Below are positions 1-64,000 of a stretch of 64,000 nucleotides of DNA, one piece after another. Each line of letters begins with the position of its first letter. Within the stretch, counting starts at the first letter, position 1. Source of the DNA: Klebsiella terrigena (GTDB lineage Bacteria > Pseudomonadota > Gammaproteobacteria > Enterobacterales > Enterobacteriaceae); assembly GCF_006539725.1 (NCBI RefSeq), contig NZ_BJNO01000010.1:62001-126000 (forward strand). The letters run 5' to 3'. The translations under genes and the position numbers were made by a program. The notes beneath the pieces were generated by a model that was given only the letters and a program-made list of their open reading frames with translations, was not told the origin of the DNA and searched no databases.

Positions 1-1314
1 GTAGCTCGCCAGACCAATCGATACGGCTGCGGTCATCTGGGCCGACATACCCTGTGCGTAGGTCATGCCTTTCTTACCGATTTTCTCGCCGATAGTGGTC
101 GCCACGCGGCGCCAGCCGATCATGGTGCCGATACCTAACGCCAGAGCAACCGCCATAATGATCCAGATTGGCGCGTACTCGATGGTGCTCAGCATATCGG
201 TTTTAAGCTTCTTCAGCAGACGCTTATCATCGCCATTCACTTCCGGCAGCTTCGCGACTTTGTCGGTGGTGTCGGAAATACACAGCATAATGCGGCGCAG
301 CTGGCTGCGCTGATCGAGAGTGAGCGTGTCGTAGCTTTCGATTCCGGTGAGCATCGTTTTCACGCGGCTAAGCGCGTTGACGGTGTTCGCCGGATGGCAG
401 TGGAACTCGCCCGCGGCGACCGCGCCGGCTTCCGGAGACGGAATCAGCTGGTCAACGCCGGTCGCTTTCTTCAGCAGCTCAGGACGCTGTTCGAAGAAGG
501 TTTCCACGTTATTGACCGCATCGCGGGTACGGGTGATTTCGTAGCCGGAAGCGTTCATGTTAACCACGAAACCTGCCGGCGCTACGCCGATAAGCACCAG
601 CATCACCAGGCCAATGCCCTTCTGACCGTCGTTCGCGCCGTGCGAGAATGACACGCCTATTGCTGACAGAATCAGCGCAATACGGGTCCAGAATGGCGGT
701 TTTTTCTTCCCGTCTTTCTTTTCACGTTCAGCAGGCGTCAGGTGGATACGAGCGCGTTTCTTGGTATTGCTCCAGTAGCGGCGCAGAATGAAAATCAGGC
801 CGCCAGCCACCACCAGGCCCACGATAGGCGAGACGATCAGCGAGGCGAAAATACCGATGACTTTCGGGATATTCAGCGCGTCAACCACCGAGGTGCCGGT
901 CATCAATGCATTGGTTAAACCAATCCCGATGATGGCGCCGATCAGCGTATGCGAACTGGAGGCCGGAAGACCAAAGTACCAGGTTCCGAGGTTCCAGATA
1001 ATAGCCGCCAGCAGCATGGAAAACACCATAGCGAGGCCATGTGCAGAACCCATGTTAAGCAGCAGGTCGGTCGGCAACATATGCACAATGGCATAAGCTA
1101 CGCTAAGACCACCTAACAGAACGCCGAAAAAGTTGAAGAGAGCCGCCATCGCCACAGCAAGCTGCGACCGCATTGCGCGTGTGTAGATCACAGTTGCAAC
1201 AGCGTTTGCGGTATCATGAAAACCGTTAATCGCTTCGTAAAACAGCACGAAAGCTAAAGCAAGCAATAGTAATAGCCCGGTATGTAAATCCAGACCGGCA
1301 AATAAATGTAGCAT
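1..1314 (-). CDS. pitA: PitA low-affinity inorganic phosphate transporter (3' end outside window)
   Basis: Inner-membrane symporter taking up inorganic phosphate as a metal-phosphate complex with protons. Read from the ATG at 1314 on the minus strand, the frame stays open to base 1, giving 438 codons of a protein usually about 499 residues, so the C-terminal end lies outside the window. The start [15 protein letters not shown] and the duplicated PiT signature ([11 protein letters not shown] near residues 31-41, and [12 protein letters not shown] in the second half) identify the family. Hydrophobic segments alternate with a long cytoplasmic loop around residues 200-380. The gene is divergent from yhiN, as in E. 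coli. The 230-bp gap between them is AT-rich and must hold both promoters; it contains two small hairpins (1483-1499 and about 1516-1530) of unknown role. Confidence 0.96.
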
Positions 1315-1544
1315 AGGACGTTACGCCATTTTGAGGACATGAACGCGGCGCATTATCAGTGACTTTAGCGGCGCGGGCAAAGTGAAATATAGACTTTTTT
1401 TGATTTCCTTGCTCTTCAGGTACGATGCGCTTGGGAGTAATCCTATATATTTCAATGATGTAAATAAATACTTAATTTTTCGCGCTGGTGCGACCAGCGT
1501 GAAATATTTACAATTCCCGACAATCGGGACATGAGGAAAGCAGT

Positions 1545-2738
1545 GTGGAAAGGTTTGATGCCATTGTAATTGGCGCCGGAGCGGCGGGAATGTTTTGTGC
1601 AGCACAGGCGGGCCAGGCGGGGCTGCGCGTGCTGCTGCTGGATAATGGCAAAAAGCCGGGCCGTAAAATCCTGATGTCCGGCGGCGGGCGCTGCAATTTT
1701 ACCAATATGTATATCGAGCCGGCGGCCTATCTCAGCCAGAACCCGCATTTTTGCAAGTCGGCGCTGGCGCGCTACACCCAGTGGGATTTTATCGAGCTGG
1801 TGGGTAAACACGGCATCGCCTGGCATGAGAAGACGCTCGGCCAGCTGTTCTGCGACGACTCTGCCGAACAGGTGGTCAACCTGCTGCTGGCCGAATGTGA
1901 AAAGGGCGGCGTGCAGCTCCGCCTGCGCACGGAGATCCTGAGCGTCGAGCGCGACGACGCGGGCTTCACCCTGCAGCTTAACGGCGAAACGGTGGCGGCG
2001 AACAGGCTGGTGGTCGCCTCCGGCGGCCTGTCGATGCCGGGCCTTGGCGCGTCGCCGTTCGGCTACAAGCTGGCCGAACAGTTTGGCCTGACGGTGCTGC
2101 CGACCCGCGCCGGACTGGTGCCTTTTACCCTGCATAAACCGCTGCTCGAGCAGCTGCAGGTGCTCTCCGGCGTGTCGGTGCCATCGACCATTACCGCCGA
2201 GAACGGCACGGTTTTCCGCGAGAATCTGCTGTTTACCCATCGCGGGCTTTCCGGTCCGGCGGTGCTGCAAATTTCCAGCTACTGGCAGTCGGGAGAATTC
2301 GTCAGCATCAATCTGCTGCCGGACTGCAGTCTCGACGACTTCCTCAACCAGCAGCGGGCAGAGCATCCGAATCAAAGCCTGAAAAATACCCTCGCCATGC
2401 AGCTGCCGAAGCGTCTGGTCGAGTGCCTGCAGCAGCTGGGGCAGATCCCGGACGTCACGCTCAAGCAGCTCAACCTCCGCGAGCAGGAGGCGCTGGTGGA
2501 GACGCTGACCGCCTGGCGCGTGCAGCCCAACGGCACCGAGGGCTATCGGACGGCGGAGGTGACCCTCGGCGGCGTGGACACCAACGAACTCTCCTCCCGC
2601 ACGATGGAAGCGCGGAAAGTGCCCGGGCTCTATTTTATCGGCGAAGTGATGGACGTCACCGGCTGGCTCGGCGGCTATAACTTCCAGTGGGCGTGGTCCA
2701 GCGCCTGGGCCTGCGCACTGGCGCTGTCGGAGGCGTAA
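1545..2738 (+). CDS. yhiN: YhiN, HI0933-family FAD-dependent oxidoreductase
   Basis: Predicted cytosolic flavoprotein of the HI0933/BaiN family. Substrate in enterobacteria is not established. The product is 397 aa. A dinucleotide-binding GAGAAG motif lies at residues 10-15, followed by the family motif GRKILMSGGGRCNFTN. The C-terminus has GLYFIGEVMDVTGWLGGYN, typical of the FAD-contacting end. The start is GTG: a good ribosome binding site (GAGGAAAG) lies just upstream and the sequence MERFDAIVIG matches the E. coli protein start. Full length compared with E. coli (about 400 aa). It converges with mgtE across a strong inverted repeat. Confidence 0.95.
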   Translation: MERFDAIVIGAGAAGMFCAAQAGQAGLRVLLLDNGKKPGRKILMSGGGRCNFTNMYIEPAAYLSQNPHFCKSALARYTQWDFIELVGKHGIAWHEKTLGQLFCDDSAEQVVNLLLAECEKGGVQLRLRTEILSVERDDAGFTLQLNGETVAANRLVVASGGLSMPGLGASPFGYKLAEQFGLTVLPTRAGLVPFTLHKPLLEQLQVLSGVSVPSTITAENGTVFRENLLFTHRGLSGPAVLQISSYWQSGEFVSINLLPDCSLDDFLNQQRAEHPNQSLKNTLAMQLPKRLVECLQQLGQIPDVTLKQLNLREQEALVETLTAWRVQPNGTEGYRTAEVTLGGVDTNELSSRTMEARKVPGLYFIGEVMDVTGWLGGYNFQWAWSSAWACALALSEA

Positions 2739-2741
2739 GAT

Positions 2742-2774
2742 GAGGTCAGCCTCCCGCTGCGGAAGGCTGACCTC
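2742..2774. terminator. Bidirectional hairpin between yhiN and mgtE
   Basis: A perfect 11-bp inverted repeat (GAGGTCAGCCT at 2742-2752 and its complement at 2764-2774, 11-nt loop) lies 3 bp after the yhiN stop and 7 bp after the mgtE stop. The position between convergent genes suggests a shared terminator. Neither side has a clean T-run, so intrinsic termination is not certain. Confidence 0.6.
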
Positions 2775-2780
2775 TGGCCG

Positions 2781-3794
2781 TCAGTTCAGACCCAGAAAAT
2801 ACTGGGCGATTTTGAAGTAGATGATAAGCCCGGTGCCGTCGATCAGCGTGGCGATAAACGGCGCGGAGACCACAGCCGGGTCGATACCGACGCGCTTGAG
2901 CACCATCGGGATCACCGACGATACCAGCGCGCTCCACAGCGTAATACACACCAGCGTCAGGCTGACGATCAGCGTGATTTCCATCCCGATGCCCATCATC
3001 CAGGCGCGCAGGCATCCCGCCAGCCCGAGCGTGAGGGCGATCAGCAGCGACGTTGAGACCTCTTTGCGGATAACCCGTCCCATATCGCGCAGCCGCACTT
3101 CGCCCAGCGCCATGGAGCGCACCAGCGTGGAGGTGATCTGCGTGCCGCTGTTGCCGCCGGTGCCGATCAGCAGCGGGATAAAGAAGGCCAGCGCAATGGC
3201 CGACTCCAGCGCCTCTTCAAAGTGCTGGATAACGCTGCTGGTGTAGGCTTCGGCGACGAACAGCAGCAGCAGCCAGACCGAACGCTTCTTCCACAGCGTC
3301 CACGGGCTTATCTCCAGATAGGGCTTCTCCAGCGGCAGCGTCGCGCCCTGCAGATGCGCGTCTTCGGTGACCTCATCTTCCAGCAGATGGGCGATCTCCT
3401 TCTCCATCAGGCAGCCCACCAGCTCGCCTTTTTCGACCACCGGCACCAGGTTGAGCCCGCGTTCGCCCAGTTCGGCCACCACCTGCTGGCGCTCATCATC
3501 GGGCTTTACGCGGAACAGGCAGCTGTCCATTAAGTAGCGAATGGGCTGCGTGGTATCGCTCTCCTGCAGCAGTTTTTTAATCGACAGGCTGCCGCGCAGC
3601 TTCCTGCCGGCGACGACGAAAACCTGGCCTGGGATATCGTCGCTGGTGAGCTGCGAGACAAAGCGCTCCCGCGCTTCATGAACGCTGAGCTGCTCCGGCA
3701 GCGTAATAAAGTCGGTACGCATGTACTGGGCGATGGCATCGCCGTCGAAGGCGGCGTTAGTCGGATGGGTGGCGCAGTGTTGGATGGATGACAT
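2781..3794 (-). CDS. mgtE: MgtE-family magnesium transporter
   Basis: Mg2+ channel/transporter of the MgtE family, acting in the inner membrane as a homodimer. With the start chosen at 3794 (MSSIQHCATH) the protein is 337 aa. The N-terminal half has the regulatory domain with two CBS motifs (around residues 40-150). The C-terminal half has five hydrophobic segments, with the conserved pore stretch PLLIGTGGNSGTQ near residue 210 and GIDPAVVSAPFIATLIDGTG near the end. A longer reading from 3836 is possible but would run through an RBS-like hairpin. Upstream lies an M-box riboswitch, so expression should rise when Mg2+ is low. E. coli K-12 has no mgtE here, so this is an accessory gene between yhiN and the nik operon. 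Confidence 0.93.
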   Translation of the reverse strand: MSSIQHCATHPTNAAFDGDAIAQYMRTDFITLPEQLSVHEARERFVSQLTSDDIPGQVFVVAGRKLRGSLSIKKLLQESDTTQPIRYLMDSCLFRVKPDDERQQVVAELGERGLNLVPVVEKGELVGCLMEKEIAHLLEDEVTEDAHLQGATLPLEKPYLEISPWTLWKKRSVWLLLLFVAEAYTSSVIQHFEEALESAIALAFFIPLLIGTGGNSGTQITSTLVRSMALGEVRLRDMGRVIRKEVSTSLLIALTLGLAGCLRAWMMGIGMEITLIVSLTLVCITLWSALVSSVIPMVLKRVGIDPAVVSAPFIATLIDGTGLIIYFKIAQYFLGLN

Positions 3795-3803
3795 GGTGTA
3801 ATT

Positions 3804-3828
3804 CCCTATAAAAAAATCACTCATAGGG
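3804..3828 (-). promoter_or_regulatory. Hairpin covering the mgtE ribosome binding site
   Basis: On the transcribed strand CCCTAT (3828-3823) can pair with ATAGGG (3809-3804); the latter is the core of the AGGGAA ribosome binding site 9-10 nt before the mgtE ATG. The 13-nt loop carries a run of seven T. This looks like the expression platform of the upstream M-box, acting on translation. That role is inferred. Confidence 0.5.
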
Positions 3829-3854
3829 GCGAACAAGACAGGATGAGCACAGGC

Positions 3855-4030
3855 AGATCCCTACGTCCTGGTTTTAGCACTGCACAACGTATCTGTCCGG
3901 CGTCAGTGCCGTCAGAAGTTACCTTGGCAACACCTTGATTCGATGGATGCCTGTATTTCCCTGAGTGGTCTCTCTCGATACCAGCAGGGCGGTAACTTAT
4001 ATTTGTGCAGGAGCCTCGCCATAACGAGAT
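3855..4030 (-). ncRNA. M-box (ykoK leader) Mg2+ riboswitch
   Basis: The minus-strand leader of mgtE contains the conserved M-box elements in order: GTTATGGCGAGGCTCCTG at the 5' end (about 4024-4006), TACCGCCC, a GAGAGAC loop, ACTCAGGG, ATCGAATCAAGGTGTTGCC, and the 3' strand GTGCTAAAACCAGGACGTAG (about 3880-3861). M-box RNAs bind several Mg2+ ions and switch off Mg2+ transporter genes when Mg2+ is plentiful, which fits the downstream mgtE. Boundaries are estimated from motif positions. Confidence 0.85.
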
Positions 4031-4091
4031 CGTTAAATGAGGCGCCATTATTCACGAAAAGAGATAGTTAACCAGGTTGATAATTCAATAT

Positions 4092-4142
4092 GTTTATCAA
4101 CTGTTGATAAACGGCGGCGGTTTTGTTTACCGATCCGCCGTT
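4092..4142. repeat. Two adjacent inverted repeats between nikR and the mgtE leader
   Basis: GTTTATCAA (4092-4100) and its perfect complement at 4104-4112 form a 9-bp stem with a 3-nt loop. AACGGCGG (4110-4117) and CCGCCGTT (4135-4142) form a second stem that shares two bases with the first. The second is placed to be the nik operon terminator (nikR stops at 4164 on the minus strand), although no T-run follows. The first lies where the mgtE promoter is expected and could be an operator. Confidence 0.45.
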
Positions 4143-4163
4143 GCGTTCCCGCCGAACGCGAGG

Positions 4164-4580
4164 CTAGGAGTGGGCGTGCTCCTCTTCCGCGGTCAGGCAG
4201 TGCAAATGCCCGTGACGCACGCCGCGCTGGGCAATCACCTCATCGGCGAAGTGCTGCACTTCGCCCATTTCCCCTTTCAGTACCGCAATCTCGAGGCAGT
4301 CATCGTGGCTGATGTGCACATGCAGCGTGGCGACGGAGAGATCGTGATGATGGTGCTGGGTGGCAATCAGCCGGCTCGCCAGCTCGCGCTTCTCGTGCTC
4401 GTACACGTAGGAGAGCACCGCGTAGCCGCGCTGTTCGCTCTTTTGCGCGTGTTCATGCATCAGGGTATTGCGCAAAATATCGCGCACCGCTTCCGAGCGG
4501 TTGTTATAGCCCCGCTGTTCGCTGAGCGCATCAAGGGTGGCGAGAAGCTCATCATCAAGGGTCAGGGTTACGCGCTGCAT
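4164..4580 (-). CDS. nikR: NikR nickel-responsive transcriptional repressor
   Basis: Ribbon-helix-helix repressor that binds the nik promoter when nickel is abundant. The protein is 138 aa. Residues 1-45 ([28 protein letters not shown]) form the DNA-binding domain. The C-terminal ACT-like domain has the nickel ligands in [20 protein letters not shown] (His, His, His, Cys). It ends in EEEHAHS, a few residues longer than the 133-aa E. coli protein. The gene overlaps the end of nikE by 13 bp and is the last gene of the operon it controls. Its perfect operator lies upstream of nikA. Confidence 0.97.
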
Positions 4581-5359
4581 GGCTGTTTCTCTTTGGTCAG
4601 GGAGGCTGGAAAAGCGGGAAGTACCGCGCGCTGTAGCGCCCGACCCGCGGTGGACTGAAGACGCAGCGGTGAGCTTATCTCCGTCGTTTCAACAATTTGC
4701 CCGCTCTCCATCACCATCACCCGCTGGCAAAAGCGTTCCACCAGCCGCAGGTCATGGGTGATAAACAGGCAGGCGGTAGAAAACTGGACCTGCAGACGCT
4801 TGAGGAGGGCAACGATCTCCGCCTGCAGCACGAGATCCAGATTCGACACCGCCTCATCAAGGATCAGCAGCTGCGGCCGCACCACCAGCGCCCGGGCCAG
4901 GCACACGCGCTGGAGCTGGCCGCCGCTGAGCTGCAGCGGGCGCTTGTGGAGCAGGTCAGCGCAGAGATCGACCGCCTGCAGCATCGCCTTCACCTGCGCC
5001 GTGCGCTCATCGCGGGAGTAGCGGAACAGGTGGCGCAGCGGTTCGCTGATAATCTCCAGCACCGTTTTACGCGGATTCACCGCGCTCAGCGGGTCCTGAA
5101 AAACCAGCTGGATATCGCGGCGAAAGGTGCGCAGAGCCTCGTCCTTCAGGGCTGGGAGCGGGGTATCGCGCCAGGCGATAACGCCGCAATCGGGTGATTC
5201 CAGCCCCACCAGCATGCGCGCGAGGGTGCTTTTGCCGCAGCCGCTGCGCCCGAGCAGGGCCACCGTCTCCCCCGGCGCGATGCTGAGGTTGATCTGCTGC
5301 AGCACCGCCGGGTGATGCGGGTAATCGTGGCTGACGCCAGTGACGTTAAGTAAATTCAC
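4568..5359 (-). CDS. nikE: NikE nickel ABC importer ATPase
   Basis: Second ATP-binding subunit of the NikABCDE nickel importer, cytosolic face of the inner membrane. 263 aa. Walker [16 protein letters not shown] is near residues 36-50, the ABC signature LSGGQLQR near 145, and Walker [13 protein letters not shown] near 165, followed by the switch histidine in FITHDL. Length matches E. coli NikE (268 aa) within a few residues. It overlaps nikD by 4 bp (ATGA), so translation is probably coupled. Confidence 0.96.
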
Positions 5360-6120
5360 GCTCTGCTCTCCATTCCATACAGCGCCAGGTGCGCCGCCAG
5401 CAGCCGTCGGCTGACCGGATGCCGCGGGGCGCTGAACAGGGTTGCCACGTCGCAGCGCTCGACGATACGACCCTCGTCCATCACCGCGACCTCGTGCGCC
5501 AGCCGTGCCACCACGCCCATATCGTGCGTGATCAGCAGCAGGCCCTGGCCGCGGCTGGTGACGATCTCCTCCAGCAGGTCAAGAATGCGCGCCTGGGCGA
5601 CGGCATCGAGGTCGGTGGTGGGCTCATCGGCAAAGATAAACGGCGCCTCGCTCAGCACGGCCAGGGCAATCATCATCCGCTGCAGCATGCCGCCGCTCAT
5701 CTCGAAGGGGTAGCGCCTGAGCAGCTGGGTCGGGTTCTCCAGCCCCACCGCCTGCAGGGCGGCGATAAATGCCGACTCATCCGGCGGCCGGCCGACGGCG
5801 CGGCAGGTTTCCCTGGCGTGAGCCGCCATGGTGTGCAGCGGGTTAAAGGCGCTGCGAGGATTCTGCATGATGGTGGCGACGGTGGCGCCGCGTAGCTGCC
5901 TGCCGTGGACCGGTATTCCGTCGAGCAGGATGCGCCCGGCGCTCTGCCTGACACCGGGCGGCAGAACCTCAAGGGCCGCGGCGCAGGTCAGCGATTTTCC
6001 GCAGCCGCTGCTGCCGAGCAGCGCCAGCACCCGGCCGCGCCGGAGCGTCAGCGACAGATCGTGGACCAGCGGCCGCTCGGCGTGGAGGGTGAACTGCTCG
6101 AGTTCGATCTTCTGTGGCAT
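5356..6120 (-). CDS. nikD: NikD nickel ABC importer ATPase
   Basis: First ATPase subunit of the nickel importer. 254 aa, same length as E. coli NikD. Walker [16 protein letters not shown], signature MSGGMLQR, Walker [13 protein letters not shown] and the switch histidine in LLITHDM are intact. It belongs to the OppD/DppD group of dipeptide/nickel ATPases. Its start touches the end of nikC. Confidence 0.96.
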
Positions 6121-6953
6121 CAGTGGCTATGCTCCGCGATCAGGTGAGGATCGAGACGATCGCGCAGCGCGTCGCCCACCAGGTTAAAGGCCATCACGCT
6201 GATAAACAGCGCCAGGCCCGGCCACAGCATCTGCAGCGGCTGGGTCCAGATATACTGGCGCGCGTCGTTAATCATCACTCCCCACTCGGCGGTTGGCGCG
6301 CTGACGCCGAGGCCAAGGAACGACATTCCGGCGACGTGCAGCATCATATGGCCGATATCGAGGGTGGCGAGCACCAGCAGCGACGGCACCACCGCCCCCG
6401 CCAGATGATCGACAAAAACGCGGACATGCCCCGCCCCGCAAAGCCGGGAGGCGAGCACAAACTCGCGCTGGCGTAGCGAAATCGTCAGGCTGCGCACCAT
6501 CCGTGCGTACCATGCCCAGTGCGACAGGGCGATGGCGATAATCACGTTAGTCAGCCCGGTACCCAGTACGCCCACCATGAAAAACGACAGGATAGAGGTC
6601 GGGAAGGTCATAAACATATCGGCAACCCGCATGGTGAGCTGATCGACCCGGCCGCCCATCAGCCCGGCGCAGCCGCCGATGACCAGCCCCAGCGCCAGCA
6701 CCAGCAGCAGGCAGGCCAGCACCGCGCCGAGAGAAACTCGCGTGGCGGCCAGCAGGCGGGAAAAAATATCGCGTCCCAGATGATCGGTTCCCAGCCAGTG
6801 CCGGGCGTCCGGCGAGAGCAGGCGTGACGGTAAATCAACGGCCTGCGGGTCGTAGGGCAGCCACCACTGGACGGTGAGGGCGATCAGCACCAGCAGGATA
6901 ATGGCGATCAGCGCCAGGCGAACCGGCCAGCGGGCAGAAAGAAAAAGGTTCAC
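6120..6953 (-). CDS. nikC: NikC nickel ABC importer permease
   Basis: Inner-membrane permease that pairs with NikB. 277 aa. A first transmembrane helix (about residues 12-32) is followed by the periplasmic loop with [15 protein letters not shown] typical of DppC/NikC proteins. The permease EAA-like segment is around residues 180-200 ([18 protein letters not shown]). Its start overlaps the nikB stop by 4 bp. Confidence 0.96.
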
Positions 6954-7894
6954 GGGCGCGCTCCTTCATGGCGGCGAATACGCGGGTCCAGCGCGGCGTT
7001 GAGCAGGTCAACCGTCAGGTTGCAGAGCGCAAACACCACCACCATCACCAGCGTGAAGCACTGGATAACCGGGTAGTCGCGGTTAAAGATGGCCGACACC
7101 GCGTAGCGCCCGATGCCCGGCCAGGCAAAGATATTTTCGATAATCATCGTGCCGCCAATCAGCTCGGCAATATGCATCCCGATAGCGGTCACCACGGGCA
7201 GCGAGGCGTTGCGCAGGATATGGCGTCGTTCGGTTTGCCTGTCGCTCAGCCCGCGCAGCCGCGCCCAGGTGACGTGGCGCTGGCCGGCAACCTCCAGCAT
7301 GCTGGCGCGCAGCAGGCGGGCGTTAATGGCCAGCGACATCAGGGCTATCGACGCTGCGGGCAGAATAAGGTGTCGCCAGCCGCCGTAGCCCAGCGCCGGC
7401 AGCCACTGCAAATAGACCGAAAAAAGCATCACCAGCAGGAAGGCGAGCCAGAAGTTGGGCATCGAAACGCCGAGAAAGGCGATCGCCCGCACGATGAAAT
7501 CCGCCGGGCGGTCGCGATGGCGGGCGGCCCAAATCCCCAGCGGCACGGAGGTCAGCAGGATAATAACCAGCGCCGCGCCCGCCAGTTGCAGCGTGGCGGG
7601 CAGGAAGTGCATCACGTCGTCGAGCACCGGCCGCTGGGTGGCGAAGGAGAGGCCAAAATCGAGATGCAGCGCCTTCCACAGCCAGCTGGCGTACTGGGCG
7701 ACGAGCGGCTGATCAAGTCCGAGCATCGCGCGGGTGGAGGCCACCATCTCCGGCGTCGGCGGAAGATTTGACAGGCGCAGATAGTCCAGCGCCGGGTCGC
7801 CGGTGCCAAGACGCAGCATGAGAAAGATAATGACCGAGGCGGCGAGAATCATCGGTATCAGCAGCAGGATGCGCCGCAGTACGTAGCGCCGCAT
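6950..7894 (-). CDS. nikB: NikB nickel ABC importer permease
   Basis: Inner-membrane permease of the nickel importer, DppB family. 314 aa, as in E. coli. The start [20 protein letters not shown] gives the usual first helix. Later features are the [15 protein letters not shown] loop and the C-terminal [20 protein letters not shown] segment. nikA and nikB overlap by one base (TGATG), so the two are almost certainly translationally coupled. Confidence 0.96.
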
Positions 7895-9474
7895 CAGGGT
7901 TGCTCCGGCCGGATCTGTTCGAACGGAATCTCAGCGGCGATGGCAGCGTAGGGGATCGTACCGAGCTCGGGTTTTGCCACCACCATCATCGAGACGTAGC
8001 TGATGGGCAGATAGACCGCATCGTTGTGCAGGCGGGTCAGGATGTCGCGATACAGCGCCTGGCGCTGGGTTTCGTCGGTGGTCGTCAGCACCTTGCCAAT
8101 CTGCTGGTCGATAAGCGCCTTATCGGCTAACCCCTGCTGGGCCTGATAGTCGGCGTGAGAGGGGACGCGCATTGAGCTCATAAAGGCGTGTGGATCGTAC
8201 GGCGCGCCCCAGGTACGGTTAAAAATCATGCCGAAGCGCCCGTCGCGCTGGCGGGCATAAATGCTGCTCTCTTCTTCGCCGTTCAGCACGACATCGACGC
8301 CAACCTGGCGCATATCGGCCTGCATAATTTCCGCCATGGATTTGCTCAGAGCGTCGGTGCCGATAAACGACATCTCGATGCGCAGCGGCTGGCCATTTTT
8401 CTGGCGGATATGCTCGCCCGCGGGCTTCAGCCAGCCGGCGTTCTCCAGCAGGGCGTTAGCCTGCTGCGGATCGTAGCGGCGCGGGGTCAGTCCGATATTG
8501 GCATAGGGGACCGAAGGGGCGAACAGCGTATCGGCGACCTGCTGGGTGCCGTACAGCGCGTTGTCGATCAGCGACTTTTTGTTGACCGCATAGTTGAGCG
8601 CTTCCCGCACCGCCAGCTCATTGGTGGGCGCTTTGGCAGAGTTAAGCGCCAGCATCACCGTTTCGACGGGCTGAGAAAGCTGGGTGCGCCAGGCCGGGTT
8701 GTGGCTGAAACGCGCGAAGGTATCCAGCGGCAGCAGGCCCTCGTTGCCGTAGAGCAGATCGATATCGCCGGTTTCAAAGGCGACGGCGCGGGTCATCGGG
8801 TCCGGGATCACCTTCACGGTCACCTGGTCAATCGCCGGTTTTTCGCCCCAGTAGCGTGGGTTACGCGCCAGCACGTCAAACTGGTTGAGCTTCGTGGTTT
8901 TCAGCACCCATGGCCCGGTGCCGATGGGCGCCTTAATGCCGTGAACGGTGCCGCCGTCAACAAACTGTGACGGGGCGATAAAGCGGAACGGACGCGGCAG
9001 CGCCAGCTCCTGCAGAAAAGGGTAGTAGGCGCTTTTCAGGGTAATTTGCAGCTGGGTATCGCTCAGCGCCCTGACATCGCTAATCTGATTGGTCAGCTCG
9101 AGCCAGGCGTGGCGCTGCCTGTTCGCCAGCACCGCCTGAAAATTGGCTACCGCCGCCTGGGCGTTAAACGGCTCGCCGTTAGAGAACTGCACGTCACTGC
9201 GCAGGGTAAACAGCCAGACCTTGCCGTCCGCGGAATGGGTCCAGCGGCTCGCCAGCCACGGCTTGACCGAGCCATCCTGCTGATATTTGACCAGCGGCTC
9301 GTAGACCATGCTTTGGGCGAACATCTGGTTGGGCGTATAGAGGTGGGGATTCAGGGGGCCGACGTTTACCGGCCAGGCGGTGACTAATTCACGCGCGGCG
9401 GCGCCGGTTAGCAGAGGCAGACAGAGGCAAACCGCCGTCAGAAGGGGGCGGAAGAGGGTGCGGAGGATCGACAA
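7894..9474 (-). CDS. nikA: NikA periplasmic nickel-binding protein
   Basis: Periplasmic solute-binding protein that captures nickel as an organic (histidine-type) complex and delivers it to NikBC. 526 aa, compared with 524 in E. coli. The signal peptide covers about residues 1-27, with cleavage expected near GAAARE. The SBP family 5 fold is seen throughout, for example [19 protein letters not shown] and [10 protein letters not shown]. The loop [11 protein letters not shown] carries the histidine equivalent to the metal-complex ligand in E. coli NikA. It is the first gene of the nik operon. Confidence 0.97.
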
Positions 9475-9499
9475 GGCGTTAATCTCAGTGAGCAGAAAA

Positions 9500-9527
9500 G
9501 TATGATGATTTTAATAATTCATCATAC
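9500..9527 (-). promoter_or_regulatory. NikR operator of the nik operon
   Basis: GTATGA (9500-9505), 16 intervening bases, then TCATAC (9522-9527): an exact match to the NikR operator consensus GTATGA-N16-TCATAC. It lies 26 bp before the nikA start codon and so should overlap the promoter or the transcription start. Confidence 0.93.
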
Positions 9528-9573
9528 TTTAGGAGTAACTCAGATCAATCAATGGCCCGATAGTATAAGAAAA

Positions 9574-10452
9574 TCATATAGACGCGGTGCCATCAGGGTG
9601 CCTGAAGAGATCCAGCAGCGTGGCGAGCTGTTCATCAATGGGGGCGACATCGCGCTTAACGATCAGGTGCAGCGGGGTCGCGCGGCGGGCGCCGTGGCTC
9701 AGCGGCAGCGGCTTCAGCTCCCCCTGGGCGAGCTGTTGGCGAATGCGCTCTTCGGGTAGCCAGCCGAAACCGACCTGATACAGCACGGCGTCAATCGCGG
9801 CATCAATGGTGGAGAAGGTCCACGCGTCGCGGCCCGGCTGGCGCTCGTTGTGGCGATCGGCGATTTGCACCAGCGGCCAGCGGGCGAGGGCGCTATCGTC
9901 CAGCGGCCCGTCGAGGGCGACAAGCGGATGGTCCCGGTGGGCCACGGCGATAAAATCGATGTTCATCAGCCACTCGCCGCGGCCGGTAATATCCTGGCGG
10001 CGGGTGAGCACCATCACGTCAGCCTCGCTGTACGCCGCGCTCTCGTCGCCGACGTTTTCCAGCACCTCCGTTAGCCTGACCTGGGTTTGCGGGTAGCGCT
10101 GCTGGAACTGGCGCAGAATAGCAAACAGCCGCTGGCGAGGAAAAATGCTGTCGACCACCAGATCGAGCCTGCTGCGTGCGCCGTTGCGCAGCGCAACAGC
10201 GTGATTTTCAACGTAGTAAAAGGCCTGCAGCAGCGGCTTAACCTGGGCGAGCAGCAGCTCGCCCGCCGGCGTTAATACCGCGCGGCGTCCGGATGGCGTC
10301 AGCAGCGTCACCCCCAGCCTCTCCTGCAGCAGGGCGAGGTTGTAGCTGACCGACGACTGGCTGCGATGGGTCTCCTCCGCGGCCCTGGCGAAGCTGCCCA
10401 GGGCGATAACCTTCTCCAGCAGAGCCCATTGTTCGAGCGTTGTCTTGTGCAT
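9574..10452 (-). CDS. LysR-family regulator, likely controls padC
   Basis: LysR-type transcription factor, 292 aa. The N-terminal winged helix-turn-helix covers residues 5-65 (FARAAEETHRSQSSVSYNLALLQERLGVTLL). The C-terminal effector-binding domain follows from about residue 90. It is divergent from padC with a 99-bp gap, and the gap has a palindrome. By the usual LysR arrangement, it probably activates padC in response to hydroxycinnamic acids. That target and ligand are inferred from position only. It ends 100 bp from the nikA start, so nik and this gene are independent units transcribed in the same direction. Confidence 0.9.
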   Translation of the reverse strand: MHKTTLEQWALLEKVIALGSFARAAEETHRSQSSVSYNLALLQERLGVTLLTPSGRRAVLTPAGELLLAQVKPLLQAFYYVENHAVALRNGARSRLDLVVDSIFPRQRLFAILRQFQQRYPQTQVRLTEVLENVGDESAAYSEADVMVLTRRQDITGRGEWLMNIDFIAVAHRDHPLVALDGPLDDSALARWPLVQIADRHNERQPGRDAWTFSTIDAAIDAVLYQVGFGWLPEERIRQQLAQGELKPLPLSHGARRATPLHLIVKRDVAPIDEQLATLLDLFRHPDGTASI

Positions 10453-10472
10453 AACTCATCTAAAAAGTGGAT

Positions 10473-10483
10473 GGATTCAATCC
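10473..10483. promoter_or_regulatory. Candidate LysR operator between the regulator and padC
   Basis: GGATTCAATCC is a perfect interrupted palindrome (GGATT-C-AATCC) set in a wider TGGATGGATTCAATCCA context, 20 bp upstream of the regulator start and about 70 bp upstream of padC. Position and symmetry suit a LysR binding site. Not matched to any known site. Confidence 0.4.
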
Positions 10484-10551
10484 AAACATAGCGTTATTCA
10501 TTCATTTTTTAAAGCAGTACGCTGGGTTCCAACAACAGAGGAGCAAGCACA

Positions 10552-11055
10552 ATGAACGCTTTTGACAAACACGATTTGAGCGGTTTTATCGGCAAACATC
10601 TGGTTTATACCTACGATAACGGATGGAACTACGAAATTTACGTCAAAAATGGCCACACCCTCGACTACCGTATTCATAGCGGGATCGTCGGCAACCGGTG
10701 GGTGAAAGATCAGCAGGCCTTTATCGTACGAGTGGGCGCCAGCATCTATAAAATCTCGTGGACCGAACCAACCGGAACCGACGTCAGCCTGATCGTTAAT
10801 CTCGGCGATCGGCTTTTTCACGGCACCATCTTCTTTCCGCGCTGGGTTATCAACGATCCGCAAAAAACCGTCTGCTTCCAGAATGAGCATATTCCGCTGA
10901 TGGAGTCTTACCGCGCCGCCGGCCCGGCCTATCCGACGGAAGTGATTGATGAGTTTGCGACAATTACCTTTGTTCGCGACTGCGGCGCCAATAATGACGC
11001 TGTTATTAATTGCCCCGCTAATCAATTACCGGCTGATTTCCCTGCAAACTTGTAA
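10552..11055 (+). CDS. padC: Phenolic acid decarboxylase
   Basis: Cytosolic, cofactor-free enzyme that decarboxylates ferulic, p-coumaric and caffeic acids to vinyl phenols, a detoxification of plant phenolics. 167 aa, the usual size of the PAD family. Family-typical stretches are visible: FIGKHLVYTYDNGWNYEIYV near the start, DYRIHSGIVGNRWVKDQ and FHGTIFFPRWV in the middle. The conserved aromatic, Arg and Glu residues of the lipocalin-like barrel are present. An RBS (GAGGAGC) precedes the ATG. The divergent LysR gene is the probable regulator. Confidence 0.95.
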   Translation: MNAFDKHDLSGFIGKHLVYTYDNGWNYEIYVKNGHTLDYRIHSGIVGNRWVKDQQAFIVRVGASIYKISWTEPTGTDVSLIVNLGDRLFHGTIFFPRWVINDPQKTVCFQNEHIPLMESYRAAGPAYPTEVIDEFATITFVRDCGANNDAVINCPANQLPADFPANL

Positions 11056-11133
11056 TATTCCGGAAATAATTTTGTGATCTACATTAGATTTTAGCGTTAG
11101 CAGCATAGCGTAAAGTTATATTTATTCTTTAAC

Positions 11134-11150
11134 GGTTTAATGTTGGTTTA
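11134..11150 (+). promoter_or_regulatory. PhoP box upstream of the arn operon
   Basis: GGTTTA (11134-11139), 5 bases, GGTTTA (11145-11150): an exact direct repeat matching the PhoP consensus (G/T)GTTTA-N5-(G/T)GTTTA. It is about 300 bp upstream of arnB. No clear -10 element lies 10-12 bp downstream, so it may act at a distance or on a non-consensus promoter. Direct PhoP control of the arn (pbgP) promoter in addition to PmrA has been described for Klebsiella pneumoniae. Confidence 0.75.
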
Positions 11151-11165
11151 CTTTACCACCCCCGT

Positions 11166-11192
11166 GCTCCTGGCCTGCCCTGGGACAGGAGC
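11166..11192 (+). repeat. Hairpin between the PhoP and PmrA boxes
   Basis: GCTCCTG (11166-11172) and CAGGAGC (11186-11192) form a 7-bp stem with a 13-nt GC-rich loop, 111 bp after the padC stop. It could be the padC terminator (no T-run follows) or a structured leader if transcription starts near the PhoP box. Confidence 0.4.
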
Positions 11193-11281
11193 CGAATCCC
11201 GCTCTCAAAACAGCCACCGAAGTTAATAAACTTATTTATAAAACAACTGGTTGTATTGACGATTACCAACTATATTAATTT

Positions 11282-11298
11282 CTTAATATTATCCTAAG
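11282..11298 (+). promoter_or_regulatory. PmrA-box-like site and arn promoter
   Basis: CTTAAT, 5 bases, CCTAAG (11282-11298) resembles the PmrA box (CTTAAT-N5-CTTAAT type) found at the arn/pbgP promoter of Salmonella and E. coli. A TAAATT hexamer at 11309-11314, 10 bp downstream, can serve as the -10, which places the box at the -35 region, the normal PmrA activation geometry. The rest of the 392-bp gap from padC holds no gene; the leader from about 11320 to arnB is about 130 nt. Confidence 0.65.
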
Positions 11299-11450
11299 CA
11301 ACCCCGTCTAAATTAAATAACGTCAAATACCCTGCAATGGAAATGTGGCATTGAAAGAATTTCATTTTCATTTTGTTTAAGTCCGCTGGCGCAGGATATT
11401 TTTTTCTACCGGCCTGAGTTGGATCGGGCCAAATACAGAGCAGGAAAATG

Positions 11451-12590
11451 ATGAGCGAATTTTTGCCGTTTTCGCGCCCGTCTATGGGTGACGCAGAGCT
11501 GGCCGCGCTGCGTGAAGTTTTGCAATCAGGTTGGATCACCACCGGGCCGAAAAATCAGGCGCTGGAAGAGGCCTTCTGCACGCTGACCGGCAACCGTCAC
11601 GCGGTGGCGGTCAGCTCGGCGACCGGCGGCATGCACGTGACGCTGATGGCGCTGGGCATCGGCGCCGGCGATGAGGTGATCACCCCTTCACAGACCTGGG
11701 TCTCGACCCTGAACATGATCTGCCTGCTGGGCGCGACGCCGGTGATGATCGACGTCGATCGCGATAACCTGATGATTACCGCTGACGCGGTCGAAGCGGC
11801 GATTACTCCCCGCACCAGGGCTATCGTTCCCGTGCATTACGCCGGCGCGCCGGCGGATATCGACGCGATTCGCGCCGTCGGCGAGCGCCACGGCATCGCG
11901 GTGATTGAAGATGCCGCCCACGCGGCGGGGACGTACTACAAGGGCCGCCACGTCGGCAGCCGCGGTACCGCAATCTTCTCCTTCCACGCCATTAAAAATA
12001 TGACCTGCGCCGAAGGCGGGCTGGTCGTCACCGATGACGACGAGCTGGCTGCGCGTATCCGTAGCCTCAAGTTCCACGGCCTTGGCGTTGACGCTTACGA
12101 TCGTCAGACCCTCGGGCGCGCCCCGCAGGCGGAGGTGATCTCCCCGGGCTTCAAGTACAACCTCGCCGACATCAACGCCGCGCTGGCGCTGGTGCAGCTG
12201 GATAAGCTGGCGCACGCCAACCAGCGTCGCGCCGACATCGCCCGCCGCTATCTGAGCGAGCTGGCGGATACCCCGTTCGCGCCGCTGCAGGTGCCGAGCT
12301 GGGAGCACCAGCACGCCTGGCACCTGTTTATCATTCGCGTCGATGAGGCCCTCTGCGGCATTAATCGCGATGCCTTAATGGAGCAGCTGAAAGCCATGGG
12401 GATCGGCACCGGCCTGCATTTCCGCGCGGCGCATACGCAAAAATATTACCGCGAGCGCTTCCCGACGCTGTCATTGCCGAACACGGAATGGAACAGCGCG
12501 CGCATTTGTTCACTCCCGCTGTTCCCGGATATGACCGATGACGACGTCACTCGCGTTATCTCCGCTCTGCACCAGCTGTCAGGACGTTAA
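11451..12590 (+). CDS. arnB: ArnB UDP-4-amino-4-deoxy-L-arabinose aminotransferase
   Basis: PLP-dependent aminotransferase that converts the UDP-4-keto-pentose made by ArnA into UDP-4-amino-4-deoxy-L-arabinose, using glutamate. 379 aa from the second of two adjacent ATGs (11448 and 11451); the second has the better 3-7 bp offset from AGGAAA and the family start [10 protein letters not shown]. The PLP lysine is K182 in [13 protein letters not shown]; the sugar-aminotransferase motif [13 protein letters not shown] precedes it. First gene of the arn operon, which adds L-Ara4N to lipid A and gives polymyxin resistance. Confidence 0.96.
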
Positions 12591-12591
12591 T

Positions 12592-13575
12592 ATGTTTACT
12601 TACCCTCCCGTGAAGAAGGTCTCGGTGGTCATCCCTGTGTATAACGAGCAGGAGAGTTTGCCAGAGCTCATTCGCCGCACGGATACCGCCTGCGCCACCC
12701 TTGGGCGCGAATATGAAATTCTGCTGGTCGACGACGGCAGCAGCGATGACTCCGCCCTCATGCTGACGGCGGCGGCCGAAGCCGAAGGCAGCCACGTCGT
12801 GGCGGTGCTGCTGAACCGTAACTACGGCCAGCACTCGGCGATCATGGCGGGCTTTAGCCACGTCACCGGCGATCTGATTATTACCCTCGATGCCGACCTG
12901 CAAAACCCGCCGGAGGAGATCCCGCGGCTGGTCGAGAAAGCGGACGAGGGCTATGACGTGGTCGGAACCGTACGTCAGAACCGCCAGGACACCTTCTTCC
13001 GCAAAGCCGCGTCGAAGACCATCAACCGCCTGATCCAGCGCACCACCGGTAAAGCGATGGGCGACTACGGCTGCATGCTGCGGGCCTATCGCCGTCATAT
13101 CATCGACGCGATGCTCAACTGCCACGAGCGCAGTACGTTTATCCCGATCCTCGCGAACACCTTTGCCCGCCGGGCGGTGGAGATCCCGGTGATGCACGCC
13201 GAGCGTGAGTTCGGCGACTCCAAATACAGCTTTATGCGCCTGATTAACCTGATGTACGACCTGGTGACCTGCCTGACCACCACGCCGCTGCGTCTGCTCA
13301 GCGTTTTCGGCAGCGTGATCGCCCTGCTGGGCTTCACCTTCTCGATCCTGCTGATCGTCCTGCGCCTGGTACTGGGTCCGCAGTGGGCGGCCGAAGGGGT
13401 GTTCGTGCTCTTTGCCGTGTTGTTTATGTTTATCGGCGCCCAGTTTGTCGGCATGGGCCTGCTTGGGGAGTATATCGGGCGCATCTATAACGATGTTCGC
13501 GCTCGCCCCCGCTACTTTATTCAACGTGTTGTTCGTCAGCCGGAAACGGCATCTCAAGAGGAAGATCGTTCATGA
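12592..13575 (+). CDS. arnC: ArnC undecaprenyl-phosphate Ara4FN transferase
   Basis: Membrane-anchored GT2 glycosyltransferase that moves formylated L-Ara4N from UDP to undecaprenyl phosphate. 327 aa from the ATG at 12592, one base after the arnB stop. The nucleotide-binding start [18 protein letters not shown] and the DxD-type motif [14 protein letters not shown] are intact. Two transmembrane helices are seen near residues 235-260 and 270-295. Length and motifs agree with E. coli ArnC (322 aa). Overlaps arnA by 4 bp. Confidence 0.96.
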
Positions 13576-15557
13576 AAGCCGTAGTCTTCGCTTATCACGA
13601 TATGGGTTGTGCAGGTATTCAGTCCCTGCTGGACGCCGGGTATGACATCGCCGCTATTTTCACCCATCCGGATAACCCCGGCGAAAACCATTTCTTTGGT
13701 TCGGTGGCGCGTCTCGCTGCGGAACAGGGTATCCCGGTATGGGCGCCAGAAGATGTGAATCACCCGCTGTGGATTGAACGTATCCGCGAAATGAAGCCGG
13801 ACGTGCTGTTCTCCTTCTACTACCGCAATCTGCTGGGCGATGAGATCCTCAATCTTGCGCCGCAGGGCGCCTTTAACCTGCACGGCTCCCTGCTGCCGAA
13901 ATATCGCGGCCGCGCGCCGCTGAACTGGGTGCTGGTCAACGGAGAGAGCGAAACGGGCGTTACCCTGCATCGCATGATCGGCCGCGCCGATGCCGGCGAT
14001 ATTGTCGCCCAGCAGTCGGTGGCCATTGGGGCCGATGACGTGGCGCTGACCCTGCACCGCAGGCTGTGCACGGCGGCGTCCGAGCTGCTGGGCCAGGCGC
14101 TGCCGGCGATCCGCGAAGGTAACATTGCCACGCGCGCCCAGGATGAGAGCCAGGCGACCTACGTTGGCCGCCGCACGCCGGAAGATGGCCGCCTTGACTG
14201 GGAGCAGCCCGCGCAGGTCCTGCATAACCTGGTCCGCGCCGTCTCCGATCCGTGGCCGGGCGCATTTGGCTACACCGGCGCCAACAAATTTATCGTCTGG
14301 AAATCTCGTGTCCGTCGCGATCTGCCGGCAGCGAAGCCGGGGACGGTGCTCTCCACCGCGCCGCTGGTGGTCGCCTGCCAGGACGGAGCGCTGGAAATCG
14401 TCACCGGTCAGACCGATCGCGGCGTCTATATTCAGGGCACGCAGCTGGCGCAGGCCCTGGGCCTGGTCTCCGGCGCGGTGCTGAGCAGCAAACCGGTCGT
14501 GGCAATTAAGCGCCGCACCCGCGTACTGATCCTCGGCGTTAACGGGTTTATCGGCAACCATCTGACCGAGCGCCTGCTGCAGGACGATAATTACGAAATC
14601 TACGGGCTGGATATCGGTTCTGATGCCATCAGCCGCTTCCTCGAGAATCCGCGCTTCCACTTCGTCGAAGGGGATATCAGCATTCACTCGGAATGGATTG
14701 AGTATCACATCAAGAAATGCGACGTGGTGCTGCCGCTGGTGGCGATCGCTACGCCTATCGAATACACCCGTAACCCGCTGCGCGTGTTCGAGCTGGACTT
14801 CGAAGAGAACCTGAAGATTATCCGCGACTGCGTCAAGTACGATAAGCGCATTATCTTCCCGTCGACCTCTGAAGTGTACGGCATGTGCACCGATAAAAAC
14901 TTCGATGAAGACAGCTCGAACCTGGTGGTGGGGCCAATCAACAAGCAGCGCTGGATCTATTCCGTGTCGAAGCAGCTGCTCGACCGCGTTATCTGGGCCT
15001 ACGGCGACAAAGCCGCGCTGCGCTTCACCCTGTTCCGTCCGTTTAACTGGATGGGACCGCGTCTGGATAACCTCAACGCCGCGCGTATCGGCAGCTCCCG
15101 CGCCATTACCCAGCTGATCCTCAACCTGGTTGAAGGCTCGCCGATTAAGCTTATCGAAGGCGGCAAGCAGAAGCGCTGCTTCACCGATATCAGCGACGGT
15201 ATTGAAGCGCTGTTCCGCATTATCGAGAACAAAGACGGCCGCTGCGACGGGCAGATTATCAACATCGGTAACCCGGACAACGAAGCCAGTATTAAAGAGC
15301 TGGCCGAGATGCTGCTGGATTGCTTCGAGCGCCATCCGCTGCGCGGCAACTTCCCGCCGTTCGCCGGTTTCCGCGATGTTGAAAGCAGCGACTACTACGG
15401 TAAAGGTTATCAGGACGTCGAGCACCGCAAGCCGAGCATCCGCAACGCGAAGCGCTGCCTGAGCTGGACGCCGACGGTACCGATGGAAGAGACCGTCGAG
15501 CATACCCTCGACTTCTTCCTGCGCACCGTTGAGCTGGCGGATGATAAGACATCATGA
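13572..15557 (+). CDS. arnA: ArnA bifunctional UDP-L-Ara4N formyltransferase / UDP-GlcA C4-decarboxylase
   Basis: Cytosolic two-domain enzyme, 661 aa. The N-terminal formyltransferase domain (residues 1-300) formylates UDP-L-Ara4[20 protein letters not shown] holds the catalytic H104. The C-terminal SDR domain (from about 315, Rossmann motif GVNGFIGNH) oxidatively decarboxylates UDP-glucuronate; the STSEVYG and IYSVSKQ motifs supply the catalytic Ser/Thr and Tyr-Lys. It starts inside the arnC stop codon (ATGA) and ends overlapping arnD. Both domains look complete. Confidence 0.97.
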
Positions 15558-16447
15558 AACAGGTCGGCTTACGCATAGATGTTGATACCTTTCGCGGCAC
15601 GCGGGACGGGGTTCCGCGGCTGCTGACCCTTCTGGGCCAGCACGGGATTCAGGCGAGCTTCTTTTTTAGCGTTGGGCCGGACAATATGGGGCGCCATTTA
15701 TGGCGCCTGATAAAACCTAAGTTTTTGTGGAAGATGCTGCGCTCAAAGGCGGCCTCGCTGTACGGCTGGGATATCCTGCTGGCCGGTACCGCCTGGCCCG
15801 GACGGCGCATCGGCGCGGGTAATGAAGAGGTGCTGCGCGCGACGGCACAGGCCCATGAGGTGGGCCTGCACGCCTGGGATCACTACAGCTGGCAGGCATG
15901 GAGCGGCGTCTGGCCGCAGGAGCGCCTGACCCTGGAGGTTGAGCGCGGGCTGCTGGAGCTGGAGCGGATTATTGGCCGCCCGGTTACCTGCTCCGCCGTC
16001 GCCGGCTGGCGCGCCGACCAGCGGGTTATCAAAGCCAAAGAGTCCTTCGATTTTCTCTACAACAGCGACTGCCGCGGCAGCCGCCCCTTCCGGCCGCAGC
16101 TCGGCAACGAGATGCTGGGTACCGTGCAGATCCCGGTAACGCTTCCCACCTGGGATGAGGTGGTCGGCAGCGCGGTGGATACCGGCGGCTTTAACCGCTA
16201 TCTGCTGGACTGCATTCATCGCGACGCGGGCGTCCCGGTCTATACCATTCATGCCGAAGTGGAAGGGATTGCGTTTGCGCAGCAGTTTGATGAGCTGCTG
16301 ACCATGGCGGCGCAGGAAGAGATCCAGTTTTGTCCGCTGAGCCAGCTGCTGCCCGCTGATTTTAGCGAGCTGCCGGCGGGTAAGGTGGTCCGCGGTGAAC
16401 TGGCCGGCCGGGAAGGCTGGCTTGGGCGTGAACAATTATTGAGTTAG
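15554..16447 (+). CDS. arnD: ArnD undecaprenyl-phosphate-Ara4FN deformylase
   Basis: Polysaccharide-deacetylase-fold enzyme that removes the formyl group from the lipid-linked sugar at the membrane. 297 aa. The metal-binding aspartate motif [10 protein letters not shown] is at residues 7-16 and the paired histidines occur in [13 protein letters not shown] near residue 105. The C-terminal YTIHAEVEG supplies the conserved late His. Overlaps arnA by 4 bp. Confidence 0.95.
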
Positions 16448-16452
16448 GACGT

Positions 16453-18108
16453 ATGAAAAGCATTCGTTATGGTATCTCCCTGCTGGCGCTTTTTGCCCTG
16501 TATTACATACTGCCGCTGAATTTTCGCCTGCTCTGGCAGCCTGACGAGACGCGCTACGCGGAGATTAGCCGCGAAATGCTCTCCTCCGGCGACTGGGTGG
16601 TGCCGCATTTCCTCGGGCTGCGTTACTTTGAAAAACCGATTGCCGGCTACTGGATTAACAGCATCGGGCAGTGGCTGTTTGGCCACAACAATTTTGGCGT
16701 TCGCTTTGGCTCGGTATTCTCTATCAGCGTGACGGCGCTGCTGGTGGCCTGGCTGGCGTGGCGGATCTGGCGGGACAAGCGGGTAGCGATCCTCTCCGGC
16801 GTGATGTTCCTCACCGCGCTGCTGGTTTACGGTATCGGCACCTACGCGGTGCTGGACCCGATGATCACCATGTGGATGGCCCTCGCCATGTGCAGCTTCT
16901 GGGGCGCCGCTCAGGCGCAGACCCGGCGGGGAAAAATGGCCGGCTATCTCCTGCTGGGCGTGGCCTGCGGGATGGGGGTGATGACCAAAGGCTTCCTCGC
17001 GCTGGCGGTGCCGGTGGTGGGCGTACTGCCGTGGGTCATTGCGCGCAAGCGCTGGCGTGAAGTGCTGACCTGGGGCTGGCTGTCGGTGGTCGCCTGCGTG
17101 CTGGTGGTGCTGCCGTGGGGGCTGGCTATTGCCCAGCGCGAGCCGGACTTCTGGCGCTACTTCTTCTGGGTAGAGCATATACAGCGCTTTGCCGAGAAAG
17201 ACGCCCAGCATAAGGCGCCGTTCTGGTACTACATTCCGTTCCTGATTGCCGGAAGCCTGCCGTGGCTGGCGCTGCTGCCCGGGGCGCTGAAGCGCGGCTG
17301 GACCGAGCGCGACGACGCCCGCGGCGCGCTGTACCTGCTGGGCTGGGTGGTGATGCCGCTGCTGTTCTTCAGCATCGCCAAGGGCAAGCTGCCGACCTAC
17401 ATCCTGCCGTGCTTTGGGCCGCTGGCGATCCTGATGGCCCGCTATGCGCTGGATGCGGCGAAAGCGGGGGCGAAGGTGCTGCGCATCAATGCGATGATCA
17501 ACATCGGCTTCGGCCTGGTCGGCCTGCTGGCGGTGCTGGCGGTCTCGCCGTGGAGCTTTATGCACCATCCGGTGTGGTCGAAGATTGAGCTGTATAAGTG
17601 CCTGCTGGCGGCCTTGATATTTGCGACCTGGGCGCTGGTGGGCTGGATGACAATGAAGGACAGCGCCCGGCGCTGGCCGCTCGCCGCCTGCTGTCCGCTG
17701 GGGCTGGCGCTGCTGGTGGGTTTCGCCATCCCTGACCGGGTGATCGATAGCAAGCAGCCGCAGTTTATGATTGATATCGTCGGCGAGTCGCTGGCGCCAA
17801 GCCGCTACGTGCTGACCAATAACGTCGGTATTGCCGGCGGCCTGTCGTGGGAGCTCAAGCGTAACGATATCATTCTGTTCGATAAGCAGGGTGAGCTAAA
17901 ATACGGTCTCGACTGGCCGGATGCGCAGGGCCGCTTCGTCAGCGAGGGTGATTTTGTCAGCTGGCTGGCGACGCATCGTCAGCAGGGGCCGGTATCGCTG
18001 GTTCTGCTGATGGACAAAGGGGAGAGCATGAACGATCTGGCGCTACCAAAACCCGATAGCTCCTATGAGTTAGGGCGGGTTGTGTTTATCCAGTATCTGC
18101 CGCAATGA
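16453..18108 (+). CDS. arnT: ArnT lipid A 4-amino-4-deoxy-L-arabinose transferase
   Basis: Inner-membrane GT-C glycosyltransferase that moves L-Ara4N from undecaprenyl phosphate to lipid A on the periplasmic side, the last step of polymyxin resistance. 551 aa, about 12 hydrophobic segments in the first 430 residues. The catalytic loop [18 protein letters not shown] (from about residue 28) contains the Asp-Glu pair of this family. The C-terminal soluble domain starts near residue 440. Starts 5 bp after arnD, with an AGGA RBS in the arnD end. Confidence 0.96.
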
Positions 18109-18443
18109 GTATCTGGATCTGCCTGGCGCTCGCCAGCCTGCTGAGCTGCGCCGGGCAGCTGTGCCAGAAACAGGCCACCCGCCCGTCTAAATCCGGGCGG
18201 CGCGGACGGCATATTCTCGGCTGGCTGGGCCTGGCGCTGCTGGCGCTCGGCGGCGGTATGCTGCTGTGGCTGAGCGTGCTGCAGGCGATCCCGGTGAGTA
18301 TTGCCTACCCGATGCTGAGCCTCAACTTCGTCTGGGTCACCCTCGCGGCGTGGGGCGTCTGGCACGAGCCGGTGGCGCGCCGCCACTGGGTGGGTGTTGG
18401 TTTGATTGTCGTCGGGATCGCGGTTCTTGGGAGTAGCGTCTGA
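18105..18443 (+). CDS. arnE: ArnE, subunit of the undecaprenyl-phosphate-L-Ara4N flippase
   Basis: Small four-helix EMR-type membrane protein, 112 aa, which with ArnF is thought to flip the lipid-linked sugar to the periplasmic face. [25 protein letters not shown] is a typical start, and [22 protein letters not shown] is the conserved EamA/SMR-like segment. It overlaps arnT by 4 bp and abuts arnF. Confidence 0.94.
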
Positions 18444-18826
18444 TGGGCTTAATCTGGGCGCTGCTTAGCGTCGGGCTGGTCAGCGCCGCGCAGCTGCTGC
18501 TGCGCGGGGCGATGGTCGAGCTGCCGCCGCTCACCGACCTGGTCGCGTTTATCGGCCACCTTGTCCATTTCCGGGCCGGCACCTTCGGCCTGGCGCTGGG
18601 GCTGGGCGGCTACCTGCTGTCGATGGTGTGCTGGTACTTTGCGCTGCACCGCCTGCCGCTCGCCAAAGCCTATGCCCTGCTGAGCCTGAGCTACATTGTG
18701 GTGTGGGCCGCCGCTATCTGGCTGCCCGGCTGGCACGAGGCTTTCCGCTGGCGCTCGCTGCTGGGGGTGCTGATTATCGTCGCCGGCGTGCTGACCATCT
18801 TCTGGCCGCTGAAGCGCAAAGCCTGA
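18443..18826 (+). CDS. arnF: ArnF, subunit of the undecaprenyl-phosphate-L-Ara4N flippase
   Basis: Partner of ArnE, 127 aa with four hydrophobic segments. LPLAKAYALLSLSYIVVWAAAIW corresponds to the conserved segment of ArnE. It starts at the last base of the arnE stop and is the final arn gene. Its stop lies 1 bp from that of the convergent acpT, so no independent terminator fits between the arn and APE operons. Confidence 0.94.
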   Translation: MGLIWALLSVGLVSAAQLLLRGAMVELPPLTDLVAFIGHLVHFRAGTFGLALGLGGYLLSMVCWYFALHRLPLAKAYALLSLSYIVVWAAAIWLPGWHEAFRWRSLLGVLIIVAGVLTIFWPLKRKA

Positions 18827-18827
18827 C

Positions 18828-19397
18828 TTAGCCCGCCGGTTCGACCTTGAGCTCGAACGGCGTCGGCGTGCACACCGCCAGGCTGAGGTCGCCAAGCTGA
18901 AGCTGGCTGACCGACAGCCGTGAGCGGAAGGTGCTGTCAACGCTGGCGATCTGCCAGGCGCTGCCGCCGCGCTGCTTAACGATTGCCTCTTTACGCGTCC
19001 AGATGCGCCAGAACGCGGCCAGCTGCATTTCCGGGCTTTCGGCCTCCACCTCGGCGTGCTCGCCGGAGCTAAACACCGCATTGGCGATCCGACGCCAGTT
19101 TTCACGCGGGCGAATGACTTCAATATCGCAGCCCACTTCGCCCTCGTCGCTGAGCAGCAGCGCAATATCGTCGCCGCTGTGGCTGAGGTTAAACCACAGC
19201 GGCGTCCCGTCAGCAAACCCCGGCTTGCCCTGTTCGGCGTAGATAATCTCGGGCAGCGGCGTCACCGCCTGAGACAGCAGCGCGCGGCCAGCCAGCCAGC
19301 CGGCGCGGCGCGCGCCCTGCGGCGCAAGGGCGCAGAGCGCCGGCGGTAGCGCCTGGGTGCTTAAGGTCGAAATTTTCCCCAGCAAAAGCCGATACAT
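18828..19397 (-). CDS. acpT: AcpT 4'-phosphopantetheinyl transferase for the APE acyl carrier proteins
   Basis: Sfp-type enzyme that attaches 4'-phosphopantetheine from CoA to carrier proteins. 189 aa from the ATG at 19397. The Mg2+-binding GCDIEVI motif and the helix AAFWRIWTRKEAIVKQ are intact; FNLSHSGD matches the substrate-binding SHS motif. It is the last gene of the APE operon and starts within the apeR stop region. In E. coli K-12 acpT stands alone next to nikA with no APE-type genes; here the same gene is joined to two carrier proteins (apeE, apeF) that are its likely substrates. Confidence 0.92.
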   Translation of the reverse strand: MYRLLLGKISTLSTQALPPALCALAPQGARRAGWLAGRALLSQAVTPLPEIIYAEQGKPGFADGTPLWFNLSHSGDDIALLLSDEGEVGCDIEVIRPRENWRRIANAVFSSGEHAEVEAESPEMQLAAFWRIWTRKEAIVKQRGGSAWQIASVDSTFRSRLSVSQLQLGDLSLAVCTPTPFELKVEPAG

Positions 19398-19398
19398 A

Positions 19399-20628
19399 TC
19401 AAGACCAACGTTTAATGATGATGGACGTATTGATGCCGCCAAAGGCGAAGTTATTGCTCTGCAGGTACTCGCAGTCGATCCTGCGCGCTTCCCCCATGAT
19501 GTAGTCGAGCTCGCCGCACTGGGGATCCGGCTGGCGCAGGTTGAGCGTCGGGGCGAACCAGCCTTCACGCATCATCTGCAGGCTCATCCAGGCTTCCAGC
19601 GCCCCGCAGGCGCCCAGCGTATGGCCAAAATAGCTTTTCAAGGACGAGATCGGCACGCGGTTGCCGAAGAGGGCGGCGCTGGCCCGGCTTTCGGCAATAT
19701 CGCCGCGATCGGTTGCCGTACCGTGGGCCGAAATATAGCCGATATCTTCGGCGCGTAAACCGGCCATGCTGAGCGCCTGCGCCATGCAGATTTGCATCGT
19801 TTCCTGCTGCGGCTGGGTGATATGCGCGGCGTCGCAGTTGGTGGCAAAGCCGACGATTTCGCCGTAGATCGTCGCGCCGCGCGCTTTGGCGTGCTCCAGC
19901 TCTTCGAGGATAAGCGTACCGGCGCCTTCGCCAATCACCAGGCCATCGCGACGCGCGTCGAACGGCGACGGGGTGGTTTTCGGCTCATCGTTGCGCTGGC
20001 TGGTGGCGAACAGGGTATCAAAGATCGCCGCTTCGGACGGACAGAGCTCTTCGGCGCCGCCGGCCACCATTACCGTTTGATAGCCGTGGCGAATGGCTTC
20101 CCAGGCGTAGCCGATGGCCTGGCTGCCGGAGGTGCAGGCGCTGGAGGTGGGAATAACCCGCCCGCGCAGGCCGAAGAAGAGTCCGGTGTTAACCGCGGTG
20201 GTGTGCGGCATCATCTGCACGTAGGTGGTGCCGGTAATGTTGTTGGTATGCTTTTCCGTCAGCATGGTAGCAAACTCGCTCACCGGGCCGGTGCTGCCGG
20301 TCGACGAGCCGTAGGCAATACCGGTTTCGCCGTTCGTCAGCACCGCTTCGCCAATCAGGCCGGCCTGCTCCAGCGCCAGCTCGCTGGCGCGGGTGGACAT
20401 CAGCGATACCCGGCCCATGGCGCGAATACGCTTGCGGGTATAGTGCTCCGGCAGGGTGAAATCGTCGACCGGCGCGCCAAGCAGGGTATGCAGGCCGTCG
20501 TAGATTTGCCACTCCGGCATCTTGCGCACGGCGTTCTCGTAAGCGAGCAGCCTGGTGGAAACGTCCTGCCAGTTTTCCCCAAAGGCGGTGACGCCGCCCA
20601 TCCCTGTGATCACGACACGACGTGTCAT
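19399..20628 (-). CDS. apeR: APE 3-oxoacyl-ACP synthase (FabF-like), ApeR
   Basis: Ketosynthase that condenses malonyl-ACP with the growing aryl polyene. 409 aa, FabF type. The Cys-His-His triad is visible: C165 in TSSACTSGSQ, H302 in SAHGTATDRGD and H336 in KSYFGHTLGACG. The gene starts with the 4-bp ATGA overlap with apeQ. ape letters follow the E. coli aryl polyene cluster as I recall it; the function is well supported, the exact letter less so. Its precise step (starter loading or elongation) cannot be read from sequence. Confidence 0.88.
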   Translation of the reverse strand: MTRRVVITGMGGVTAFGENWQDVSTRLLAYENAVRKMPEWQIYDGLHTLLGAPVDDFTLPEHYTRKRIRAMGRVSLMSTRASELALEQAGLIGEAVLTNGETGIAYGSSTGSTGPVSEFATMLTEKHTNNITGTTYVQMMPHTTAVNTGLFFGLRGRVIPTSSACTSGSQAIGYAWEAIRHGYQTVMVAGGAEELCPSEAAIFDTLFATSQRNDEPKTTPSPFDARRDGLVIGEGAGTLILEELEHAKARGATIYGEIVGFATNCDAAHITQPQQETMQICMAQALSMAGLRAEDIGYISAHGTATDRGDIAESRASAALFGNRVPISSLKSYFGHTLGACGALEAWMSLQMMREGWFAPTLNLRQPDPQCGELDYIMGEARRIDCEYLQSNNFAFGGINTSIIIKRWS

Positions 20629-21356
20629 AACATACCTCCATTGATGGAAATAACCTGGCGGGTGACGTAGCCCGCAATGTCGGACATTAAATAGCTGGCC
20701 AGCCCGGCCACTTCTGCTGCCTGACCCATACGCTTCATCGGGATCATTGCCATCGCCTCTTTCTGCGCGGCCTCTTCCATCTCGATCATCCCGGTATCAA
20801 TCAGCCCCGGCGCAATGCAGTTGACGGTGATTTTGCGTTTCGCCAGCTCGATAGCCAGCGCTTTGGTGGCGCCGATAATGCCCGCCTTCGCCGCGCTGTA
20901 GTTGACCTGACCGCGGTTGCCCATCACCCCGGAAACGGACGACAGGGTAATAATCCGCCCGCCTTGACGGGCGCCGATCATCGGCATAATGCACGGCTGA
21001 ATGACGTTGTAAAAGCTGTCGAGGTTGGTGTGGATGACGCAATCCCAGTCGTCGTCGCTGAGTGCCGGGAAGGCGCCGTCGCGGGCGATCCCGGCGTTGC
21101 TTACCACGCCGTACCACGGGCCGTGGGCGGCGATATCCTGCTCCAGCACCTCGCGGCACTGCTCGCGGTTGGCGACGTCAAAGCTCAGCACCCGTCCGGC
21201 ACCGCCGGCGGCCTGCAGGGTTTCGAGGGTCTCCCGCGCGCCCTCGGCGTCGCGATGGTAATGAACGCCGACGGTAAAACCGTCCGCCGCCAGCTGGCAG
21301 GCGATGGCGCGGCCAATGCCCTTGCTGGCACCGGTAACTAATACTGAGCGACTCAT
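20625..21356 (-). CDS. apeQ: APE 3-oxoacyl-ACP reductase (FabG-like), ApeQ
   Basis: NADPH-dependent short-chain dehydrogenase that reduces the 3-keto group in each elongation cycle. 243 aa. Cofactor motif TGASKGIG at residues 8-15, NAG at 87-89, catalytic S140, Y153 and K157 (NYSAAK). The length matches FabG. Coupled by 4-bp overlaps to apeP upstream and apeR downstream. Confidence 0.9.
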   Translation of the reverse strand: MSRSVLVTGASKGIGRAIACQLAADGFTVGVHYHRDAEGARETLETLQAAGGAGRVLSFDVANREQCREVLEQDIAAHGPWYGVVSNAGIARDGAFPALSDDDWDCVIHTNLDSFYNVIQPCIMPMIGARQGGRIITLSSVSGVMGNRGQVNYSAAKAGIIGATKALAIELAKRKITVNCIAPGLIDTGMIEMEEAAQKEAMAMIPMKRMGQAAEVAGLASYLMSDIAGYVTRQVISINGGML

Positions 21357-21829
21357 GGTTTCTCTCCCTGATTAAAAAGCGTCGTTAACTCTTCGGCGGT
21401 GGGCTGGAAGGTATTCACCCTGCCGGTTGCCAGCGCCTCATCCCCGGCGCTGATGGCGCACTCGAAGCTGCCAAAACGCGCGTCCTGCATGAGCAGGCTG
21501 ACGCTGATGGTCAGCGTCTGGCCGGCGGGCAGAATCCCCGCGGCGCAGATAAGCTCCCTGGCGCCGAGCACCATGCCGAGCGCAATAGTGCTTTGCCCCT
21601 GCTGGCGGCGATGCCAGCCCGACCAGACGCCGACGGTCTGCGCCATCAGCTCCAGCGCAAACCAGCCGGGCAGGTTACCGTCGGCGTCAAGAAACGGCGC
21701 CAGCACGCCGCGCCCGGTGACGGCAACGCGGCACGCGGCGGTTTCGTCAGTGACCTCCAGCACCTCTTCCAGCAGCAGCATCGGCGCGTCGTGCGGCAGG
21801 TAGTCGCCGGGCGATAAATAGTGGTTCAT
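21353..21829 (-). CDS. apeP: APE 3-hydroxyacyl-ACP dehydratase (FabZ/FabA-like hot dog), ApeP
   Basis: Hot-dog fold dehydratase-like protein, 158 aa. YLPHDAPMLLLEEVLEV (from residue 10) resembles the FabZ start with its histidine; LPGWFALELMAQTVGVWSG is the central-helix region with the acidic residue. The sequence is longer and more divergent than FabZ. In the characterised E. coli system ApeP and ApeI are reported to work as a heteromeric dehydratase; the two genes are both present here. Confidence 0.85.
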   Translation of the reverse strand: MNHYLSPGDYLPHDAPMLLLEEVLEVTDETAACRVAVTGRGVLAPFLDADGNLPGWFALELMAQTVGVWSGWHRRQQGQSTIALGMVLGARELICAAGILPAGQTLTISVSLLMQDARFGSFECAISAGDEALATGRVNTFQPTAEELTTLFNQGEKP

Positions 21830-22995
21830 AAAACTCTCCCGAGCAGAATGCTGGCGTTATTGCCGCCAAAGGCGAACGAGTTGGACAGGATCGTCGGACG
21901 GGCGAGCGGCTGCGCGGTATCGATAATGCCGCAGGCGGGCAGCGCCGGGTCGCGCGGCGAAAGACTGAAATCCTGAGCCGGCAGCGGCAGGCTGCGCTGC
22001 AGGATCAGCATGGCGATTGCCGCTTCGGTGATCCCCGCCGCGCCCAGCGTATGGCCGGTCAGATGCTTGGTGGAGCTGCACGGCACCTGCTCGCCAAACA
22101 GCGCGCTTACCACCTGCGACTCCACCTGATCGTTAAGCGGCGTCGCGGTGCCGTGGAGGTTGATGTAGCCCACCGCCTCGGCTGAGAGACCGGCATCGTC
22201 GAGCGCCTGGCGAATGGCGCGGATGGCCCCTTCGCCCTGCGGATGAGGGGCCGAAATATGGTGCGCGTCGCTGGACTCGCCCACCCCGAGCAGGGCGATG
22301 GGCTGCGGCTCGCGGGTCAGCAGCATCAGCCCTGCGCCTTCGCCGATCGTAATTCCGCTCCGGTCGCGGCCGAAGGGCTGGCACAGCGTCGGGGAGAGGG
22401 ACTCCAGGCTGTGGAAGCCGTTCACCGGCATCCGGCTGAGGGAGTCGGCGCCGCCGACAATCGCCACGTCCGCGAGGCCGGCCTCGATCAGCCGCCGCCC
22501 GCTGATTATCGCGCGGGCGCTGGAGGAGCAGGCGGTGGAGAGGGTAAAGGCCGGGCCGTCGAGATCCAGCCAGTGGCTGAGAAAGCGCGACGGATCGCCC
22601 AGCTCCTGCTGCGGGTAGTGCCAGGCCGCGCTCGCCTTCGCGTTGAGGGTTAAGTCCACGTGCCTGTCGCCCTCATCGAGTCCGGAGGTGCTGGTGCCGA
22701 GCACCACCGCCACGCGGTCGCGGCCGTAGCGGGCGATAGCGTCGTCCACCTGTGGCTGAATCTGCGCCAGCGCCGCCAGCAGCAGCTGATTGTTACGCGT
22801 GCGATGGGCGGCAAACGCGTCGCCGATGGCGGGCAGCTCGCCGTCAACGCCGCCGAGCATCGCCTGCGGTTGCCCCTGCAGCCAGCCGGCGCGCGGGCGC
22901 ATACCGGGGGCGATGCCGCGCGTCAGGTTGCAGGCAATCTCGTCGAGGCTGTTGCCCAGCGCGTTAATCATGCCGACAGCGGAAATGTAGATCAT
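21826..22995 (-). CDS. apeO: APE ketosynthase, ApeO
   Basis: Second full-length ketosynthase, 389 aa from the ATG at 22995. Catalytic C156 in LSTACSSSA, H281 in NLHGTATPLND and H315 in KHLTGHTLGAAG. It is expected to pair with the shortened ketosynthase-like ApeC as a KS/chain-length-factor heterodimer that extends the polyene. The start is 2 bp from the apeN stop, and the end overlaps apeP by 4 bp. Confidence 0.88.
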   Translation of the reverse strand: MIYISAVGMINALGNSLDEIACNLTRGIAPGMRPRAGWLQGQPQAMLGGVDGELPAIGDAFAAHRTRNNQLLLAALAQIQPQVDDAIARYGRDRVAVVLGTSTSGLDEGDRHVDLTLNAKASAAWHYPQQELGDPSRFLSHWLDLDGPAFTLSTACSSSARAIISGRRLIEAGLADVAIVGGADSLSRMPVNGFHSLESLSPTLCQPFGRDRSGITIGEGAGLMLLTREPQPIALLGVGESSDAHHISAPHPQGEGAIRAIRQALDDAGLSAEAVGYINLHGTATPLNDQVESQVVSALFGEQVPCSSTKHLTGHTLGAAGITEAAIAMLILQRSLPLPAQDFSLSPRDPALPACGIIDTAQPLARPTILSNSFAFGGNNASILLGRVL

Positions 22996-22996
22996 C

Positions 22997-23581
22997 TCAG
23001 TCACCCAGGTATTGAATGGTGATGTGGTAGCCGAAGGCGTGCTGCTGAATGCTGATGGGCTCACGGCGGCCTTTGCGGTTCAGGTAGGTGATTTCCGTCA
23101 CCAGCCTGCCGCGGGCGTTGCGCAGCTCGCGCCTGTCGCCGGCGTCGGTCAGCGTCCAGCCTTTCGGCAGCTGCGGCTGCCAGGCCGCTATCGGCCAGTG
23201 GCTGAGCATCACGTCGGCCAGCACCTGACTGGCGGGCGGCATCTGCGGCACCACGATCGACTGTTCGGTATGCACGCCTTTTTCATCATAGGTGACGAGG
23301 AACAGGCGAATGCCCACCGATGAGAGCCCGGCCAGCGTCACCCTGTGCGCATCGGCGTTGAGCATCACCAGCAGCGACTGGGTCTGGCCGTTAAAGCTGC
23401 CGGTCAGCAGCTGCTGTGAGCTGAGCGTCGGTGAGATGCCCGGCGCCGGGAGCGTCACGCGGGTGCCCGGCTCCAGCCACGCCTGCGGGCGGTCCTGCTG
23501 CGCCTTCTGCGAATGGCTGCAGCCGGCAAGGGCTAAGGTGGCAATCAGCGCAAGGGCGCGGCCAAATCTGAACGTCATCAT
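22997..23581 (-). CDS. apeN: APE-associated lipoprotein, DUF3261-like, ApeN
   Basis: Predicted lipoprotein of 194 aa. The signal peptide ends in the lipobox LALAGC with the lipidated Cys at residue 21. No enzymatic motif is seen. Its place between the MMPL exporter and the ketosynthase suggests a role in carrying or inserting the aryl polyene lipid at the outer membrane; that is inferred. Its start overlaps apeM by 4 bp. Confidence 0.82.
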   Translation of the reverse strand: MMTFRFGRALALIATLALAGCSHSQKAQQDRPQAWLEPGTRVTLPAPGISPTLSSQQLLTGSFNGQTQSLLVMLNADAHRVTLAGLSSVGIRLFLVTYDEKGVHTEQSIVVPQMPPASQVLADVMLSHWPIAAWQPQLPKGWTLTDAGDRRELRNARGRLVTEITYLNRKGRREPISIQQHAFGYHITIQYLGD

Positions 23582-25902
23582 CGTCTGTGTTTCCCTTTTT
23601 TGCCGGGCATCGCCAGGGGCGATAGCAGGAAGGCGGTGAAAATCCCGCTGACCAGCACAATGCCAAAGCTGGCGATCGCCTGGGTTGAGCTAAATACCAG
23701 CATGCCGAGGGTCAGCAGCGTGGTCATCATGGCCAGGGTAACGGCCAGCAGCGAGGTCAGCGGCGTGCCACGCGGGTTGCTGAAGAACAGCGTGTAGTTG
23801 ATGCCAATCCCCAGCACCAGCACCAGCGCCAGCAGCGAGAACAGATTGAGCGAGTGGCCGCTGAAGGAGAGCGCCGCGAGGCCGCAGCCTAATGAGAGCA
23901 CCGAAGGCACGAGGCTGATAAGCCCTTTACGCCAGCCGAGGCGCAGAACCGCCCCGCAGGCGATGGTCGCCAGGGCAATACCCAGCAGCCCGGTGAGCAA
24001 ATGACGATAGAGGGCGAAGAGCTCGTCGAAGGCGCTTTTCCTGTCGACCCACGCCACGCCGCTATATTTTGCGCCAAGGGCCTTCAACATCGGGCTCTCC
24101 TTCACGCCGTCAACCGGCACCAGCACGCCGCTCTCGCCGTTCTGCAGGGTTATCCATAGCAGACGCCAGCCTTCGCTGGCCGGGCTGGCAAGCCAGGCCT
24201 CCACGGTGACCGGCATGGGACTGAGATCCGGATTGATCGCCTGCAGCCCGGCGCTTTGCAGCACGCGGCTTACCGCCGGGGAGGCGGCCTTCAGCAGCGC
24301 CAGATCCTGATGCTGACGGGCCAGCGAGTTCAGGGGGATCGTCCGGTAGCCGTTAAGCAGCCCCTGCCGCTGCGCCTGTTCCAGCGCTGGCGTAAAGGCT
24401 TCCAGCCGCTCCAGCGTTTGCTGCGGCGTCCGCCCGTAGACCACGAACCACTTCTGATCGACGCCCTGGCCGGTTAAGGCCGCGATCGTCTTTTCCTGCG
24501 CCAGCAGGGGCTGCGGCAGCGCCTGTAGCTGTGAAATATCGTCGTCGACGCGCAGGGTGGCGATCCCCGCCAGCGAGCACAGCGCAAGGGCGACCGGCAG
24601 GCCGATGGTGAGCTTTTTATTGCGTCGCCATGCCGCCAGCCAGCGCAGCATCAGAACCATCGCCGGCACCGGGCGCACCGGCAGGCCGCGGGAGAGCAGC
24701 GGATGCCAGAAGATGACCGTCAGGCAGGAGGCGCTGAGCCCGGCGGCGGCGAATACCGACATCTGACGAATGCCGGGGAAGGGCGCAAGCATCATGATCA
24801 GATAGGCTACGACCACCGTAAGGAGCGCCAGCAGCAGCGCGTTGCGTACCTTGGCGAGGCTTTGCCACGGCGTGACCTCGCCGCCGTGCACCATCCGCTC
24901 GGTCAGGTAGTAGAGCGTGTAATCGGCGGAAATACCGATAATGCTCATGCTCATTACCAGCGTCATCAGGTGCAGCTCGCCGAACAGCAGCAGCGTGGCG
25001 ACGGTGCCCGCCAGCGCGCCGATGCCGATGGAGATCAGGCTCAGGATCAGCGGACGCAGCGAGCGAAAGACCGCGACGATGAGCAGAATAACGCCCAGGA
25101 TGGTGGCTACGCCGAGGGTTGAGATATCCCGCTTTGCCTGCTGGCTGGCGTAGTCGCTGTAAAATACCGTGCCGCGCGAGAGCAGCTGAGCCTGCGGATA
25201 GCGGGCCTTGAGCTCGGCTTCCAGGGCGGAGAGGGTGGTCACAAGACGATGCGTTTGCTGCATATCAAACGACGAACCCGCCAGCTCGCCGTGCAGCAGA
25301 TACCACTGGTTGCCCTGCTTATCCTCGGTCACCAGCCAGCCATCCTTCAGCTGCATACGCTGACCGTTTTTCGCCATCGCCAGCTGCGAGCCGCGCATCA
25401 GCATCAGCGGGTCATTTTGCAGCTCTTTGCCGCTGACGCCGGAGAAGGCGGAGTAGAGCTGAGAGAGGATCCACTGCGCCTGGGCTTCGCCGCCGTTTTG
25501 CAGGCGGGCGCGGGTGGCATCGTCAATCAGTCCGTTGCGGTGCTGCCAGAAAAAAGTGCCCCAGGCCTGCTGGCTGGCGGCATCCATCGGGCCCTTCACC
25601 GTCGCCAGCGCGTGGGCGTTCTGCAGCAGCCTGAGCCACTCGCGGGCCACCTGCGGGTCGGCCTGCTTGCCGGGGCTGACCAGCCACACCAGCTGCCGGT
25701 CAAGGCGCTGCATAAAGCCCTCATTGAGGCTCGGAGGAACGGCGCCAAGCGCCTGTTTCGGCAGCATCGCCAGCACGCTGCTGTTCATCCGCGACTGCGG
25801 CAGCAGCGTCAGCAGCACGCCCAGCATCACCAGGCAGGCGAGCCCCCACAGCAGCGCGAAGCTTCTGCGGTTACTGTGCAGCAAATCGTTGGCGTTCGTC
25901 AT
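23578..25902 (-). CDS. apeM: APE exporter, MMPL/RND-family membrane protein, ApeM
   Basis: Large inner-membrane transporter of 774 aa, RND superfamily MMPL type. A first helix (about residues 15-35) precedes a periplasmic domain to about 250. Then come clustered helices, a second periplasmic domain (about 440-620), and a final set of helices from about 635. This duplicated topology is typical. It is the best candidate for moving the aryl polyene lipid from the inner membrane towards LolA-like ApeL and lipoprotein ApeN. Its start overlaps apeL by 32 bp. Confidence 0.88.
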   Translation of the reverse strand: MTNANDLLHSNRRSFALLWGLACLVMLGVLLTLLPQSRMNSSVLAMLPKQALGAVPPSLNEGFMQRLDRQLVWLVSPGKQADPQVAREWLRLLQNAHALATVKGPMDAASQQAWGTFFWQHRNGLIDDATRARLQNGGEAQAQWILSQLYSAFSGVSGKELQNDPLMLMRGSQLAMAKNGQRMQLKDGWLVTEDKQGNQWYLLHGELAGSSFDMQQTHRLVTTLSALEAELKARYPQAQLLSRGTVFYSDYASQQAKRDISTLGVATILGVILLIVAVFRSLRPLILSLISIGIGALAGTVATLLLFGELHLMTLVMSMSIIGISADYTLYYLTERMVHGGEVTPWQSLAKVRNALLLALLTVVVAYLIMMLAPFPGIRQMSVFAAAGLSASCLTVIFWHPLLSRGLPVRPVPAMVLMLRWLAAWRRNKKLTIGLPVALALCSLAGIATLRVDDDISQLQALPQPLLAQEKTIAALTGQGVDQKWFVVYGRTPQQTLERLEAFTPALEQAQRQGLLNGYRTIPLNSLARQHQDLALLKAASPAVSRVLQSAGLQAINPDLSPMPVTVEAWLASPASEGWRLLWITLQNGESGVLVPVDGVKESPMLKALGAKYSGVAWVDRKSAFDELFALYRHLLTGLLGIALATIACGAVLRLGWRKGLISLVPSVLSLGCGLAALSFSGHSLNLFSLLALVLVLGIGINYTLFFSNPRGTPLTSLLAVTLAMMTTLLTLGMLVFSSTQAIASFGIVLVSGIFTAFLLSPLAMPGKKGKHRR

Positions 25903-26476
25903 CGGTCAGTTGCGCTGGCGTAAGTTGATGTTGAGAAAGGGTGATATCGGTGCGGTCGCCCTGCTTATCGTTTAGCTGAATGCGTTCCAGGTAGGCCTGT
26001 CCGCCGAGATCGATGGTGGCGAAGATTTTATCCAGCGGCGTGGCTATCGGCGTCAGGCGCAGCGTCCAGCGGCCTGCGCCCGCATCGTTGAATTCAACGC
26101 GGAAGTTCTGCTCCAGCACCCGGCGATCGGCCTGGAACAGCGCCCGCAGCAGATGGTTGAACTGAAACATCTGCGGGTTGCTCTCGGCGGTGATGACCTG
26201 CGGCGGCTGGTCGTTAATCGCCTGCACCATTCGCCTGTCGTCGAGCAGCAGCTGCATCGGGAACGGCTGGGTTTGATCCCACAGCAGGCCCTTATCGCGG
26301 GCGATCAGCATCGTTCCCTGAGATCGCAGCGGCTGCGGCAGATCCTTGATGGTGCGGGTTTGATCGAAGTGGGCGCGGATAACCGGCTGCTCGGTGAAGC
26401 GCTGCTGCAGATCGTCGAGCGTCAGCGCGCTGACCAGCGGGCAGACGAGCAGCGCCAGCAGGGGCCAGAGTTTCAT
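25871..26476 (-). CDS. apeL: APE outer-membrane carrier, LolA-like, ApeL
   Basis: Periplasmic LolA-like lipid carrier, 201 aa. A short signal peptide (residues 1-17, cut near VSALTL) precedes a LolA-type open barrel: HFDQTRTIKDLPQPLRSQGTM resembles the LolA start FSQTV..K..-SGTLWIKRP, and LLWDQTQPFP is the conserved WxxxxPFP segment. It probably shuttles the aryl polyene lipid across the periplasm. Overlaps apeK by 4 bp. Confidence 0.86.
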   Translation of the reverse strand: MKLWPLLALLVCPLVSALTLDDLQQRFTEQPVIRAHFDQTRTIKDLPQPLRSQGTMLIARDKGLLWDQTQPFPMQLLLDDRRMVQAINDQPPQVITAESNPQMFQFNHLLRALFQADRRVLEQNFRVEFNDAGAGRWTLRLTPIATPLDKIFATIDLGGQAYLERIQLNDKQGDRTDITLSQHQLTPAQLTDDERQRFAAQ

Positions 26477-26895
26477 GGCGTGACCCCCATGCGTTCAAAC
26501 AGAATATCCGGGCTGACGAAGCTCATTTCCCGGCTTTTCTCCTCTACCGCGACCTGAATGGTGTAGCCGGTGGTGGTCCGTTTTCCGCTGGCCGCGTCGA
26601 CGATCTCATAGCCAATGCGCAGCCGGTTCTCATACTCTTCGAGGCGGGCGCGCACGCGAAAGCGCTGTTCAAAGGTCAGCACGTCGCGGTACTTAACGCG
26701 GGTGTCGACGACCGGCCACAGGTAGCCGGACTCCTTCATCTGCCGGTAGCCGTAGTTGAACTGATTGAGCAGCGCCTCGCGGGCGATCTCGAAGTAGCGG
26801 AAATAGTTGCCGTGCCACACCACGCCCATCATATCGACGTCGTGAAACGGGACGGTCAGCTCTACTTCGGCAGTAAAACGGGGATCGTTAAGCAC
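26473..26895 (-). CDS. apeK: APE thioesterase (4HBT hot dog), ApeK
   Basis: Acyl thioesterase of the 4-hydroxybenzoyl-CoA/YbgC class, 140 aa. The active-site motif HDVDMMGVVWHGNYFRYFE (from residue 18) contains the catalytic Asp and the G-V-V-W-H-G-N-Y signature. It may release or edit the acyl chain. The start is GTG, preceded by AAAGGG, 3 bp after the apeJ stop. Confidence 0.87.
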   Translation of the reverse strand: MLNDPRFTAEVELTVPFHDVDMMGVVWHGNYFRYFEIAREALLNQFNYGYRQMKESGYLWPVVDTRVKYRDVLTFEQRFRVRARLEEYENRLRIGYEIVDAASGKRTTTGYTIQVAVEEKSREMSFVSPDILFERMGVTP

Positions 26896-26898
26896 CCT

Positions 26899-28587
26899 TT
26901 ACTCCTTCTCTTTGGCGTCTGGCAGCTGCCAGAAATCGAAAAAATTAAACCAGTCCAGCGGCGAGCGCAGGGCGTAGTGCTCGAGGCGGCTGGCGTAGCG
27001 ATCGACCGCGTTTTGGATCGCCTCCTCGCGCCCGGCGCGCGGCAGGATCAGCGGGTCGGCGAACGGTTCACAGTGAATATGCAGCTTGTCCTGCTGGCGG
27101 AGGGCGAAGATGAGCTGTACCGGACAGCGCAGGACCGATGCCAGAATAAAGGGCCCCTGCGGGAACGGCGCAGGCTGGCCCATAAACGGGCTCCAGCAGA
27201 CGCGCCACGTGCCGCCGCGCTGGGGCGTCACCGCAATGCGGTCGCCGACGATCGCAATCCATTCTCCGCGCTCCAGCTTCTCTTTCAGCAGGATGGCGGT
27301 ATCCGGACCGATATCGGTTACCGGTATCAGGTTCAGCCCGGCCTGGGGCGCCATCTCCTGCATGATTTGCTTAAAGCGGCGGGCGTTGTCGCTAAACACC
27401 AGCGCATTGATGGTTTTGGTGCCCTGCAGCTGCGCCAGCGCCCGGCAGGCTTCGACGTCGCCAAGATGCGAGGCCAGCAGCAGCTTGCCGCCGGGGGCGC
27501 TGCTGTGCAGCGTTTCCTCAGCGCCGGGCGCAAAAACCACATCGCGATCGAAGCGGAGCTCGCCGCGCCAGCCGGCGATTTTATCGAGCATCGCATGGCC
27601 AAAGCGCAGAAAGTGGCGATAGCTGTTCAGCGCAGGCAGCGGCTGCTGCCTGGCGCTAAGCTGCGTCCGCACGCGGGAGAGCCAGCTGCGGGAGGCCCGG
27701 CGGGCGCGGTGCGCGCTGAGCCAGTAGACCGCAACCACCGGATAGAGCAGCAGCGTAAACGCTTTGCGTCCCAGCAGACGCCACACCAGCAGCATCAGGC
27801 GCATGCCCCACAGCCCTTTGACCTCCTCCTGCTGCGCCCAGTGTACGGGGGAGCGGCGCAGCAGCAGGGAGGGGATGCGCGGCAGCATGCCGAGGAACAG
27901 GCGGGTATGCATCCAGGAGATGCGGCAGTTGTCCTTAAAGGCGTCAAAATGAGAGAGCCCGTCCGGCGGATAGGTGACGCGCGTTGGCACAAAATAGCTG
28001 GGGTTGCCCTGCCAGTAGAGGCGGACCATGACTTCGGTATCAAAATCCATGCGCTGGCCGAGGGCGACGCGCTGCGCCAGGCGCAGCGTTGGCGCTATCG
28101 GGTAAACGCGGAACCCGCACATGCTGTCTTTCAGCTGTAGCGATAGCGTTTCGATCCACACCCAAACGTGCGTTATCCAGCGTCCGTACAGGCGCGAGCG
28201 GGGAATGGAGTCGTCGTAAATCGGCTGGCCGGAAATCAGCGCCGCCGGATGGCGGCGGGCCAGCTCGAGCAGCTGCGGAATATCTTCGATGGCGTGCTGG
28301 CCGTCGGCGTCGACCTGCACGGCGTGGCTATAGCCGGCTTCGGCGGCGGCCTGCAGCCCGCGGATCACCGCCACCCCTTTGCCGGCGTTCTCGGCCAGCC
28401 GAATCAGCGTCAGGTTTGGCTCCCGCGCCGCCAGCTCGTTCAGCTGCAGGCGCGTCTCCTCGCTGCTGCCGTCGTCCACCACGATGCAGGGCAGGCCGAA
28501 CGGCTGCAGCCGGGCCAGCACGCGCGCCATCATTGCCCCGTGGTTGTAGCAGGGGATCACCACGCAGGGGCGGAAGGTTAGCGACAC
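26899..28587 (-). CDS. apeJ: APE glycosyltransferase-acyltransferase fusion, ApeJ
   Basis: Fusion of two enzymes, 562 aa. Residues 1-235 are a GT2 glycosyltransferase (CVVIPCYNHGAMM, DDGSSEETR, and the DxD-like VQVDADGQH). Residues about 290-545 are a lysophospholipid/LpxL-type acyltransferase with the HxxxxD/E motif in LLLASHLGDVEACR. The pair would build the sugar-containing lipid anchor and attach acyl chains at the membrane. The start is GTG at 28587 and overlaps apeI by 10 bp. Confidence 0.88.
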   Translation of the reverse strand: MSLTFRPCVVIPCYNHGAMMARVLARLQPFGLPCIVVDDGSSEETRLQLNELAAREPNLTLIRLAENAGKGVAVIRGLQAAAEAGYSHAVQVDADGQHAIEDIPQLLELARRHPAALISGQPIYDDSIPRSRLYGRWITHVWVWIETLSLQLKDSMCGFRVYPIAPTLRLAQRVALGQRMDFDTEVMVRLYWQGNPSYFVPTRVTYPPDGLSHFDAFKDNCRISWMHTRLFLGMLPRIPSLLLRRSPVHWAQQEEVKGLWGMRLMLLVWRLLGRKAFTLLLYPVVAVYWLSAHRARRASRSWLSRVRTQLSARQQPLPALNSYRHFLRFGHAMLDKIAGWRGELRFDRDVVFAPGAEETLHSSAPGGKLLLASHLGDVEACRALAQLQGTKTINALVFSDNARRFKQIMQEMAPQAGLNLIPVTDIGPDTAILLKEKLERGEWIAIVGDRIAVTPQRGGTWRVCWSPFMGQPAPFPQGPFILASVLRCPVQLIFALRQQDKLHIHCEPFADPLILPRAGREEAIQNAVDRYASRLEHYALRSPLDWFNFFDFWQLPDAKEKE

Positions 28588-28931
28588 AGGCGAATCTTCC
28601 CGCTGCTGGCGGTATGGCGCGCGTCGCCGTCGTGGCGCTGATAGCTAAAGGCCAGTATCTGGCGCGCTTCCTGCCAGCTCAGGACCAGCGTGACGGTGGT
28701 CTCCGGCAGCAGCGGCGCCTGGAATTTGACGTTCTGAATGCTGTGAAAGCGCCAGCCCGGCGCCAGCAGCGTGGTGGCGTAGTGCATCACCCAGTCGAGC
28801 TGCGCGACGCCTGGCAGCAGCGGCTGTACGGCAAAATGGCCGCCGAACCAGAAGAGGTTAGGGTCGAGGTGCAGGACGATTTCAACCTGCTGCGGCTGTG
28901 CCTGATGGCGCTCTATTTCATGGGGTATCAT
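28578..28931 (-). CDS. apeI: APE 3-hydroxyacyl-ACP dehydratase, ApeI
   Basis: Small hot-dog dehydratase, 117 aa from the ATG at 28931. FWFGGHFAVQPLLPGVAQLDWV carries the catalytic His and the FabZ-like PGV motif. It introduces the double bonds of the polyene, probably together with ApeP. A longer reading from 28961 adds ten residues, but the shorter start gives the usual length; it overlaps the apeH end by 14 bp. Confidence 0.87.
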   Translation of the reverse strand: MIPHEIERHQAQPQQVEIVLHLDPNLFWFGGHFAVQPLLPGVAQLDWVMHYATTLLAPGWRFHSIQNVKFQAPLLPETTVTLVLSWQEARQILAFSYQRHDGDARHTASSGKIRLCR

Positions 28932-30276
28932 GAAAAAATTCCTGTAGTTGCGCATAGACACGCTTGTTCATACTGTTGACCGGGATATCGTCAATCACGC
29001 GCCAGTAGCGGGGGATCGCCACCGGTTCCAGCGTCGGGCGCAGCGCCTGGCGCCACTGGCGCTCAAGGGTTTTGCCCTCGTGCTGCCAGCGCTGACGGGT
29101 TTGCGCATCCAGCACCAGCAGCGCGCCAATCCCCTGGCGATCGCCGCGGGTAACCGGCAGAGCCACCGCTTCGCGGATCCCCGGCAGGTTCTGGAGCCTG
29201 AGCTCTATTTCGCTCAGCGAAATCCGCTTCTCTTCAATTTTGACCACCCGCCCACGCCGTCCGGTCAGATGAAACTGGCCGTTGGCGGTAAATTCCAGGG
29301 TATCGTCGATTAACAGCCCGTCTTCATCGGCGATAAGCGGTGAAAACAGGCGGAAAGTCTCCCCCTGCTGCAGCAGCCTGATGCCGGCAAAGGGCTGCCA
29401 GGCCGCCTCTTCCTGGCGCCGAGAACGCCAGGCGATCACGCCGGTTTCGGTGCTGCCGTAAATTTCGTCCGTCCAGACCTTCAGCCAGGCCGCCGCCCGG
29501 GCGACATCTTCCGAGGGAAGCTGGCCGCCGGCGGAGAGGATGAGCGCTACCGGCGGCGGCGTCAGATGGGGATCGAGGCGTTTCAAAAACGCCGGGCTGC
29601 TGATAAACGCATAGCGGTGCTGCTGGCTCAGGGCGCTGAGCTGCTCGGCGTAAAAGAGCATCGCCGCGTGGAGCGGCAGGCCGAGAGCCATCGGCAGAAA
29701 GATGCGAAAGGTGAGCCCGTAGAGGTGCTGAGGCACCACCGAGGCCACGATGCGGCAGCCCTCAAGGCGGGTGGCGAAGCGCGCGGCCAGCAGCTCGGCT
29801 TCGCGGTCAAGATGGGCGATCGGTTTGATAACCCGCTTGGGCTTCCCGGTTGAGCCTGAGGTAAACAGCTCTACGCAGGCGTCCCCGGCGATGCGGCAAA
29901 ACGTGCCGGGCTCTGCCATCGCGCGGCGCGCGCTGCCGATGACCAGCGAGGGTCCGTGCCAGTCGAGGGGCCTGTCGCTGAGCACGCCGTCAAACAGCGC
30001 CCGCTGCTCGTTCAGCAGCGAGGTGCGGCTATGTCCAGGGATCACCGGGATTTTATGCGCGTGCAGCGTCGCCAGCAGCGCGACGAGAAACAGGTAGCTG
30101 TCCTCAAAGCACAGCGACCAGCGTTCGGCATCGTGCTGTTGCAGCCGTTCGACCCACTGCGCCACGTCGTAGCGCAAATGGCCGAGGGTCCAGGTTTGCT
30201 CATCCAGCCAGGCGATCGGCGTGTCCGACGGGCGCGAAGCGTCCAGCCAGCGCGCCAGCGCGAGAGGCGCTATCAT
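28918..30276 (-). CDS. apeH: APE acyl-AMP ligase, ApeH
   Basis: AMP-dependent synthetase of the ANL superfamily, 452 aa. The P-loop-like motif VELFTSGSTGKPKRVIK is near residue 155 and the A5 motif DEIYGSTETGVIAWR near 280. It is expected to activate the aromatic starter acid (4-hydroxybenzoate in the E. coli pathway) and load it on a carrier protein. The catalytic C-terminal Lys lies in the expected NSMNKRVY segment. The ATG at 30276 overlaps the apeG stop by 4 bp. Confidence 0.88.
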   Translation of the reverse strand: MIAPLALARWLDASRPSDTPIAWLDEQTWTLGHLRYDVAQWVERLQQHDAERWSLCFEDSYLFLVALLATLHAHKIPVIPGHSRTSLLNEQRALFDGVLSDRPLDWHGPSLVIGSARRAMAEPGTFCRIAGDACVELFTSGSTGKPKRVIKPIAHLDREAELLAARFATRLEGCRIVASVVPQHLYGLTFRIFLPMALGLPLHAAMLFYAEQLSALSQQHRYAFISSPAFLKRLDPHLTPPPVALILSAGGQLPSEDVARAAAWLKVWTDEIYGSTETGVIAWRSRRQEEAAWQPFAGIRLLQQGETFRLFSPLIADEDGLLIDDTLEFTANGQFHLTGRRGRVVKIEEKRISLSEIELRLQNLPGIREAVALPVTRGDRQGIGALLVLDAQTRQRWQHEGKTLERQWRQALRPTLEPVAIPRYWRVIDDIPVNSMNKRVYAQLQEFFHDTP

Positions 30277-30854
30277 GACGACTCTCGCTTTATCATCCGC
30301 TGGCGCACCAGCCACTCTGCGGCCATCAGCGTGCCGATCAGCAGATAGGCAATCATGCCGTTCCACGCCGTCCATAGCGCCATATCGCCATACAGCGCGG
30401 TAAAGAGCGCCATGCCGCCGTTAAGAATAAAGAGGCCGCACCAGATTTGCGTCACCCGACGGGTGTAGCGTACGCCGGCCGCGGAAAGCTGCGGGTCGCG
30501 CAGGCGCGCCAGCCGTTCAACAACCGGCATCGCGGACCACAGCGAGCCGCCGAAAACGGCGAGCATGACGGCGTTGACCACCAGCGGATAAAACAGCAGC
30601 AGCTGATGCGTTTTGAGCAGGTAGCTGGCGGTACAGAGTGCCATACCCGCCAGCGCCACCAGCCGGGTGACGGCGTGCAGCGGTCCAGCCTGTCGCCGGG
30701 TCTGGCGAAAGCGTAACAGCAGAATCAGCGCCATCAAGGGGAGCAGCCAGTGCAGGCTGTTGTGCGCGAGGCCCAGCCAGATTAAAAATGGCCAGGCCAG
30801 CAGGAGCAGGCTCGTTAGCAGCTGTATGCCCTTAGATGAAGGGGCGCCCGACAT
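30273..30854 (-). CDS. apeG: APE membrane protein, COG4648-like, ApeG
   Basis: Integral membrane protein of 193 aa with five or six hydrophobic segments and no recognisable catalytic motif. It resembles the COG4648 (ketosynthase-associated) family that accompanies APE clusters. Its role is unknown. It starts 6 bp after the apeF stop and overlaps apeH. Confidence 0.82.
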   Translation of the reverse strand: MSGAPSSKGIQLLTSLLLLAWPFLIWLGLAHNSLHWLLPLMALILLLRFRQTRRQAGPLHAVTRLVALAGMALCTASYLLKTHQLLLFYPLVVNAVMLAVFGGSLWSAMPVVERLARLRDPQLSAAGVRYTRRVTQIWCGLFILNGGMALFTALYGDMALWTAWNGMIAYLLIGTLMAAEWLVRQRMIKRESS

Positions 30855-30859
30855 GCGGG

Positions 30860-31111
30860 TCAGGCTTCTCGGGACATGCGTTCAACCGCATCAACGACGT
30901 CCTGTACGGTACGCACGGCCTTAAACTCTTCCGGCTTTATTTTCTTGCTGGTCTTCTTTTGCAGGTGGACGATCATATCGACGGCGTCAATGCTGTCCAG
31001 CTCGAGGTCTTCGTACAGACGCGCTTCCGGGCGGATCTCCTGAGGGTCGATTTCAAACAGCTTAACCAGAAGCGCCGAGACTTCTGCATAAATATCATGT
31101 GATTCAGTCAT
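30860..31111 (-). CDS. apeF: APE acyl carrier protein 2, ApeF
   Basis: Acyl carrier protein, 83 aa from the ATG at 31111 (MTESHDIY). The phosphopantetheine-accepting serine is in LELDSIDAVDM near residue 40. It differs from ApeE in charge and length of its last helix, so the two carriers may serve different steps. Probable substrate of AcpT. Confidence 0.9.
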   Translation of the reverse strand: MTESHDIYAEVSALLVKLFEIDPQEIRPEARLYEDLELDSIDAVDMIVHLQKKTSKKIKPEEFKAVRTVQDVVDAVERMSREA

Positions 31112-31121
31112 GGGTGGTGCC

Positions 31122-31382
31122 TCAGGTACGTTGAGCGTGGATGAACGCGGCCAGGGTCGCGACGGAGTAGAAGTGCTGGCGCATCTCGTCACTTTCGGCG
31201 GAAAGCACCACGCCGTAGCGGTTTTTCACCGCCAGCCCCAGTTCCAGGGCGTCAATGGAATCGAGGCCGAGACCGTCGCCAAAGAGCGCCGCGTCGGCGT
31301 CGATGTCGTCAGCCGACAGCTCTTCCAGATTCAACGTGTTGATGATGAGATTTTTCAGTTCAAGATAGAGCGCTTGCATCAT
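31122..31382 (-). CDS. apeE: APE acyl carrier protein 1, ApeE
   Basis: Acyl carrier protein, 86 aa. The modified serine is in GLGLDSIDALELGLAV near residue 41. Two adjacent ATGs (31382 and 31379) follow AGGAA; either may be used. It overlaps the apeD end by 23 bp and precedes apeF by 10 bp. Two carriers in tandem are typical of APE clusters. Confidence 0.9.
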   Translation of the reverse strand: MMQALYLELKNLIINTLNLEELSADDIDADAALFGDGLGLDSIDALELGLAVKNRYGVVLSAESDEMRQHFYSVATLAAFIHAQRT

Positions 31383-32175
31383 TAATTCCTGAAGTAGGCG
31401 TAGTACCTGATTGTAATTGAAGCAAAATATGCCGATTTAGCTGTCTTGCTGCCAGCGACGGTTCTTGTGAGTTATCGTCGTAAAACTGGGCGATCTGCAC
31501 CCGCTCGCCTACCTCGATGGTAAACAGGGGCCGGGTTGCCGGCGCATCGTACCATTTACTGTTTTTGCCCAGCATATGTTCGCTGCAGCGAATGACCACT
31601 ACGCGCAAATCGCTGGCGCAGCGCACGGCAATATTGGCCGCGCCGCGCTGAAGGACCATGGGTTCACCCGGCAGGGTGCGGGTTCCCTCCGGGAAAATTA
31701 AGATGGTATCGCCCTGCTGCAGGCGCTGTCGGCTGGCGGGCAGCAGCGCATCGGCCTGATCGTTAATTAAATAGTCCGCCGCGCGGATCACGCCGCTGAC
31801 GAACGGGTTTTTCAGCAGGGCGCTTTTTACCAGGCAGTCGGTCTCGGGCATGATCGAAGCCAGCATCACGTAGTCGATAAGGCTGGGATGGTTAGCCACC
31901 ACCAGGCATCCGCGCTCCTGGCGCAGGAGCTCGGCGCCCACGATCCGGTAATCCAGCACCCCGACGGCTTTGACCACCGTTAAGAAGAGGCGAAAGCTGG
32001 CCGAGATGCTGCGTCGCGCCAGGCGACGGCGGCGAGATTTATCTCTGACCACCACCAGCAGCAGGTTAAACCAGACTAAGGAGAGCAGCAGCCCGCCAAG
32101 GCCGAACAGCGCGAAGCAAACGCCGGTCATCAGCCCGCGCCAGGCGCGATTTATGCGTGACGGAAGGCCGTTCAT
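31360..32175 (-). CDS. apeD: APE 1-acyl-glycerol-phosphate-type acyltransferase, ApeD
   Basis: Membrane-bound PlsC-like acyltransferase, 271 aa from the ATG at 32175. A hydrophobic helix lies near residues 15-40. The acyltransferase motif NHPSLIDYVML (NHxxxxD) is near residue 92 and FPEGTR near 165. It likely acylates a lipid head group that becomes the aryl polyene anchor. Start overlaps the apeC stop by 4 bp. Confidence 0.87.
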   Translation of the reverse strand: MNGLPSRINRAWRGLMTGVCFALFGLGGLLLSLVWFNLLLVVVRDKSRRRRLARRSISASFRLFLTVVKAVGVLDYRIVGAELLRQERGCLVVANHPSLIDYVMLASIMPETDCLVKSALLKNPFVSGVIRAADYLINDQADALLPASRQRLQQGDTILIFPEGTRTLPGEPMVLQRGAANIAVRCASDLRVVVIRCSEHMLGKNSKWYDAPATRPLFTIEVGERVQIAQFYDDNSQEPSLAARQLNRHILLQLQSGTTPTSGINDASALS

Positions 32176-32894
32176 GAGCGGCTCCACTGCCACTGCAGGC
32201 GCTCGCCAGCGAGGGTAAAGGCCGGGCTCTGCTGTAGGTAGTGGCGTAAAAACTGCAGGCTCTGCGGCAGCTCCGCCTCTTCGCCCGGCGCTGCGCGCTG
32301 CGTCGAGCAGCGCCACTCTTCGCCCGCTTCGATAACCAGCGCGAGCGCGTAGGGCCAGGTCGGCATCGCAGGGGGAAGATAGGGGTGATAAAACTCCGGG
32401 AGATGGCCGTCGAAATCAACCATCAGCACGCGCTGATAGCCCGCCTGCAGGAGGCACATCGCTTCGCACAGCCCCTGCTGGAAGGTATCCCGCCCGGCGG
32501 AGAGTGAAGAGGAGACGATCGGCCTTTGGGCGGCAATGGTCAGGTTACCGACCGCTGAATTATGCACCGAGAGCGCGAAGTCAGTCGGGGAGAGCGCCTG
32601 CTCCGTCGCCAGCGCGTGCAGGATGCGGTAGTTGCGTTCAAGCTCGCCGTGGCGGCTGGTGTACAGTACGGCATCGATGCGATGGCGGCGCAGCATCGCC
32701 AGCCCGCACTCAACGGCAAGCCGGCTGCCGGAGCTGAGTCGTCTGGCGGTCATCATCGGTAGTTCGCTCAGCTTTGCCTGAGGCGCCGCCGGATCGATGG
32801 CGTGCGAAAGCCGTGACCACTGCTGCCACTGCGTCGTTTCGCTTAGTCCTGGGGCTCTGCCCTGCCAGTCAATTATGTTTAGTGCAAATTTCAT
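32172..32894 (-). CDS. apeC: APE ketosynthase-like chain length factor, ApeC
   Basis: First gene of the APE operon, 240 aa. It resembles only the N-terminal half of a ketosynthase. Around the expected active site the sequence reads VSSSLSAGRDTFQQG, with no catalytic cysteine, and the His motifs of the C-terminal half are missing. This is the pattern of a chain-length-factor partner for ApeO. The ATG at 32894 was chosen over a TTG one codon earlier. No clear promoter was identified upstream. Confidence 0.82.
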   Translation of the reverse strand: MKFALNIIDWQGRAPGLSETTQWQQWSRLSHAIDPAAPQAKLSELPMMTARRLSSGSRLAVECGLAMLRRHRIDAVLYTSRHGELERNYRILHALATEQALSPTDFALSVHNSAVGNLTIAAQRPIVSSSLSAGRDTFQQGLCEAMCLLQAGYQRVLMVDFDGHLPEFYHPYLPPAMPTWPYALALVIEAGEEWRCSTQRAAPGEEAELPQSLQFLRHYLQQSPAFTLAGERLQWQWSRS

Positions 32895-33187
32895 CAACGC
32901 GAGTCCGCGGTAAATCGGTGATTCCGGTAGCGTTTTTTAACGCCACCTTGTTATTTTTCTGCTGGCCTGCCAATACAGTATGACCGACGCCAGGTTATCG
33001 GGCGCGCCGCAGCCCGCATTATTTGCCGATCGATTTCGCGTATTTTCGATATTTTCGCGCATCAGTGCAATTTATTGTGGCAAATCTAAGAGCACGAGCC
33101 GAATATTTTCATCGTTCCGTCCGCCGCCTGACGCGCATTTTCTGCCGCGACCACCACATATCATACAGGGCGGCTTGCGAATACATA
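32895..33187. other. Non-coding leader region upstream of the APE operon
   Basis: About 290 bp with no supportable gene. One imperfect hairpin (GGTAGCG / CGCCACC, about 32927-32948) is visible. It must contain the APE promoter unless transcription reads in from the upstream lipoprotein gene; I could not pick a convincing promoter. Confidence 0.5.
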
Positions 33188-33292
33188 GGATAATGCCGAA
33201 TCAAATGGCGGTTCGGCATTATCCCGCGGGCCTTCAGGCGATTGCCGGCTGGCGTTAGCGGGATGATGCCGATATAGCGCCGGGCGCTATAT
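33188..33292. repeat. Three mutually pairing arms plus a hairpin between lipoprotein gene and APE operon
   Basis: Arm A GGATAATGCCGAA (33188-33200) is the exact complement of arm B (33212-33224). Arm B extended to 33227 (TCGGCATTATCCCGC) pairs with arm C GCGGGATGATGCCGA (33258-33272) with one wobble. Directly after C, ATATAGCGC (33272-33280) and GCGCTATAT (33284-33292) form a perfect 9-bp stem with a 3-nt loop. A:B and B:C are mutually exclusive, as in attenuators; it may instead be a REP-like repeat or the terminator of the gene above. Confidence 0.6.
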
Positions 33293-33349
33293 TCCTCTTT
33301 AGGGGTAAGAACCCTAATCACTTCACGCCCGAGCGCGGAGAGCGAATGC

Positions 33350-33739
33350 TTACAGCGCGCTTCCCGCAGCCAAATTAACCTGGATGTCTTTATCCAAATT
33401 ATGTACCCAGCGGTTATAGTTTTTATGGATTTCACCGCCGGAGGCCATCAGGTTGAGGCTGCTGACGTAACGAATAGAATAACCGGTCGCGGAATAGTTA
33501 ATTTGCACTTCAGCGACGTGATCGCGCGCCTGCTGGCGGGCTTTGATAATACCCGGCGCCGTTTCTGACATTATCCACTGGCGCTGTACGCCGGCTCGGA
33601 AAATAGCATTTTTTACCTGAGCATCGGTATGGCCAGCGCTGACCGTGGTCTGAATTTGTTCGATGGGCGCCGTACGGGCGCAGCCTGCCAATGTCCCGAT
33701 AACGGCAATAGCTGCCAACCACTTAACAACCTTTTTCAT
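33350..33739 (-). CDS. Hypothetical lipoprotein
   Basis: 129 aa. MKKVVKWLAAIAVIGTLAGC is a lipoprotein signal with the lipobox LAGC (Cys20). An AGGAAGC RBS precedes the ATG. The mature part is small and mixed alpha/beta in character, with two Trp residues and no catalytic motif that I recognise. It lies upstream of the APE operon on the same strand, separated by 455 bp of structured non-coding DNA, so it may be a separate unit. Function unknown; a link with APE display is only a guess from position. Confidence 0.8.
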   Translation of the reverse strand: MKKVVKWLAAIAVIGTLAGCARTAPIEQIQTTVSAGHTDAQVKNAIFRAGVQRQWIMSETAPGIIKARQQARDHVAEVQINYSATGYSIRYVSSLNLMASGGEIHKNYNRWVHNLDKDIQVNLAAGSAL

Positions 33740-34365
33740 GAACGCTTCCTGTCGAATTATGGGTATATGATGAGATGCCCAATGCTAAGAATAATTAATA
33801 TCAGTCTCACCGGGCCGGAATTATCTCTCAGGTAAATATCTCGCACGTTTTCCGTTTTGACGTCAGGCGAGAAGGGTTTTCATCATAAAGCATAGATCGC
33901 GAGGTCACCAGCGGCAATGAGTAATGATGATGGATTTCATATGGTTAAAATTTACTTTGATAGCCTAAAATTCACAAAAATTATACAATCCTCGCTATTC
34001 TTCACCATCAAATTAATCAGTCGGCTTATTCAGTCATATCATTCTCATCATTTAATAATAAGCAAACTATTACCCGGCTATATAATGAGGGTATTATATC
34101 TCCGGCTGCCGGGGGCAGCGGGAATTCTGTTTTATTTCCCCGATTTAAGCCGTGAATGACGTAAATCAATATTCAGTTCTGGTAGCTGTTTTTCACCGGA
34201 TGACGTGGTAACGGGGAAACACCGAGTGGGGCATATTCGCTGAACCTGAATACCGCAACCGGCGCCTGAAGGAGTTCGCTTCAGGCTGCGGATTGGCCGG
34301 GAGCGATGTTTAATTTGCCCGCGGCTGACGATCGCGGTGCCGTCGGGGCAGCGGCCAAAAAAAAT
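33740..34365. other. AT-rich non-coding interval between dcrB and the lipoprotein gene
   Basis: About 630 bp with lower GC than the surrounding genes, most clearly at 33900-34110. No reading frame has a plausible RBS and protein. Small hairpins: GCTGCC/GGCAGC (34115-34129) and CCTGAAG/CTTCAGG (34265-34285). In E. coli K-12 this side of dcrB carries yhhS and yhhT; neither is seen here. The stretch marks the upstream junction of the accessory segment. Confidence 0.6.
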
Positions 34366-34391
34366 GGCCCCCGGTGGCGACACCGGAGGCC
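34357..34391 (-). terminator. Intrinsic terminator of dcrB
   Basis: On the minus strand an 11-bp stem with one mismatch (GGCCTCCGGTG / CACCGGGGGCC, loop TCGC, 34391-34366) is followed by A and a run of eight T (34364-34357). It lies just after the dcrB stop (34410). Classic Rho-independent form. Confidence 0.9.
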
Positions 34392-34409
34392 ATAACCTCT
34401 GACCGTGAG

Positions 34410-34973
34410 TTACTGAATGGTCAGGGTATTAATGATGTTTTCCGCCGCAGTCTGCGCCTGCTGCTGGTTGTCCGCCGGCAGAGTGATCTGCAGGGTCAGC
34501 AGCTTGTCATCTACCTTGCCGAGAAGAACCGAAGACCAGGCGGTCTGTCCTTTGGCGGAGATGATGCTGTCCAGCTGCTGCAGCGTGTGGCCTTTGATCT
34601 CAACGGATTTATTGGTCACGACCTGCAGCTGCGGATCGCGGCTGCGCTGCTGCTCTTCCAGACGCTGAGCCAGTACGGACAGCTCTTCAGTGGTGCTGTC
34701 GCCCACAATCACGATCACCGCTTTCTGACCTGTGACATCAGAATAGACGTGCATGTTGTTGGCCTGAGTACCCAGCTTCCCGCTCTGGTCAGTCATCCCA
34801 GCGGGCAGGGAGAAGCTCAGTTTGCCGTCCAGCAGGTTCACGGTTTGTCCGCTGGCGTTGCTTTCAGCCGCAGCCCCTTCGGTTGGCGCTTTTGAATCGC
34901 TGTTATCACAGGCCGCAAGGCCCACAACCAGCAGGCCAATACCGACATATTTAACCAAATTGCGCATTGACAT
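34410..34973 (-). CDS. dcrB: DcrB lipoprotein
   Basis: Periplasmic/inner-membrane lipoprotein named for its need in phage C1 and C6 infection of E. coli. 187 aa, against about 185 in E. coli. The signal peptide ends in [14 protein letters not shown] with the lipobox Cys at residue 22. The mature domain [25 protein letters not shown] is characteristic. It is followed by a strong terminator and lies next to yhhQ as in E. coli. Confidence 0.94.
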
Positions 34974-35040
34974 CTTCCTTTCGATAAACGGCCATTAACG
35001 GCTCATTCGCTTATCTTATCACATCAGTCTGCGAGTACTC

Positions 35041-35706
35041 TTAACCTGGCTGCAATGCTGACAAATCAGATTTATCCGCCATTTTTTTCAGCAGCATATT
35101 CAACAACATGCCGTACATCGGCAGGAAGAATACGATGCTAATCAGCACCTTGAAGCAGTAGTCAACGATGGCGATTTCTCCCCAGTGGGCCGCCATAAAC
35201 GGGTCCGGGCTGCGCCAGAAGGCGATAAAGAAAAAGGCCAGCGTGTCGCTGACGTTGCCAAACAGCGTCGAGGCGGTGGGCGCCAGCCACCAGCGGCGGT
35301 TTTGACGCAGGCGGTTAAAGACGTGGACGTCGAGGATCTGCCCCAGCGCATAGGCCATAAAGCTGGCGGCCGCGATACGCGCCACGAACAGGTTGAAGTG
35401 CGTCAGTGCGGCAAAGCCCTGCCATTCGCCCATATAAAACAGCGCGGAGACGCCATAGGAGATCAGCAGCGCCGGGACCATTACCGCGAGGATGATGCGT
35501 CGCGCCAGCGGTGCGCCAAAAATGCGTACCGTCAGATCGGTGGCGAGGAAGATAAACGGAAAGCTGAACGCGCCCCAGGTGGTATGGAAACCAAAAATGG
35601 AGATCGGTAGCTGCACCAGATAGTTACTGGAGGTGATCACCAGCAAATGGAATAGCGATAGCCAGACCAGCGCTTTTTTACGCTGTACGGTAGTAAAGGG
35701 ATTCAT
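35041..35706 (-). CDS. yhhQ: YhhQ queuosine precursor transporter
   Basis: Inner-membrane transporter of the ECF-like VUT/DUF165 family that imports preQ0/preQ1 for queuosine tRNA modification. 221 aa with about six hydrophobic segments. HTTWGAFSFPFIFLATDLTVRIFG is the family signature near residue 40. RBS AAAGG is 7 bp before the ATG. I checked the upstream 230 bp for a preQ1 riboswitch and saw none. Divergent from tusA. Confidence 0.95.
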   Translation of the reverse strand: MNPFTTVQRKKALVWLSLFHLLVITSSNYLVQLPISIFGFHTTWGAFSFPFIFLATDLTVRIFGAPLARRIILAVMVPALLISYGVSALFYMGEWQGFAALTHFNLFVARIAAASFMAYALGQILDVHVFNRLRQNRRWWLAPTASTLFGNVSDTLAFFFIAFWRSPDPFMAAHWGEIAIVDYCFKVLISIVFFLPMYGMLLNMLLKKMADKSDLSALQPG

Positions 35707-35939
35707 ATTGTGACCTTTTTATGCCCGTTATCCTTCAGGCTGCAGAGGCGTCGCCGCTTTTCTACAACATGAATGAGTGAGGGACTGAAATTTGGGGTGA
35801 GGGAACCCAATTAAAAACGGCTGCATGATACTGCGTTGAGAGCGTAATGCAACGGTTGTTTTTCGCGCAAACGTTAACCTGGCTTGCGTCGCGTGCGGGT
35901 GGGGGTAAACTAGGGCCGTTTTGTTGACGTGAGATGAAA

Positions 35940-36185
35940 ATGAGCGAACTTTTTTCCAGTCCTGACCACACTTTGGATGCACAGGGGCTGCGCTGCCCCG
36001 AGCCGGTAATGATGGTGCGCAAGGCCGTGCGTACGATGCCGGTTGGCGAGACGCTGCTGATTATCGCCGACGATCCGGCGACAACCCGCGATATTCCCGG
36101 CTTTTGCCGCTTTATGGAGCATGAGCTGGTGGCGCAGGAGATTAGCGCTCTGCCGTACCGCTATTTGATTCGTAAAAACCACTGA
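35940..36185 (+). CDS. tusA: TusA sulfur carrier protein
   Basis: Small cytosolic sulfur carrier that takes persulfide sulfur from IscS and passes it to TusBCD for 2-thiouridine in tRNA. 81 aa from the ATG at 35940, the E. coli length. The active cysteine is in [13 protein letters not shown] (Cys19). The in-frame ATG at 35934 would add two residues and is less likely. Convergent with zntA. Confidence 0.96.
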
Positions 36186-36186
36186 A

Positions 36187-36216
36187 CTCCCCGCTAAGCG
36201 CTGCGCCAGCGGGGAG
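36187..36216. terminator. Hairpin between tusA and zntA
   Basis: CTCCCCGCT (36187-36195) and AGCGGGGAG (36208-36216) form a perfect 9-bp stem between the convergent tusA and zntA stops. It lacks a T-run on either side, so it is a probable rather than certain terminator. Confidence 0.6.
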
Positions 36217-36224
36217 CGCGTCCG

Positions 36225-38417
36225 CTACTTCTGGCGCAACAGCCGCAGGGCGTTGACGGTGACCAGCACCGTGGCGCCGGTATCCGCCAGCACCGCCAGC
36301 CAAAGTCCGGTCAGGCCGAGCAGCGTGGTTATCAGGAAAATCCCCTTCAGTCCCAGCGCAATCGCAATGTTCTGCCGGATGTTGGCATGGGTGGCGCGAG
36401 CCAGCGAAATCATCTGCGCCAGGCCGGTTAAGCTGTTATGGGTTAATGCCGCGTCGGCGGTCTCCAGCGCCACGTCGGTGCCGCTGCCCATCGCAATGCC
36501 GATGGTGGCCGCCTTCATGGCCGGCGCGTCGTTGATGCCGTCGCCGACCATCGCCAGCGGCGTTTCGGCGTTGAGCGCCATCACCGCCGTGACCTTATCG
36601 GCAGGCAGCAGCCCTGCGCGGAACGCCAGCCCCAGCTCGTCGGCGATGGCTGCCGCCGCGCGCGGGTTATCGCCGGTCAGGATCACCCCCTGTACGCCGA
36701 GCTGACGCAGATCTTCAACCGCCTGGCGGGCGTCGTCGCGCAGGGTATCGCGCAGCGCCAGTATACCGAGCAGGATATCCTCACGCAGCACCAGCACCAC
36801 CGTTTGGCCAGCGCTCTCCAACTGCTGGATCTGCTCTTCATACGCCGCCGCCGCTCCTTTACCTGCCGCGCAAATCAGCACCCGGTGGCCGGCAACGTCG
36901 GCTTCGATGCCGGAACCGGCCAGCGCGCGCTGGGCGCTGGCGGTGGGGATATTCAGCCCCCGCTGCTGCGCTTCGCGGACGATGGCCTGGGCCAGCGGAT
37001 GGCTGGAGCCTTGCTCCACCGCGGCGGCCAGCGCCAGCAGGTCGTTCTCATTGATGTCGGCGGTAACGATCGCTGCGCTCACGCGCGGCTGGCCGACGGT
37101 CAGGGTGCCGGTTTTATCAAAGGCGACCTGGCGAATCTGGCCCAGCTGTTCAAGCGCGGCGCCGCCTTTAATCAGCGCACCGCGACGGGCCGCGACCGCC
37201 AGCCCGGAGGTGATTGCCGCCGGGGTGGAAATCACCAGCGCGCACGGGCAGCCGATCAGCAGCAGCGTCAGCCCCTTGTAGATCCACGGCAGCCAGGCGC
37301 CGGCAAAAAGCAGCGGCGGTACGACGGCTACCAGCAGGGCAACGAGCATAATGGCCGGGGTATAAATGCGGCTAAAGCGATCGATAAAACGCTCGATGGG
37401 CGCGCGGCGCTCTTCGGCTTCCTCAATCAGCTTCAGAATACGATCGATAGCGCTGTCGCCGGGTTCGGAGATGACCGTCAGCTGCACCAGACGGTCGACG
37501 CTGGTTGCGCCTGCCGCCACGCGCTGGCCGGCGCTGCGTTCCACCGGGACGGATTCGCCGGTTAACGCGCTCTCATCGAAGCTGGCAAACGGCGTCATCA
37601 GCTGACCATCGGCGGGCAGGCGTCCGCCGGCGGCGACCTCAATCAGATCCCCGGGGCGCAGGTCGCGCTGGGCGACGGTTTCCCGCACGCCGTCGCGGAT
37701 CCGCGTGGCGGTATCGGGCTTGAGGGCCATGAGCGCGCTGACGCCCTGGCGAGCGCGGCTGGCGGCCCAGCCTTCAAGGCGTTCGCCGATCAGGAACAGC
37801 AGCAGCACCATCGCGGCTTCGGCGGTGGCACCGATAAACAGCGCCCCGATGGCGGCGACGCTCATTAGCGTTTCAATGGCAAACCAACTGCCGCTTCTCA
37901 TCAAACGCACCGCCTGGCGCGCGACCGGCCACAGGCCAACGAGGGTGGTGGCAACGAAGGCCAGCTCGCCGAAAGGGTGGTAAAACTGCTCCAGCCCCCA
38001 GCTCAGCGCCATCATCAGCACCAGGGTTATTAGCGGCAGATTCTCCCGCAGCCGGGAGGTTTCCTGCTGCGGAGTCTCTTCATCGCGCAGGGTATAACCC
38101 GCCGAGCGCACCGCGCTTTCCACCTGCGGGCGGATATCGCTCCCGGCGTTCACCAGCAGCTTTTGCGTGGCAAACAGCACCTGTACCTGGCTGACGCCCG
38201 GCACCTGGCGTACGGCGTTCTCGACCTTGCGGGCGCAGGCGGCGCAGTCCATGCCGTCGATTAACCAGCTGTAGCGCGCGGTTTCCAGGGGTTCTTCGCG
38301 GGCTTGCGCCGCGCAGGAGGAGTCCGTACAGCAGCTGTCAGGCTGTGCGGCTGCGGGTTTTAATTTGAATGACGAGAACTGTGGGACTTTTTTATCCTGA
38401 GCTTCTGGAGTCGACAT
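36225..38417 (-). CDS. zntA: ZntA Zn(II)/Cd(II)/Pb(II)-exporting P-type ATPase
   Basis: Inner-membrane P1B ATPase that pumps zinc, cadmium and lead out of the cytosol. 730 aa. An N-terminal cysteine cluster (CCTDSSC) precedes the heavy-metal-associated domain with GMDCAACARKVE (about residues 53-64). Further motifs are the transmembrane CPC site in GCPCALVIS (near 392), the phosphorylated Asp in DKTGTLT, and GDGINDAPA near 625. Its promoter carries a perfect ZntR operator. Confidence 0.97.
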   Translation of the reverse strand: MSTPEAQDKKVPQFSSFKLKPAAAQPDSCCTDSSCAAQAREEPLETARYSWLIDGMDCAACARKVENAVRQVPGVSQVQVLFATQKLLVNAGSDIRPQVESAVRSAGYTLRDEETPQQETSRLRENLPLITLVLMMALSWGLEQFYHPFGELAFVATTLVGLWPVARQAVRLMRSGSWFAIETLMSVAAIGALFIGATAEAAMVLLLFLIGERLEGWAASRARQGVSALMALKPDTATRIRDGVRETVAQRDLRPGDLIEVAAGGRLPADGQLMTPFASFDESALTGESVPVERSAGQRVAAGATSVDRLVQLTVISEPGDSAIDRILKLIEEAEERRAPIERFIDRFSRIYTPAIMLVALLVAVVPPLLFAGAWLPWIYKGLTLLLIGCPCALVISTPAAITSGLAVAARRGALIKGGAALEQLGQIRQVAFDKTGTLTVGQPRVSAAIVTADINENDLLALAAAVEQGSSHPLAQAIVREAQQRGLNIPTASAQRALAGSGIEADVAGHRVLICAAGKGAAAAYEEQIQQLESAGQTVVLVLREDILLGILALRDTLRDDARQAVEDLRQLGVQGVILTGDNPRAAAAIADELGLAFRAGLLPADKVTAVMALNAETPLAMVGDGINDAPAMKAATIGIAMGSGTDVALETADAALTHNSLTGLAQMISLARATHANIRQNIAIALGLKGIFLITTLLGLTGLWLAVLADTGATVLVTVNALRLLRQK

Positions 38418-38455
38418 GGGACCCTCCGGGTAATGATAATTTTCTCATTGCCCAG

Positions 38456-38487
38456 AGGATACACTCTGGAGTCGACTCCAGAGTCAA
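38456..38487 (-). promoter_or_regulatory. zntA promoter with ZntR operator
   Basis: ACTCTGGAGTC and its exact mirror complement make a 22-bp palindrome at 38463-38484, identical in form to the E. coli ZntR operator. On the minus strand the -35 TTGACT (38487-38482) and -10 TATCCT (38461-38456) are 20 bp apart, the over-long spacing that MerR-family activators such as ZntR correct by DNA distortion. Confidence 0.93.
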
Positions 38488-38495
38488 GCGCTAAA

Positions 38496-39122
38496 TTAGA
38501 GGTACAGCGCGCGCACGATCAGGAAGTGCCCGGCGAAGTAGAAGGCGGCGGCAATCGCGTTATCGGCGCGGAAGCGGCGGCGATAGTGGCTGACCAGCCA
38601 GACAATATTCCCCAGCAGCAGGAAGGCGGCGCCGATAAAGCCGGAGAGGGCGGTATCGGTCGGGCGCACGAACCACAGCTCCCCCGCCAGCCAGACCATC
38701 ACCAGCGTCATGCCGATAAAGGTGAATACCGGCAGGCGCATCTCTTCCAGCCGGGTCCAGATAACCGCCAGCAGCAGCGCGCCAACGACCAGCAGCACCA
38801 GCGGCAGCGGCCAGAAAAATGACAGCGTCATCTGGCTGGCAAACCAGATGGTATAGAGCAGATGCGAAAGGAAAAAGGCGCCGACGGCGTACATCACCCG
38901 CTGGCGCGGCAGCAGCGTCAGCGCGTCGCCGACCAGCGAGGCGCACAGGCCGGCCAGCACCAGGTAGCTGATGGCGTTGAACATCGGCGCCTGCCAGGCA
39001 AGCAGCAGCAGGAGAATGAGCGTAACGGGTTTAAACAACCAACGTTGCCACGTTGGCCCACGATAGGACGCATCGACGTAAAGCCATGCGGAAAAACAGA
39101 CAGCAATAAACGACCAAAGCAT
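38496..39122 (-). CDS. yhhN: YhhN membrane protein, lysoplasmalogenase (TMEM86) family
   Basis: Integral membrane protein of 208 aa with about eight hydrophobic segments, same length as E. coli YhhN. The family includes TMEM86 lysoplasmalogenases; the bacterial substrate is not established. It lies upstream of zntA in the same direction, but the ZntR promoter lies between them, so zntA has its own control. Confidence 0.92.
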
Positions 39123-39304
39123 AGTGAGTCCCTGTATCTGTTATCGCTATACCCGCCGCCTTACAGGCCGCAACCCGAAATGCATAGGGTATAAGTAGTT
39201 GTACTGACGGTACTAATGTTCAGTGTAGTGGCTCGGGAGGGCAGATGACAACGTTAATCAAGGCACGGTATGCTGATTCCTGAGAATTCCTGGGGGTAAG
39301 ATGA

Positions 39305-39664
39305 ATGAGTAAGATCCCGCTGTTTTTTATTATCGTCGTGGCCATCATTGTGGTGGCGGCATCGGTTCGCTATGCGCAGCAGCGACGGGAAGGCAGGGAC
39401 AACGACGCCGCGCCGCTGCTGCAAAGGCAGGTGGTGGTGAGCAACAAGCGGGAGAAGGTGATTAACGATCGTCGTTCGCGCCAGCAAGCCGTCTCCCCGG
39501 CCGGCAGCGAGATGCGCTATGACGTCAGCTTCAGGCCGGAAAGCGGCGGGCTCGAAGTCAGCTTTCGTCTCGAAGAGGCGCAGTATCATGCGCTTAGCGT
39601 TGGCGACAGGGGAATGCTGAGCTACAAAGGCTCAAGGTTTGTCGCGTTTACGCCAGATCCTTGA
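39305..39664 (+). CDS. yhhM: YhhM, DUF2500 family protein
   Basis: 119 aa with one N-terminal transmembrane helix (about residues 4-22) and a soluble beta-rich domain ending GMLSYKGSRFVAFTPD, typical of DUF2500. Function unknown. It is encoded opposite to yhhN and yhhL, as in E. coli. Confidence 0.9.
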   Translation: MSKIPLFFIIVVAIIVVAASVRYAQQRREGRDNDAAPLLQRQVVVSNKREKVINDRRSRQQAVSPAGSEMRYDVSFRPESGGLEVSFRLEEAQYHALSVGDRGMLSYKGSRFVAFTPDP

Positions 39665-39721
39665 GCCTGCTGTGTCCGGCTATGCTACGCGCCGTGCGGC
39701 GCGGCAGCGAGCCGGGCGCCA

Positions 39722-40000
39722 TCACTTCTTACGCAGCGTGGCCTTGAGCTTTTTCTGCCAGGCAACCAGCTCGAATACGCCGAAGACAAAAATGCGTACC
39801 TGCTCGAAGCGGCCCAGCGGCGGCGCATCTTTTGGCTGAGTGGCCTTCAGCAGCGTCAGCTGCAGGCCGTGCATCAGGATCATAAAGATAAGCGCGACGT
39901 TGACGAAAATATTCAGCGGCTTAGGGAAAGGCTGAAACAGGTTTAAGAGCAAAAAGGCCCATACGCACAGCATCAGTACCCGGCCCAGATTAATCAGCAT
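39722..40000 (-). CDS. yhhL: YhhL, DUF1145 family membrane protein
   Basis: 92 aa from the ATG at 40000 (MLINLGRVLM). Two hydrophobic segments (about 8-25 and 32-50) are followed by a basic C-terminus (KKLKATLRKK). It overlaps the rsmD end by 11 bp and is probably translated from the rsmD message. Function unknown. Confidence 0.9.
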   Translation of the reverse strand: MLINLGRVLMLCVWAFLLLNLFQPFPKPLNIFVNVALIFMILMHGLQLTLLKATQPKDAPPLGRFEQVRIFVFGVFELVAWQKKLKATLRKK

Positions 40001-40586
40001 TCTTTTCTCCTTGTGCCTCTCGTTGATAGAGGCGGTAGGCGACCTGTCCGGCCACTTTCTCACGATACAGGTGCCAGCCGGCCGGTACCGGCGGTAGCCC
40101 ATTTTCGACTTCACTTTCGACGTAGATCAGCGCCTCGTCGGCGAGCCAGCCGTTATTCTCCAGCAGCCGCAGCGTCTCCTCCAGCAGTCCTTTACGGAAA
40201 GGCGGGTCGACGAAGGCTATCTGGTGCGGCGTGCCGGGCTGATTAAGCCAGGTCAGGGTATTGGTGTTGACCACCGTGCCGTTGCTGGCTTTCAGGGTCG
40301 CCAGGTTTTTCTGCAGCTGCTGGGCAACGCCGCGCTCCATCTCAAGCAGCGTGGTGCTGCCCGCGTAGCGGGAGAGCGCTTCCAGGCCCAGCGCGCCGCT
40401 GCCGGCAAAGCAGTCCAGGCAGCGCGCGTCGACCATAGACGGCGCCAGCCAGTTAAAAAGGGTTTCACGGACCCGGTCGGTGGTCGGGCGCAGGCCCGGG
40501 CTCTCCGGCACCGGTAATTTCCGGCCCCGCCACTGTCCGCCGATAATGCGGATCTGGCCGCTGCCTGCGTGGTTTGGTTTCTTCAT
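39990..40586 (-). CDS. rsmD: RsmD 16S rRNA m2G966 methyltransferase
   Basis: Cytosolic enzyme that methylates G966 of 16S rRNA using S-adenosylmethionine. 198 aa from MKKPNHAGSG (40586), the E. coli start and length; an ATG four codons earlier is less likely. SAM-binding CLDCFAGSGALGLEAL is near residue 58 and the catalytic IAFVDPPF near 125. Divergent from ftsY. Confidence 0.96.
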   Translation of the reverse strand: MKKPNHAGSGQIRIIGGQWRGRKLPVPESPGLRPTTDRVRETLFNWLAPSMVDARCLDCFAGSGALGLEALSRYAGSTTLLEMERGVAQQLQKNLATLKASNGTVVNTNTLTWLNQPGTPHQIAFVDPPFRKGLLEETLRLLENNGWLADEALIYVESEVENGLPPVPAGWHLYREKVAGQVAYRLYQREAQGEKNAD

Positions 40587-40778
40587 CTCTCTGCTCAAGT
40601 CTCAACTTCCAGCCTGCTATTCTAGCGATCGAAGGCGGATGACGAAACCTTAATCCGGGGGCGGTGATGCGCGTTAAGTTAAGTGATAGACTATCTGACT
40701 AATTTCATTATTTTTCAGCTTCCGCGACAGATATGCCGAAGCTGTGCCATGAATAATCAGCGAGGAGTGTAGTCGCAA

Positions 40779-42392
40779 ATGGCGAAAGAGAAAAAACGTG
40801 GCTTCTTTTCCTGGCTGGGCTTTGGACAAAAAGAGCAGGCGCAGGAAACAGAAGTTGAACAAAAAGTAGAAGGGCTGCAGGAAGCTGCGGAGCAGGCTCC
40901 TGCCGAACAAGCGCCGGCTGAGACCGTCGTGGCGCCTGAAGCCGAAGCGGATCGCGCCCCGGCGCCGGAGAAAGCAGATCCGGAGGCCTTTGCCGCTGAC
41001 GTCGTTGAGGTCACCGAACAGGTTGTCGAAAGCGAGCAGCCGCAGCCGGTAGCAGAAACCATCGTGGAAGAGGCGGTTCAGCCGCTGCCAGCGATAGACG
41101 CTGCGCCGACCGTTGACGTAGCGAAAGACGCCGCGGTAGAAGAAATCGCCGCTGAGCCGGCCGTCGTCGAGCCGCAAGTGCAACAAGCCGTAGTCGACGA
41201 AACGCCGGTGGAAGAGCCGCTGGTTGAAGAGCCGCTGGTTGAAGAGGTGATTGCCGAGCCTGCGGTTGCCGAAGCGCTTGCTGAACAAGAGCCGGAAGAG
41301 ACTATCGCCGAGCCGCAGGCCGCCGTGGTGGAAGATACGCTGATTGAGGACGCGCCTGCGCTGTCTGACGATGAGCTGGAAGCCCAGGCGCTGGCGGCAG
41401 AGGTTGAGGCAGAGACTGAGGAAGAGAGCGAGCCGCAGGAAGCCGCTCAGATCGAGCAGGAGAAGCCGACGAAAGAGGGCTTCTTTGCGCGACTCAAGCG
41501 CAGCCTGGTTAAAACGAAACAGAACCTTGGTTCCGGATTTATCAGTCTGTTCCGCGGCAAAAAAATAGATGATGATCTCTTCGAAGAGCTGGAAGAGCAG
41601 CTGCTGATCGCCGACGTGGGCGTGGAAACGACGCGTAAGATTATTACCCACCTTACCGACGTTGCCAGCCGCAAGCAGCTCCGCGATGCCGAAGCGCTGT
41701 ATGGCCTGCTGAAAGAGGAGATGGGCGATATTCTGGCTAAGGTTGACCAGCCGCTGAACGTTGAAGGGAAAACGCCGTTTGTTATTCTGATGGTTGGCGT
41801 CAACGGCGTGGGTAAAACCACGACCATCGGCAAGCTGGCGCGTCAGTTTGAGCAGCAGGGCAAGTCGGTCATGCTGGCCGCGGGGGATACCTTCCGCGCC
41901 GCAGCGGTTGAGCAGCTGCAGGTTTGGGGTCAGCGGAATAATATTCCGGTGATTGCGCAGCATACCGGTGCGGATTCGGCTTCGGTTATTTTCGACGCCA
42001 TTCAGGCCGCTAAGGCGCGCAACGTTGACGTCCTGATTGCCGATACCGCGGGTCGTCTGCAGAATAAATCGCACCTGATGGAAGAGCTGAAGAAAATTGT
42101 CCGCGTGATGAAGAAGCTGGACGAAGATGCCCCGCATGAAGTGATGCTGACAATTGATGCCAGCACCGGGCAGAACGCGATTAGCCAGGCCAAACTGTTC
42201 CATGAAGCCGTTGGCCTGACCGGCATCACGCTGACTAAGCTGGACGGTACCGCGAAAGGTGGGGTTATCTTCTCGGTTGCCGACCAGTTCAGTATTCCGA
42301 TTCGCTATATTGGCGTCGGTGAACGTATTGAGGATCTGCGTCCGTTTAACGCGGGCGACTTTATTGAGGCACTTTTTGCCCGAGAGGATTAA
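40779..42392 (+). CDS. ftsY: FtsY signal recognition particle receptor
   Basis: SRP receptor GTPase that docks ribosome-nascent chain complexes at SecYEG. 537 aa, longer than the 497 of E. coli. The extra length is in the acidic N-terminal A domain (about residues 15-230), with tandem copies of EEPLV. The NG domain follows: G1 GVNGVGKTTTIGK, DTAGRLQNK and TKLDGTAKGG. First gene of the ftsYEX set, 2 bp before ftsE. Confidence 0.97.
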   Translation: MAKEKKRGFFSWLGFGQKEQAQETEVEQKVEGLQEAAEQAPAEQAPAETVVAPEAEADRAPAPEKADPEAFAADVVEVTEQVVESEQPQPVAETIVEEAVQPLPAIDAAPTVDVAKDAAVEEIAAEPAVVEPQVQQAVVDETPVEEPLVEEPLVEEVIAEPAVAEALAEQEPEETIAEPQAAVVEDTLIEDAPALSDDELEAQALAAEVEAETEEESEPQEAAQIEQEKPTKEGFFARLKRSLVKTKQNLGSGFISLFRGKKIDDDLFEELEEQLLIADVGVETTRKIITHLTDVASRKQLRDAEALYGLLKEEMGDILAKVDQPLNVEGKTPFVILMVGVNGVGKTTTIGKLARQFEQQGKSVMLAAGDTFRAAAVEQLQVWGQRNNIPVIAQHTGADSASVIFDAIQAAKARNVDVLIADTAGRLQNKSHLMEELKKIVRVMKKLDEDAPHEVMLTIDASTGQNAISQAKLFHEAVGLTGITLTKLDGTAKGGVIFSVADQFSIPIRYIGVGERIEDLRPFNAGDFIEALFARED

Positions 42393-42394
42393 TC

Positions 42395-43063
42395 ATGATT
42401 CGCTTTGAACAAGTCAGCAAAGCCTATCTCGGTGGGAGACAAGCGCTGCAGGGGGTGAACTTCCACCTGCAGTCGGGCGAGATGGCGTTCCTGACCGGCC
42501 ACTCCGGCGCGGGGAAAAGTACCCTGCTCAAGCTTATCTGCGGCATCGAGCGGCCGAGCGCCGGCAAAATTTTGTTCGGCGGCCACGATATTAGCCGCCT
42601 GAAGAGCCGTGAGGTGCCGTTTTTGCGCCGCCAGATCGGCATGATTTTCCAGGACCACCATCTGCTGATGGATCGCACCGTGTTTGATAACGTGGCGATC
42701 CCGCTGATTATTGCCGGCGCCAGCGGGGATGATATCCGCCGCCGGGTGTCGGCGGCGCTGGATAAAGTCGGGCTGCTGGACAAAGCGAAAAATCTTCCTA
42801 TCCAACTCTCCGGCGGTGAGCAGCAGCGCGTGGGCATCGCCCGTGCGGTAGTGAACAAGCCGGCGGTGCTGCTGGCGGATGAACCGACCGGTAACCTCGA
42901 CGAGGCGCTCTCGGAGGGGATTTTACGACTGTTTGAAGAGTTTAACCGCGTAGGGGTCACGGTTCTGATGGCGACGCACGACCTGGGGCTGATCTCCAGT
43001 CGTTCGTATCGCATGCTGACCCTGAGCGACGGGCATATGCACGGAGGCCACTGGGGTGAATAA
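42395..43063 (+). CDS. ftsE: FtsE cell division ATPase
   Basis: ATP-binding partner of FtsX; the complex controls septal peptidoglycan hydrolases through EnvC. 222 aa, E. coli length. Walker [15 protein letters not shown] near residue 35, signature [13 protein letters not shown] near 136, Walker [13 protein letters not shown] near 160. Overlaps ftsX by 8 bp. Confidence 0.97.
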
Positions 43064-44108
43064 GCGCGACGCAATAAACCACATTCGCCAGTTTGGCAGC
43101 CGATTTGACCGCATCCGCAATGCCGCAGGGGCAGGCGGTGGGCGCAATGCGCCGAAGCGGCCAAAAGCGGCGCCGAACCCGGCTTCTCGTAAAAGCAACG
43201 TTTTCAATGAGCAGGTGCGCTACGCCTGGCACGGTGCGGTTCAGGATCTGAAAAGCACGCCGCTGGCCACCTTTCTGACCATCATGGTCATCGCCATTTC
43301 GCTGACGCTGCCGAGCGTGTGCTACATGGTGTACAAAAACGTTAACAGCGCGGCGTCGCAGTACTATCCATCGCCGCAGATCACCGTCTACCTGGAGAAG
43401 ACGCTGGACGATGACGCCGCGGCGCGGGTGGTCGGGCAGCTGCAGGCGGAGCAGGGCGTGGAGAAGGTCAACTATCTGTCGCGGGATGAAGCCTTAGGCG
43501 AGTTCCGCAACTGGTCCGGCTTTGGCGGCGCGCTGGATATGCTGGAAGAGAACCCGCTGCCGGCGGTGGCGATTGTCGTGCCGAAGCTGGATTTCCAGGG
43601 GACCGACTCGCTCAACACCCTGCGCGATCGGGTTGCGCATATTCAGGGCGTCGATGAAGTCCGCATGGATGACAGCTGGTTTGCTCGCCTCTCTTCGCTG
43701 ACCGGGCTGGTTGGCCGCGTCTCGGCGCTGATTGGCGTGCTGATGGTGGCCGCCGTGTTCCTGGTGATCGGCAACAGCGTGCGCCTGAGCATCTTTGCCC
43801 GCCGCGATACCATCAACGTGCAGAAGCTGATTGGCGCAACGGACGGTTTTATCCTGCGTCCGTTCCTCTACGGCGGCGCGTTGCTGGGCTTCTGCGGGGC
43901 GTTTTTATCGCTGATCCTGTCGGAGATTATGGTGATGCGTCTGTCATCAGCGGTAACGGAAGTGGCGAAGGTATTCGGCACTCAGTTTGAGCTCAGCGGC
44001 CTGGGCTTCGACGAGTGTCTGCTGATGCTGATCGTCTGCTCGATGATCGGCTGGGTCGCGGCCTGGCTGGCGACGGTGCAACATTTACGTCACTTTACTC
44101 CCGATTAA
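43056..44108 (+). CDS. ftsX: FtsX cell division membrane protein
   Basis: Inner-membrane subunit of FtsEX, 350 aa. A basic cytoplasmic N-terminus with a low-complexity stretch ([18 protein letters not shown]) precedes the first helix (about 75-98). A periplasmic loop (about 100-220) that contacts EnvC is followed by three C-terminal helices. Its start overlaps ftsE. Parts of its 3' end and downstream DNA carry rpoH promoters in E. coli. Confidence 0.96.
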
Positions 44109-44164
44109 AAATTTTCTGGTATAATCTTTCCCTGCACTGACTGAATGTCTCTCTGCAGGGAAAG
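44094..44164 (+). promoter_or_regulatory. Candidate rpoH sigma-70 promoter and hairpin after ftsX
   Basis: A perfect TATAAT (44120-44125) follows the ftsX stop, with a TTTACT-like -35 at 44094-44099 (20-bp spacer, long). It could be rpoH P1. Just downstream CTTTCCCTGCA (44126-44136) and its complement (44154-44164) form an 11-bp perfect stem. That may be the ftsX terminator or a structure in the rpoH leader; no T-run follows. Confidence 0.5.
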
Positions 44165-44237
44165 AGTCCCTGTTGTCTCTTCCCTACGCTTCATCTCCAT
44201 GTCACATTTTGTGCGTATTGTATTCACACCGTTGCAT

Positions 44238-44267
44238 GGAACTTGTGGATAAAATCACTGTCTGATA
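44238..44267 (+). promoter_or_regulatory. rpoH sigma-E promoter (P3)
   Basis: GGAACTT (44238-44244), 16 bases, TCTGATA (44261-44267). This fits the sigma-E consensus and is nearly identical to E. coli rpoH P3 in sequence and place, about 106 bp before the rpoH start. It links heat-shock sigma factor synthesis to envelope stress. Confidence 0.85.
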
Positions 44268-44372
44268 CTAATGTGGGTGATATTCTCGTTGCTCATAAAC
44301 GCTGGCATGATTGTTGCCCGGTTGTCTAAGCGGGAACTGTCGAGCCAGACGATATCGATTGAGAGGATTTGA

Positions 44373-45227
44373 ATGACCAAAGATATGCAAACTTTAGCCT
44401 TAGCCCCCGTTGGTAACCTGGAATCCTACATCCGGGCTGCGAACACATGGCCGATGTTATCGGCCGATGAAGAGCGGGAGCTTGCTGAAAAGCTGCATTA
44501 CCAGGGCGATCTGGAAGCAGCGAAAAGGCTGATCCTGTCTCACCTGCGCTTTGTTGTTCATATTGCTCGTAACTACTCGGGCTATGGCCTGCCGCAGGCG
44601 GACCTGATTCAGGAAGGCAACATTGGCCTGATGAAAGCCGTGCGCCGTTTTAATCCGGAAGTTGGCGTGCGCCTGGTCTCCTTTGCCGTGCACTGGATTA
44701 AGGCCGAAATTCACGAATACGTTCTGCGTAACTGGCGTATTGTGAAGGTCGCGACCACCAAAGCCCAGCGTAAGCTGTTCTTTAACCTGCGTAAAACCAA
44801 GCAGCGTCTGGGCTGGTTTAACCAGGATGAAGTCGAAATGGTTGCCCGCGAACTGGGCGTATCAAGCAAAGACGTGCGTGAGATGGAATCACGTATGGCG
44901 GCGCAGGATATGACCTTCGACATGTCGTCGGACGACGAGTCCGATAGCCAGCCGATGGCTCCGGTGCTCTATCTGCAGGATAAAACGTCTAACTTTGCCG
45001 ACGGCATCGAAGACGATAACTGGGAAGAGCAGGCGGCAAACAAGCTGACCGACGCGATGCAGGGCCTCGACGAGCGTAGCCAGGATATCATCCGCGCCCG
45101 CTGGCTGGACGAAGACAACAAGTCCACGCTGCAGGAGCTGGCGGATCGCTACGGCGTTTCGGCTGAGCGCGTGCGCCAGCTTGAAAAGAACGCTATGAAG
45201 AAACTGCGTACCGCTATCGAAGCGTAA
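44373..45227 (+). CDS. rpoH: RpoH heat-shock sigma factor (sigma-32)
   Basis: Alternative sigma factor directing RNA polymerase to heat-shock genes. 284 aa, E. coli length. Region 2 [37 protein letters not shown] (residues about 75-110), the RpoH box [10 protein letters not shown] near 132 and region 4.2 [27 protein letters not shown] near the end are all present. The leader has a sigma-E promoter. The 5' coding region is expected to form the known RNA thermometer, which I did not fold. Confidence 0.98.
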
Positions 45228-45248
45228 GTCCGCGCCCGGCATTAAAAG

Positions 45249-45287
45249 AAGCTCCCGCTGTCTCAGCGGGGGCTTTTTGTTTTTTTA
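45249..45287 (+). terminator. rpoH terminator
   Basis: A 12-bp stem (AAGCTCCCGCTG at 45249-45260 with CAGCGGGGGCTT at 45264-45275, one G-T pair, 3-nt loop) is followed by TTTGTTTTTTT, 22 bp after the rpoH stop. Strong Rho-independent terminator. Confidence 0.93.
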
Positions 45288-45400
45288 TCCCTCCACGCTT
45301 CAACCATATTAATTTCTTCTTCCGCTGGGCTTGAATGCCGGGCAGGCGCTATTGTTTTTAGACAGGCATGACTTACTAAATTCATATAGGGAGAAGGCGG

Positions 45401-46666
45401 GTGAAAAATAACGATCTTAATCAGCGTCGACAGCAGGCGACGCCGCGCGGCGTGGGCGTCATGTGCGACTTCTACGCGCAAAAGGCCGAGAACGCGACGC
45501 TGTGGGATATCGAAGGCCGGGAGTTTATCGATTTTGCGGCGGGGATTGCGGTGCTCAACACCGGGCATCGACACCCCAAAGTTGTCGCCGCGGTGGCCTC
45601 GCAGCTGGAGGCTTTTACCCATACGGCCTATCAGATTGTCCCCTACGCCAGCTACGTCACGCTGGCCGAACGCATTAACGCTTTGGTGCCGGTCTCCGGC
45701 GCCGTCAAAACGGCCTTCTTCTCCACCGGCGCGGAAGCGGTAGAGAATGCGGTCAAAATTGCCCGCGCCTGGACCCGTCGTCCGGGAATCATCACCTTTG
45801 GCGGCGCTTTCCACGGCCGAACCTACATGACGATGGCGCTGACCGGCAAGGTGGCACCCTATAAAATCGGCTTCGGTCCGTTCCCGGGCTCCGTTTTCCA
45901 CGCTCAGTATCCCAATGCGCTGCACGGCATCAGCAGCGAAGAGGCGATAAAAAGCCTCGAGCGCCTCTTTAAGGCCGATATCGCGGCAGATCAGGTGGCG
46001 GCCATCATCATTGAGCCGGTACAGGGCGAGGGCGGGTTCAACGCTGCGCCTGCCGGGTTTATGCAGGCGCTGCGCGCGCTCTGTGATACCCACGGCATCC
46101 TGCTGATTGCGGATGAGGTGCAGTCCGGGTTTGGGCGAACCGGCAAGCTGTTTGCGATGGAACACTATGGCGTGCAGCCCGACCTGATAACGATGGCGAA
46201 AAGCCTGGCGGGCGGGATGCCGCTGTCGGCGGTGGCCGGGCGGGCGGAGGTGATGGATGCTCCCGCGCCAGGCGGCCTCGGCGGCACCTACGCCGGTAAC
46301 CCGCTGGCGATTGCCGCCGCGCACGCGGTGCTGGATGTGATTGCCGAAGAGCAGCTTTGCCAGCGGGCAAATGAGCTTGGCCACCATCTGGTTGAAGTCC
46401 TCAATCAGGCCAAAGCGTCGTGCCCGCAGATTGCCGAGGTGCGGGCGCAGGGGTCGATGGTGGCGGTCGAGTTTTTTGATCCGCAAACCGGCGAGCCGTC
46501 GAGCGAGTTCACCCAGGCCGTCCAGCGACGCGCGCTGGCTGAAGGGCTGCTGCTGCTGACCTGCGGCGTTTACGGCAACGTCATCCGCTTCCTCTATCCG
46601 CTCACCATCCCCGATGCGCAATTCCGCCAGGCGCTGGCGATTATTCAGCGCGCGCTGGCCGCATAG
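45401..46666 (+). CDS. puuE: 4-aminobutyrate aminotransferase, PuuE/GoaG type
   Basis: Class III PLP aminotransferase converting GABA and 2-oxoglutarate to succinate semialdehyde and glutamate. 421 aa. It is closer to PuuE (RRQQATPRGVGVMCDFYAQ, HTAYQIVPYASYVTLAERINAL) than to GabT. IADEVQSGFGRTG holds the PLP aspartate and MAKSLAGGMPLS the PLP lysine. The start is GTG after GGGAGAAGG. It is not in a puu operon: it sits between rpoH and livJ, where E. coli K-12 has no gene, so substrate and symbol are provisional. A short hairpin (CGCCACTC/GAGTGGCG) follows the stop. Confidence 0.85.
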   Translation: MKNNDLNQRRQQATPRGVGVMCDFYAQKAENATLWDIEGREFIDFAAGIAVLNTGHRHPKVVAAVASQLEAFTHTAYQIVPYASYVTLAERINALVPVSGAVKTAFFSTGAEAVENAVKIARAWTRRPGIITFGGAFHGRTYMTMALTGKVAPYKIGFGPFPGSVFHAQYPNALHGISSEEAIKSLERLFKADIAADQVAAIIIEPVQGEGGFNAAPAGFMQALRALCDTHGILLIADEVQSGFGRTGKLFAMEHYGVQPDLITMAKSLAGGMPLSAVAGRAEVMDAPAPGGLGGTYAGNPLAIAAAHAVLDVIAEEQLCQRANELGHHLVEVLNQAKASCPQIAEVRAQGSMVAVEFFDPQTGEPSSEFTQAVQRRALAEGLLLLTCGVYGNVIRFLYPLTIPDAQFRQALAIIQRALAA

Positions 46667-46911
46667 CCCCACATCTCGCCACTCTGCGGAGTGGCGTTCT
46701 GCTTCAGTCACATAACTGTTACATAACCTAAAAAAATGTTGTTTCAAATTCTGAAAAATGGGATATGTTCTAGCATAGTGTGCTGCAAAGGCGCGAGCGG
46801 CAGACCTCAATCTAGCTATCATATGCTTTTCTTATGTGATTAATTAGAATAATGCGCTAAAAAACAACATCACAACAAATGCAAAAAACCATAATAATGG
46901 GGAGCTTCAGG

Positions 46912-48015
46912 ATGAATATGAAGGGTAAAGCGTTACTGGCAGGATGTATCGCCTTGGTAATGAGCAATGCAGCGCTGGCTGAAGATATCAAAATTGCCGT
47001 GGTTGGCGCGATGTCTGGCCCGGTGGCGCAGTATGGCGATCAGGAGTTTACCGGCGCTGAGCAGGCGGTTGCCGATATTAACGCGAAGGGCGGTATCAAA
47101 GGCAATAAGCTGCAAATCGTAAAATATGATGATGCCTGCGACCCGAAACAGGCGGTAGCGGTAGCCAACAAGGTTGTTAATGACGGCATTAAGTACGTTA
47201 TCGGCCACTTATGCTCCTCTTCTACTCAGCCGGCGTCTGATATCTATGAAGACGAAGGCATTCTGATGATCACCCCGGCCGCGACGGCGCCGGAGCTGAC
47301 CGCGCGCGGATATAAAATGATTCTGCGCACCACCGGCCTGGATTCTGACCAGGGCCCGACAGCAGCTAAGTACATCATTGATAAGGTGAAACCGAAGCGC
47401 ATTGCTATCGTTCACGATAAGCAGCAGTACGGTGAAGGTCTGGCGCGCGCGGTGCAGGATGGCCTGAAAAAAGGCGGCGCTAACGTCGTGTTCTTTGACG
47501 GCATCACCGCCGGTGAGAAAGATTTCTCTACGCTGGTGGCGCGTCTGAAGAAAGAAAATATCGACTTCGTTTACTACGGCGGCTATCACCCGGAAATGGG
47601 GCAGATTCTGCGGCAATCGCGCGCGGCCGGCCTGAAAACGCAGTTTATGGGACCGGAAGGTGTAGCGAACGTCTCCCTGTCTAACATTGCCGGTCAGTCC
47701 GCTGAAGGCATGCTGGTCACCAAGCCGAAAAACTATGACCAGGTTCCGGCGAACAAACCGATCGTAGACGCCATCAAAGCGAAAAAACAGGATCCGAGCG
47801 GCGCGTTTGTCTGGACTACCTATGCGGCTATCCAGTCGCTGCAGGCGGGCCTGAACCAGTCTGAAGACCCGGCGGCTATCGCGAAATACCTCAAGGCAAA
47901 CTCCGTTGATACCGTGATGGGACCGCTGTCATGGGATGCGAAGGGCGACCTTAAAGGCTTCGAGTTCGGCGTGTTTACGTGGCATGCCGATGGCACCGCG
48001 ACCGACGCCAAATAA
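46912..48015 (+). CDS. livJ: LivJ branched-chain amino acid-binding protein
   Basis: Periplasmic Leu/Ile/Val-binding protein serving the LivHMGF importer. 367 aa from the ATG at 46912 ([23 protein letters not shown]), E. coli length; an upstream ATG at 46879 is not used by comparison. Signal peptide about residues 1-23. The mature protein starts [25 protein letters not shown] and has the disulfide cysteines of this fold (DDACDPKQ and GHLCSSS). The 245-bp leader is AT-rich and probably carries Lrp-controlled promoter sites. Confidence 0.97.
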
Positions 48016-48028
48016 TTTAACCTTCGCC

Positions 48029-48129
48029 TTTCACGCTACAGGTGCGTTGGCTGCGCTCTTCAACCCCGGTCACTTACTTATGTAAGCTCCCGGGGATTTC
48101 AGAGCTTGCCGCCTGCCTGTAGCGCGAAA
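48029..48129. repeat. ERIC (IRU) element
   Basis: The central part carries the ERIC core in reverse orientation: GTGCGTTGGCTGC, then CCCCGGTCACTTACTTATG and TAAGCTCCCGGGGATT. Outer arms TTTCACGCTACAGG (48029-48042) and CCTGTAGCGCGAAA (48116-48129) are complementary with one mismatch, so the whole folds into a long hairpin. It starts 13 bp after the livJ stop. About 101 bp, shorter than the full 127-bp element. Confidence 0.85.
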
Positions 48130-48134
48130 TTCTC

Positions 48135-48364
48135 GGTTAAATAAAATGTCAATTTGTAGGCCGGATAAGAGAAGATCCTGGTTAAATGAATGGTCAGCTT
48201 ATGGCTGGGGAAAGCGGTGAGGATTATTGGTTAAATACGGCGTAATTGTGGTCGGGGAAAGTAGAAATTCTCGGTTAAATAAATGGCCCCTTTTCGGCCG
48301 GGAAAAACAGCGATTATGGGTTAAATAAGCGGTCAATTTGCGGCTGGTAAAGACGGGATTACTG
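48135..48364. repeat. Five tandem degenerate repeats of 44-49 bp
   Basis: Units start with GGTTAAAT at 48135, 48180, 48229, 48273 and 48319 (lengths 45, 49, 44, 46, 45), and a degenerate GGTTACCTAAAT starts at 48364. Each unit carries a later G-rich GGYYGGNNAAAG-like block about 22-26 bp in. A 20-bp stretch (GAAATTCTCGGTTAAATAAA) recurs exactly at 48126 and 48264, three units apart. No open frame. The family is not one I recognise. Confidence 0.75.
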
Positions 48365-48396
48365 GTTACCTAAATTTGCTGAACAAGCTAAAGCCA

Positions 48397-48436
48397 TCGC
48401 AGCCCGGATAAGGCGCGATGTGCCGTCGCCCGGGGT
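48397..48436. repeat. REP-like palindromic element
   Basis: CAGCCCGGATAAGGCGCGATG and GTGCCGTCGCCCGGGG form an imperfect stem (CCCGG...GGC / GCC...CCGGG). The GGATAAGGCG core is that of enterobacterial REP/BIME sequences. It lies just downstream of the convergent panM end and could stabilise either the livJ or panM message. Confidence 0.65.
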
Positions 48437-48451
48437 TTTCCCGCTTCGTTT

Positions 48452-48835
48452 TTAATGCTTTTGCCAACCGCCGTCCTGGGCGCTGAAGCCCAGAGCCTGC
48501 ATAAACGCTGACATGACGCGCTGGTCTTCAATACCGGTATTCGCCATCCGCCAGCGACCGATTTCTGGATTTCTTTGTAGCACCTCTTCCACCAGATACT
48601 GCCCGACGCCGCGACGGCGGGTGACTTCTCGCACGCACAGCGCGCTCAACTCGCCCTCTGCACCGTCTAAGGTCACGCAAACGGCGGCCAGTAGGCGCTC
48701 GTTAAAGCGGGCGGCGTAAATAGCGTGACTTTCATCCACGGTGATCCCGGCCAGATCGCGTGACGGCCAGATTTTCCCTAAATCGATGCGATCCTGATCG
48801 CTGAAGTGCGTTAAACGAATAATGGTCAGTTTCAT
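48452..48835 (-). CDS. panM: PanM (PanZ), PanD maturation factor
   Basis: GNAT-fold protein that triggers self-cleavage of pro-aspartate decarboxylase PanD and senses CoA. 127 aa from MKLTIIRL (48835), the E. coli start and length. The acetyl-CoA-binding VREVTRRRGVGQYLVEEVL lies near residues 68-86. It lies between livJ and livK on the opposite strand, as in E. coli. Confidence 0.94.
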   Translation of the reverse strand: MKLTIIRLTHFSDQDRIDLGKIWPSRDLAGITVDESHAIYAARFNERLLAAVCVTLDGAEGELSALCVREVTRRRGVGQYLVEEVLQRNPEIGRWRMANTGIEDQRVMSAFMQALGFSAQDGGWQKH

Positions 48836-49256
48836 GCGCGGCAAGTCCAGTCAAAACGGATGCGTCAGTGTACCTAAAATGACTGTCCGGCGGAGCGCTG
48901 TTTTTTGCGCATTCATCAGGCGATTCGTTTTCCTGGTGAATGCAGGGTAGCGCAATGCGTTATGGATCGAAAAATAAGCAGAGTTTTAACCTAAAGTGCA
49001 GCGTTTTATTCCGCCATAAGTATCGTTATTTTATGCTGAAAACGGGACTTTTTTTGTTTATCTTCGCGTGAATACAGAATATTATCTTTGCTTAATCGCC
49101 TGAAAAATAGAGATTTTAATCTGGTTTCCGGCAAAAAACTGCGCTAAACCATTAAAGATCATGGTAAAAGTAGCGTTGTTTAATAAAAGCACAGAATGCT
49201 TTTTAACCATAAAAATACAAAATATTTACACCACATCACGAACGGGGTTCTGGAGC
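48836..49256. other. Intergenic region between panM and livK
   Basis: About 420 bp without a supported gene, AT-rich from about 48960 on. It must hold the divergent panM and livK promoters. A 12-bp stem with one G-T pair (GCATTCATCAGG at 48909-48920, CCTGGTGAATGC at 48932-48943) lies near the panM side. Lrp is the known regulator of livK in E. coli; no site was assigned. Confidence 0.5.
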
Positions 49257-50366
49257 ATGAAAAGGAACGCGAAAACAATCATTGCGGGATTAGTCGCACT
49301 GACCATGTCGCACGCGGTAATCGCCAAAGAGATAAAAGTCGCCGTCGTTGGTGCGATGTCTGGTCCGGTAGCGCAATGGGGCGACATGGAGTTCAACGGC
49401 GCGCGTCAGGCAATTAAAGACATTAACGCGCAGGGAGGAATTAAGGGCGATAAGCTGGTCGGCGTGGAGTATGACGACGCCTGCGACCCTAAACAGGCCG
49501 TCGCGGTGGCGAACAAAATCGTTAACGAAGGGATTAAATACGTTATCGGCCACCTCTGCTCCTCCTCAACCCAGCCGGCCTCCGATATCTACGAAGATGA
49601 AGGCATTCTGATGATCTCTCCGGGGGCCACCAACCCCGAACTGACCCAGCGCGGCTATCAGTACATCATGCGTACCGCCGGCCTCGACTCCTCGCAGGGG
49701 CCGACCGCCGCAAAATATATTCTGGAAACGGTGAAACCGCAGCGTATTGCTATCATTCATGACAAGCAGCAGTACGGTGAAGGCCTGGCGCGTTCGGTCC
49801 AGGAGAGCCTGAAAAAAGGCAACGCCAACATCGTCTTCTTCGACGGGATCACCGCCGGTGAGAAAGACTTCTCGGCGCTGCTTTCTCGCCTGCAGAAAGA
49901 GAATATTGATTTCGTTTACTACGGTGGCTATTACCCGGAAATGGGCCAGATGCTGCGTCAGGCGCGGGCTAACGGGCTGAAAACCGTCTTTATGGGTCCT
50001 GAGGGCGTGGGCAATGCTTCGCTGTCCAATATCGCAGGCGCCGCGGCAGAAGGCATGCTGGTGACAATGCCGAAACGCTATGACCAGGATCCGGCAAACA
50101 GCGCTATCGTAGACGCGCTGAAAGCAGAGAAAAAAGATCCGAGCGGGCCGTATGTCTGGATTACCTACGCCGCCGTGCAGTCCTTAGCGCAGGCGATGGA
50201 CAGAAGCAGCAGCCAGGAGCCGCTGGACTTAATCAAAGATCTGAAAGCTCACGGTGCGAAAACCGTGATTGGGCCGCTGAATTGGGACGAAAAAGGCGAT
50301 TTGAAGGGATTTGAGTTTGGTGTCTTCCAGTGGCATGCGGATGGGTCATCCTCGGCTGCAAAATAA
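49257..50366 (+). CDS. livK: LivK leucine-specific binding protein
   Basis: Periplasmic binding protein, paralogue of LivJ, preferring leucine. 369 aa from the ATG at 49257 ([23 protein letters not shown]), E. coli length. The signal peptide is cut near [29 protein letters not shown] aligns with LivJ, with Trp in place of Tyr in the pocket region. A longer upstream reading frame lacks a good RBS. First gene of the livKHMGF operon. Confidence 0.97.
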
Positions 50367-50520
50367 GACAACCCCTCGTCATGGTTCGAGCCGCTGATGC
50401 CTCGACGACGTTTCCGCTCCGGGGCTGCCGGGGAGGGAACAGTTTGCCGTCCGTCCGCCGCTCGAATCGTTGCGAGTGGGATTCAACATCCCGCCTTGCC
50501 GGGTTTAGAAAGGTTACCTT

Positions 50521-51447
50521 ATGTCCGAGCAGTTTCTCTACTTTCTGCAGCAGATGTTTAACGGCGTCACGCTGGGCAGTACCTATGCGCTGATCGCCAT
50601 CGGTTACACGATGGTATACGGCATTATTGGCATGATTAACTTCGCCCACGGCGAGGTATATATGATAGGGAGCTACGTCTCCTTCATGATCATTGCCGCG
50701 CTGATGATGATGGGCATCGACACCAGCTGGCTGCTGGTCGCCGCCGGATTCGTCGGGGCTATCATTATTGCCAGCGCCTATGGCTGGAGTATTGAACGCG
50801 TGGCCTATCGGCCGGTGCGCAGCTCCAAGCGCCTGATTGCGCTGATTTCCGCCATCGGGATGTCAATCTTCCTGCAAAACTACGTCAGCCTGACGGAAGG
50901 GTCGCGCGACGTGGCGCTGCCGAGCCTGTTTAACGGCCAGTGGACGGTGGGCAGCAGCGAAAACTTCTCTGCCACGATCACCACCATGCAGCTGGTTATT
51001 TGGATCGTCACCTTTGTGGCGATGCTGGCGCTGACGCTGTTTATCCGCTATTCGCGCATGGGCCGCGCCTGCCGCGCCTGTGCGGAAGACCTGAAAATGG
51101 CCAGCCTGCTGGGGATTAACACCGATCGCGTTATTGCCCTGACCTTTGTTATCGGCGCCGCGATGGCGGCGGTCGCCGGGGTACTGCTCGGTCAGTTCTA
51201 CGGCGTTATCAACCCCTATATTGGCTTTATGGCCGGGATGAAAGCCTTTACCGCAGCGGTCCTTGGCGGCATCGGCAGTATTCCTGGCGCGATGATCGGC
51301 GGCCTGATTTTGGGTATCGCCGAAGCGCTCTCCTCCGCCTATCTCAGCACCGAATATAAAGACGTGGTCTCCTTTGCGCTGCTGATTCTGGTGCTGTTAG
51401 TGATGCCTACCGGTATCCTCGGTCGCCCGGAGGTTGAGAAAGTATGA
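50521..51447 (+). CDS. livH: LivH branched-chain amino acid permease
   Basis: Inner-membrane permease, 308 aa with about eight hydrophobic segments. [45 protein letters not shown] is the classic LivH start. The C-terminal [20 protein letters not shown] is the EAA-like coupling region. It follows livK after a 154-bp gap and overlaps livM by 4 bp. Confidence 0.97.
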
Positions 51448-52721
51448 AACCGATGCATATTGCAATGGCGCTGCTGTCCGCGGTGATGTTCTTTATTCTG
51501 GCTGGCGTCTTTATGGGTGTGCAGCTGGAGCTGGACGGCACCAAACTGGTGGTAGATACCGCGGCGGATATCCGTTGGCAGTGGATCTTCATCGGCACGG
51601 CGGTGGTCTTCCTCTTCCAGCTGATGCGCCCGCTGTTCCAGAAAACCCTGAAAAACGTCTCCGGGCCGAAGTTTATTCTGCCGGCCATCGACGGGTCGAC
51701 GGTAAAGCAGAAGCTATTCCTGGTGGCGCTGCTGGTTATCGCCGTCGCGTGGCCGTTTATGGTGTCGCGCGGCACGGTGGATATCGCCACTCTGACCATG
51801 ATTTACATCATTCTCGGCCTGGGGCTGAACGTGGTGGTGGGGCTGTCCGGCCTGCTGGTGCTGGGCTACGGCGGCTTCTACGCTATCGGCGCCTACACCT
51901 TCGCGCTGCTGAACCACTATTACGGCCTCGGCTTCTGGACCTGCCTGCCGCTGGCGGGGCTGGTTTCGGCCGCTGCGGGCTTCCTGCTGGGCTTCCCGGT
52001 GCTGCGCCTGCGCGGTGACTATCTGGCGATTGTGACCCTCGGCTTCGGCGAAATTGTGCGTATTTTACTGCTCAATAACACCGAAGTGACCGGCGGCCCG
52101 AACGGCATCAGCCAGATCCCTAAGCCGACGCTGTTTGGCCTCGAGTTTAGCCGCAGCGCGCGCGAAGGCGGATGGGATACCTTCAGCAACTTCTTTGGCG
52201 TCAAGTACGACCCCAGCGATAGGGTTATTTTCCTCTACCTGGTGGCGCTGCTGCTGGTGGTCTTCTCGCTGTTCGTGATTAACCGCCTGCTGCGCATGCC
52301 GCTGGGCCGCGCGTGGGAAGCGCTGCGTGAAGATGAGATTGCCTGTCGTTCTCTGGGTCTCAATCCGACGCGCATCAAGCTCACCGCCTTTACCATCAGC
52401 GCCGCGTTTGCCGGCTTTGCCGGGACGCTGTTTGCCGCACGCCAGGGCTTCGTTAGCCCGGAGTCCTTTACCTTCGCCGAGTCGGCCTTCGTGCTGGCCA
52501 TCGTCGTGCTGGGCGGGATGGGCTCGCAGTTTGCGGTGATTCTGGCCGCTATTTTACTGGTGGTCTCGCGCGAGCTGATGCGTGATTTCAACGAATACAG
52601 CATGCTGATGCTGGGTGGCCTGATGGTACTGATGATGATCTGGCGTCCGCAGGGCCTGCTGCCGATGACGCGCCCGCAGCTGAAGCTGAAAAAAGGTCAG
52701 GCTAAAGGAGAGCAGGCATGA
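51444..52721 (+). CDS. livM: LivM branched-chain amino acid permease
   Basis: Second permease subunit, 425 aa as in E. coli. Ten or so hydrophobic segments. [22 protein letters not shown] and [23 protein letters not shown] are typical of the LivM family. Overlaps livH and livG by 4 bp each. Confidence 0.97.
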
Positions 52722-53485
52722 GTCAGCCATTATTATCCGTAAGCGGCCTGATGATGCGCTTTGGCGGCCTGCTGGCGGTCAACAACGTGTCGCTGGAGCT
52801 GCGCCCGCAGGAAATTGTTTCGCTGATCGGCCCTAACGGCGCCGGGAAGACCACGGTCTTTAACTGCCTCACCGGTTTCTATAAGCCGACCGGCGGTTCG
52901 ATTATGCTGCGTGACCAGCACCTGGAAGGGCTGCCGGGCCAGCAGATTGCCCGCATGGGCGTCGTGCGTACCTTCCAGCACGTGCGCCTGTTCCGTGAAA
53001 TGACGGTGATTGAAAACCTGCTGGTAGCGCAGCATCAGCAGCTGAAAACCGGCGTCTTCTCCGGGCTGCTGAAAACGCCGACCTTCCGTCGCGCGCAGAG
53101 CGAAGCGCTGGATCGCGCCGCCGCCTGGCTCGAGCGTATCGGCCTGCTGGAGCAGGCTAACCGCCAGGCCAGCAACCTCGCCTACGGCGACCAGCGGCGG
53201 CTGGAGATCGCTCGCTGCATGGTGACGCAGCCGGAAATCCTGATGCTGGACGAACCGGCGGCGGGCCTGAACCCCAAAGAGACCAAGGAGCTTGACGAGC
53301 TGATCGCCGAGCTGCGCAGTCATCACAACACCACCATCCTGCTGATTGAACACGATATGAAGCTGGTGATGGGCATTTCCGATCGCATTTACGTGGTAAA
53401 CCAGGGCACGCCGCTGGCCAACGGAACGCCGGAAGAGATCCGCAATAACCCGGACGTGATCCGCGCATACCTTGGTGAGGCATAA
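52718..53485 (+). CDS. livG: LivG branched-chain amino acid importer ATPase
   Basis: ATPase subunit, 255 aa. Walker [19 protein letters not shown], the family-typical signature [13 protein letters not shown], Walker [16 protein letters not shown] and the switch His in LLIEHDM are intact. Overlaps livM by 4 bp; 2 bp before livF. Confidence 0.97.
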
Positions 53486-53487
53486 GC

Positions 53488-54201
53488 ATGGAAAAAGTGA
53501 TGTTATCTTTTGACAACGTAAGTGCCCACTACGGCAAGATTCAGGCGCTGCATAACGTCAGCCTGCATATCAATCAGGGGGAGATTGTGACCCTGATTGG
53601 CGCCAACGGCGCGGGTAAAACCACGCTGCTCGGCACCCTGTGCGGCGACCCGCGCGCCAGCAGCGGAAAGGTGGTGTTTGACGGTAAGGATATTACCGAC
53701 TGGCAGACCGCGAAAATCATGCGCGAAGCGGTGGCGATTGTTCCGGAAGGGCGTCGCGTCTTCTCGCGGATGACGGTCGAAGAGAACCTCGCGATGGGCG
53801 GCTTTTTTGCCGACCGTGACCAGTTCCAGACCCGCATTAAGTGGGTATACGAGCTGTTCCCGCGTCTGCTTGAGCGTCGTATTCAGCGCGCGGGCACCAT
53901 GTCCGGCGGCGAACAGCAGATGCTGGCGATTGGCCGCGCGCTGATGAGCCAGCCGCGCCTGCTGCTGCTGGATGAACCTTCTCTGGGCCTGGCGCCGATT
54001 ATCATCCAGCAGATTTTCAACACCATCGAACAGCTGCGCGAGCAGGGGATGACCATATTCCTTGTAGAGCAGAACGCCAATCAGGCGCTGAAGCTTGCCG
54101 ATCGCGGCTACGTGCTCGAGAACGGCCACGTGGTGCTCGAAGATACCGGCGACGCGCTGCTGGCTAACGAAGCGGTGCGTAGCGCCTATCTGGGAGGGTA
54201 A
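53488..54201 (+). CDS. livF: LivF branched-chain amino acid importer ATPase
   Basis: Second ATPase, 237 aa. Walker A LIGANGAGKTTLLGTL, signature MSGGEQQMLAIGRAL, Walker B LLLDEPSLGLAP. It lacks the usual switch His (FLVEQNANQAL), as is normal for LivF. Last gene of the operon. Confidence 0.97.
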   Translation: MEKVMLSFDNVSAHYGKIQALHNVSLHINQGEIVTLIGANGAGKTTLLGTLCGDPRASSGKVVFDGKDITDWQTAKIMREAVAIVPEGRRVFSRMTVEENLAMGGFFADRDQFQTRIKWVYELFPRLLERRIQRAGTMSGGEQQMLAIGRALMSQPRLLLLDEPSLGLAPIIIQQIFNTIEQLREQGMTIFLVEQNANQALKLADRGYVLENGHVVLEDTGDALLANEAVRSAYLGG

Positions 54202-54222
54202 TCCCAAACCTTTCGCGCTTAT

Positions 54223-54242
54223 TCCCGGCCGCCCGGCCGGGA
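54223..54242 (+). terminator. Hairpin after livF
   Basis: TCCCGGCCG (54223-54231) and CGGCCGGGA (54234-54242) form a perfect 9-bp stem 21 bp after the livF stop. No T-run follows, so termination may need Rho. Confidence 0.55.
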
Positions 54243-54307
54243 TATCCTTCAGCCAGAACGCCGCCGGCGGGCAATCATCCCCTTGACGTGTCGCAGCTCC
54301 CACTTTC

Positions 54308-54358
54308 CTGTCTCCGATCTTTCATCGTCTTGCCATCTCCCTGACGTCTTACTATCTT
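54308..54358 (+). promoter_or_regulatory. Tandem Pho boxes of the ugp promoter
   Basis: Five 7-bp PhoB half-sites follow one another every 11 bp: CTGTCTC (54308), CTTTCAT (54319), TTGCCAT (54330), CTGACGT (54341) and CTATCTT (54352), all variants of CTGTCAT. This is the PhoB spacing, in the same place as the Pho boxes of E. coli ugpB. It predicts induction in phosphate starvation. Confidence 0.82.
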
Positions 54359-54466
54359 TTTTTTGTAATAAAAGAGTTATTTTTCTGTAATTCGAGCATG
54401 TCATGTTACCCCCGCGAACATCAAACGCGTGAAATCGCGCATCTGGAACAACAAGAGAGATAACCG

Positions 54467-55783
54467 ATGATATCGTTACGACATACGGCTTTAGGACTGG
54501 CGCTTAGCCTGGCATTTGCCGGCCAGGCCCTCGCAGTAACTACCATCCCGTTCTGGCACTCAATGGAAGGTGAGCTGGGTAAAGAAGTTGATTCTCTGGC
54601 GCAGCGTTTCAACGCGGCCAATCCGGATTACAAAATTACGCCGGTCTACAAAGGTAACTACGAGCAGAGCCTGAGCGCCGGTATCGCCGCGTTTCGTACC
54701 GGCAACGCCCCGGCGCTGCTGCAGGTTTATGAGGTTGGCACCGCGACGATGATGGCGTCAAAAGCCATCAAGCCGGTGTATCAGGTCTTCACCGATGCGG
54801 GCATTAAGTTTGATGAATCGCAGTTCGTACCGACCGTTTCCGGCTACTACACCGACTCTAAAACCGGCCACCTCCTCTCCCAGCCTTTTAACAGCTCCAC
54901 CCCGGTGCTGTACTACAACAAAGACGCCTTCAAAAAAGCCGGCTTAGATCCGGAGCAGCCGCCGAAAACCTGGCAGGATCTGGCCGCCTATACCGCCAAG
55001 CTGAAGGCCGCCGGAATGAAGTGCGGCTACGCCAGCGGCTGGCAGGGCTGGATTCAGATTGAGAACTTCAGCGCCTGGCACGGCCTGCCGGTGGCCACCA
55101 AAAATAACGGCTTCGACGGTACCGATGCGGTTCTGGAGTTCAACAAGCCGGAGCAGGTGAAGCATATCGCCATGCTGGAAGCGATGAACAAGAAGGGCGA
55201 CTTCAGCTACTTCGGGCGTAAAGATGAGTCCACCGAGAAGTTCTACAACGGTGACTGTGCGATCACCACCGCCTCCTCCGGTTCGCTTGCCGATATCCGC
55301 CAGTACGCCAAATTCAACTATGGCGTCGGGATGATGCCGTACGATGCCGACGTTAAGGGCGCGCCGCAGAACGCCATTATCGGCGGGGCGAGCCTGTGGG
55401 TGATGCAGGGTAAAGATAAAGAGACCTACACCGGGGTGGCGAAATTCCTCGAATTCCTCACAAAACCGGAAATCGCTGCGGAATGGCACCAGAAAACCGG
55501 CTATCTGCCGATCACTACCGCCGCCTACGATCTGACCCGTCAGCAGGGCTTCTATGACAAGAACCCTGGCGCCGATATCGCCACCCGTCAGATGCTGAAC
55601 AAGCCGCCGCTGCCGTTCACCAAAGGCCTGCGCCTGGGCAATATGCCGCAGATTCGCACCGTAGTGGACGAGGAGCTGGAAAGCGTTTGGACCGGCAAGA
55701 AAACCCCGCAGCAGGCGCTGGATTCAGCGGTTGAGCGCGGTAACCAGCTGCTGCGTCGTTTCGAGCAGTCGACGAAGTCGTAA
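54467..55783 (+). CDS. ugpB: UgpB periplasmic glycerol-3-phosphate-binding protein
   Basis: Solute-binding protein for sn-glycerol-3-phosphate and glycerophosphodiesters. 438 aa, E. coli length. Signal peptide about residues 1-23 ([15 protein letters not shown]). The mature start [25 protein letters not shown] and the segment [25 protein letters not shown] stretch near 185 carry the ligand-binding Trp and Ser residues of UgpB. First gene of the ugp operon, behind Pho boxes. Confidence 0.96.
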
Positions 55784-55826
55784 CGTATTGATGCCGATTG
55801 ATTCAGGGCAGTAGGTCGAACGGACG

Positions 55827-55856
55827 TCCCCCGATAGCGCCTTGCTTACCGGGGGA
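55827..55856 (+). repeat. Hairpin in the ugpB-ugpA gap
   Basis: TCCCCCG (55827-55833) and CGGGGGA (55850-55856) form a stem in the 139-bp gap after ugpB. Such a hairpin often protects the highly expressed binding-protein message and reduces read-through to the permease genes; inferred from position. Confidence 0.5.
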
Positions 55857-55922
55857 TATCCGCCTTTGGCGATCGCCGATAGCAGCGAATCACTGGGCAT
55901 CATCGAGCAAAAGAGTAACCTC

Positions 55923-56810
55923 ATGTCATCAACCCGTCCGGTATTCCGCTCGCGCTGGCTGCCCTATCTGCTGGTTGCGCCGCAGCTGATTATCACCATT
56001 ATTTTCTTTATCTGGCCCGCGGGCGAGGCGCTGTGGTATTCGCTGCAAAGCGTCGACCCGTTTGGCCTCTCCAGCCAGTTCGTCGGCATGGATAACTTCG
56101 TTACCCTGTTCCACGACCCGTACTATCTGGACTCATTCTGGACCACCATCAAGTTCAGCTCGATGGTGACGTTCAGCGGCCTGATCGTTTCGCTGTTTTT
56201 CGCCGCGCTGGTCGACTACGTAGTGCGCGGTAGCCGCTTCTATCAAACGCTGATGCTGCTGCCCTACGCCGTCGCGCCCGCGGTAGCCGCGGTGCTGTGG
56301 ATTTTCCTCTTTAACCCAGGACGCGGGCTGATAACCCATTTCCTCGGCGAGATGGGCTACGACTGGAACCACGCGCAGAACAGCGGCCAGGCGATGTTCC
56401 TCGTGGTGTTTGCTTCGGTATGGAAGCAGATTAGCTACAACTTCCTGTTCTTCTTCGCCGCGCTGCAGTCGATCCCGCGCTCGCTGGTGGAGGCCGCGGC
56501 GATTGACGGGGCCGGCCCGGTCCGCCGCTTCTTCAAGCTGGCGCTGCCGCTGATTGCGCCGGTGAGCTTCTTCCTGCTGGTCGTCAACCTGGTTTACGCC
56601 TTCTTCGATACCTTCCCGGTTATCGATGCCGCCACCGCCGGCGGCCCGGTCCAGGCGACGACGACGCTGATTTATAAGATCTATCGCGAAGGCTTTGCCG
56701 GGCTCGATCTCTCCGCTTCCGCCGCGCAGTCGGTGGTGCTGATGATGCTGGTGATTGTGCTGACGGTGGTTCAGTTCCGCTATGTTGAACGTAAGGTGCG
56801 CTACCAATGA
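55923..56810 (+). CDS. ugpA: UgpA glycerol-3-phosphate permease
   Basis: Inner-membrane permease, 295 aa from the ATG at 55923 ([21 protein letters not shown]), the E. coli start and length; the frame extends further upstream but without support. Six hydrophobic segments and the EAA loop [25 protein letters not shown] near residue 205. Overlaps ugpE by 4 bp. Confidence 0.96.
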
Positions 56811-57652
56811 TTGAGAACCGTCCCGGGCTGACGATTTTCAGCCACACCATGCTGATTGCGGGAATTGCCGTCATTCTGTTCCCGCTGTACGTCGCCTTTG
56901 TCGCGGCCACGCTGGACAACAAGGCGGTCTTTGAGACGCCGATGACGCTGATCCCCGGCGGCCACCTTTTGGAAAATATGGCCATCATCTGGAAACAGGG
57001 CGTGGGGGCCAACAGCGCGCCGTTCTGGCTGATGATGCTCAACAGTTTCATCATGGCGTTCAGTATTACGGTGGGCAAAATCGCGGTGTCGATGCTGTCG
57101 GCGTTCGCCATCGTCTGGTTCCGCTTCCCGCTGCGTAACCTGTTCTTCTGGATGATCTTTATCACCCTGATGCTGCCGGTTGAGGTGCGAATTTTCCCGA
57201 CGGTAGAGGTGATTGCCAACCTGAAGATGCTCGATAGCTACGCCGGCCTGACGCTGCCGCTGATGGCCTCGGCAACCGCCACCTTCCTGTTCCGCCAGTT
57301 CTTTATGACCCTGCCGGATGAGCTGATTGAAGCGGCGCGCATCGACGGCGCTTCGCCGATGCGCTTTTTCCGCGACATCGTGCTGCCGCTGTCGAAAACC
57401 AATCTCGCGGCGCTGTTCGTTATCACCTTTATCTACGGCTGGAACCAGTATTTATGGCCGCTGCTGATCGTCCAGGACGTCAATCTTGGCACCGCAGTCG
57501 CCGGTATTAAAGGCATGATCGCCACCGGCGAGGGCACCACGCAGTGGAATCAGGTGATGGCGGCAATGCTGCTGACGCTGATCCCGCCGGTTGTTATCGT
57601 TTTAGCCATGCAGCGCGCGTTTGTGCGTGGTTTAGTGGACAGTGAGAAGTAG
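56807..57652 (+). CDS. ugpE: UgpE glycerol-3-phosphate permease
   Basis: Second permease, 281 aa, E. coli length. The EAA loop [25 protein letters not shown] is near residue 170. It ends LVDSEK as expected. The last two bases of its TAG stop are the first two of the inverted-repeat element that follows, so the insertion has landed at the stop codon without altering the protein. Confidence 0.96.
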
Positions 57653-57918
57653 GTTGTATCCCTTGATTGTTCGTGGCGTCGACGCTGAGCCGAAACCGCG
57701 TAATCAAGGCGGAGGATGATGGACATAGTGGGCCTATGTCCAAATCCGACAACGCAGAGTACGCGGTTTCGGCACGCGTCCCGAAGGGCTGGGGCCATTT
57801 TTGCCCGGTACCGCGTTACTCGCGTCTTATTTGGGCCCACCAAACTGCGACGCTTGCGCCTTGCCCCGAGCAAAAATAGCCGCCAGCGACGTTCATGAAC
57901 AATCAAGGGATACAACCT
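57651..57918. mobile_element. MITE-like inverted-repeat element between ugpE and ugpC
   Basis: 268 bp bounded by perfect 22-bp terminal inverted repeats (57651-57672 beginning AGGTTGTATCCC, and 57897-57918). Inside are two long hairpins. Left: GCCGAAACCGCGTA (57689-57702) pairs exactly with 57760-57773 and encloses GGACATAG/CTATGTCC (57721-57741). Right: 57789-57808 (CTGGGGCCATTTTTGCCCGG) pairs almost fully with 57866-57886 and encloses TTTGG/CCAAA. No transposase or credible ORF. No clear target duplication is visible. The right repeat supplies the AAGGGA ribosome binding site of ugpC. The family is unknown to me; a non-autonomous transposable element is the likeliest explanation. Confidence 0.75.
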
Positions 57919-57921
57919 TTT

Positions 57922-58988
<1,067 letters not shown>

Positions 58989-58992
<4 letters not shown>

Positions 58993-59729
58993 GTTACTGG
59001 CCTTACCCCCATATCGTCGCCCATCGCGGCGGTGGAAAGCTGGCGCCGGAGAATACCCTCGCCGCTATCGATACCGGCGCTCGCTTTGGTCATACCATGA
59101 TTGAGTTCGACGCCAAGCTGTCGAAAGACGGGCAAATCTTTTTGCTGCATGACGATAATCTCGAGCGCACCAGCAACGGCTGGGGCGTGGCGGGCGAGCT
59201 GGCGTGGCATGAGCTGCTGAACGTCGATGCGGGAAGCTGGTACGGCCGCGAATTTAAAGGCGAGCCGCTGCCGCTGCTCTCTGCCGTGGCGGAGCGCTGC
59301 CGTCAGCTGAACATGATGGCCAATATCGAAATTAAGCCGACCACCGGCAGCGGGCCGCTGACCGGCAAGGTGGTGGCCTTAGCGGCCCGCGAGCTGTGGC
59401 ACGGCATGACCGCGCCGCTGCTGTCATCGTTTGAAATTGACGCCCTGGAAGCGGCGCAGCAGGCGGTGCCTGAGCTGCCGCGCGGGCTGCTGCTGGACGA
59501 GTGGCGTGAGGACTGGCGCGAGCTGACCGCCCGGCTGGGCTGCGTGTCGATTCACCTGAACCATAAGCTGCTTGATGAGGCGCGGGTGGCGAGCCTGAAG
59601 GCGGCAGGTCTGCATATTCTGGTGTATACCGTCAATAAACCCCAGCGTGCCGCCGAGCTGCTGCGCTGGGGCGTCGACAGCATCTGTACCGATGCGATAG
59701 ACGTCATCGGCCCCAACTTCCAGCCCTAA
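58989..59729 (+). CDS. ugpQ: UgpQ cytosolic glycerophosphodiester phosphodiesterase
   Basis: Hydrolyses glycerophosphodiesters entering through Ugp to glycerol-3-phosphate and an alcohol. 246 aa (E. coli 247). The GDPD motif [20 protein letters not shown] is at residues 11-30, with the catalytic [11 protein letters not shown] near 55 and MANIEIKPT near 115. Last gene of the operon; convergent with yhhA, 18 bp away. Confidence 0.96.
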
Positions 59730-59747
59730 TCTGCCGACAGGCGGCCT

Positions 59748-60071
59748 TTACGGGGTCGTCTGTCGCTGCAGCATGCCACCGTTACTATTCGGCAGCACCT
59801 GCTGCTGAGAATTCACGTTCCCGCCCTGCAATGCGCGCTGCTGGTTGTTGTTCAGCTGCGTTTGAAGATGCTGCTGCTGAGCGCGCGTCTGGTTCTGCAT
59901 ATCCTGCTTCAGCATGCTCTGATGCTGCTGCTGCTGGACCTGCATCTGGTTTTGCATCCGCTGCTGGCTGGGGATGACGTACCCCGGCTGGTTGGGATTG
60001 TTGGTGGTATTAAGCGGCTGTGCCAGGGCGGTCAACGGCATCAGCACCGCCAGAAATAGTATTGCCTTCAT
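59748..60071 (-). CDS. yhhA: YhhA, DUF2756 family, Gln-rich secreted protein
   Basis: 107 aa. Signal peptide residues 1-17 (MKAILFLAVLMPLTALA). The mature part is low-complexity, rich in Gln and Asn (QNQMQVQQQQHQ, QLNNNQQ) and probably coiled or disordered. Shorter than E. coli YhhA (about 146 aa), the loss being in the repetitive part. Function unknown. Confidence 0.87.
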   Translation of the reverse strand: MKAILFLAVLMPLTALAQPLNTTNNPNQPGYVIPSQQRMQNQMQVQQQQHQSMLKQDMQNQTRAQQQHLQTQLNNNQQRALQGGNVNSQQQVLPNSNGGMLQRQTTP

Positions 60072-60191
60072 TGTTCTCTCCTCCCGTGCGTGGGATCACT
60101 TAAGTGTACCTCCTTTCCGGCATAACAATGATTTTTTAGGACTTATCAACCAGGCTTATGCAGGGACAAAAACAGATTCAGGAGTATGGCA

Positions 60192-61934
60192 ATGATAACA
60201 ACACTATTCTGGCGTCAGGCGGTCATCGCTTTGCTGCTGGCGGGCGGGAGCTTTACCGTCGCCGCCAGCCCTGCCCCGCCTCCCGTATCCTACGGGGTTG
60301 AAGAGGACGTCTTTCATCCGGTGCGCGCCCAGCAGGGGATGGTGGCGTCGGTTGATGCCCTGGCTACCCGCGTCGGCGTGGATATTTTGCGCCAGGGTGG
60401 AAACGCCGTCGATGCGGCGGTGGCCGTGGGCTATGCGCTGGCGGTCACGCACCCGCAGGCGGGCAATATTGGCGGCGGCGGCTTTATGATGCTGCGTACC
60501 AAAGACGGTAAAACGACGGCCATCGACTTCCGCGAAATGGCGCCGGAACAGGCGACCCGCGATATGTTCCTCGATGACCAGGGCAACCCGGACAGCAAGA
60601 AGTCGCTGACCTCGCATCTCGCCTCCGGCACGCCGGGCAGCGTGGCCGGCTTCTCGCTGGCGCTGGAAAAATACGGCACCATGCCGCTGAACAAGGTGAT
60701 TCGCCCGGCCATCAAGCTGGCTGAAGAGGGCTTCACGGTCAACGATGCGCTGGCGGACGACCTGAAAACCTACGGCAGCGAGGTGATCCCGAATCACGCC
60801 AACAGCCGGGCTATCTTCTGGAAAAACGGTGAGCCGCTGAAAAAGGGCGACAAGCTGGTGCAAAAACAGCTGGGGAAAAGCCTGGAGCTGATCGCCGAGC
60901 ACGGCCCGGACGCGTTTTATAAAGGGGCGATAGCCGACCAGATTGCCGATGAGATGCAAAAAAACGGCGGGCTGATCACCAAAGCGGACCTGGCGAACTA
61001 CCGGGCGGTGGAGCGCACGCCGATAAGCGGCGACTATCGCGGCTACCAGGTGTTCTCGATGCCGCCGCCTTCCTCCGGGGGGATCCACATCGTGCAGATC
61101 CTCAATATCCTTGAAAACTTCGATATGCATAAGTTCGGCTTCGGCAGCGCGGACGCCATGCAGGTGATGGCGGAAGCGGAGAAGCACGCCTATGCCGATC
61201 GCTCTGAGTACCTCGGCGACCCGGATTTCGTTAAGGTTCCGTGGCAGGCGCTCACCAGCAAGGCCTACGCCAAATCGATAGCCGAGCAGATCGATATCAA
61301 CAAAGCGAAACCCTCCAGCCAGATCCGCCCGGGCAAGCTGGCGCCTTACGAGAGCAACCAGACCACCCACTTCTCGGTGGTGGATAAGGACGGCAATGCG
61401 GTGGCGGTGACCTACACGCTGAACACCGTTTTTGGTACCGGCATTGTGGCGGGGAACTCCGGGATCTTAATGAACAATCAGATGGATGATTTCTCGGCGA
61501 AGCCCGGCGTGCCTAACGTCTATGGGCTGGTAGGCGGTGACGCCAACGCCGTCGGGCCGAAAAAACGCCCGCTGTCGTCAATGTCGCCGACGATTGTGGT
61601 GAAGGACGGTAAAACCTGGCTGGTCACCGGCAGCCCGGGCGGCAGCCGGATTATCACGACGGTGCTGCAAATGGTGGTGAACTCCATCGATTTTGGGATG
61701 AACGTAGCGGAAGCCACCAACGCACCGCGCTTCCATCATCAGTGGCTGCCCGATGAGCTGCGGGTTGAGAAGGGCTTTAGCCCGGATACGCTGAAGCTGC
61801 TGGCCGATAAAGGGCAGAAAGTGGTGCTGAAAGAGGCGATGGGCAGCACGCAGAGTATTATGGTCGGCCCGGACGGTACGCTGTACGGCGCCTCTGACCC
61901 GCGTTCACCGGGGGATTTAACCGCCGGATACTAG
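60192..61934 (+). CDS. ggt: Gamma-glutamyltranspeptidase
   Basis: Periplasmic enzyme that cleaves and transfers gamma-glutamyl groups, for example from glutathione. 580 aa from the second ATG (60192), 7 bp after GGAG; the ATG at 60186 is too close to it. Signal peptide about residues 1-25. The precursor self-cleaves before Thr391 in ESNQT-THFSVVDKDG. GDANAVGPKKRPLSSMSPTIV carries the conserved substrate-binding Ser-Ser pair, and SPGGSRIITTV the oxyanion glycines. Same length as E. coli Ggt. Confidence 0.97.
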   Translation: MITTLFWRQAVIALLLAGGSFTVAASPAPPPVSYGVEEDVFHPVRAQQGMVASVDALATRVGVDILRQGGNAVDAAVAVGYALAVTHPQAGNIGGGGFMMLRTKDGKTTAIDFREMAPEQATRDMFLDDQGNPDSKKSLTSHLASGTPGSVAGFSLALEKYGTMPLNKVIRPAIKLAEEGFTVNDALADDLKTYGSEVIPNHANSRAIFWKNGEPLKKGDKLVQKQLGKSLELIAEHGPDAFYKGAIADQIADEMQKNGGLITKADLANYRAVERTPISGDYRGYQVFSMPPPSSGGIHIVQILNILENFDMHKFGFGSADAMQVMAEAEKHAYADRSEYLGDPDFVKVPWQALTSKAYAKSIAEQIDINKAKPSSQIRPGKLAPYESNQTTHFSVVDKDGNAVAVTYTLNTVFGTGIVAGNSGILMNNQMDDFSAKPGVPNVYGLVGGDANAVGPKKRPLSSMSPTIVVKDGKTWLVTGSPGGSRIITTVLQMVVNSIDFGMNVAEATNAPRFHHQWLPDELRVEKGFSPDTLKLLADKGQKVVLKEAMGSTQSIMVGPDGTLYGASDPRSPGDLTAGY

Positions 61935-61943
61935 GGCTATTTT

Positions 61944-61972
61944 CCACCCTCTCCCGGAGCGGGAGAGGGTGG
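61944..61972. terminator. Bidirectional terminator between ggt and yhhY
   Basis: A perfect 13-bp stem (CCACCCTCTCCCG, 3-nt loop, and its complement) lies between the convergent ggt and yhhY stops. The CCCTCTCCC/GGGAGAGGG form recurs at gene ends in these genera. No long T-run. Confidence 0.75.
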
Positions 61973-61979
61973 GGAAGGG

Positions 61980-62471
61980 CTACTCCTTCAGGCGGGCCAT
62001 AAAGAGGGCATCGACGTATTCACCGTTGCGCAGCGCAAACTTACGCCCGGTCCCCTCAACGCTAAAGCCGTATTTGCGATAGACGGAGATGGCGGAGGCG
62101 TTATCAGCGAATACCGTTAATTCAATGCGTTCGACGCGCAGCCAGTTATCGCACAGGTTGATCATCTCGCGCATCAGGGCGCTGCCGACGCCGCGTCCGT
62201 GAAAGGGTGCCGCCACGCTCATACCGAAGGTCGCAACGTGGCTACGCCGCGGGCGGGATTCAACGCTCAGCATCAGGTGGCCGACGACCTGTTCATCGAT
62301 GCTGGCGACCAGGTGGTGGCTGTTTGGCCGGGGCTGTAGCCGCTCCTGCCACATTTCCATTGCCGGATGAGGTAGCTGTAGCGTGTCGTGATAGACCTCC
62401 GGGTGTGCAGTCAGCTGACGTAACGGTTCTGCATCGCGCGGTTCGGCGTGGCGTATCACTATCTCACTCAT
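61980..62471 (-). CDS. yhhY: YhhY (AaaT) GNAT-family N-acetyltransferase
   Basis: Cytosolic acetyltransferase, in E. coli shown to act on some amino acids such as phenylalanine and methionine. 163 aa from MSEIVIRHAEPRDAEP (62471); an ATG eight codons earlier is less likely. The acetyl-CoA motif FHGRGVGSALMREMI is near residue 88. Divergent from ryhB-yhhX, as in E. coli. Confidence 0.93.
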   Translation of the reverse strand: MSEIVIRHAEPRDAEPLRQLTAHPEVYHDTLQLPHPAMEMWQERLQPRPNSHHLVASIDEQVVGHLMLSVESRPRRSHVATFGMSVAAPFHGRGVGSALMREMINLCDNWLRVERIELTVFADNASAISVYRKYGFSVEGTGRKFALRNGEYVDALFMARLKE

Positions 62472-62580
62472 TCCTCTTCTCCTTAGTGCCTGCATATCAG
62501 GCTTTAACTGCTCGTTGAGTCCCTTTCAACATCCCTGACTTTGAAAAACGCGTCAACGGCTATTTTTTGCAAAAAGAAGT

Positions 62581-62611
62581 AGACAAGTGCGAATGAGAAT
62601 GATTATTATTG
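62581..62611 (+). promoter_or_regulatory. ryhB promoter with Fur box
   Basis: AATGAGAATGATTATTATT (62593-62611) matches the 19-bp Fur box at most positions. It overlaps a promoter with -35 TAGACA (62581-62586), 18-bp spacer and -10 TATTAT (62605-62610), 7 bp before the RyhB start. This gives RyhB synthesis when iron is scarce. The rest of the yhhY-ryhB gap (62472-62580) shows nothing further. Confidence 0.85.
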
Positions 62612-62616
62612 TCCTG

Positions 62617-62710
62617 CATTCAGGGGGACCCTTGCGGAAAGCCTGAAAGCACGACATTGCTCACATTGCTTCCAGTATTACTTTAGCCAGCCAGGTGCTG
62701 GCTTTTTTTT
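62617..62710 (+). ncRNA. ryhB: RyhB iron-responsive small RNA
   Basis: About 94 nt, beginning GCATTCAGG. The conserved core GAAAGCACGACATTGCTCAC, which pairs with target mRNAs such as sdhC and sodB, is identical to E. coli RyhB. The 3' end is the AGCCAGC/GCTGGCT hairpin followed by a T-run, the terminator and Hfq tail. RyhB represses iron-using proteins in iron starvation. It lies between yhhY and yhhX, as in E. coli. Confidence 0.95.
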
Positions 62711-62818
62711 TGCCTTTTTTTGCCGGTCGTTTTCCGCCATCGTCAGTGGGTTAAGGGTTAAGTTCGTCGCCGGGGTGCGCTATGGTTAGCAGCAGAAACC
62801 TCAACTAAGGACTGCGTT

Positions 62819-63856
62819 ATGACTCTGCACTGCGCATTTATTGGATTCGGTAAAAGCACCACCCGCTACCATCTTCCTTACGTTCTGCACCGCAAAGACC
62901 GCTGGCACGTGGCGCATATCTATCGCCGTAGCGCGAAGCCGGAAGAGCAGGCCCCGCAGTACTCGCATATTCACTTCACCAGCGATCTCGATGAGGTACT
63001 TAACGATCCTCTGGTCAGGCTGGTGATTGTCTGCACCCACGCCGACAGCCACTTTGACTACGCGAAGCGCGCGCTGGAAGCGGGCAAGAACGTGCTGGTG
63101 GAAAAACCCTTCACCCCGACGCTGGCGGAAGCGAAAGCGCTGTTTGCGCTGGCAAAAAGCAAGGGGCTGACGGTAACGCCGTACCAGAACCGCCGCTTTG
63201 ACTCCTGCTTCCTGACCGCTAAGAAGGCGATTGAAAGCGGTAAGCTGGGCGAGATCGTTGAAATTGAAAGCCACTTCGACCTCTATCGCCCGGTGGCGGA
63301 AACGCAGCCCGGACTCGCGCAGGATGGCACCTTTTATGGCCTTGGCGTGCATACGCTGGATCAGATAATTTCCCTGTTCGGCCGCCCGGATCACGTGGCG
63401 TACGACATTCGCAGCCTGCGTAATAAGGCCAACCCGGATGATACCTTCGAGGCCCAGCTGTTCTACGGCGACCTGAAGGCGATTGTTAAAACCAGCTATC
63501 TGGTGAAGCTGGCGTATCCGAAATTTATCGTTCACGGCCATAAAGGGTCGTTTTTCAAATACGGCATCGACCAGCAGGAAACCAGCCTGAAGGCGAATAT
63601 CATGCCGGGCGAGCCGGGCTTTGCGGCAGACGAGAGCATCGGCCTGCTGGAGTACGTGGATGATAGCGGCGCGAGCGTGCGCGAAGAGCTGCGGGTGGAG
63701 CCCGGCGACTACGGACGGGTGTATGATTCGCTCTACGAGACCGTGGTAAACGGGGCTGAGAATTACGTCAAGGAATCTGACGTTCTCACCAATATGGAGA
63801 TCCTCGAACGCGGCTTCATGCAGCCACCGCCAGCCACGATAACCCTCGATAAATAA
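62819..63856 (+). CDS. yhhX: YhhX, Gfo/Idh/MocA-family oxidoreductase
   Basis: Predicted NAD(P)-dependent sugar-type dehydrogenase, 345 aa (E. coli length). The N-terminal Rossmann domain has FIGFGKSTTRYH in the nucleotide-binding position and the family motif GKNVLVEKPFTPTLAEAKAL near residue 92. FYGLGVHTLDQIISLFGRP near 178 supplies the catalytic His region. Substrate unknown. In E. coli it lies next to ryhB. Confidence 0.94.
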   Translation: MTLHCAFIGFGKSTTRYHLPYVLHRKDRWHVAHIYRRSAKPEEQAPQYSHIHFTSDLDEVLNDPLVRLVIVCTHADSHFDYAKRALEAGKNVLVEKPFTPTLAEAKALFALAKSKGLTVTPYQNRRFDSCFLTAKKAIESGKLGEIVEIESHFDLYRPVAETQPGLAQDGTFYGLGVHTLDQIISLFGRPDHVAYDIRSLRNKANPDDTFEAQLFYGDLKAIVKTSYLVKLAYPKFIVHGHKGSFFKYGIDQQETSLKANIMPGEPGFAADESIGLLEYVDDSGASVREELRVEPGDYGRVYDSLYETVVNGAENYVKESDVLTNMEILERGFMQPPPATITLDK

Positions 63857-63866
63857 GCTTCCTGAG

Positions 63867-63903
63867 CTCCTCTGCTCTTATTCATATTTTTTGAACAGAG
63901 GAG
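63867..63903 (+). terminator. Hairpin after yhhX
   Basis: CTCCTCTG (63867-63874) and CAGAGGAG (63896-63903) form an 8-bp stem with a 21-nt loop, 10 bp after the yhhX stop. The loop is long and no T-run follows, so this is weak. Confidence 0.35.
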
Positions 63904-63977
63904 TCAATTTTCACCCTCTATGATCGTTAGCGGAATGGGTCCACACTTATTCCATCGAAAACATACGGGGGTGCAAC

Positions 63978-64000
63978 ATGATCTACTTACGCAAAGCTAA
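63978..64000 (+). CDS. yhhW: YhhW pirin-family protein (5' end only)
   Basis: The last 23 bases read ATG followed by codons for IYLRKA and two more bases (AA). This matches the start of E. coli YhhW, a pirin-like cupin with quercetinase activity in vitro. A GGGGGT RBS lies about 7 bp upstream. The gene order yhhX-yhhW agrees with E. coli. Only seven codons are visible, so the call rests on start sequence and synteny. Confidence 0.75.

Follow-up and report, generated by a model that had tools for sequence, protein, structure and literature searches.

A double-hairpin element between ugpE and ugpC of Klebsiella terrigena, probably an IS5-type MITE, with a core conserved as a folded strand

The ugpE-ugpC junction

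The window analysed here is a stretch of 64,000 nucleotides from Klebsiella terrigena (contig NZ_BJNO01000010.1), and window coordinates equal contig coordinates minus 62000. Near its end, a 268-bp element lies exactly between ugpE and ugpC, as the initial annotation had placed it; both neighbours match NCBIfam models. The features of the junction are as follows.

56807..57652, + strand: ugpE (permease), with a stop codon made up of T(57650) and AG(57651-57652) of the element; NCBIfam UgpE, E 2.4e-171
57651..57918, + strand: whole element, putative MITE of the double-hairpin family, 268 bp
57651..57672, + strand: left terminal inverted repeat, 22 bp, perfect; its first bases, AG, complete the ugpE stop TAG
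57687..57775, + strand: Arm A, the 89-nt hairpin motif M; match to the M model (R2) at G000:C10:119687-119775:+, E 4.4e-16
57776..57792, + strand: spacer, 17 nt; its central CCCGAAGGG at 57780-57788 is the centre of twofold symmetry
57793..57881, - strand: Arm B, second copy of M, inverted; match to the M model (R2) at G000:C10:119793-119881:-, E 6.0e-16
57897..57918, + strand: right terminal inverted repeat, partner of the left 22-bp repeat
57905..57910, + strand: AAGGGA, resembling a Shine-Dalgarno sequence for ugpC; in the closing stem all of it pairs with TCCCTT from the left end
57922..58992, + strand: ugpC (ATP-binding protein), frame intact; NCBIfam UgpC, E 1.2e-184

The two ends of the element, AGGTTGTATCCCTTGATTGTTC and GAACAATCAAGGGATACAACCT, are perfectly complementary over 22 bp and 96% complementary over 25 nt. 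The A and T at its tips may be part of a TA target or of the stop codon and not of the element. The + strand RNA is predicted to fold into a closing stem and two long arms at -151.8 kcal/mol (z -12.3), a value equalled by none of 200 shuffles, and the fold of the - strand is nearly as strong (z -11.9). Arm A is laid out as stem - CAAGGCG - hairpin TAGTGGGCCTA - CAACGCAG - stem. Among ORFs of at least 100 aa, only an antisense frame at 57550-57915 spans most of the element, and one reading of the ugpC ORF begins within it; judged by sequence, the element is devoid of a credible internal ORF. The ends, predicted fold and ORF list thus bear out the earlier description of a 268-bp element with perfect 22-bp ends, two hairpins and no ORF. 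One full copy is present in its own genome, along with a solitary sequence resembling an end, AGGCTATGTCCCACAATTG, on another contig (G000:C5:87035, L328) with no further element part.

A promoter scan of the element returned no promoter and a terminator scan returned one terminator-like site where 0.7 would be expected by chance; we therefore claim neither role for it. Searching the element against Rfam 15 gave only a chance-level match to ncS54 (17.2 bits against a threshold of 43, E 0.54), and none was found over the element in eight relative loci at E up to 1. The earlier failure to recognise the family accords with the lack of an Rfam match above chance in either search.

The element end does complete the ugpE stop codon, as had been proposed. 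The companion proposal, that the element supplies the ugpC ribosome binding site, stands as to position, AAGGGA being located 11 nt before the ugpC ATG at 57922, but an open site is doubtful because all six of its bases are paired in the predicted closing stem (alignment columns 255-260 with 9-14). The expected effect is therefore a reduced or coupled translation of ugpC. The near adjacency of ugpE and ugpC elsewhere, stated in the initial annotation, is confirmed: element-free junctions mostly consist of TAA, a few bases and ATG. An ATG inside the element, at 57895, is in frame in the genome studied here and would extend UgpC by nine N-terminal residues; the same upstream ATG appears by eye to be out of frame in G045.

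A core conserved as a folded strand

The core of the element is composed of two inverted copies of the 89-nt hairpin M, and either strand, read 5' to 3', therefore presents the order end - M - spacer - M' - end. M is laid out as stem - CAAGGCR - stem - hairpin TAGTNNNNCTA - stem - YAACGCAG - stem. In an alignment of 71 arms, retained from 91 rows after removal of those more than 90% identical, the mean column identity is 54% and 27 of the 29 pairs show double changes. Paired cells make up 90.0% of this alignment, with a covariation score of 0.875, against 35.5-44.3% and 0.133-0.197 in controls in which the partner was slid by 1-3 columns, a comparison that favours the unslid version, the structure having been derived from the same alignment. 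Two non-helix column pairs, 20-71 (A.C, U-A, G.A) and 24-67 (C.A, A.G), covary too. Over the whole element, 52 of 95 predicted pairs carry changes on both sides among 23 full copies collected by BLAST, from which six of 29 loci had been left out as partial or divergent (L005, L015, L016, L022, L024, L032). The inner parts of the ends vary in these copies yet keep their complementarity.

The two strands are not equivalent in their mismatches. G-T pairs outnumber A-C pairs in M by 154:37, and by 109:37 once the conserved wobble 37-54 is set aside. The corresponding ratio in the BLAST-collected copies is 18:5 for the arm stems, and for the end stem it is 9:10 over the outer 19 pairs and 23:16 over 30. 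From the covariation and the G-U bias together we infer a folded M strand, whether RNA or single-stranded DNA, either of which is compatible with the bias. From these alignments, selection of the core as a folded strand is very well supported; whether it acts as RNA is, on the same material, an even question. We rejected a kissing interaction of the arm loops (window sequences GTGGGC/GCCCAC) because their complementarity is expected from the inversion of the arms and, by eye, is not kept in all copies.

Distribution of the family

A BLAST scan of Enterobacteriaceae returned matches in 23 of 392 genomes, at least three of them short fragments (G227, G293, G380); two candidates were scored per genome, which makes copy numbers lower bounds. 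Full copies at places other than ugp are 266-268 bp long, 72-79% identical to that of the window and inserted in unrelated places, with ends like AGGCTGTGTCCC...GGGACACAGCCT. Among plasmids, a full copy of 73.5% identity was found at the end of rfbD in Citrobacter braakii and one with different ends in Halomonas sp. PA16-9, and a search with another family member gave partial matches in four records. The Citrobacter copy (L004 4001-4268, plasmid pF217-3) ends exactly on the rfbD stop codon, as the window copy does on that of ugpE; an IS630 transposase is annotated about 0.7 kb from it, with no relation demonstrated. Escherichia coli genomes and phages contained no element match at blastn-distant settings, and viral contigs no match to one end-plus-arm pattern.

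Structure-aware models extended this range. The model of the trimmed element (R1) matched 60 of 295 genomes of the order; many copies score about equally on either strand (for instance 115.1 and 114.7 at L074), as expected from Arm B being the motif of Arm A in reverse complement, and match totals that include both strands of one element do not count elements. The M model (R2) matched 115 of 274 genomes of the class, which we take to be Gammaproteobacteria, or roughly four in ten, and 101 of 249 genomes of the phylum, many of them listed outside the class; the two samples overlap, and the scan scored at most 16-17 candidates per genome under strict filters. A second, inverted arm lies nearby in 40 of 48 loci inspected (weak or partial in three of the 40), usually at a distance of about 17 nt, mostly 15-18, once 12 and in a few loci 34-42 nt. 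The remaining eight (L140, L146, L152, L156, L157, L161, L162, L177) have no second arm, and two of these lie at contig edges, where a partner would be cut off.

A pattern scan identified 69 named loci, of which 27 were tested with R1 and 26 matched. The matched genera and species comprise Kosakonia, Raoultella ornithinolytica, Yokenella, Avibacterium, Psychromonas, Photobacterium, Porticoccus, Methylophaga, Neptuniibacter, Thiodiazotropha and others. The sole cyanobacterial pattern hit, L254, gave no R1 match and was taken as chance. The initial annotation had suggested a search in Klebsiella, Raoultella and Enterobacter; relatives are indeed found there, but the range is far wider, and the signature of the family is the covarying pair of inverted hairpins, not the ends. 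The family is large and apparently undescribed: open-access literature searched by sequence words and by topic gave no description of it, while subscription journals and ISfinder could hold one.

Ends, target sites and transposases

The ends differ by lineage (TAGGGCCTGTTAACAC, TAGGGTCTGTTGGCGTTTCG, TAGAGCGTGTTTATCTTTG, TAGGCTGTGTTCTTAAAC, TATACCCAAGCCACCTCAAGAT, TAGTACTCTTTCAAGG, TAGGGAGACGCTGATTGAATCG and others) while the double-hairpin core persists across very different bacteria. In four high-copy genomes (G872, G885, G785, G1012), most copies are flanked as YTA|GGG...CCC|TAR, consistent with a TA target; exceptions include L184, L206, L208, L209 and L215. By eye, T and A stand outside both ends in six of the 18 non-ugp copies of the 23-copy set; at ugp, TA is present on the left side only. 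Seven near-identical copies in G608 (L093-L099) have the same core with quite different ends (ATACCAATTAGTATAA) and no obvious TA-type boundary.

Ends also coincide with stop codons more often than control TA sites do. Of 148 ends (81 loci), 20 lie directly on, or no more than 3 nt from, the stop codon of an ORF at least 150 codons long; of 1821 TA sites taken as controls from the adjoining 20-300 nt, 27 do. The ugp site was counted once, and the count contains some noise because the end finder overran about a dozen of 87 loci. Where the first base of an element is G, any TA target becomes TAG.

The initial annotation had proposed a search for a transposase element with the same ends; nearly the same ends were found in some high-copy genomes. 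The complete genome G785 contains five insertion sequences of 811-812 bp with TAGGGCGTGTTAACAC ends, one base off those of its TAGGGCCTGTTAACAC MITEs. The four inspected encode transposase in ORFs of two frames, and those ORFs that were searched hit DUF4096 (E 1.4e-22) and DDE_Tnp_1 (E 7.1e-13), the pattern of the IS5 family. The evidence in G592 is partial: a transposase frame with DUF4096/DDE_Tnp_1 domains, which looks shortened, begins about 80-90 nt inside a AGAGCGTGTTGATCTTTG end (L119), and two contig edges (L120, L121), each next to another end of this kind, show what by eye look like the start and the C-terminus of a transposase, but no intact insertion sequence with both ends was seen in this genome. 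M was searched for inside the insertion-sequence stretches of G785 and G592 and is absent from them. A partial M match of 28.6 bits (L224 946-1012, G785) starts 34 nt outside an IS5-type copy, a MITE beside an insertion sequence.

The profile PF13340 (DUF4096) found no match in the genome of the window or in G078 and G087, and in G072 one sub-threshold match interrupted by a stop; G072, G078 and G087 each carry several end pairs. No partner insertion sequence was seen for the end type of the window or for the AGGCTGTGTCCC type, so that either another type of transposase moved these copies or the source is gone from these genomes. Taken together, the sequence evidence makes membership among IS5-type MITEs quite probable.

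In G872, 38 of 41 end pairs counted by hand span 268-269 bp, two span 172 bp and one 52 bp, and 12 more ends have no partner; it is thus the full form that amplifies. Derivatives with intact ends that have lost one arm (172 bp) or both (about 50-63 bp) occur (L226 and L228 in G872; L131, L132, L227, L329, L332), and the arms may accordingly be dispensable for movement. The 172-bp form has the same junction at two sites, by eye. Ten lone ends that were inspected look by eye like remnants, and G592 (L113-L128) carries several 25-30-bp relics, TAGAGCGTGTTTATCTTTCGTTCTA, composed of a single end and a few bases and adjoining genes; these might be footprints of excision or deletion.

Occupancy of the ugp site

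The proposal that the element is a mobile repeat and not a fixed feature of the operon agrees with the many other sites of its relatives and with the ugp site itself, which lacks an element in 26 of the 28 genomes matched in the family sample and in 16 of 20 species of the genus, four species being occupied. Empty junctions of the genus read gagaaaTAAAATGGC in 15 species and gagaagTAGGAAATTTTATGGC in one. The latter (L316, G1153) has TAGG and TTTATGGC in common with occupied alleles; it may have been left behind when an element was lost, or represent the state before insertion.

Copies of the AGGTTGTATCCC subfamily were found by the family scan at exactly the ugpE-ugpC junction in G000, G045, G334, G383 and G366, the last four being 91-93% identical to the copy of the window. 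Altogether this subfamily occupies the same ugp site in eight genomes of four genera and was seen nowhere else in the data examined; named occupied loci, which may overlap with these eight, are those of Kosakonia quasisacchari, K. pseudosacchari, R. ornithinolytica and Enterobacter sp. 10-1. Across the eight genomes the element is 90.7-100% identical, and ugpE fourfold sites differ by 11-53% (ugpC fourfold counts for pairs with L007 cover only 11-12 codons and were disregarded). Identity follows genus groups, with 97.4-100% within g1, 97.0% within g45 and 90.7-95.5% between genera. Close pairs have 0 to 8 differences per 268 positions of the element at 11-15% ugpE fourfold divergence; the genome of the window and G1160, for instance, differ at 0/268 element positions and 16/107 fourfold sites. 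Variable sites number 26 of 190 among paired and 18 of 78 among unpaired positions, and of 20 variable pairs, pairing is kept in 12 and broken in at least one copy in eight.

Occupancy mapped on the tree of the flanking ugp genes implies at least five changes, and none of 200 bootstrap trees reduces these to a single change; the element was therefore gained, lost or exchanged repeatedly at ugp. In comparisons between genera, excluding pairs with L007, the flanks of occupied alleles are elevated in identity (0.98 vs 0.84) solely over the 30 nt on the left of the junction. Because occupancy is polyphyletic and identity is raised beside the junction, recent exchange may explain part of the slow change seen at ugp. 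The refuting condition set by the initial annotation, a sequence confined to this locus and conserved in all relatives, has a mixed outcome: the AGGTTGTATCCC subfamily is restricted to ugp in these data and evolves slowly, and so behaves here as a resident, although the family is mobile and most ugp sites are empty. The ugp copy is best described as a resident that is occasionally exchanged between lineages and probably constrained.

Discussion

With confidence close to even, we favour an explanation in which the element is an IS5-type MITE with a core that works at the RNA level and is now resident at ugp. It would be a non-autonomous DNA transposon without an ORF, whose family members were moved in trans by IS5-type transposases. 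Insertion at the TA of a TAA or TAG stop codon would rebuild TAG and leave the upstream gene intact because most members begin with G, which fits ugpE. M may then function as RNA in transcripts that read through from either side. Bound to a conserved partner, either an RNA-binding protein or an RNase, it would limit or tune what the insertion does to the host transcript. The copy between ugpE and ugpC would now be an orphan resident that breaks the translational coupling of the two genes and hides the ugpC Shine-Dalgarno sequence in a long stem, and the hidden site and lost coupling together would adjust the amount of UgpC, as the initial annotation had suggested. The conserved fold suggests that it has some job to do; for the ugp copy in particular, a host function is conceivable on this model, at somewhat less than even confidence. 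A broader proposition is more speculative still, namely that M is an undescribed structured RNA, ranking with the most widespread of Gammaproteobacteria, that rides IS5-type MITEs and has outlived their ends. Inserted in double format and independently of orientation, at stop codons or other TA sites, it would act by way of a conserved partner that binds RNA, and some copies, such as that at ugpE-ugpC, would have been domesticated.

The folded strand could instead be DNA. The same MITE would then rely on its core as single-stranded DNA: while the DNA is replicated or transferred, the 5' strand at each end would fold into M, and the transposase or a host protein would hold it and so pair the ends for transposition. 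The constant place and polarity of M relative to both ends, the nearly fixed spacer, the dominance of two-arm copies in G872 and the retention of the core while ends and host sites vary all fit such a role. We nonetheless regard it as unlikely: IS5-family DDE transposases act on double-stranded ends, M is absent inside the insertion sequences of G785 and G592, the outer end stem is free of the strand bias seen in the arms, and arm-less forms exist at other sites. Integron attC sites, retrons, IS200/IS605 elements and group II introns were also considered and dropped, the hairpins being inverted copies and the ends appearing IS5-like.

The copy at ugp may be of no consequence for the host. A neutral passenger, with the core selected only during spread and the slow divergence at ugp due to recent transfer of the occupied allele among genera, would account for the repeated occupancy changes recovered in every bootstrap tree, for the confinement of raised identity to 30 nt left of the junction and for the eight of 20 variable pairs in which pairing is broken in some copy. 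We consider this a possible but not a favoured account, since element identity tracks genus groups and element divergence is several-fold below fourfold divergence even in close pairs. An ordinary repeat of the REP, ERIC or REPIN type, or a fixed ugp riboregulator, would likewise be intergenic, structured and beside a stop codon, and is nevertheless highly improbable given the lack of an Rfam match, the presence of family members at many unrelated loci, and a length, ends and internal architecture unlike those of REPs as described in the available portion of PMC3733652. There, REPs and REPINs with their RAYT transposase are GTAG- or CGTC-tagged palindromes of 20-40 bp (PMC3733652); the ends of the present family are mostly of the (Y)TAGGG/TAGGC type, and its arm is 89 nt long.

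MITEs are usually seen as transposon ends around filler. In the present family, it is the filler that is conserved, with a precise fold, covarying stems and conserved noncanonical positions, and the ends that change. A conserved fold implies a partner that reads it, and the natural insertions, empty sites, one-arm and arm-less variants constitute a ready set for finding that partner. The ugp copy provides a test case for the incorporation of mobile DNA into an operon. Correia/nemis and ERIC repeats presumably differ from this family in both sequence and architecture.

Other structured mobile repeats share some of these features. In the excerpts available, Correia/nemis and ERIC are described as structured MITE-like repeats in transcripts, and Correia elements as able to alter the expression of neighbouring genes, also via RNase cleavage (PMC10969869). 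The Chunjie MITE of Geobacter uraniireducens, 235 bp long and with many further copies, resembles the window element in being inserted within a phosphate-uptake operon, a comparison made by description only; the same excerpts mention no conserved two-arm core for it (PMC10969869). QMITE2 of Coxiella burnetii, found mainly in 3' untranslated and intergenic regions, is similar in having full and reduced forms and a strongly folding transcript and, as far as the excerpted account goes, differs in its length of 150-190 bp, its direct repeats of 7-11 nt in place of TA and its content of a GTAG REP (PMC5896051). The closest likeness is to IS5-family MITEs, with which the family shares a length below 300 bp, the lack of an ORF, terminal inverted repeats, a TA target as seen in most copies of high-copy genomes, and ends near those of DUF4096/DDE_Tnp_1 insertion sequences in the same genome (G785 and, partly, G592). 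It departs from them in that the core and not the ends is conserved, and in that a covarying pair of inverted hairpins is kept across bacterial classes.
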